A stretch of DNA of 32,617 nucleotides from Gammaproteobacteria bacterium. GTDB taxonomy: Bacteria > Pseudomonadota > Gammaproteobacteria > Arenicellales > JAANXG01. Below, in pieces: positions 1-32,617 of the stretch (position 1 is the first letter of the stretch; the number at the start of each line of letters is the position of its first letter). A program made the position numbers and the translations under genes. The notes under the pieces were generated by a model that was not told the DNA's origin, did not search any database, and worked only from the letters and a program-made list of their open reading frames with translations. The stretch covers positions 1 through 32,617 of the forward strand of contig JAANXG010000004.1 in the NCBI GenBank assembly GCA_018263405.1, written 5' to 3'.

Positions 1-2
1 GG

Positions 3-89
3 TCGGAAAAGCCCCTCGCCGGCGTTACGCTCGCTTGAATTGACCGGGCCAGTCCTGCGCTCGCGTGCCTTGGCGATCGGCTTTTCCGA
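3..89. repeat. Inverted repeat (tcggaaaagcc / ggcttttccga, 11 bp) at the left edge; hairpin of unknown role
   Basis: Positions 3-13 are the reverse complement of 79-89; 65-nt interior; window edge prevents full delimitation. Confidence 0.4.
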
Positions 90-128
90 TCCCGCTGAAC
101 GTGTGTGTATTTATGCCCAAGGGTACTT

Positions 129-150
129 AGGGCTCGCGCAAAAATAACTT
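129..150 (+). repeat. Family A repeat, solo arm (agggctcgcgcaaaaataactt)
   Basis: Identical 22-mer to the arms of the elements at 29149-29230 and 30676-31020; no partner arm nearby. Confidence 0.85.
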
Positions 151-193
151 TTAGGACCTACAGGATAAACTATGGCCGAGGTCGATATTGCCT

Positions 194-1333
194 ATGAGTA
201 CGCTTTCCCCGGTGAATCCGCAAGGTCGAGCTACGCCACCCAGCGCCAAGGATGGCGATGGTTTGCGGTTCTTGACCCAGTTGTTACAAACCGCTGTCCG
301 CTGGAAGGCCTCGGACGTTCATCTCAAAGTTGGGATTCATCCTTATCTCCGCGTTGATGGCGTTCTGAGGGCGCTGCGGGAGTTTCCGGTACTCGCCGTG
401 CCGGACATGGAGGCGCTCATCCCGATCGTGTTCGACGAAGGCCACCGAAAACAGCTCAGCATGAATTACCAGGTGGACGGTTCGTTAGGTCTCAAAAACA
501 TTGGGCGGGTTCGCGTGAACGCTTATTACCAGCGTGGCTCGGCTGCCATGGCATTGCGTGTAATCGAAACGCAGATTCCGAAGCCCGAAGCGCTGGGTTT
601 GCCCGCAGCGGTAAAGGAGTTCACCCGCTTCGAGCGCGGTCTCGTGATCCTTACCGGCGCCACCGGCTGCGGGAAATCAACTACGCTTGCTTCGTTGATC
701 AATGAAATGAATTTCAACTATGCCAAGAACGTAATTACGATTGAAGATCCCATCGAATACTTGTTCAGCGATCAACGCAGCATTATTTCACAGCGGGAGA
801 TCGGCGCCGATGCGAAGTCGTTTCCGGATGCCATGGTGTCCGCCCTGCGTGAAGACCCCGACGTGATTTTCCTCGGTGAAATGCGTGATACCGATTCGAT
901 CGATACGACTTTGACCGCGGCGGAAACCGGTCATCTCGTATTCACGACGTTGCACGCACCGAGCGCTGCCGACACCATTGCGCGCATCATTTCAAGCTTC
1001 GCGCCGGATGCACAGGCCACGATCCGCACCAAACTCGCACAGAACCTGCGGGCCGTAGTGGCTCAGCGCCTGGTTTCACGCGCCGACGGCAAGGGCCGCG
1101 TCGTGGCCTGTGAGGTGATGACGGTCGGTCCTCGCGTGCGGGAATTGATCCTGGATCCGCTGCGGGCCAAGGAAATTTCCGACTTGGTCAAAAGCGGCGC
1201 GATAGTGGAGGGTATGCTGTCGTTCGATAAGCACCTGTTCGAGTTGTGCCGAAAGGGCGACATTACGGATGAAACCGCCTTGCAGTACGCGACGAGCCCG
1301 ACGGATCTCAAGCTCAAGCTCGACGGGTTCTGA
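194..1333 (+). CDS. pilU: PilT/PilU-family type IV pilus retraction ATPase
   Basis: Walker A GATGCGKST, Walker B-like DVIFLGEMRD, TTLHAPSAADTIARII; ATG at 194 (the ORF track uses TTG at 188). Confidence 0.85.
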   Translation: MSTLSPVNPQGRATPPSAKDGDGLRFLTQLLQTAVRWKASDVHLKVGIHPYLRVDGVLRALREFPVLAVPDMEALIPIVFDEGHRKQLSMNYQVDGSLGLKNIGRVRVNAYYQRGSAAMALRVIETQIPKPEALGLPAAVKEFTRFERGLVILTGATGCGKSTTLASLINEMNFNYAKNVITIEDPIEYLFSDQRSIISQREIGADAKSFPDAMVSALREDPDVIFLGEMRDTDSIDTTLTAAETGHLVFTTLHAPSAADTIARIISSFAPDAQATIRTKLAQNLRAVVAQRLVSRADGKGRVVACEVMTVGPRVRELILDPLRAKEISDLVKSGAIVEGMLSFDKHLFELCRKGDITDETALQYATSPTDLKLKLDGF

Positions 1334-1492
1334 TCGGGCGTGTCCGATGGCAACAAAGCGATTGCCGCGCGCTCGTTTCAGATCGATTCCGAGGCGCTTT
1401 GTTGGTAGTGCATCCGAAGGGCATTTTCGCAGGGCGCATTCTTCCAGTCTGTACCGAAACGAACGGGACGACGATATCATCTTGAAGGAGTA

Positions 1493-2149
1493 CTAAAATC
1501 GACGAATCGGCCAATTCCGGCGAAGGGCCTCGCATTCTAGTACCGCGTCCGGGTTGACCGCCACGGGATGATCGACACATTCAAGAAGTGGTAGATCGTT
1601 CCAGGAATCGGTATAGAACCAGCTTCCTCGCGGTTCACAGCCGGAACGCGCCAACCAATCATTAAATTTCGCTACTTTGCCTTCCCGGAAGCACGGCTCG
1701 CCGATGATCTTTCCGGTAAAGGCGCCGTCTATGAACTCGAGCTCGGTGGCGATAAGATGCTCGATTCCGAACAAGTTCGCAATCGGCCGCGTGATGAAGC
1801 TATTCGTGGCGGTGATGATCGCCAGAGTGTCTCCCTGCCCACGGTGGTACGCCACGAGAGTCCTGGCAGACTCCGTCACCAGGGGCTGAATTTTTTCTTC
1901 AATGTATTCTTCTCGCAGCTGGGCCAGCGCTTCATAGCGCTCCTCGACCAGCGGTGTGAGCTGGAAATCGAGAAATTCGCGGATATCCAGCCGGCCGGCG
2001 TCGTACTCTGCCATGTAGTAGTTACTGCGCTGTTCGAATATTTCGGGTTCTACGATGGTGCGTTCAGCCAGAAACAGCCCCCACGCATGGTCGCTGTCTC
2101 CCGATAACAGCGTGTGATCGAGATCGAACAGCGCTAATGCCATGGACAA
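1493..2149 (-). CDS. HAD-IB family hydrolase (phosphoserine phosphatase-like)
   Basis: N-terminal LALFDLDHTLLSGDSD motif, later TDSWNDLPLLE motif; adjacent to rppH. Confidence 0.85.
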   Translation of the reverse strand: MSMALALFDLDHTLLSGDSDHAWGLFLAERTIVEPEIFEQRSNYYMAEYDAGRLDIREFLDFQLTPLVEERYEALAQLREEYIEEKIQPLVTESARTLVAYHRGQGDTLAIITATNSFITRPIANLFGIEHLIATELEFIDGAFTGKIIGEPCFREGKVAKFNDWLARSGCEPRGSWFYTDSWNDLPLLECVDHPVAVNPDAVLECEALRRNWPIRRF

Positions 2150-2190
2150 TAACTAATTTTGAGCGCGGCGGCGCCCGGAATTTTCCGTGA

Positions 2191-2808
2191 ATGCCGGATC
2201 ATGGAAAAATCTTCGTTGAGCTGGATGGTAAGATGTCGGTAATGAATTTCAATCTACCGCATAGCATATACGAAGAACTGCGCCGGGACGACGGGTATCG
2301 CCCCAACATCGGTATGATACTAATGAACTGCTTTGGCAAGGTATTATGGGCGCGACGGGCGAGCCGTGACGGTTGGCAATTCCCGCAGGGCGGTATCGAG
2401 CGCAACGAGTCGTTCGAGGACGCATTGTTGCGGGAGTTGTACGAAGAAGTCGGGTTGGGGGTTCATCAGGTGAACATGCTGGCGCACACTTTGAGGTGGA
2501 TGCATTATGACTTGCCAGGGAGCTATCTCAAGCGGGCACGCCGGCGCGGAGATAGCAAATTCCGTGGCCAGAAACAGATCTGGTGTCTGCTCGTTCTGCT
2601 TGGCGACGACTCGCAGGTGTGTTTATCGGCTTCGAAAAAGCCTGAGTTCGACAAATGGATCTGGACCGATTGGTGGACGGCGGTCCAGCAGATCGTCGAC
2701 TTTAAACGTCCTGTTTATGAATCCGTATGGTCCGAACTCAATCCGTTTTTAAGCACGTACATGAATTTCTGGTTCCCTGAAACCAGACCAGGGCGTCCCA
2801 AGGCCTGA
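2191..2808 (+). CDS. rppH: RNA pyrophosphohydrolase (Nudix), RppH; true start may be downstream
   Basis: DDGYRPNIGMILMN and Nudix box GGIERNESFEDALLRELYEEVGL. Confidence 0.9.
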   Translation: MPDHGKIFVELDGKMSVMNFNLPHSIYEELRRDDGYRPNIGMILMNCFGKVLWARRASRDGWQFPQGGIERNESFEDALLRELYEEVGLGVHQVNMLAHTLRWMHYDLPGSYLKRARRRGDSKFRGQKQIWCLLVLLGDDSQVCLSASKKPEFDKWIWTDWWTAVQQIVDFKRPVYESVWSELNPFLSTYMNFWFPETRPGRPKA

Positions 2809-2875
2809 GCGGCTTTTGTGAAGTTACCCCGATTTACTGTAATTTCTTAAAAAGTCCGTGCAATGCCGGCGATCA

Positions 2876-3023
2876 TGTAGGGGCAGGGTTGTCTTTCAGG
2901 GACGCTGTAAGAAGTGGCATAGGGAAGTGCCGTTTACGGAGCTAAGGATGCAATACATCCTTGTACGCTCTGTCGAAAGCCTCCGTGCTTTCGACAGCCC
3001 CGAAAGACAACCCTACCCCTACA
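2876..3023. repeat. Structured inverted-repeat element (22-bp arms, one mismatch, with internal hairpins)
   Basis: tgtaggggcagggttgtctttc (2876-2897) versus gaaagacaaccctacccctaca (3002-3023); internal stems aaggatg/catcctt (2944-2962) and tgtcgaaagc/gctttcgaca (2971-2996). Confidence 0.75.
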
Positions 3024-3050
3024 TTCTTGCACGGGGTTATTGAGAAATTA
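3006..3050 (+). repeat. Family C repeat, copy 1
   Basis: gacaaccctacccctacattcttgcacggggttattgagaaatta, similar to 4007-4050 and 5301-5344. Confidence 0.8.
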
Positions 3051-3054
3051 CGAT

Positions 3055-3573
3055 TTACTTGGGCGGGAACAACCGGATTTTGCTGACCTGTCCATGATCC
3101 AGGACAAATCCTATGCCGCGGTCGTTGTAATTCAACCTTTCGGAATCCGTCTCTTTGGGTCCGTAGATAGTGGCAAGCTGGTGTTGTGCCATACCGAAGG
3201 ATGCCCCCTCGGTAGTGACATAAGGAGAAGTAAATTTCCCGGTGATATTCATGACTTCCACGCTGTCGCCGCCGATGAGGGTAATCATGGTGTGGTCAGC
3301 GATCTTGTATGTCCATCTATTGCCAAAGATGTTGTCCCGTTTCTTTTGGGTCGGCGGCCCCCACGTTTGAAGCACTCGATCGAAAGCCGTGCCGATTTTT
3401 ACTTTTTTAAGACCGACCCCGGGCTGTAGAAATATATCCCGCTGGAGATAGTCGGTAACCAATTTCGCCGCGCTGGAAGTCCCCTGGTCCTGGGCGGTGA
3501 CCACGAGCGGGGCCAATGCGGCGCCCATCAGGCAAAACGCCAGGTACAGTACGGCATGTTTATACGCTGCCAT
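3055..3573 (-). CDS. Hypothetical exported protein
   Basis: 172-aa ORF with an N-terminal signal-like hydrophobic segment (HAVLYLAFCLMGAALAPLVVTAQ); family not recognised. Confidence 0.6.
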   Translation of the reverse strand: MAAYKHAVLYLAFCLMGAALAPLVVTAQDQGTSSAAKLVTDYLQRDIFLQPGVGLKKVKIGTAFDRVLQTWGPPTQKKRDNIFGNRWTYKIADHTMITLIGGDSVEVMNITGKFTSPYVTTEGASFGMAQHQLATIYGPKETDSERLNYNDRGIGFVLDHGQVSKIRLFPPK

Positions 3574-3582
3574 GACTTCAAT

Positions 3583-3885
3583 CTACATAACAAACGTATC
3601 TTCGTTGATTAAGAAGTGTTCTACCTCTCGGCCAAGAGTTATTACCGTACCACGGCATCGATAATGATTATCACTGGTGTAATAGAAATCGTAATGGCGT
3701 CTTAGCCGGCGATGTGTAAAACTAAATACCATGGCTTGGAGACACACGCTACCGTCAAGAAACTGATAATTCTGCTTATGACAAAAGTTCTTCACATAAT
3801 CAATTGCGGTCTCACGGGCGCGCATGTTGTCATACCAACACCAAATAACGCCGAGTACCCCACATATCGCGGCCAGATTGTACAA
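3583..3885 (-). CDS. DUF3301-like small membrane protein (start assigned at TTG 3885)
   Basis: Hydrophobic N-terminus (LYNLAAICGVLGVIWCWYDNMRARETA) then LDGSVCLQ...RRHYDFYYTSDNHYRCRGTVITLGREVEHF. The upstream part of the 166-aa ORF is translated repeat C and is probably not coding. Confidence 0.55.
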   Translation of the reverse strand: MYNLAAICGVLGVIWCWYDNMRARETAIDYVKNFCHKQNYQFLDGSVCLQAMVFSFTHRRLRRHYDFYYTSDNHYRCRGTVITLGREVEHFLINEDTFVM

Positions 3886-4006
3886 TGTCGAACTACCCAA
3901 GTCTGGTAAGTCGTGATTGAAATCGTGAAGGGGGATAGTACCACCCTTCAAGATGATATTTACGGGTACAGAACCCCGCAGGAGTGCACTTGCACAATTC
4001 CCTAAT

Positions 4007-4050
4007 GACAACCCTGCCCCCACATTCTTACACGGGGTTACTGAGAACTT
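4007..4050 (+). repeat. Family C repeat, copy 2
   Basis: gacaaccctgcccccacattcttacacggggttactgagaactt. Confidence 0.8.
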
Positions 4051-4069
4051 GTCAGGTATTTGAATCCAT

Positions 4070-5290
4070 ATGAAATCCCGCAAGCGCTATCTGGGGGTTG
4101 CATGTGCAGGTTTGCTCGTGTACCTCAGTGTCTTGCCGGTCGAGCTGGCGGCGGTCAGATTCAGTCGCGCACAAATTACCGGCGTCGATACTCGGATTGT
4201 TCGTGTGGCGCTCAAAGATGCAATGATACGGGAGCAATTTCCCGACAGGTTTCGCATAAAGAGCCGGGACCAGTGGGTGGAAGTGAACGCTGAATATACG
4301 ATCCGCCCCAAACTGCAGGAATATCTTGACGATATCTACCAGCGCTGGAAGCCGGATTATGCGGCGTTCTTCGCCATGGATGCGGTCACCGGATCCGTGC
4401 TCGCCTACGCGGATTTTGTACGGCATGCTGAGGACGATGTCTACGGTCACCTTGCGCTTAACGCGCTGTTTCCCGCCGCCTCGGTTTTTAAGATAATTAC
4501 GGCTGCTGCTGCTTTGGATACTGACACCGTGCGACCCGATTCGATCTTGCCCTATAACGGAAAATCGACCAGTTTGTACAAGAAACAAGTGTTGCACCAT
4601 AAGGACCATAAATGGACCCGGCGCCCCACTTTGAAGAAAGCATTCGCCACATCGGTGAACACCGTGTTCGCGCGTCTGGGTGTATATGAGCTCGGTGCGG
4701 ATGCCATGAACGAATATGCGCAACGTTTTGCATTCAATCGTCACGATTTGCTCACGGATATACCCATCGATTTGGGGGTTAGCAATATCGAGGACGAGCA
4801 GTGGGTGCTGGCCGAGGTAGCGTCCGGCTACACCGAACGCAATACACTGAGCCCCGTTCACGGGGCGATGCTGGCCAGTGCTATTGCCAATGACGGGCGT
4901 ATTGCTGTTCCCTACGGGGTGAAACGTCTCACCAACTCCTACGGATGGCCGTTGTATGTCAACGAGCCGCGACATCTGACAGAGGCGATCGGGGCTGACA
5001 CTGTGGAGCAGATGCGGGTGCTGATGCAGGAGACCGTGCGCCGCGGCTCAGCCCGCCGTTTTTTTCGCGGATTCTTCAAAGGCCGCGATATCGAAGTCGG
5101 CGGCAAAACAGGCTCTTTGTCCGGCGACCACCCGAAGGGTCGTAACGAATGGTTCGTGGGTTACGCCCGGAGAGGCGATGAGCGCATCGCGTTTGCTTCT
5201 TTGACGGTTAGCAAGAAAAAGTGGCGGGTCAAGCCGGCCCGTGTTGCAAGGAAATTTGCCGAAAAATATTTCGCTAGTCGTGATAACTAA
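4070..5290 (+). CDS. Small penicillin-binding transpeptidase-domain protein (FtsI/PbpA-type, no obvious dimerisation domain)
   Basis: SxxK (SVFK), SxN (SVN), KTGS motifs; N-terminal hydrophobic segment; 406 aa. Confidence 0.85.
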   Translation: MKSRKRYLGVACAGLLVYLSVLPVELAAVRFSRAQITGVDTRIVRVALKDAMIREQFPDRFRIKSRDQWVEVNAEYTIRPKLQEYLDDIYQRWKPDYAAFFAMDAVTGSVLAYADFVRHAEDDVYGHLALNALFPAASVFKIITAAAALDTDTVRPDSILPYNGKSTSLYKKQVLHHKDHKWTRRPTLKKAFATSVNTVFARLGVYELGADAMNEYAQRFAFNRHDLLTDIPIDLGVSNIEDEQWVLAEVASGYTERNTLSPVHGAMLASAIANDGRIAVPYGVKRLTNSYGWPLYVNEPRHLTEAIGADTVEQMRVLMQETVRRGSARRFFRGFFKGRDIEVGGKTGSLSGDHPKGRNEWFVGYARRGDERIAFASLTVSKKKWRVKPARVARKFAEKYFASRDN

Positions 5291-5300
5291 AAGTAAGAAA

Positions 5301-5344
5301 AACAATCCCGCCCCCATATTCTGCACGGGGTTATCGATAACTTA
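5301..5344 (+). repeat. Family C repeat, copy 3
   Basis: aacaatcccgcccccatattctgcacggggttatcgataactta. Confidence 0.75.
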
Positions 5345-5349
5345 GGGCT

Positions 5350-5823
5350 CTATCTCGAACGGATGCGCTCGATCAGTTCGGTTGTAGAACAGTCGTATTC
5401 GAATGGAATAGAGTGTATCTGACCGCCCCGGTACTTTACTGCCTCACCGCCGGCGATTTCATCGATGCTCCAGTCTCCTCCCTTGACCAGGTGGTCGGGT
5501 TCCACGAGATTAATTAGCTGTTCCGGAGTGTCTTCGTCAAAGGGAACGACAATATCGACGCTTTCGAGCGCTGCCAGCACAGCCATGCGGTCTTCAAGGC
5601 AGTTAACGGGACGGTCCGGCGATTTATCGAGCCGTTTGACGGAGGCGTCAGTATTAACCCCTACGACCAGGGATCTGCCGAAGGCAGCCGCCCGGGCCAA
5701 GTACGTCACGTGGCCCCGGTGTAGTATGTCAAAACATCCATTGGTAAAGACAATTGGTTTCGTCAGCCCTTCCAGGATATTTTGTAGTTCGCTTCGATCA
5801 CGAACAATCTTTTCGTCCACCAC
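5350..5823 (-). CDS. rfaE2: D-glycero-beta-D-manno-heptose 1-phosphate adenylyltransferase (HldE C-terminal domain / RfaE2)
   Basis: [50 protein letters not shown]. Confidence 0.9.
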
Positions 5824-5825
5824 GA

Positions 5826-5990
5826 TTAATCCACGTATTCGAATACCTTGACAACAGGGATGACACCGTCAACGTGGCGCACGACGTCGATGGTGGTGAC
5901 AGTGGCTGCGCCTGCAATTGTTGCAACGCATCTGTTCAACAATACGATACAAGCTAAAACACCAAACAGACGGCACAAATTAATCGCCAT
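5826..5990 (-). pseudogene. dolP: 54-aa DolP (YraP)-like remnant: signal region fused directly to the last BON-domain residues
   Basis: Manual translation [54 protein letters not shown]; located directly after gmhA/diaA where dolP is expected; too short for the supplied ORF track. Confidence 0.6.
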
Positions 5991-6573
5991 GCCCAAAGAT
6001 CTTCCAGTCGATCAGGTCGCATATGCAGTGAATTATCAGCCCATGTATCTCCTGGACTCTGGCCGTGGACTTGCCGGGAGCGAGGATATTGATATCTTCA
6101 CCCCTCATGACTTGGGCGGCTTGACCACCGTCGCGGCCATTCAGTGCAATGCAAATCATGTCTTTTTCATGCCCGGCATGCAAAGCTTTGGTGATATTGG
6201 CAGAATTTCCAGATGTAGTGATGGCAAATAAAATGTCATCCGGTTGGCCGAGTGCGTGAATTTGTCGTCCGAATATATCGCTGTAGTCGTAATCGTTCGC
6301 GATAGAGGTCAGTGTTGATGCGTCTGTCGTAATGGCCACGGCAGGTAGCCCGGGACGTTCGGCTTCGAAACGATTCAATAACTCCGACGAAAAGTGCTGA
6401 GCGTCGGCAGCGGATCCGCCGTTGCCACAGATCAATATTTTCCCACCATTAAGCAACGTCCGGGAGATACGGTCGGCAGCGAGGGATATCGGTTCAACCA
6501 GTGGCTCAACCGCCGCTTGTAGATTTGCGATACATTCGTTGAAGTGCGCGGCGACCCTGTCTGTCTGTTTCAT
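5980..6573 (-). CDS. gmhA: SIS-domain phosphoheptose isomerase / DiaA family
   Basis: ILICGNGGSAADAQHFSSELLNRFE, TTSGNSANI; synteny lpoA-yraN-diaA. Confidence 0.85.
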   Translation of the reverse strand: MKQTDRVAAHFNECIANLQAAVEPLVEPISLAADRISRTLLNGGKILICGNGGSAADAQHFSSELLNRFEAERPGLPAVAITTDASTLTSIANDYDYSDIFGRQIHALGQPDDILFAITTSGNSANITKALHAGHEKDMICIALNGRDGGQAAQVMRGEDINILAPGKSTARVQEIHGLIIHCICDLIDWKIFGHGD

Positions 6574-6621
6574 GGGCTCTTATATTCGTGTAAGCAATGC
6601 AGCTTGTCGAGTGAATACACT

Positions 6622-7065
6622 TTACAAAGCATTCGGTATCCAGTCCACTTGTGCATTGTCATCGATGTCGGCATCCGGGTCGCTACCGAAGCCGGAAATA
6701 AGTACCACATCGAATCGACACGGAAAGTCCACTCCGACGCGTCGGCGCTGCAAATAACGTTCGGCCGAAGCGCGCAATTTACGCTGCTTGTGGAAATCGA
6801 TACTCTCGAGTGCACCACCGTAGCGTTTATTTTTACGGTATCGGACTTCCACGAACACAATCGTGGATTGGTCCCGCATTACCAAATCGATTTCACCGAA
6901 GCGGCAACGGTAATTCGCTTCAACGCAGGTAAGACCCTGATTTTCGAGATATCTTCTGGCGCGGCGCTCCGCATTCCGACCCTTGATCAGATGCGCGGGT
7001 AAACGGGTCGGTTTCACTGGTATTTTTCCTGTTTCGTCAATGGGTCCAGATTCGCGCGGGTACAC
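6622..7065 (-). CDS. yraN: YraN/UPF0102 family endonuclease-like protein
   Basis: GRNAERRARRYLENQGL...RFGEIDLVMRD...VFVEVRYRKN. Confidence 0.9.
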   Translation of the reverse strand: MYPRESGPIDETGKIPVKPTRLPAHLIKGRNAERRARRYLENQGLTCVEANYRCRFGEIDLVMRDQSTIVFVEVRYRKNKRYGGALESIDFHKQRKLRASAERYLQRRRVGVDFPCRFDVVLISGFGSDPDADIDDNAQVDWIPNAL

Positions 7066-9028
7066 CTTTTATGAATTTCGCCCATTCCGGGTGGCGGTGC
7101 ACACGGCCGTCTTTTCCGATAATCAACTCGGACGTCAGCCCGTTCAATCGCGTATCGCCGGCCTGGGGTGGACGAGCGGCCAGAAGAGCGAGTTGGTATG
7201 AACCATAACCAAATGCGAACAACTCTGACGAAACATCGGTAAACCCGGCGTTTTTCAGCAATGTTTTCAGTTTGTCGATACGCGCGGTATTTGCGATCGT
7301 CCAGGGCATGTCCGGGAACATGATGCCGTCAAGATCGGTGTCCTTGATGGTGTCCGCTGCTCCCGTGTATACGTGCGAGGTGCTGTAAACCGGCAGGTCA
7401 TGGCCCTGGAAAAAATTAATCTGTGGTTTGAGAAGCCTTGCTTCGTCGGGTCGGGCGGCCATGAACAGTGCGTCAATATCGCGGCGGCGGCGTGCGTCGA
7501 AGTGCAGGTTTAGCCGGCTTTTCGCTTGCAGGAATGCCTTGCGATTCTCGCTTTCGGTGAGGTTGAACAATTTGTTAATGGGCACCGTAAAGTCATCGGA
7601 AGCCGGCGCATAGGGCTGTGATTCGGCCAAGGTCCCACCGAGCGTCTCCCAATGCCCGACAAATGCGTCGTAGATTCGACGACCCCATTCGTCGTTTGGA
7701 TACAAAGTAGCGAGTCGACGATGCCCCGAGGCATACATGAACTCCGCGACTTGTTTCGCTTCCGATTCCGGCGCCAGGTCAAACTGGTAGGACCCGGTTG
7801 CCAGTGAATATTCCGTCGAGGAGCCGCCGAGCAGCACGATCGGCTTTTCTGGTTGCCGCGACTCGAGCAAGGCATTTACCGCCGATCTTCCCAGCGGTCC
7901 CACGATCACATTCGCGCCATCGGATGCCGCGACACCGACATAGTTGCCGGCCAGCGACGGTTCTCCGCCTACGTCATAGAAGACCACATTGGGGCGACGT
8001 GGATCGGTGTCGGTATGGTGGCCCGCATAGAATCCGTTGTAGACCCTCTGCGCGGCGGTGCCGAAATTAGACGAAAGTGGCAGCAGCAGCGCGACCTGGC
8101 GGATCTCCGGCGTACGGAGAGGCGGCAGCAATGCAGTGGTGAAATCGACCGCGGGGTGAAAGCTGTTGGCGTTGATCCACTGGGTTACGGCGGATCGCAA
8201 ACCGTGCCGATCTCCCACAAACTCCAAAAACAAAATTGCGATGTCCAGCCATCCGCGGAGCTCGTCCGCTGCACCGACCTGGCCCGCCAACTGCAGTTCC
8301 AGTCCATTCAAATGGCCGAGCGCAAACCAGATTCGATTATGGTTATCGTCGATCGCCTGCGCATCGGTTAGTAAGTTGCCCCGTCCAATCCAGGCCTTGG
8401 CGGCATCCAGGGGTTGCCCTTGAAGTAGGTCGATGCGCGCCTTAAGATCCATGCCGCGGGAGACGTACGTTGGGTCAATGTTTTGGGCGCGGAGACTGCG
8501 CTCCACGAGCCGCATGGCTCGATCCAGGTTATCTTCCTGAAAGCTTATTTCCGCCCGGAGCAGGCGTTTACGGGCACGATGCACGGGTGCCAGTCCGCGC
8601 ACGTCTATCTTGTTTAGAACGGCTTCGGCATCTTGTAGATCGCCCTTGTCGATCAGCTTATGGACCGCATCAAGATACGCGGTTTGACGGAACGGTGGCG
8701 GGGAGTCGAGGGCTTCGCGCAAATCCGCCCTGATCGATTCTTCCGGGCTCTTGGCTTGCTCGCCCGTATCGAATCCGGAATCCAATTCCAGGTCCTCTAG
8801 CGGAATCACCTGGACATTATCCGATTGTTCGGTCGATTTTTCCGCACCCTGCTCCTCGTCGCCGCGCACGGGTATAGTATCGCAGGCGCTTAGGAGTAAC
8901 ACCGCGAGGGCGACGACAAAAAAGCTGAATGGTGCGGACAATGCGGTTTGTCGAATGTATAGATTGGGCAGGAGTATAGCGAGTGGATGACGTACGAGGC
9001 AAAGCGGGCACGCTCTACGTGGTAGCAA
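7037..9028 (-). CDS. lpoA: LpoA/LppC-type lipoprotein, activator of PBP1A; start may be further downstream
   Basis: Lipobox LLLSAC, C-terminal periplasmic-binding-like domain (RQVALLLPLSSNFGTAAQRVYNGFYAG); next to yraN and divergent from rsmI. Confidence 0.85.
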   Translation of the reverse strand: MLPRRACPLCLVRHPLAILLPNLYIRQTALSAPFSFFVVALAVLLLSACDTIPVRGDEEQGAEKSTEQSDNVQVIPLEDLELDSGFDTGEQAKSPEESIRADLREALDSPPPFRQTAYLDAVHKLIDKGDLQDAEAVLNKIDVRGLAPVHRARKRLLRAEISFQEDNLDRAMRLVERSLRAQNIDPTYVSRGMDLKARIDLLQGQPLDAAKAWIGRGNLLTDAQAIDDNHNRIWFALGHLNGLELQLAGQVGAADELRGWLDIAILFLEFVGDRHGLRSAVTQWINANSFHPAVDFTTALLPPLRTPEIRQVALLLPLSSNFGTAAQRVYNGFYAGHHTDTDPRRPNVVFYDVGGEPSLAGNYVGVAASDGANVIVGPLGRSAVNALLESRQPEKPIVLLGGSSTEYSLATGSYQFDLAPESEAKQVAEFMYASGHRRLATLYPNDEWGRRIYDAFVGHWETLGGTLAESQPYAPASDDFTVPINKLFNLTESENRKAFLQAKSRLNLHFDARRRRDIDALFMAARPDEARLLKPQINFFQGHDLPVYSTSHVYTGAADTIKDTDLDGIMFPDMPWTIANTARIDKLKTLLKNAGFTDVSSELFAFGYGSYQLALLAARPPQAGDTRLNGLTSELIIGKDGRVHRHPEWAKFIKGVPARIWTH

Positions 9029-9819
9029 CGCCTATCGGCAATCTTGCGGATATGAGCCACCGGGCGACATCTACACTGCAGTGCGTGGACCTCATTGCCG
9101 CAGAAGACACCCGCCAAACCGGTAGGCTGTGCTCGCATTTTTCGATCGACACGCCGATGGCGGCATACCACGAGCACAACGAAGTTCAACAAACGCCGGT
9201 GTTGTTGGATCGATTGCTGAAAGGCGATGATGTGGCGTTGGTCAGCGATGCGGGCAGCCCGTTGATTAGCGATCCCGGTTATCGTCTGGTGGCGGCAGCG
9301 CGCGATGCATTACTCACCGTCGTGCCGATTCCCGGCCCTTGTGCCGCTATTGCGGCGATTTCAGTCGCGGGCTTGGCCTGCCACCATTTTCACTTTGAAG
9401 GTTTTCTGCCCGGCAAATCCGGGACGCGGCGTAACCGTTTGCAAAAGTTGCGGGCGATGCCCGATACCTTGATTTTTTATGAGTCCATACATCGCCACGA
9501 AGACATGCTTCAGGATCTGTGTGAAGTTCTCGGCGGCGAGCGCCGGGCGGTATTGGCCCGGGAATTGACGAAGTTGCATGAAACGATTTATCGAAATACT
9601 TTGCAAGAAATTCGGGAATGGGTTGCGGCGAATCCCCATCGGCAAAAGGGCGAGTTTGTCATTCTCGTGGAAGGCGCCGCCGAAGGGGAGGCGGATGCCC
9701 GGGCGGAACATGTGCTTGAATTGTTGAGCGAGCAATTGTCACCGGGCCAGGCGGCGGAACTGGCGGCCAAAATTACCGGTGTGCCCCGCAATCGGCTGTA
9801 TAAGAGTAAATTACGGTGA
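8983..9819 (+). CDS. rsmI: 16S rRNA 2'-O-ribose C1402 methyltransferase RsmI; stop codon lies inside a repeat B arm
   Basis: GTLYVVATPIGNLADMSHRA, AAEDTRQTGRL, DAGSPLISDPGYRLV; stop TGA at 9817-9819. Confidence 0.92.
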   Translation: MDDVRGKAGTLYVVATPIGNLADMSHRATSTLQCVDLIAAEDTRQTGRLCSHFSIDTPMAAYHEHNEVQQTPVLLDRLLKGDDVALVSDAGSPLISDPGYRLVAAARDALLTVVPIPGPCAAIAAISVAGLACHHFHFEGFLPGKSGTRRNRLQKLRAMPDTLIFYESIHRHEDMLQDLCEVLGGERRAVLARELTKLHETIYRNTLQEIREWVAANPHRQKGEFVILVEGAAEGEADARAEHVLELLSEQLSPGQAAELAAKITGVPRNRLYKSKLR

Positions 9820-9885
9820 CAGTTAACTTAATTCGCTCCCAGCAAATATTCGATCGGTCGAATTAAGTTAACTGTCACCGTAATT
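9809..9885 (+). mobile_element. Family B hairpin element, copy 1 (77 bp; perfect 27-bp inverted repeats; 23-nt loop)
   Basis: aattacggtgacagttaacttaattcg (9809-9835) / cgaattaagttaactgtcaccgtaatt (9859-9885); loop ctcccagcaaatattcgatcggt. Confidence 0.85.
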
Positions 9886-9938
9886 CCTAATTCAGATATA
9901 TCTTGTCCTGCACTGCGCGCGGGCGTATGTTCCGCACT

Positions 9939-10420
9939 GGGAAGTCAGCCGAACGGTCGCTCGTCATTGTTTGCGATTTGCGGTGTGCGGATCCCCGTCG
10001 CTCGTGCATCTCGAGTGCCGGGTAAGGTGACGGGAGGAAAGTCCGGGCTCCACAGGGCCGGGTGCCAGGTAACTCCTGGGCGGCGTGAGCCGACGGAAAG
10101 TGCCGCAGAAAAGATACCGCCCCGGCACTTAATTATGGTGACAGTTAACTTAATTCGACCGATCGAATATTTGCTGGGAGCGAATTAAGTTAACTGTCAC
10201 CATAATTAAGTGCCGGGGTAAGGGTGAAAAGGTGCGGTAAGAGCGCACCGCGCTTCTGGTAACAGAAGTGGCAGGGTAAACCCCACCCGGAGCAAGGCCG
10301 AATAGGAGTCCAAAGGCGTGGCCCACGCCGGACTCGGGTAGGTCGCTTGAGGCGGGCGGTGACGTTCGTCCCAGATGAATGACCGTTCTCGACAGAACCC
10401 GGCTTACAGGCTGACTTCCC
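9939..10420 (+). ncRNA. rnpB: RNase P RNA, bacterial type A, interrupted/extended in helix P12 by a family B element
   Basis: P1 pairing gggaagtcagcc (9939-9950) / ggctgacttccc (10409-10420); conserved gaggaaagtccgggctcc, taagggtgaaaaggtgcggtaagagcgcacc, ggtaaaccccacccggagcaaggccgaatagg, gacagaacccggcttacaggctgac. Confidence 0.93.
10131..10207 (-). mobile_element. Family B hairpin element, copy 2, inside rnpB P12 (inverted relative to copy 1)
   Basis: Loop 10158-10180 is the exact reverse complement of the copy 1 loop; arms identical except one C/T position that is compensated in the other arm; with the P12 base the stem is a perfect 38 bp (10120-10157 / 10181-10218). Confidence 0.88.
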
Positions 10421-10563
10421 GTTTTCCGCTCTCGACGATCCCCCAATTACCTTTTAAATCAGCAGGTTTCGATGATCTTATAAAGCAATACTCTAATAAT
10501 CAGAAACCGTTATAAGTTTCTGTACGGAAAGGACTTTTTGGCCGATCAGTGGGCCAAAATCGC

Positions 10564-10591
10564 TTGACTTGCTCGCAATGCCCTCTATAGT
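10564..10591 (+). promoter_or_regulatory. Candidate sigma70 promoter of the dcw cluster (TTGACT-16-TATAGT)
   Basis: -35 TTGACT 10564-10569, -10 TATAGT 10586-10591, immediately upstream of the MraZ boxes. Confidence 0.65.
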
Positions 10592-10599
10592 GTCACGGA

Positions 10600-10624
10600 G
10601 TGGGGAAAAGTGGGTAATTGTGGG
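10600..10624 (+). promoter_or_regulatory. MraZ operator: three GTGGG repeats at 10-bp periodicity
   Basis: GTGGGgaaaaGTGGGtaattGTGGG upstream of mraZ; matches the known MraZ repeat architecture. Confidence 0.88.
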
Positions 10625-10646
10625 TTGATGCAACAGAGACCGAACC

Positions 10647-11102
10647 TTGTTTAGGGGAGTCACATCGTTGAATCTGGACGCTAAGGGGCGACTTGCTATA
10701 CCGGCTCGTCACCGCGAGGCGCTCGTGCAACAGTGCGACAGTCAACTCGTGATTACCATCAGCGACAGAGATCACTGCCTGTGGCTGTACCCACTGGACG
10801 AATGGGAGGACATCGAACATAAGCTGGTGAAATTGCCGAGCCTAGAGCCGGTGGCCCAACGACTCAAACGACTGCTTATCGGTCATGCGACCGACTGCGA
10901 AGTGGATGGTAATGGTCGGGTGCTGGTGCCGCCGCCGCTACGGGAACATGGCGGTTTGACCAAACGCGTGAAGCTGGTTGGGCAGGGTAACAAGTTCGAG
11001 ATTTGGGACGAGAATCTCTGGAGTGTCCAAATCGAGACCGCGCTGTCGCAAAATCCCGATGAGTCTCCCGTGCCTGCTGATTTGGAATCGTTAGCCCTTT
11101 GA
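10647..11102 (+). CDS. mraZ: Transcriptional regulator MraZ (TTG start)
   Basis: MFRGVTSLNLDAKGRLAIPARHRE; position at head of dcw cluster. Confidence 0.95.
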   Translation: MFRGVTSLNLDAKGRLAIPARHREALVQQCDSQLVITISDRDHCLWLYPLDEWEDIEHKLVKLPSLEPVAQRLKRLLIGHATDCEVDGNGRVLVPPPLREHGGLTKRVKLVGQGNKFEIWDENLWSVQIETALSQNPDESPVPADLESLAL

Positions 11103-11111
11103 AAGGCGCGT

Positions 11112-12056
11112 ATGACGATGTCCGCTCACACGCCGGTGCTCTTGAAAGAGGCCATAACGGCGTTGAATATCAAGCCCGGTGGTACATACCTCGACGTGAC
11201 GTACGGTCGTGGTGGGCACAGCTATGCCATCGCCGAGCACCTCTGTCCGGATGGAATGTTGATTGCCATGGACCGGGATCCACACGCCGTTCGGCACGCT
11301 CGGGAATACCCGCCCAGTGGTCCGCGATTCGAGATTATTCAGGCGCCGTTCTCGGAATTGTACCGGGTCCAACAGAGTCTGCCGCCGGGGTGCCTTGCTG
11401 ACGGCATCCTCGCCGATCTCGGCGTTTCGTCGCCACAACTCGAAGACGCCGAGCGAGGCTTTGCGTTCGATCGGGAGGGTCCCCTCGATATGCGCATGGA
11501 TCCGACACGCGGACCGAGTGCTCGCGAGTGGATTGCCGATGCGGAGCAAGCCGAGTTGAAGTGGGCGATCAAAATCTACGGTGAAGAAAAGTACGCCGCC
11601 CGCATTGCGCGTGCCATCGTAGAGAAACGTGAAACTTCGCCGATCGTCAATACACGAGACCTTGCTGAACTTGTCGCCGGCAACGTGCCGGAGCGCGAAT
11701 CGGGCAGGAACCCGGCCACGCGCACGTTCCAAGCGATTCGCATGCACGTAAACGGTGAGTTGGGACAGCTCCGGGCCTTGCTACCACAGGCGGTGCAATG
11801 CCTAAAAGGCGCCGGCCGTCTTGTGATTATCGGTTTCCATTCCCTTGAGGACCGGATCGTCAAACGGTTTATGCGCGACGAGGCACGCGGTGATCCTTTT
11901 CCCTCGGACCTACCGGTAACCGCCGGTGAACTCAAGCCGAGGCTCAGGATAATCGGAAAGCCCATCCGGCCGTCGGAACAGGAACTGCAATCGAACCGCC
12001 GCGCGCGCAGCGCCATCATGCGGGTCGCGGAGCGGACGGAGGCGGCTTATGCGTAA
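11112..12056 (+). CDS. rsmH: 16S rRNA (cytosine1402-N4)-methyltransferase RsmH
   Basis: HTPVLLKEAITALNIKPGGTYLDVTYGRGGHS; IGFHSLEDRIVKRFM. Confidence 0.95.
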   Translation: MTMSAHTPVLLKEAITALNIKPGGTYLDVTYGRGGHSYAIAEHLCPDGMLIAMDRDPHAVRHAREYPPSGPRFEIIQAPFSELYRVQQSLPPGCLADGILADLGVSSPQLEDAERGFAFDREGPLDMRMDPTRGPSAREWIADAEQAELKWAIKIYGEEKYAARIARAIVEKRETSPIVNTRDLAELVAGNVPERESGRNPATRTFQAIRMHVNGELGQLRALLPQAVQCLKGAGRLVIIGFHSLEDRIVKRFMRDEARGDPFPSDLPVTAGELKPRLRIIGKPIRPSEQELQSNRRARSAIMRVAERTEAAYA

Positions 12057-12312
12057 CGCCATGGTGGTACTGGCTGTTTTGGTCGTTCTAAGCAGTTTTA
12101 CCGCCATATTCGTGCGCCATCAGCATCGCTTGACATTCAATGCGCTTCAGTTCCAGCAACAACAGCGGGACAGTCTCAACACCGAATGGCACCAGCTTTT
12201 GTTGGAGCAAAGCACTTGGTCCTTCCGGCATTTTGTCGAAAAGAAGGCGCGCGACCGGCTCGATATGGTGTTTCCCAAGTCCATCCACCGGTTGGTGGTT
12301 GAAGGGCGATGA
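12049..12312 (+). CDS. ftsL: Cell division protein FtsL
   Basis: Small single-pass membrane protein between rsmH and ftsI. Confidence 0.88.
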   Translation: MRNAMVVLAVLVVLSSFTAIFVRHQHRLTFNALQFQQQQRDSLNTEWHQLLLEQSTWSFRHFVEKKARDRLDMVFPKSIHRLVVEGR

Positions 12313-14051
12313 ACGATAAGACCAACAAGTTGGTGCACGGTTTCCGCCATTACCTGGTGCTGTCGTTACTGGTAGCCGGACTGGGGTTGCTCGTGGCTCG
12401 TGCCGCCCAGTTGCAGTTGTTCCAGCACGAGTTCCTTCAGTCCAAGGGAAATATCAACTACTTGACGGTGCACGTGTCCCACGCGAACCGAGGCATGATT
12501 CTGGACCGCCATGGAGAGCCACTGGCTGTCAGCAGTCCCGTCGATTCAGTCGTGGCGGATCCCAAATCGGTACTTCGGGAAGGCGCTTTCGAAAACGACA
12601 TTGCATGGAACACCTTGGCGGAATTAATCGACGAACCCGTGGCGAAGATCAAGCAAAAAATTACCCGAAACCCCGAATCGGAGTTCGCTTACCTGAAACG
12701 GCACCTCGATGATCCGGAGCGTGCCCGAGAAGTTGAAGACCTGGGTATACCCGGCATCCAATTAAGACGCGAATACAAGCGCTATTATCCGGGTGGGCCG
12801 GTGTTCGGCCATGTCGTTGGATTTACGGACACGGATCAAATCGGCTTGAGCGGGGTTGAAAAAACATTCAATGAACAATTAGCCGGGACATCGGGTCGGA
12901 CACGCGTGCTCAGGGACGGCCAGGGACGCGTCATCGAATACGTCGAGCAGTTGTCCCCCACGGTCGACGGCGAGGACGTGCGCCTGAGCATCGATGCCCG
13001 CGTGCAATATCTCGCCTTTCGGTATCTCAAAGCGGCGTTCGAAAAACACCGCGCGGATTCGGGGAGTGCCGTGATCCTCGATGCGCGTACCGGTGAAATT
13101 CTGGCGATGGTGAACGAACCGACGATCAATCCCAATACCCGCAATCGCGCGGAACTGGCGTCCGTCAACGCCCGCAACCGGGTGGTGCAGTCGATATTCG
13201 AACCGGGATCCGCCATTAAACCGTTTACCATTGCCGCCGCACTGAATAGTGGAAAGTTCCTACCGGATTCAAGGATCGATACGACGCCGGGTTCGTTCAC
13301 GGTAGGCGGATATCCGATACGCGACTACCGAAACCTCGGTTTGCTGACAGTAGCCCGCGTTCTCATAAAATCCAGCAATGTGGGTGCGGCGAAAGTGGCG
13401 CTCTGACTTGTGCTCTTCCGATCTCCCGGTCAATTCCGCGATCTTGGTTTTGGGCGGCCAACCGGCATTCCTCTGCCCGGTGAAGAATCCGGTCAAGCAC
13501 CGCCCACCGGGCCGCTCCGCCCGCGCGCTCAGGCTTCATTGGCTTACGGCTATGGGCTGTCAACGAATGCCTTGCAGCTTGCTCGGGCCTACACCGTGTT
13601 GGCCGGCGACGGACGGATGCTGGAAGTCCGCTTGACTCCGGGCCCGGCGAGCTACAGCGGCCGGGTCTATGGCTCCGAGGTGGTGCGGCTATTGCAGGGC
13701 ATGCTGGAAAAAGTAACATCCGCGGCCGGTACCGGGGTGAATGCGCAATTGCTGGACTATACCGAAGCCGGTAAGACCGGCACGGTCGTTAAATGGCTGG
13801 AGTCGGAAGGCCGATACGCCGAGGACCAGTACTTGTCCGTGTTTGCCGGTTACGCACCGGCTCGGGACCCGCGGCTGGTCATGGTTGTGGTGGTGGATAA
13901 CCCCAAGGGCGAGGCCTATTACGGCGGCCTCGTGTCGGCGCCGGTGTTCTCCAAGGTGATGAACGGCGCGCTGCATCTCCTTAACGTGCCATTCCGACCC
14001 GGCGAGGACGCGCTGCGTCAGGCGATGTTTAAAGGAGGTTCGGATACATGA
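12309..14051 (+). pseudogene. ftsI: Peptidoglycan transpeptidase FtsI (PBP3), split by an in-frame TGA at 13404-13406; the lesion looks like an assembly artefact, not a true pseudogene
   Basis: ORFs 12309-13406 and 13410-14051 are in the same frame; SAIKPF and SSN motifs upstream, KTGT downstream. Confidence 0.9.
13409..13424 (+). other. Illumina adapter sequence embedded in ftsI (TGTGCTCTTCCGATCT)
   Basis: 16-nt exact match to the 3' end of the TruSeq Read 2 adapter (...CAGACGTGTGCTCTTCCGATCT). Confidence 0.92.
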
Positions 14052-15502
14052 GCCCCGGAATTGCCGTTACTGATCTGCTGGCCGGGATGGCTGAACCGTC
14101 CGTCATCCTCGAAGGAACCGTAACGGGTCTGGCGATTGACAGCCGCTGCGTCGAGGGCGGTGAACTGTTTCTCGCGTACCCGGGCGTGCGTCTGGATGGC
14201 CGTTCGTTCATCGACGAGGCACTGAATCGGGGCGCGGCCGCGGTGGCGTTCGAGCCGGAACGGTTCGAATTCGCGAATCGCCGGGTGTCCGGTATTCCCG
14301 TTGCCGGCCTATCGGCTCGGGTCAGTGAAATCGCCGCGCGCTTTTATGCCAGGCCGAGCGGAGAGCTTTGTGTTATCGGGGTAACCGGTACCAATGGCAA
14401 AACGAGCTGCGTGCATTTCCTCTCCCAGAGCCTGGAACGGCTGGGGGAAAAGGTCCGCATGATCGGCACGCTCGGCAGCGGGGTTGTCTGGCGCCCGCGA
14501 ACCAACGGATTAACCACCCCCAGCCCATTGGATTTGCAAAAGCAGTTGAGACAATTTGTGAATGATGGGGCGGCGTATGTCGTGATGGAAGTATCTTCCC
14601 ATGCCCTGAAGCAAGGGCGGATTTCGGCGGTGGATTTCGATGTCGCCCTCTTTACGAATCTTACCCGGGACCACTTGGACTATCACGCCGATATCGACGA
14701 TTATGCGGGCGCGAAAAAATCCCTCTTCGAGCGAGCGTCGTTGCGTTTGGCCGTGGTAAACGTCGACGACCCGGTGGGCCGGCAAATTCGCGAGGAATCG
14801 ACGGCACCGGTAGCGAGTTTTGGGGAACAGGGCGTATTCGGGCCCGGCGCGGTCCGCATCGAGGAGACGGGACTGACGATACGGGTTACCAATCCATATC
14901 GAGCGATTAAGGTGTCCGTGGCCTTGCTCGGTCGTGTGAATGTCGCCAATGTACTGGCTGTTGCCGCTACCTTGCTGGCAATGGGTTTTGATCCGGCGGA
15001 CGTGGAAAAGGCGCTCAATCAGCTGTCGCCGGTACCGGGCCGCATGGAGTTATTCCGGTCTCCTCGCGGGGGGCCGACCGCCGTGGTGGATTACGCCCAC
15101 ACCCCGGATGCGCTGGAACAGGCCTTGCGGTCCGTGCGCGAACACTGTCGCGGCGAGCTGTGGTGCGTGTTCGGGTGCGGCGGAGACCGTGATCGCGGCA
15201 AGCGACCCAAAATGGGGAGAATTGCCGAACAATACGCCGAGCGCGTAGTGCTTACCAACGACAATCCCCGCGGTGAACCACCGGACCGGATTGTAGCGGA
15301 AATTCGTGACGGCATGCACCGCGGTCCGGACGTTGTTCTGGACCGCGGAACGGCGATTGCCGGGGCGCTTGAGGCCGCGTGCCCGGACGATTGGGTATTA
15401 ATCGCCGGAAAGGGCCATGAGACCAGTCAGGTCATCGATGAGAAGGTCATGCCTTTCGACGATCGCGAGGTCGTGTCGGGGTGCCTGGGAAAGGCCGCAT
15501 GA
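14048..15502 (+). CDS. murE: UDP-MurNAc-L-Ala-D-Glu:meso-DAP ligase MurE
   Basis: GVTGTNGKTSCVHFL; DNPRGEPP; dcw synteny. Confidence 0.95.
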   Translation: MSPGIAVTDLLAGMAEPSVILEGTVTGLAIDSRCVEGGELFLAYPGVRLDGRSFIDEALNRGAAAVAFEPERFEFANRRVSGIPVAGLSARVSEIAARFYARPSGELCVIGVTGTNGKTSCVHFLSQSLERLGEKVRMIGTLGSGVVWRPRTNGLTTPSPLDLQKQLRQFVNDGAAYVVMEVSSHALKQGRISAVDFDVALFTNLTRDHLDYHADIDDYAGAKKSLFERASLRLAVVNVDDPVGRQIREESTAPVASFGEQGVFGPGAVRIEETGLTIRVTNPYRAIKVSVALLGRVNVANVLAVAATLLAMGFDPADVEKALNQLSPVPGRMELFRSPRGGPTAVVDYAHTPDALEQALRSVREHCRGELWCVFGCGGDRDRGKRPKMGRIAEQYAERVVLTNDNPRGEPPDRIVAEIRDGMHRGPDVVLDRGTAIAGALEAACPDDWVLIAGKGHETSQVIDEKVMPFDDREVVSGCLGKAA

Positions 15503-16854
15503 TGTGCTTATCCGAGGTGGCCGAGGGTGTGGGCGGCCGGTTGATCGGGCGCGACACCCGTATTCAAGGCGTATCGACGGATACCCGGACGCTGAATCGG
15601 GGGGAACTGTTCGTGGCGTTGAAAGGGCCGTCGTTCGACGGCGATGCCTTTGTGGAGGCGGCCCGCGACGCCGGAGCCGCAGGGGCCATCGTTCAAGCGG
15701 ACATGGAATCCGTGCTCCCGATTATCCAGGTTCGGGATCCCCGCAAAGCACTGGGGGACCTTGGTGGACTTTGGCGGGCGGGGTTTTCCATTCCGGTCGT
15801 GGCGGTTACCGGCAGCAACGGCAAAACCACCGTCAAGGAAATGATCGGCTCGATTCTGACGACCCACGGACCGGCGTTGATCTCCACCGGCAATCTGAAC
15901 AACGATATAGGCGTGCCGCGGATCTTGTGCGGTCTTCGTCCAGAGCATCAGTACGCGGTACTTGAAATGGGGATGAATCAACCGGGTGAAATTCGCTACC
16001 TCTCCTGCCTGGCAAAACCTACCGTGGCGGTCATCACCAACGCATCGCCGGCTCATCTCGAAGGGCTGGGAACGCTGGAGTCGGTGGTCGATGCCAAGGG
16101 CGAAATCATGGCGGGACTCGGGGCCGGTAGCGTGCTCGTGCTCAATCGGGAAGACTCCTTTTTTGATTACTGGTGCCGTATGGCGGGAGGCCATCCGGTG
16201 TTGTCCTTCGGACTCGAACCCGGCTCGGATGTATACGTGTCGGATTACTCGGGAACGGATAATCGATTCCGTCTGCACGTCCGCGGTCAATCCATCGACA
16301 TCAGCCTGCGACTTTCGGGCCGGCACAATGCCGCCAATGCGCTTGCCGCGGCCGCCGCGGCGTTTGCCGTCGGTTTCGAACTGGAGCAGATCAAGGTCGG
16401 ATTGGAGCGAGTCGAACCGGTGCCGGGCCGGCTGTGTTTTCGTCGAGGGGTAGGCGGCGCGCGGGTTCTGGATGACAGCTACAACGCTAATCCGGCTTCG
16501 GTCGCTGCCGGCATCGACGTGCTGGCGGCGCGACCGGGTAAACGCATCGTGGTGCTCGGAGATATGGCCGAATTGGGGTCGGAAGCGAGAGCGCTGCACG
16601 AAAGGGTAGGCACGCACGCACGCAGCAAGGGTGTTGACGAGCTGCACGGATTCGGAGCGTTGAGTGCGGCGGCGGTCGAAGCTTTCGGACCTGCCGGATT
16701 TCATTACCTCGATCGCGATGAACTCGTCGAACGACTCAAAGCCGAGGTGGGCCACGACACGACATTTCTCGTCAAGGGCTCCCGCGGCATGCACATGGAC
16801 GAGATTGTCGATGCGCTCGTTGAAGCTCCGCGGGCGACGGGAGGCGCACACTGA
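15499..16854 (+). CDS. murF: UDP-MurNAc-tripeptide:D-Ala-D-Ala ligase MurF
   Basis: [28 protein letters not shown] 15499 overlaps murE stop. Confidence 0.95.
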
Positions 16855-17936
16855 TGCTCTTGTTCCTGTTTGACGCCTTGGCCGACGAATTCTCCGTGTT
16901 CAATGTGTTTCGTTACATCACCTTCCGCGGCATTTGCGGTGTGCTCACCGCGCTGGCGATTTGTTTCGTTTTAGGCCCTTTGATGATCCGCAGGTTGAGC
17001 CTCTACCAGATCGGTCAGACGGTGCGCCAGGACGGACCGCCGACGCATTTCGACAAGGTGGGGACCCCGACGATGGGCGGGGCGATGATATTGGTTTCAG
17101 TCCTCGTCTCTACGCTGTTATGGGCCGACTTAACCAACCGGTTTGTGTGGGTAGTTTTGCTGGTTTGTGTGGCTTTCGGCGTCATCGGCTGGCTTGACGA
17201 CTACCGCAAACTGGTCGACAAAAACCCGCGCGGCATCGGCGCCGGCAATAAATTCATCGCGCAGAGTGTCGTGGGACTCGCCAGCGCCGTGTTTTTGTAC
17301 GTGACCGCCCAATCGCCGGCCGAGATTTCGTTGATCGTCCCGTTGTTCAAGGAAGTCACCATCTACATGGGCCCTTGGTTCATTCTGTTGACTTACCTGG
17401 TGATTGTCGGGACCAGCAACGCCGTCAATCTGACCGACGGCCTGGACGGTCTGGCGATCGTGCCGACGGTGCTGGTGGCGGGCGGCTTGGGAGTTTTTGC
17501 CTATGCCACCGGCCACAGCATTTTCGCCGGCTACTTGGGGATTCCCTATATTGCGGGCTCCGGAGAAGTTCTGATTGTCTGTGGTGTTCTGGTAGGGGCC
17601 GGATTGGGGTTTTTGTGGTTCAACACTTATCCGGCCCAGGTTTTCATGGGCGATATCGGAGCGCTGGCGCTGGGTGGCGCGTTGGGAACGGTGGCGGTGG
17701 TGGTCCGGCAGGAGATCGTTTTGTTCGTCATGGGTGGGATATTTGTCGTCGAGACCGTTTCCGTGATTCTCCAGGTGGCGTCTTTCAAACTTGTCGGGAA
17801 ACGCGTGTTTAAAATGGCGCCGCTGCACCACCACTTCGAACTTAAAGGTTGGCCGGAGCCCAGGGTCAGTGTGCGATTCTGGATTATCAGCCTGATCCTT
17901 GTACTGGTGGGTCTGGCCACTCTGAAGATCCGCTGA
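16854..17936 (+). CDS. mraY: Phospho-MurNAc-pentapeptide transferase MraY
   Basis: [33 protein letters not shown]. Confidence 0.96.
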
Positions 17937-17938
17937 AC

Positions 17939-19294
17939 ATGATCGCGGCGATGCAAACCCCGGAACTACAAACGCGATACGACGCGATCGTCGTGGGCCT
18001 GGGCAAAACCGGTCTGGCGTGTTTGCGGCATCTCCGGCAACGCGGTTTGACGGTGGCGGTGGCGGATACCCGCTTGGATCCACCTTTGGCGGGCGAGCTG
18101 CGCCGGAACCTACCGGAGGTCGAGCTCTTTACCGGTGAATTGCACGCCGCGTTGCTGAGGCGCGCCCGTCAGCTTGTCGTGAGTCCCGGCGTATCCATTC
18201 GCGAGACGGCCATCGACGAAGCGCGGCAATCGGGGGTCGAAGTCATCGGGGATATCGAGTTGTTTGCGCGAACGGTCGACCAACCAGTGATCGCGATTAC
18301 GGGTTCGAACGGAAAAAGCACCGTCACTCGGCTGGTGGAATTCATGGGCCGTGAATCCGGCTTGGATGTGATAGCAGCCGGCAATATCGGCACGCCGGCG
18401 CTCGACCTGCTGGCGGGAACCGAACACGCGTTTTATGCCGTGGAGCTGTCGAGTTTCCAGCTGGAAACCACGTATACGCTTCGGCCGGCCGCGGCAGCGC
18501 TGTTGAATGTTTCCCACGACCACATGGACCGTTACACCACATTCGCCGAGTACCTTGAAGCCAAGCAGCGTATCCATAACGGCGCCCGGGCCGCGGTCGT
18601 CAACCGGGACGACCCCGCTACGCGTCCACGTCTGCCCGCAGCGAAAATTTATACCTTTGGTCTGGACCGCCCGCCCGGCGACCGGGACTTCGGGATCCTA
18701 AACTTGGGTGGGGAGTCCTGGCTGACGTGCGGCGAGCGGCGACTAATCGATGCCGACGCGCTGCAACTCGCCGGCCGCCACAACTGGGCCAATGTGCTGG
18801 CGGCGCTGGCGCTGGCGAAAGCGGTGGGCTGGGATGTTCAGCGATGCGCGCAGGCGGCGACCCGTTTCCAGGGTTTGCCGCACCGCATGGAGTGCGTGGC
18901 TGAAATAAACGGCGTGTGGTGGGTGAACGACTCGAAGGCGACCAATGTCGGTGCGACCGTATCGGCGCTGTCCGGCGTCGCGACACCAGTGATACTGATC
19001 GCCGGGGGCGATGGGAAAGGCGCGGATTTCACGCCGCTACAGGCGGCGGTCGAACAACATGCCCGAGCCCTGGTCCTGTTTGGCCGCGACGCGACGATGA
19101 TCGACCGGGCAGTGGGTGATGCAGCCGCCAAGTATCGGGTGATCGATCTGGAGCAGGGCGTGCAACGGGCGTCGATGTTGGCCGAGTCCGGTGACACGGT
19201 GTTGTTCTCGCCGGCGTGCGCCAGCTTCGACATGTTTACCGATTACGAGCAGCGCGGTGCGGCATTCCGGGCGGCTGTACGGAGCTTGTCGTGA
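17939..19294 (+). CDS. murD: UDP-MurNAc-L-Ala:D-Glu ligase MurD
   Basis: GLGKTGLACLRHL, ITGSNGKSTVT, NDSKATNVGAT. Confidence 0.95.
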   Translation: MIAAMQTPELQTRYDAIVVGLGKTGLACLRHLRQRGLTVAVADTRLDPPLAGELRRNLPEVELFTGELHAALLRRARQLVVSPGVSIRETAIDEARQSGVEVIGDIELFARTVDQPVIAITGSNGKSTVTRLVEFMGRESGLDVIAAGNIGTPALDLLAGTEHAFYAVELSSFQLETTYTLRPAAAALLNVSHDHMDRYTTFAEYLEAKQRIHNGARAAVVNRDDPATRPRLPAAKIYTFGLDRPPGDRDFGILNLGGESWLTCGERRLIDADALQLAGRHNWANVLAALALAKAVGWDVQRCAQAATRFQGLPHRMECVAEINGVWWVNDSKATNVGATVSALSGVATPVILIAGGDGKGADFTPLQAAVEQHARALVLFGRDATMIDRAVGDAAAKYRVIDLEQGVQRASMLAESGDTVLFSPACASFDMFTDYEQRGAAFRAAVRSLS

Positions 19295-20460
19295 ACACGG
19301 TCAGCCGGGTTACGGCCACGCGCTCGGATCCGTGGGCGCATGGAAACGGCTTCGACGGGCTGTTGCTCGGCACCGTGGCGGTAATCCTTGCCTTCGGCTC
19401 GCTAATGGTGGCGTCCGCCGGCGTCGCGAATGCCGGTTCGAGCGGCCCGATGGCGCTGTTCGGCCCCACGCTGCGCCATCTGGTCCACGTCGCGGTGGGC
19501 GTGGCCGCGATGCTCTTGGTGTCACGGGTTCCGGTGGCTTGGTGGGAGGCAATGGGCAAACCCCTGTTGCTGCTGGGACTGGGGTTGCTGGTGGTACTGT
19601 TTTTGCCCGGTATCGGTCTAACCTACAACGGCAGCACTCGATGGCTCGACATCGCCGGCTTTGGATTCCAGCCCGCGGAACCGGCGAAGCTTTTCATGGT
19701 GGTGTATGCCGCCGGTTACTTGACGCGCAAGCACGAAGTACTCGGGGATTTCACCCACGGCGTTTTAACGATCGGCCTGGTGTTGGCCGTTGTGGGTTTG
19801 CTGTTACTGTTGCAGCCGGATTTCGGTAGTTTTGTGGTGATTGCGCTCACCGTTGGGGCCCTGCTGTTTCTGTCCGGCGTCAGGTTTTGGCACTTTCTGC
19901 TTTGCGCGCTGGTCGGCGCCGGCGCCATGGTGTTCCTGATCTGGTCCAAGGCGTATCGAGCCGATCGCGTAACGAGCTTTCTGGATCCTTGGCAGGATCC
20001 CGCTGACACGTCCTACCAGCTCGTTCAGGGTCTGATCGCCTTGGGACGCGGGGAATGGTTTGGCGTTGGCATCGGGGCCAGTGTCCAGAAGCTGTACTTC
20101 CTGCCCCACGCGGAAACCGATTTCCTGCTGGCGGTGATCGGCGAAGAACTCGGGTTCGTCGGCGTCTGCTTCGCGATCGTCCTATACGGCATCCTTTTGT
20201 GGCGATCGTTCGCGATTTCGCGGACCGCCGAACGTATCGGGAAACTCCACGCCGCTCGTTTGGCCCAGGGATTGTCGCTGCTGCTCGTGTTGCAGGCGAT
20301 GATTCATATCGGCGTCAATCTCGGGTCTTTGCCCACCAAGGGGTTGACTCTGCCGTTAATGAGCCATGGCGGCAGCAGCCTGATTACCAGTTGTATTGCC
20401 GTGGGCATGCTGTTGGCAATCGAACGCTCGATACAACCCGGACCGGGGAGAACGCCGTGA
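19291..20460 (+). CDS. ftsW: Lipid II polymerase FtsW (GTG start overlapping murD stop)
   Basis: Multi-pass SEDS protein; EPAKLFMVVYAAGYL, QPDFGS, GLTLPLMSHGGSS. Confidence 0.94.
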   Translation: MNTVSRVTATRSDPWAHGNGFDGLLLGTVAVILAFGSLMVASAGVANAGSSGPMALFGPTLRHLVHVAVGVAAMLLVSRVPVAWWEAMGKPLLLLGLGLLVVLFLPGIGLTYNGSTRWLDIAGFGFQPAEPAKLFMVVYAAGYLTRKHEVLGDFTHGVLTIGLVLAVVGLLLLLQPDFGSFVVIALTVGALLFLSGVRFWHFLLCALVGAGAMVFLIWSKAYRADRVTSFLDPWQDPADTSYQLVQGLIALGRGEWFGVGIGASVQKLYFLPHAETDFLLAVIGEELGFVGVCFAIVLYGILLWRSFAISRTAERIGKLHAARLAQGLSLLLVLQAMIHIGVNLGSLPTKGLTLPLMSHGGSSLITSCIAVGMLLAIERSIQPGPGRTP

Positions 20461-21515
20461 GAACGTTGTTGATCATGGCCGGCGGCACCGGCGGTCACGT
20501 GTACCCGGCCTTGTCCGTCGCCGGTGAAATGAAACGCCGCGGGGTCGAGGTCGTGTGGCTGGGGACACGCCACGGTTTGGAGGCGCGGGTCGTCCCGCAG
20601 GCCGGGTTTGACATTGAGTGGATTACGATTCGGGGCCTGAAGGGCAAAGGGCTCGCCGGTCTGCTACGCATGCCGTTTTTGCTGATGTTGGCCATGCTGC
20701 AAACCCTGGGCGTCGTGTTGCGGCGCCGGCCCGCGGCGGTACTGGGTATGGGAGGCTTTGTATCCGGACCGGGCGCACTGACGGCCTGGCTGCTGCAGAT
20801 TCCCGTGTTGATTCACGAGGCCAATGCGATCGCGGGGTTCACCAACCGTTGGTTGGCCAGGATTGCGCGGCGCGTGATGACCGGCTTCCCCGTCGGTCTC
20901 GGTCCGCGGTCCATCCACGTCGGGCACCCGGTCCGCGAAGAGATCCTGGCCCTCCCGGGTCCCGATGCACGGCTCATCGACCGCCGGGGACCGTTCCGGA
21001 TTCTCGTTGTCGGTGGCAGCCAGGGGGCGAGGGCGTTGAACCAACACATGCCGAAATTGCTGCCGTGCGTGCCGGTGGACGTGGCGATCCGCCATCAGGC
21101 GGGTCGGGACAACGTGGTGGCCGTACGCGAGATTTACGAGACGAGCGGTACCAATGCCGAAGTCCGGGAATTCATTAGTGACATGTCCGCCGCCTACGCC
21201 TGGGCGGACCTGGTTGTCTGCCGTGCCGGTGCGATGACCGTGGCGGAGGTCTGTGCGTCGGGCTCCGCCGCCGTATTTGTTCCCTTTCCGGTAGCCGTCG
21301 GTGACCATCAAACCGCCAATGCCCGTTTTCTGTGCGAGCGCAAAGCGGCCTGGATGTGGCCGGAGACCGGACTGACGCCGGAAACGGTCAACGCTTTTTT
21401 CGCCGTGTTGACCCGACAGGAAATCCGCGAACGGGGCGCGCGCGCCCGCGAACTGGCCGTCCCCGACAGCACGCAGCGAGTCGGCGACGCCTGCATGGAG
21501 GTACTCCATGCGTAA
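20457..21515 (+). CDS. murG: Undecaprenyl-PP-MurNAc-pentapeptide GlcNAc transferase MurG (GTG start)
   Basis: [38 protein letters not shown]. Confidence 0.95.
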
Positions 21516-22896
21516 CCGTGTGAATCGCATCCACTTCGTGGGAATCGGCGGAGCCGGTATGAGCGGAATCGCCGGAGTGCTCCTGAACCTGGGTTACCAG
21601 GTCTCCGGTTCGGATATCGTGGACAGTCCAACGACCGAGCACCTGCGCGAACAGGGCGCGGAGATTCATATTGGACACGACGCACGCTGGGTCGAGAACA
21701 GCGACGTGGTCGTTGTCTCCACGGCGATCCCTTCCGACAACGTGGAACTTGCGGCGGCGCGGAAAGCCAAGATTCCGGCGATCCCCCGGGCGGAAATGCT
21801 TGGAGAGTTGATGCGATTCCAGCGGGGAATCGCGGTGGCGGGGACCCACGGCAAAACGACCACGACGAGTTTGGTGTCAAGCGTCCTGGCCAGCGGCGGC
21901 CTGGATCCGACTTTCGTAGTGGGAGGATTGGTAAACAGCGTCGGAACGAATGCCTCGTTGGGTCGTGGAGAATATCTCGTGGCCGAGGCGGATGAGAGCG
22001 ATGCCTCCTTTCTTCACCTTCAGCCTGTCGTGGCGGTAGTAACCAACATCGATGCCGACCACATGTCCACGTATGGAGGCGATTTCGAGGCCCTGAAACA
22101 GACTTTCGTCGAGTTCCTGCTGAACCTGCCGTTCTATGGCCGCGCGGTGCTGTGTTGGGACGACCCCGTGGTGCGCGCGGTAGCAAGGTCCGTATCTAAG
22201 CCGATGCTGACCTATGGGACATGCCGGGAGGCGGATATACGGGCCGTCGACATCCGGCAAAAAGGTCTGGAGACCCATTTCCGTGTCCCGGGGGATACGG
22301 ATATGCAAGTGAAACTGGCGCTTCCCGGTAAACATAACGCGCTCAACGCCCTGGCCGCGATCGCCGTCGGCCGATATCTCGGTATCGGCGACGAACGAAT
22401 CGGGGCGGGCCTGAGCCGGTTCAAAGGGATCGAACGGCGGTTCCAGCTCAAGGGTAACTTCGCAACGCGGGACGGCGAGGCACTTGTGGTGGATGACTAT
22501 GGTCATCATCCCCGGGAACTGGAAGCCACCCTGGAAGCGGCACGGCAGGCCTGGCCGGACCGGCGCCTGGTGGTGGTATTCCAGCCCCACCGGTACTCGC
22601 GGACGAGGGAATTGCTGGACGATTTCAGTAGCGTCCTGGCGGATCAGGATCCATTGATCGTGACGGAAGTCTATTCGGCGGGGGAAACCCCGATCACGGG
22701 GGCCGACGGGCGTGCTCTGTGCCGCTCGATCCGACAACGGGGCCAAACCGATCCCGTGTTCGTAGAATCGCTGCACGAATTACCGGAGTTGTTGAAGGGC
22801 ATCGTACACGACGGCGACGTCGTACTGACGCTCGGTGCCGGGGACATCGGCCGCAAAGCGTCGGATTTGGTGCGGCGACAGGAGGGTGCAGCGTGA
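21508..22896 (+). CDS. murC: UDP-MurNAc:L-Ala ligase MurC
   Basis: [41 protein letters not shown]. Confidence 0.96.
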
Positions 22897-23801
22897 TGGC
22901 GGCGCACCGGCCCGTCGATTTCGAGCCCCGGGGCAAACTGCTTTACGGTGAGCCCATGTGCCGCCATACCAGTTGGCGCGTAGGGGGACCCGCCGATCTG
23001 TACTTCGCTCCCGCCGACCTCCAGGATTTGCTGGATTTCCTTCGATTTCGTCAACAGAAGGACTGGCCGGTAACGTGGTTCGGCCTCGGCAGCAATACGC
23101 TCGTTCGCGACGGGGGGATCCGGGGCATTGTCGTTGCAACCCACAAGAGCCTCGGTGAAATCGAATTGCGTGACGAACGTACGGTGCACGCGCAAGTAGG
23201 TGTGCCCTGTGCCAAGATTGCCCGGCTGACCGCGCGGAATGGCCTGGCGGATGCGGAATTTTTTGCAGGGATCCCCGGGACGCTGGGCGGTGCTTTGGCG
23301 ATGAATGCGGGAGCCCACGGACGGACGACCTGGGAAGTGGTCCACGACGTCGAGACCGTGGACCCGGGTGGACTGATCCATCGCCGGCGGGCCGTGGAGT
23401 TCGAGATCGGATATCGCAGCGTCCGTTCGCCGCGTGAGGAATGGTTTGTGTCCGCGGTCCTCGCGTTAAAAGCCGGGGATCCGGTCCAGTCACGGGAGCG
23501 GATTCGTGAATTTTTGGAGAGCCGTGCACGCAGCCAGCCCATTCGAATTCCGAACGCGGGTTCGGTATTCATCAATCCACCGAACGATCACGCGGCGCGC
23601 CTGATCGAAACCGCGGGGCTCAAAGGCGTCTGCGTGGGCGGTGCTTGTGTCTCGGAAAAGCACGCCAACTTCATCGTGAACCACGGAACGGCCAGCGCCA
23701 CCGATATTGAAACCTTGATCGAGCAGGTTGTGGGCAAGGTGAAGCAAGTGCATGGCATTGTGCTCCAACCGGAAGTCCGGATCGTCGGAGAAAGGCCATG
23801 A
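22896..23801 (+). CDS. murB: UDP-MurNAc dehydrogenase MurB
   Basis: HTSWRVGGPADLY, FFAGIPGTLGGALAMNAGAHG, NAGSVFINP. Confidence 0.94.
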   Translation: MAAHRPVDFEPRGKLLYGEPMCRHTSWRVGGPADLYFAPADLQDLLDFLRFRQQKDWPVTWFGLGSNTLVRDGGIRGIVVATHKSLGEIELRDERTVHAQVGVPCAKIARLTARNGLADAEFFAGIPGTLGGALAMNAGAHGRTTWEVVHDVETVDPGGLIHRRRAVEFEIGYRSVRSPREEWFVSAVLALKAGDPVQSRERIREFLESRARSQPIRIPNAGSVFINPPNDHAARLIETAGLKGVCVGGACVSEKHANFIVNHGTASATDIETLIEQVVGKVKQVHGIVLQPEVRIVGERP

Positions 23802-24709
23802 ATCCGGCGGCGTTTGGAAAGGTAGCGGTGTTGATGGGGGGGATGTCTGCGGAGCGGGAAGTTTCGTTGAAAAGCGGAGCACAGGTACTCGAGGCACTGC
23901 AGGCCGCCGGTATTGATGCTGTCGCCATCGACGCCGGCCGTGACGTGATGGATCGATTGCGACGGGTTGGAGCCGAGCGGGCGTTTATTGTTCTGCACGG
24001 GCCCTGGGGCGAGGACGGTGTGGTACAGGGTGCGCTTGAAACCATCGGTATGCCGTATACGGGTAGCCGCGTACTTGGGTCGGCGCTGGCCATGGACAAG
24101 CTCCGGACCAAGCAGATCTGGTCGTGCCTGGGGTTGCCCACGCCGGAATACGCGGTCATCCGCCACGCCGACGAATTGCTCGGTGTGCTGGAGCGCCACG
24201 CGCTCCCACTGTTCGTCAAGCCCGGGGCCGAGGGCTCGAGCATCGGTGTCACGAAAGTCGAATCGCCGGAACAACTACGGGGTGCTTTCGATACCGCCGC
24301 GCGGTTTGGCGGTCCCGTGCTCGCCGAGTCTTTCATCGGCGGTCCGGAGGTCACGATATCCATTCTCGGCGACGATGCCCTGCCGATTATCAAGCTGGAA
24401 ACGCCCCGCACATTTTACGACTACGAAGCGAAATACCAATCCGACACCACAGGCTACCTGTGCCCCTGTGGCCTGGACGACGAGCTGGAATCCTCGCTGC
24501 AGTCGCTCGCGCTGGAAGCCTTTCGGGCGCTGGATTGCACCGGCTGGGGTCGTGTCGACCTGATGCTGGATTCGCGAATGAATCCCTATTTACTGGAAGC
24601 GAATACCATTCCGGGGATGACCGACCACAGCCTCGTGCCCATGGCAGCGCGCGAGGTGGGCCTGTCGTTCCCCGAGCTGGTCACGAAAATCCTGGAGACA
24701 TCGCTGTGA
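23798..24709 (+). CDS. ddl: D-alanine:D-alanine ligase
   Basis: VLMGGMSAEREVSLKSG; GPWGEDGVVQG; KPGAEGSSIGVTKV. Confidence 0.95.
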   Translation: MNPAAFGKVAVLMGGMSAEREVSLKSGAQVLEALQAAGIDAVAIDAGRDVMDRLRRVGAERAFIVLHGPWGEDGVVQGALETIGMPYTGSRVLGSALAMDKLRTKQIWSCLGLPTPEYAVIRHADELLGVLERHALPLFVKPGAEGSSIGVTKVESPEQLRGAFDTAARFGGPVLAESFIGGPEVTISILGDDALPIIKLETPRTFYDYEAKYQSDTTGYLCPCGLDDELESSLQSLALEAFRALDCTGWGRVDLMLDSRMNPYLLEANTIPGMTDHSLVPMAAREVGLSFPELVTKILETSL

Positions 24710-25491
24710 ATGCCCGAGCACAGGAAAGACTGCACGGGCGCCGCCGGGCGGCGAAGCAGCAACGTATCCAGCGGGCGACGCTGGGTTGGGCCATGGCGGC
24801 TTTGATTCTGCTGGCAGGTGGTGGCCTGCTTGCGGATCGCTTGATGGATCCCGCCGCGTTTGCGATTCGTGAGCTGAGTTTCGAAGGCGAGTTCAACCAC
24901 CTGGAACCCGGGACATTGCGCCGGCGGGTCGAACAAACGGTCGATGCCAATTACTTCGCTATTGACCTCGAGACCATCGAGCGCGCCGCGGAATCCCTGG
25001 ATTGGGTACAGCGAGCCCGGGTACGCCGGATCTGGCCGGATGGTCTGCACATCGCTGTTCGTGAACACCGCTTGATTGCCCGGTGGGGTAACGATGCCTG
25101 GCTCAATGACGAGGGTGAGGTGGTCCGGGTATCGGTGAGCAGGCAAGCGGAAGAACTCCGGTTGGCAGGGCCGAACGGCCACGCCGAAAAGGTGTTGCGC
25201 CAAGCCCGGGAATGGTCCGCCGGCCTTGGCGGCGTGGGGCTTGAACTCAAGGCGTTGACGCTCAATGAGCGGCGGGCCTGGTATGCGGTGGTATCGAGCC
25301 CTGAAACCGGCACGTTATTCAGCGTCGCGCTGGGACGCGACGGTGTGGGAGGCAGGTTCCGACGGTTCGTGAAAGCTTTCCGGGCATTGCCGGGCGAAAA
25401 ATTGCAACGTATCGGTCACGTTGACGCCCGCTATCCCAACGGCATCGCCTTGCGCCTGAAGCCTTCCATGAATTCAGAGGACTCAACCTGA
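24706..25491 (+). CDS. ftsQ: Cell division protein FtsQ (GTG start)
   Basis: N-terminal TM then POTRA-like FAIRELSFEGEFNHLEPGTLRR; between ddl and ftsA. Confidence 0.92.
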   Translation: MNARAQERLHGRRRAAKQQRIQRATLGWAMAALILLAGGGLLADRLMDPAAFAIRELSFEGEFNHLEPGTLRRRVEQTVDANYFAIDLETIERAAESLDWVQRARVRRIWPDGLHIAVREHRLIARWGNDAWLNDEGEVVRVSVSRQAEELRLAGPNGHAEKVLRQAREWSAGLGGVGLELKALTLNERRAWYAVVSSPETGTLFSVALGRDGVGGRFRRFVKAFRALPGEKLQRIGHVDARYPNGIALRLKPSMNSEDST

Positions 25492-25501
25492 GATCGCGAC
25501 A

Positions 25502-26746
25502 ATGCCCAAGAAAATCAAAGTCGAAGAAAGGTTAATCGTTGGCCTGGATATCGGAACGTCCAAGGTTCTGGCGATCGTCGGTGAAACCGATCCCGCCGGT
25601 GAAATCGGGATTATCGGGGTTGGCCACCACGTGGCGCGAGGGATGCGCAAAGGTGTTGTTGCCAACATCGAGTCCATCGTCCAGTCCATTCAACGCGCGG
25701 TGGAAGAAGCCGAGTTAATGGCGGGCTGCCAGATCTATTCCGTCCACGCGGGGATCGCCGGCGCCCACATCGGCAGCTTTAATTCACACGGTGTTGTGGC
25801 GATTCGGGATGAGGAAGTTCAAGTCGGGGATATCGAACGGGTTATCGAGGCGGCCCGGGCATTGGCAATTCCCAATGACCAGAAGGTCTTGCACATACTC
25901 CCCCAGGAATTCGTTATCGACGGGCAGGAAGGTATCCGCGAGCCCATCGGTATGAGCGGTGTCCGACTGGAAGCCAAGGTCCATATTATCACCGGCGCCG
26001 TGAGCGCGGCTCAGAACGTTATCAAGTGCATTCGACGGTGTGGTCTGGAGGTGGATGACATCATCCTCGAGCAACTGGCGTCCAGTGAGGCCGTGTTGAC
26101 CGAGGACGAACGCGATCTCGGTGTATGCCTGGTGGACATCGGTGGCGGTACGACGGACATCGCGATTTTCACCGAAGGGGCGATCCGCCACACCGCCGTC
26201 ATTCCGATTGCCGGAGATCAGGTTACCAACGATATCGCGGTGGCCCTGCGCACACCCACCCAGGCGGCGGAAGACATCAAGAAAAAGTATGGCTGTGCAC
26301 TGATTCAGCTCGCCCATTCCGATGAAACGATCGAAGCACCGAGCGTCGGCGACCGGCCACCACGGAGGCTCGCGCGCCAGACGCTGGCGGAGGTGATCGA
26401 ACCGCGCGTCGAGGAATTGTTCGGTCTGGTCAAGTCCGAGCTGCGCCGCAGCGGTTTCGAGGAATTGATCGGCTCGGGGATTGTTCTCACCGGCGGCACT
26501 TCCAAGATGGACGGCATTGTCGAGCTGGCGGAGGAAGTGTTTCACGTTCCTGTTCGATTGGGGATGCCGAACCATATCGCCGGACTGAGCGAGGTGGTGA
26601 AAAATCCCATTTATTCGACGGGGGTAGGACTCATTCAATTCGGTTTGCGTAACCAAAGTGAGCGCGAGCCTAAAAAGTCCAAAGAAAGTTATTCCATCAA
26701 TTCCGTTTACCAACGAATGAAGAGTTGGTTCCAAGGCAGTTTTTAA
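25502..26746 (+). CDS. ftsA: Cell division protein FtsA
   Basis: IVGLDIGTSKVLAIVGE; DIGGGTTDIAIF; C-terminal amphipathic KSWFQGSF. Confidence 0.96.
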   Translation: MPKKIKVEERLIVGLDIGTSKVLAIVGETDPAGEIGIIGVGHHVARGMRKGVVANIESIVQSIQRAVEEAELMAGCQIYSVHAGIAGAHIGSFNSHGVVAIRDEEVQVGDIERVIEAARALAIPNDQKVLHILPQEFVIDGQEGIREPIGMSGVRLEAKVHIITGAVSAAQNVIKCIRRCGLEVDDIILEQLASSEAVLTEDERDLGVCLVDIGGGTTDIAIFTEGAIRHTAVIPIAGDQVTNDIAVALRTPTQAAEDIKKKYGCALIQLAHSDETIEAPSVGDRPPRRLARQTLAEVIEPRVEELFGLVKSELRRSGFEELIGSGIVLTGGTSKMDGIVELAEEVFHVPVRLGMPNHIAGLSEVVKNPIYSTGVGLIQFGLRNQSEREPKKSKESYSINSVYQRMKSWFQGSF

Positions 26747-26761
26747 AACGAGGTGAACGCC

Positions 26762-27988
26762 ATGCCACAGTACGAGCGCAAAAAACAGCATCCGGCCGAT
26801 TTTTCCGGCGAAACCGAATCGACTCAAGCGGACAACAGGCCGATATTTGAATTAGTGGACACGATGGGCCAACAAGCCCAAATCAAGGTGATCGGCGTCG
26901 GTGGCGGTGGTGGTAACGCCGTGGACCACATGCTCGAGGCGCAAATCGAAGGCGTCGAGTTCATCGGTAGTAATACCGACGTGCAGACGTTGAACCGCTC
27001 CAAAGCCAACGTACTGCTTCAAATTGGCAATAATCTCACGAAAGGTCTGGGCGCCGGTTCCAGTCCCGATGTCGGCCGTCAGGCCGCCATGGAAGACCGC
27101 GACCGGATCGGCGAAGCCCTGGCGGGCGCCGACATGGTGTTCATCACGGCTGGTATGGGTGGCGGCACGGGCACGGGTGCCGCTCCGGTCGTGGCTCAAG
27201 TGGCGCGTGAGCAGGGTGCATTGGCGGTGGCCGTGGTAACCAGGCCGTTTCCTTTCGAGGGAAACAAGCGTATGCGTGTTGCCGACAATGGAATTCGGGA
27301 GCTATCCGAACATGTGGATTCGTTGATCACCATTCCCAACGAGCGTGTATTGGAGGTCATGGGGAAACAGGCTACCCTGTTGGATGCATTTGCCAGGGCC
27401 AATGAAGTTTTGCTCAATGCCGTCCAGGGAATTTCCGAGTTAATCACCCGGCCCGGCCTGATTAATGTGGATTTTGCGGACGTGAGGACAGTCATGTCCG
27501 AGATGGGTATAGCGATGATGGGGTCGGCCACCGCGAGCGGGGTTGACCGGGCGGTTGAAGCGGCGCGCAATGCAGTGTTCAGTCCCTTGCTGGAGGATAC
27601 CAATATCGCCGGCGCCAAGGGATTGCTGGTCAATGTAACGGCCGGCATGGATATGGCCATCGGCGAATTCGAAGAGGTCGGAAACGTCGTCCGGGAGTTT
27701 ACGTCCGACGATGCGACGCTGGTGATTGGCACCGTACTCGATCCGGAAATGAAGGACGACCTCCGTGTCACCATGGTCGCCACGGGCATCGTCGGCGAGA
27801 CCGAAAAACGCCAGGAACAACCGCGGAGAGTCGTACAATCCATGCCCAAAGCGGTTAACTACGAGGAGTTCGACGCACCGACGGTAATCCGTCACCGGCG
27901 AGAATCGGAAGACATGCCCTCGCCCTCCGACGATAAGGGTTTGGAATACCTCGACATTCCGGCTTTTCTGCGCAAGCAGGCGGATTAA
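26762..27988 (+). CDS. ftsZ: Cell division protein FtsZ
   Basis: IKVIGVGGGGGNAVDHM, GGGTGTGAAPV, C-terminal LEYLDIPAFLRKQAD. Confidence 0.97.
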   Translation: MPQYERKKQHPADFSGETESTQADNRPIFELVDTMGQQAQIKVIGVGGGGGNAVDHMLEAQIEGVEFIGSNTDVQTLNRSKANVLLQIGNNLTKGLGAGSSPDVGRQAAMEDRDRIGEALAGADMVFITAGMGGGTGTGAAPVVAQVAREQGALAVAVVTRPFPFEGNKRMRVADNGIRELSEHVDSLITIPNERVLEVMGKQATLLDAFARANEVLLNAVQGISELITRPGLINVDFADVRTVMSEMGIAMMGSATASGVDRAVEAARNAVFSPLLEDTNIAGAKGLLVNVTAGMDMAIGEFEEVGNVVREFTSDDATLVIGTVLDPEMKDDLRVTMVATGIVGETEKRQEQPRRVVQSMPKAVNYEEFDAPTVIRHRRESEDMPSPSDDKGLEYLDIPAFLRKQAD

Positions 27989-28235
27989 GGTGGCGGCTTT
28001 ACGTGGGGCAGGGGTTTTTGTGGCGCGCCGTATCCGGTGAGGGCTCGGGATGGACTACTGGACGGCCCCGGACGGCGGATATCCGGCGATAACGGGACAC
28101 CTACACAAGCGGTGTGGAATCGTGTAGCATTCCCTGCACTTGGGGCGGCAGTTCGGGCTAACCACATAATCCGGCGCCCGGCTTGATGGCCGTGTGCGCT
28201 GGCAACCGACAAAAGAAAGGCCATTATAAGGCTTC

Positions 28236-29150
28236 ATGATTCGACAAAGAACGCTAAAAAACGTAATTAGGGCCACTGGGGTAGGGCTCCACACTGGAGA
28301 AAAGGTCTATTTAACGTTGCGGCCGGCGGCGCCGAGTACCGGTATCGTATTCCGCAGAGTGGACCTGGATCCCCCCGTTGACGTTCCCGCGTGTTGCGAG
28401 AACGTGGGCGATACACGCTTATCCACGACCTTGCACAAAGGAGATGTCTGGATCTCGACCGTTGAACACTTGATGTCGGCGTTCGCGGGTCTAGGTATCG
28501 ACAACGCCTATGTGGATTTAACGGCGCCGGAAGTGCCGATTATGGATGGCAGTGCGGGACCATTCGTTTTTTTGATCCAATCCGCCGGCATTGAGGAACA
28601 GTTGTGGCCCAAGCGCTTTATCCGGATCAAGAAACCGCTCGTTTTGGAGGAAGGCGATAAATGGGCGCGGTTCGATCCCTTGAATGGGTTCAAGGTGTCG
28701 TTCGGTATCGAATTTAATCACCCGATTTTTAGTCAATCGCTGCAACGATCAACAATCGATTTCTCGACAACATCGTTTGTCAAGGAAGTGAGCCGTGCCC
28801 GGACATTCGGTTTTATGCACGACGTTGAGGCATTGAGAAAATCGGGGCTTGCCAGAGGAGGAAGCCTCGATAACGCCATTGTCATGGACTCGTACCATAT
28901 TCTGAACGAGGATGGACTCCGCTACGAGGATGAATTCGTCAAGCACAAGATCCTCGATGCGATTGGAGATCTGTACCTGCTGGGACATCCGCTGATCGGC
29001 GCGTTCAGTGCTCATAAATCGGGACATGCCCTGAATAACGAAATCTTGCGAATGCTGCTCAAAGCGGAAGAAATCTGGGAGCTGGTGTCCTTTGACGACG
29101 CCGACGATGCGCCACTGGCGTTTGTGCATCCATTGACGGCATCGGCTTAG
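28236..29150 (+). CDS. lpxC: UDP-3-O-acyl-GlcNAc deacetylase LpxC; stop TAG overlaps repeat A
   Basis: [47 protein letters not shown]. Confidence 0.96.
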
Positions 29151-29230
29151 GGCTCGCGCAAAAATAACTTCACAGAATTCGCGCCCGAAGACGGGATGTG
29201 AAAATGGGAAGTTATTTTTGCGCGAGCCCT
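29149..29230. mobile_element. Family A hairpin element, uninterrupted copy (82 bp; 22-bp perfect inverted repeats)
   Basis: agggctcgcgcaaaaataactt (29149-29170) / aagttatttttgcgcgagccct (29209-29230); inner cccgaagacggg hairpin. Confidence 0.9.
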
Positions 29231-29261
29231 TAGAAAACGCAATAAGCCGAACGGCACGTAG

Positions 29262-29675
29262 TTACTCCAGCGCCTTTCTCAGTTGTGCAAAGAGTTGTTT
29301 GATTCTGGGGCTGACTTCTTCGCGCTCCGTCGCCGGAGAGTCGGTTTGGGAGTGGGGAGGAGGTGAAGTGCGAATACGCAGGTCTCGAACTTCAGACAAT
29401 CCCGAGTTCCGTAATGCGGCAATGGTGGAACGTTCGGTGTTACGGAGTAGGTTGGCCCAAACCGGTGACTCGGCATGAACGGTCAGTGTTCCGTCTTGCA
29501 GGGACACGGCATAAGTATGTCGGCACAACGGCTGGGCCACGGAGCGGTTCCACGCAGTGTTCAAGGGAAAGAGCGCTTGATAACGGTCGACGACCTCGCC
29601 GAGGACTGGATGCCGCGACTGTCGCAGGGTTTGCCCGACGGAAACGAATGTTTTTAATCGATCGGCGCGATGCAT
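29262..29675 (-). CDS. dciA: DciA-like (DUF721) protein
   Basis: VGQTLRQSRHPVLGEVVDRYQAL...LQDGTLTVHAESPVWANLLRN...VRDLRIRTS; located between lpxC and the M23 gene. Confidence 0.75.
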   Translation of the reverse strand: MHRADRLKTFVSVGQTLRQSRHPVLGEVVDRYQALFPLNTAWNRSVAQPLCRHTYAVSLQDGTLTVHAESPVWANLLRNTERSTIAALRNSGLSEVRDLRIRTSPPPHSQTDSPATEREEVSPRIKQLFAQLRKALE

Positions 29676-29708
29676 GATGCCGGCATTGGAATACGAGTGA
29701 GGTAGGCA

Positions 29709-30677
29709 ATGCAAGTCATACTCCTTCCCAAAGGTTCGGGTCCCAGCCGAGTATATCGGTTTCGGATTGTTCTCGTCTGCTCCATCGTGGCCGGCGTATT
29801 GCTCGCTATCGGTGTTGGCGGCGGTTATTTCGGGTATCGCATCGGTAGCGATCTGGCCCATCTGGAACAGCGCGTGCCCGAGATCCAAGTCGAGAGTTTC
29901 GCCGCGGTTGGCGTGGAAAAACTGTTTGATCTGAAAGCGAGCGTGGATGAACAGCGCCGCATGTTGCAGGAGTCCCGCCGGCGCGTGGGCGATCGCTTTG
30001 ACAGCCTGGGTCGGCGCCTCGGAAGGCTCCAGGCCCATGTCTCGCGCATCGATGCCCTCGGCCTTCGATTGACCGATATGGCGGGACTCGACCCCGATGA
30101 ATTCGGCTTCGATAAGACGCCGGCTTTGGGCGGACCGGGGCGCCCCGCACCCTGGAAGTCGTTTCGAGAACCGGAATTAACGCAATCCCTGGAAATTATG
30201 GAGATCGCGCTTGAGGCAAAGGAGGGTGAATTACGGATTCTCGAGGCCATGATGATGAACCGGGAACTACAGAAAAAGCAATATCCCCGGGGTTGGCCGA
30301 TCCTTGATGGCGGTTGGATAAGCTCCGGCTACGGGGGTCGAACGGACCCGTTCACCGGTGGAAAAGAATTTCATGAAGGTGTAGATATCGCCGCGCGGAG
30401 CGGGTCCGAGCTGCGCGCCATGGCGGCGGGCGTGGTCGGTTTTGCCGGGGAAAAACCGGGTTATGGTCTAGTTATCGAAATCAATCATGGCAACGGCTAC
30501 GAGACGCGCTATGCGCATGCAAAGAAGTTGATCGCAAGCAGGGGCGAGCGCGTTAAGAAAGGCGATATTGTCGCGCTGGTGGGCAGTACGGGACGTTCGA
30601 CGGGCAGCCATGTGCATATCGAGGTTCTGAAAAACGGCAAGGCGGTTAACCCCGGTGGGCATCTGCATCCCTCCTAA
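29709..30677 (+). CDS. M23-family murein hydrolase activator/endopeptidase
   Basis: SGYGGRTDPFTGGKEFHEGVDIAARSGSELRAMAAGVV...HVHIEVLKNGKAVNP; N-terminal TM and coiled coil. Confidence 0.92.
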   Translation: MQVILLPKGSGPSRVYRFRIVLVCSIVAGVLLAIGVGGGYFGYRIGSDLAHLEQRVPEIQVESFAAVGVEKLFDLKASVDEQRRMLQESRRRVGDRFDSLGRRLGRLQAHVSRIDALGLRLTDMAGLDPDEFGFDKTPALGGPGRPAPWKSFREPELTQSLEIMEIALEAKEGELRILEAMMMNRELQKKQYPRGWPILDGGWISSGYGGRTDPFTGGKEFHEGVDIAARSGSELRAMAAGVVGFAGEKPGYGLVIEINHGNGYETRYAHAKKLIASRGERVKKGDIVALVGSTGRSTGSHVHIEVLKNGKAVNPGGHLHPS

Positions 30678-31020
30678 GGGCTCGCGCAAAAATAACTTCC
30701 CATTTTCACATCCCGTCTTCGGGCCATCTTTGAACGATCCTCAATCGAAAAATCCTCATAGTAGCCCTGCTAGGAGCCTGTCGGACTTAGGATGAATCTA
30801 CTGCGGCGGCGGGAGATCGGCCCACTTTCCCGATTTATTTCGTTAAATAGCTGGCTATTCGCCTCAATAAATCGAAAAATTGGTCTCGATTTCCCACCTA
30901 CCTCGCTACGATCCCCTAAGTCCGACAGGCTCCTAGTACTGCGGTTTTGCTCCATCGGATCGTCCAAATCTAACCCAAATTCGGGCGCGAATTCTGTGAA
31001 GTTATTTTTGCGCGAGCCCT
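30676..31020. mobile_element. Family A hairpin element, opposite orientation, interrupted by about 255 bp of palindromic insertion
   Basis: Left half 30675-30724 and right half 30980-31021 together reconstruct the reverse complement of 29149-29230; TTCGGGC present on both sides (30718-30724 and 30980-30986). Confidence 0.88.
30770..30936. mobile_element. Inner 167-bp element with perfect 22-bp inverted termini
   Basis: ctaggagcctgtcggacttagg (30770-30791) / cctaagtccgacaggctcctag (30915-30936); CTAG at both ends. Confidence 0.85.
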
Positions 31021-31091
31021 TACGGTAAATGCCGGAAAACAAGCATCGATTACATCGCCGACTATGTAATTACCCAGAGTCTGTATGAGTA

Positions 31092-32617
31092 TTACAGCTC
31101 GGACGCCAATTCCGCCGCCCGGTCCCGCTGTGCCGGATCCCCTTCGCGCATCACCTCGTCAATGATGCTGCGTGCGCCAACCTTGTCGCCCATATCGAGA
31201 TAGGCACGGGCAAGATCCAGCTTGGTTTCCACCTCGTCATAGGGCGGCGCATCGGTAGGCTCTATGTCATCCGAAGGCGAAGAGGAGAGGGCATCCTCGT
31301 CACTCGTGTGCGGTACATCAGTGGACGGGCCTGCCCAAGTTTCTTCCGGGGGAATATTGTCGGATTCAAACTCAAGCAACCCTTCTCCGGGTTCCCGGGT
31401 CCGCTCCCGGTCCTCGCCTACCAAGTCCGACTCGAGCGCAGAATCGTCACCCGATTCGGGGAGTTGCTGGACACTGCTTTCGTCAAAAGTCAGGTCGAAT
31501 TCGATTTCCGAGTCGTCGCCCGTTGGAAAATCAAGGGTGGCGGATTCCAAATCCTCTTTCTCCCAAGCCGCTTCCCGAGACGGCCCCCCTTCGACGTCGG
31601 TCGACTCCGTTCCAGCCCGCCGGCCCGTTCCCTGCTCTATGTCCGGCTCCAAGTCGACCTGCTCATCCGGCGTCGGATACGACCGTGTGGCGGGATCGGG
31701 TTTTCGAGGCGTTTGCTCCGGTAAGCTTTCTTCTAAATTCAATACGCTATCGCCGCCGCTCCCGGAAGTCGGCGTTTCTGTTTCACTGTCCAGATCGAGA
31801 CCCTGCATTTCGCTGCCCTTCAAACCGGACTCCGTCGCGGTTTGCGTCGGCTCGGAGCCGGGTTCATCCATATCGAAATCCAGTGTCGCCCCGCTTCCGG
31901 CCGATTCCGAACCCGAATCGGTGGCTGCGCCCGTCGGCGACCCGGGTACATCCGCCGTCTCCGCCGACTCTTGCTCCTGGAACAGGGGATTATCCGGATT
32001 CAGCTCACGACCCATTGCGTTGACTTGGCGCCAGACCTCGGGGTCCTCCCGGTCGCCGGCGGGATACAGTTCCTCGGCAATGGTCTCGAAGGATTTAACG
32101 TCGTTGCGCTGTTTGTAGATTTCGAGAAGCTTCAGTTTGATTTCCGAACGCTCGGGGTTCCGGCGTGCAGCTTCCTTCAGCACTTCTTCTGCCTGTTCAT
32201 CCCGACCATAGGCAAGGTATACCTCGGCCTCCGCCAGCGGATCCACTTCGTCCGTCTGCATCGTACCCATGCCGGTCGTTCCGAAGTCACTTAAAAACGA
32301 GGTTTCCGATGCGGACGTTTCGGCGGAATCGGCAGTTTCGGTAGCGCTGTCCGACGCCGTGCCGGATAAGACACTTTTTTCGAACTCCGCCATGGATTGG
32401 CGGCGTCGAACTATCATCAATAATCCCAGGAGCAAAACGATGACACCGACGCCGGCACTCATCATCCACGTACGGTTCGATAAAAACATGCCGGAAATCC
32501 AGCCAGACCAGGACGTCCACGGTGCTCTATTAACCACTTTACGCACTTTTGAATCTTGGGTGGCACTTGCCGTGGTGTCCGCGGCGACCACCGGGCCGTC
32601 AGCGCCATCGCCCCGCG
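31092..32617 (-). CDS. fimV: FimV C-terminal region (partial; reading frame open to the right window edge)
   Basis: Single TM (VIVLLLGLLMIVRRRQ), long acidic Ser/Glu/Asp-rich linker, TPR-like LAEAEVYLAYGRDEQAEEVL and C-terminal ETKLDLARAYLDMGDKVGARSIIDEVMREGDPAQRDRAAEL. Confidence 0.85.
   Translation of the reverse strand, partial: RGDGADGPVVAADTTASATQDSKVRKVVNRAPWTSWSGWISGMFLSNRTWMMSAGVGVIVLLLGLLMIVRRRQSMAEFEKSVLSGTASDSATETADSAETSASETSFLSDFGTTGMGTMQTDEVDPLAEAEVYLAYGRDEQAEEVLKEAARRNPERSEIKLKLLEIYKQRNDVKSFETIAEELYPAGDREDPEVWRQVNAMGRELNPDNPLFQEQESAETADVPGSPTGAATDSGSESAGSGATLDFDMDEPGSEPTQTATESGLKGSEMQGLDLDSETETPTSGSGGDSVLNLEESLPEQTPRKPDPATRSYPTPDEQVDLEPDIEQGTGRRAGTESTDVEGGPSREAAWEKEDLESATLDFPTGDDSEIEFDLTFDESSVQQLPESGDDSALESDLVGEDRERTREPGEGLLEFESDNIPPEETWAGPSTDVPHTSDEDALSSSPSDDIEPTDAPPYDEVETKLDLARAYLDMGDKVGARSIIDEVMREGDPAQRDRAAELASEL

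Follow-up and report, generated by a model that had tools for sequence, protein, structure and literature searches.

A probable RAYT-associated palindrome in helix P12 of a gammaproteobacterial RNase P RNA, with counterparts in other lineages

The RNase P RNA gene of an uncultured gammaproteobacterium very probably carries a RAYT-associated miniature palindrome, inserted into the tip of helix P12, and different palindromes have very probably entered P12 in the same way, independently, in other lineages. An essential ribozyme would then have taken in transposase-linked miniature elements repeatedly, at one and the same helix, in at least three phyla. The window, the whole 32,617-nt stretch of DNA that was analysed, is contig C98 of a 1.93-Mb bin of 163 contigs.

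The rnpB gene (9941-10422, plus strand) matches RF00010 over the complete model (positions 1-367) at 341.5 bits in cmscan, far above the gathering score of 100, and belongs to class A, with catalysis predicted. It is the sole RF00010 match found by a genome search of the bin, which is 77% complete. The score is on par with the 336-350 bits of the best relatives, and the covariance model shows the predicted ribozyme core to be intact despite the insert. Helix P3 (9971-10021) is about 51 nt above the Rfam consensus length; P3 length varies in the rnpB of relatives as well, and no link of P3 to the repeat was seen. Upstream lies rsmI (8983-9819, plus strand), an open reading frame with TP_methylase and RsmI_C Pfam matches that ends inside a second copy of the repeat. 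The last rsmI codons and the stop codon (9809-9819) come from that copy, and the predicted RsmI protein stops a few residues before the end of the Pfam RsmI_C model (position 40 of 46). An RsmI-like reading frame also precedes rnpB in the related genomes G001, G003 and G006. A possible rnpB promoter (9902-9931, plus strand; CTTGTC, 18 nt, TATGTT), read by eye between the two repeat copies, was not called by a consensus scan.

Covariance-model alignment assigns the extra nucleotides of rnpB to P12, in agreement with the placement proposed in the first-pass annotation, and inverted-repeat search and folding both recover the 99-nt hairpin with a perfect 38-bp stem that it had described at 10120-10218 (plus strand). 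The two arms (10120-10157 and 10181-10218) are 38 nt each, 100% complementary, and 23 nt apart. The folding energy of the hairpin is -72.5 kcal/mol, compared with a mean of -21.7 for shuffled sequences (z = -15.6; no shuffle was as good), and the hairpin is retained in the minimum-energy fold of the full 482-nt RNA. The outer 11 bp of the stem, formed by CCCCGGCACTT (10120-10130, plus strand) and AAGTGCCGGGG (10208-10218, plus strand), lie outside the repeat; they are absent from the other copies and constitute a host part of P12 that is peculiar to this RNA. The remainder (10131-10207, plus strand) is the miniature palindrome, with 27-bp arms and a 23-nt centre.

Copies of the palindrome were located by sequence search of the genome, which returned about seven near-full copies plus halves. 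Besides the one in P12, near-full copies occur on C98 (the second copy in the window), C88, C76, C118, C69 and C4, and half copies on C71, C96, C79 and C5. The near-full copies have common 27-bp arms, some with defects, and a related centre. Within the window the repeat arm occurs four times, versus 0.00 expected. The second copy, which was already recognized in the first-pass annotation, is inverted and lies over the rsmI stop codon (9809-9885, minus strand), 245 nt from the P12 copy and in reverse-complement relation to it, with 97% identity over 77 nt. The sole differences between the two are the bases of one pair, the sixth of the palindrome, which is T-A in P12, C-G at rsmI and G-C in most other copies. 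Because this pair varies by compensated change, the arms change yet stay complementary.

At L004:1357-1432 and 1501-1577 and at L005:1501-1575 and 1600-1675, two of the near-full copies closely precede tRNA genes, by 69 nt (tRNA-Asn) and 25 nt (tRNA-Thr); they are located beside RNase P substrates, possibly by coincidence. Other short repeats also occur in this genome. The dispersed family CTAAGGGCTCGCGCAAAAATAACTT (126-154, 29146-29233, 30674-30724 and 30980-31022 in the window) forms inverted pairs of 51 and 41 nt that are 100% complementary, is found beside the C76 copy of the palindrome (L005) as well, and may be a second mobile palindrome. Two further short families between about 2.9 and 5.3 kb are the GGGGCAGGGTTGTCTTTC palindromes (2875-2911, 2998-3024 and 3989-4025) and the TGCACGGGGTTATTGAGAA direct repeats (3028-3050, 4029-4051 and 5322-5344).

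The only Y1_Tnp gene in the genome (C71:5027-5350, in a 222-aa frame) matches NF047646, the REP-associated tyrosine transposase model, exactly at the cut-off (80 of 80 bits), and by eye its frame retains the HVH motif and the YTELNPVRAG segment. A repeat arm lies on one side of the gene and diverged arms on the other, which is the usual RAYT layout. Because repeat arms flank the single RAYT-type gene of the genome, the palindrome is most plausibly a miniature element mobilised by a RAYT, and judging from this layout the transposase, of the Y1 HUH type and IS200/IS605-like, is the likely mobiliser. The palindrome is short and dispersed, as are RAYT-associated REP elements. Its sequence has no canonical GT[AG]G foot, so we file it as a RAYT-associated palindrome and not as a canonical REP. 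In a survey of the superfamily, the repeats of TnpA subclass 2.6 and class 3 were also without this foot (PMC6006769). Cleavage and joining of single-stranded REPs are established for the TnpA-REP of E. coli (PMC8266576).

The empty P12 that the first-pass annotation had suggested looking for in close relatives is found in the same family, where G001 and G003 have helices of 10 and 13 nt. Together with the dispersed copies and the RAYT gene flanked by repeat arms, these P12s lacking the element bear out its proposal of a mobile miniature element in P12. Among 60 relatives, G017 and genus g3 of the family are the only others in which the repeat arm was found, and the repeat is absent from the P12s read from g3. 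The first-pass annotation had also named long, unrelated P12s in relatives as a point that would tell against it. Such helices do exist in g3, where P12 is 68-91 nt and unrelated to the repeat of the window, but the inserted core described here is still a dispersed repeat. In the six g3 genomes searched, the 91-nt P12 of G009 has no match outside rnpB; since this is single-copy sequence, P12 also lengthens without mobile elements. P12s in this family are often long, and those made by a mobile element are a subset. In the sister genus g5, the P12s of G004 and G010 hold a different, 53-nt palindrome (GAATGGGGTCAGAGTAAA...), the core of which occurs 5 and 9 times in the respective genomes and was not found in G006 or G008, whose P12s differ. 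No RAYT gene occurs on the contigs that bear the repeat in G004 and G010.

Recurrence was addressed with a single scan of about 85,000 GTDB species for rnpB sequence followed by GGDGWCAG...CTGWCHCC, for which we estimate from information content that fewer than one chance match is expected. All 10 loci returned are confirmed RF00010 genes, at 263-343 bits, and two of them (L084 and L090) evidently correspond to G010 and G004. In the acidobacterial locus L083, P12 contains the palindrome GGGGTCAGATCTTG; the genome holds many paired copies, and copies at positions 5649 and 6713 of G060:C369 (Acidobacteria) enclose a Y1_Tnp gene at 5880-6206. Two Nitrospirota loci (L091 and L092) contain the palindrome GGGGTCAGGTCTCAACATTCAACATAA, copies of which are dispersed and, at G066:C191, lie on both sides of a Y1_Tnp gene. 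A gammaproteobacterium (L087) and a Halieaceae bin (L088) have a common P12 palindrome, GGGGTCAGACCCCTTTT; an excess over the control was seen in G063 among the matches listed, and we do not count dispersal as shown in this case.

Conservatively, the scan adds four independent insertions of different palindromes, in Acidobacteria, a Nitrospirota clade and two gammaproteobacterial groups, and the window brings the total to five, each of a different palindrome, across three phyla. All five palindromes start with GGDGWCAG, which the search pattern required, and diverge in the rest of their sequence. Dispersed copies were found for four of the five insertions (three of the four besides the window), and for three (two of the four) a RAYT gene lies between copies. 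The loci left out of this count comprise L089, where P12 is a degenerate two-hairpin structure, and two from Deltaproteobacteria (L085 and L086), which are true rnpB genes with P12 inserts that look like short repeats (GGAGTCAGGAGTC and GAGACAGAGACAG). The latter inserts (L085:5215-5294 and L086:4304-4399) resemble the short tandem repeats of cyanobacteria but occur outside that group.

Four Nitrospirota genomes (G066, G067, G069 and G070) carry the insert at an identical rnpB junction, whereas the P12s of G068 and G071 are 22-23 nt. In a small rnpB tree the latter two are nested beside the carriers, a topology that accommodates equally one gain followed by inheritance and a loss, or repeated gain. 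The P12 stems of the carriers are 29-31 bp and 91-100% identical, with rnpB flanks 92-99% identical. One pair has changed on both sides, as opposed to several one-sided or broken pairs, and the G069 stem has mismatches and an enlarged tip. As evidence of selection for pairing, a single two-sided change is too little. The pattern fits tolerated persistence and offers no clear indication that the helix is under selection. Two Nitrospirota relatives (L124, in G077, and L127, in G072) have long P12s of 131 and 97 nt that are not RAYT-like in appearance.

Most likely, the RAYT would have moved the palindrome as single-stranded DNA. A self-complementary insert at the P12 tip would extend a peripheral, loop-ended helix and spare the ribozyme core, and the effect on what is probably still a functional RNA may be near neutral. 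This could explain why insertions survive in P12, which may be one of few spots in an essential RNA that tolerate such an event. P12 is sometimes dispensable, with cyanobacteria cited as a case (PMC2858038), its tip is a frequent expansion site in Archaea and Eukarya (PMC12974513), and REPs inserted in tolerant parts of protein genes are known (PMC6006769, PMC3733652). The points against a RAYT-associated insertion are the missing GT[AG]G foot, the low copy number, the RAYT match at cut-off, the single-copy lengthening of P12 in relatives and an adapter artefact on the contig.

The inserted palindrome may in addition be processed. RNase III would cut the 38-bp P12, and the RNase P RNA would work in two pieces joined through protein and tertiary contacts, a possibility that we regard as plausible but less likely than not. 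The perfect duplex in the window and the long stems in Nitrospirota are of the kind that this predicts, and in 23S rRNA the excision of intervening sequences (IVSs) leaves an RNA that is fragmented yet functional (PMC4990558). Against it, the mismatches in the G069 stem indicate that a perfect duplex is not strictly kept. Somewhat more doubtful still is the general form of the proposal, that in several unrelated lineages RAYT palindromes have made P12 a long, perfect RNase III substrate and thereby a two-piece catalytic RNA.

It is improbable that the insert has been recruited and that selection maintains the long P12 for some role, for example in RNA stability, regulation or the binding of protein. 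The stem is largely kept across the Nitrospirota species, including the pair changed on both sides, and a compensated pair distinguishes the arms of the two copies in the window. Such palindromes are complementary as DNA wherever they are located, however, so pairing alone is no sign of selection on RNA. One-sided and broken pairs outnumber the lone two-sided change, the G069 tip is enlarged, and different lineages have different sequences in P12.

A repeat wrongly spliced into rnpB during metagenome assembly is very unlikely to account for the hairpin. Two repeat copies 245 nt apart could invite such an error, and the contig is not free of flaws: ftsI contains an Illumina adapter tail (GTGCTCTTCCGATCT; 13404-13424, with the adapter remnant at 13412-13424) and is split there into frames 12309-13406 and 13410-14051, a join artefact. 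In P12, by contrast, the stem runs 11 bp past the repeat in complementary sequence absent from other copies, the two nearby copies are not identical, being distinguished by a compensated pair, and comparable insertions are present in independent assemblies from other phyla. An origin of the genome-wide repeat from an rnpB whose P12 had grown by ordinary evolution, which the widely varying P12 lengths of relatives and the long g3 P12 matching only rnpB might suggest, is largely refuted by copies elsewhere, also beside the transposase gene, that are without the host P12 stem CCGGCACTT, and by the occurrence of the arm in g3 genomes whose P12s do not contain it.

The preferred reading, a RAYT-associated insertion that has recurred in P12, offers natural replicates for asking how expansion segments arise in structured RNAs, whether insertion into P12 reflects targeting or mere tolerance, and whether a bacterial RNase P RNA can be split naturally. 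Searches of an incomplete collection of open literature turned up no previous account of RAYT-type palindromes in RNase P RNA, of mobile or palindromic elements in rnpB, or of a split RNase P RNA.

Among known systems, the closest is that of the STRR sequences in the RNase P RNA of heterocyst-forming cyanobacteria, which Vioque is said to have described in 1997 (NAR 25:3471). There, P12 has reportedly been lengthened independently in related strains by sequence that is dispensable in vitro. As in the window, repeated genomic DNA invades rnpB, but the cyanobacterial inserts are short tandem repeats, whereas the insert described here is one RAYT-linked palindrome with no tandem units, and the phyla are others. 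REP and REPIN systems with their RAYT (TnpA-REP) genes likewise combine dispersed palindromes with one Y1 transposase gene that has copies of the repeat on either side (PMC3116915, PMC6006769, PMC8266576); the palindrome in the window differs from these in lacking the GT[AG]G foot, in its low copy number, and in having one copy inside an essential structural RNA instead of in extragenic DNA. Intragenic REPs and the Rickettsia palindromic elements are also palindromes inserted at tolerant sites of genes (PMC3733652), but those reported lie in protein genes, whereas the P12 palindrome sits in a ribozyme, where it forms a helix. The IVSs of 23S rRNA, for example in Coxiella, are stem-loop inserts in a peripheral helix of an essential RNA (PMC4990558), as is the P12 insert; they are excised by RNase III, a fate that may or may not be shared by the window insert, which is far shorter and has no ORF. 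Repeat invasion of RNase P RNA and the insertion of REPs in genes were thus already known. What is new is the recurrent presence of RAYT-type palindromes in P12, which adds a further class of element to the tandem repeats that had set the precedent in cyanobacteria.
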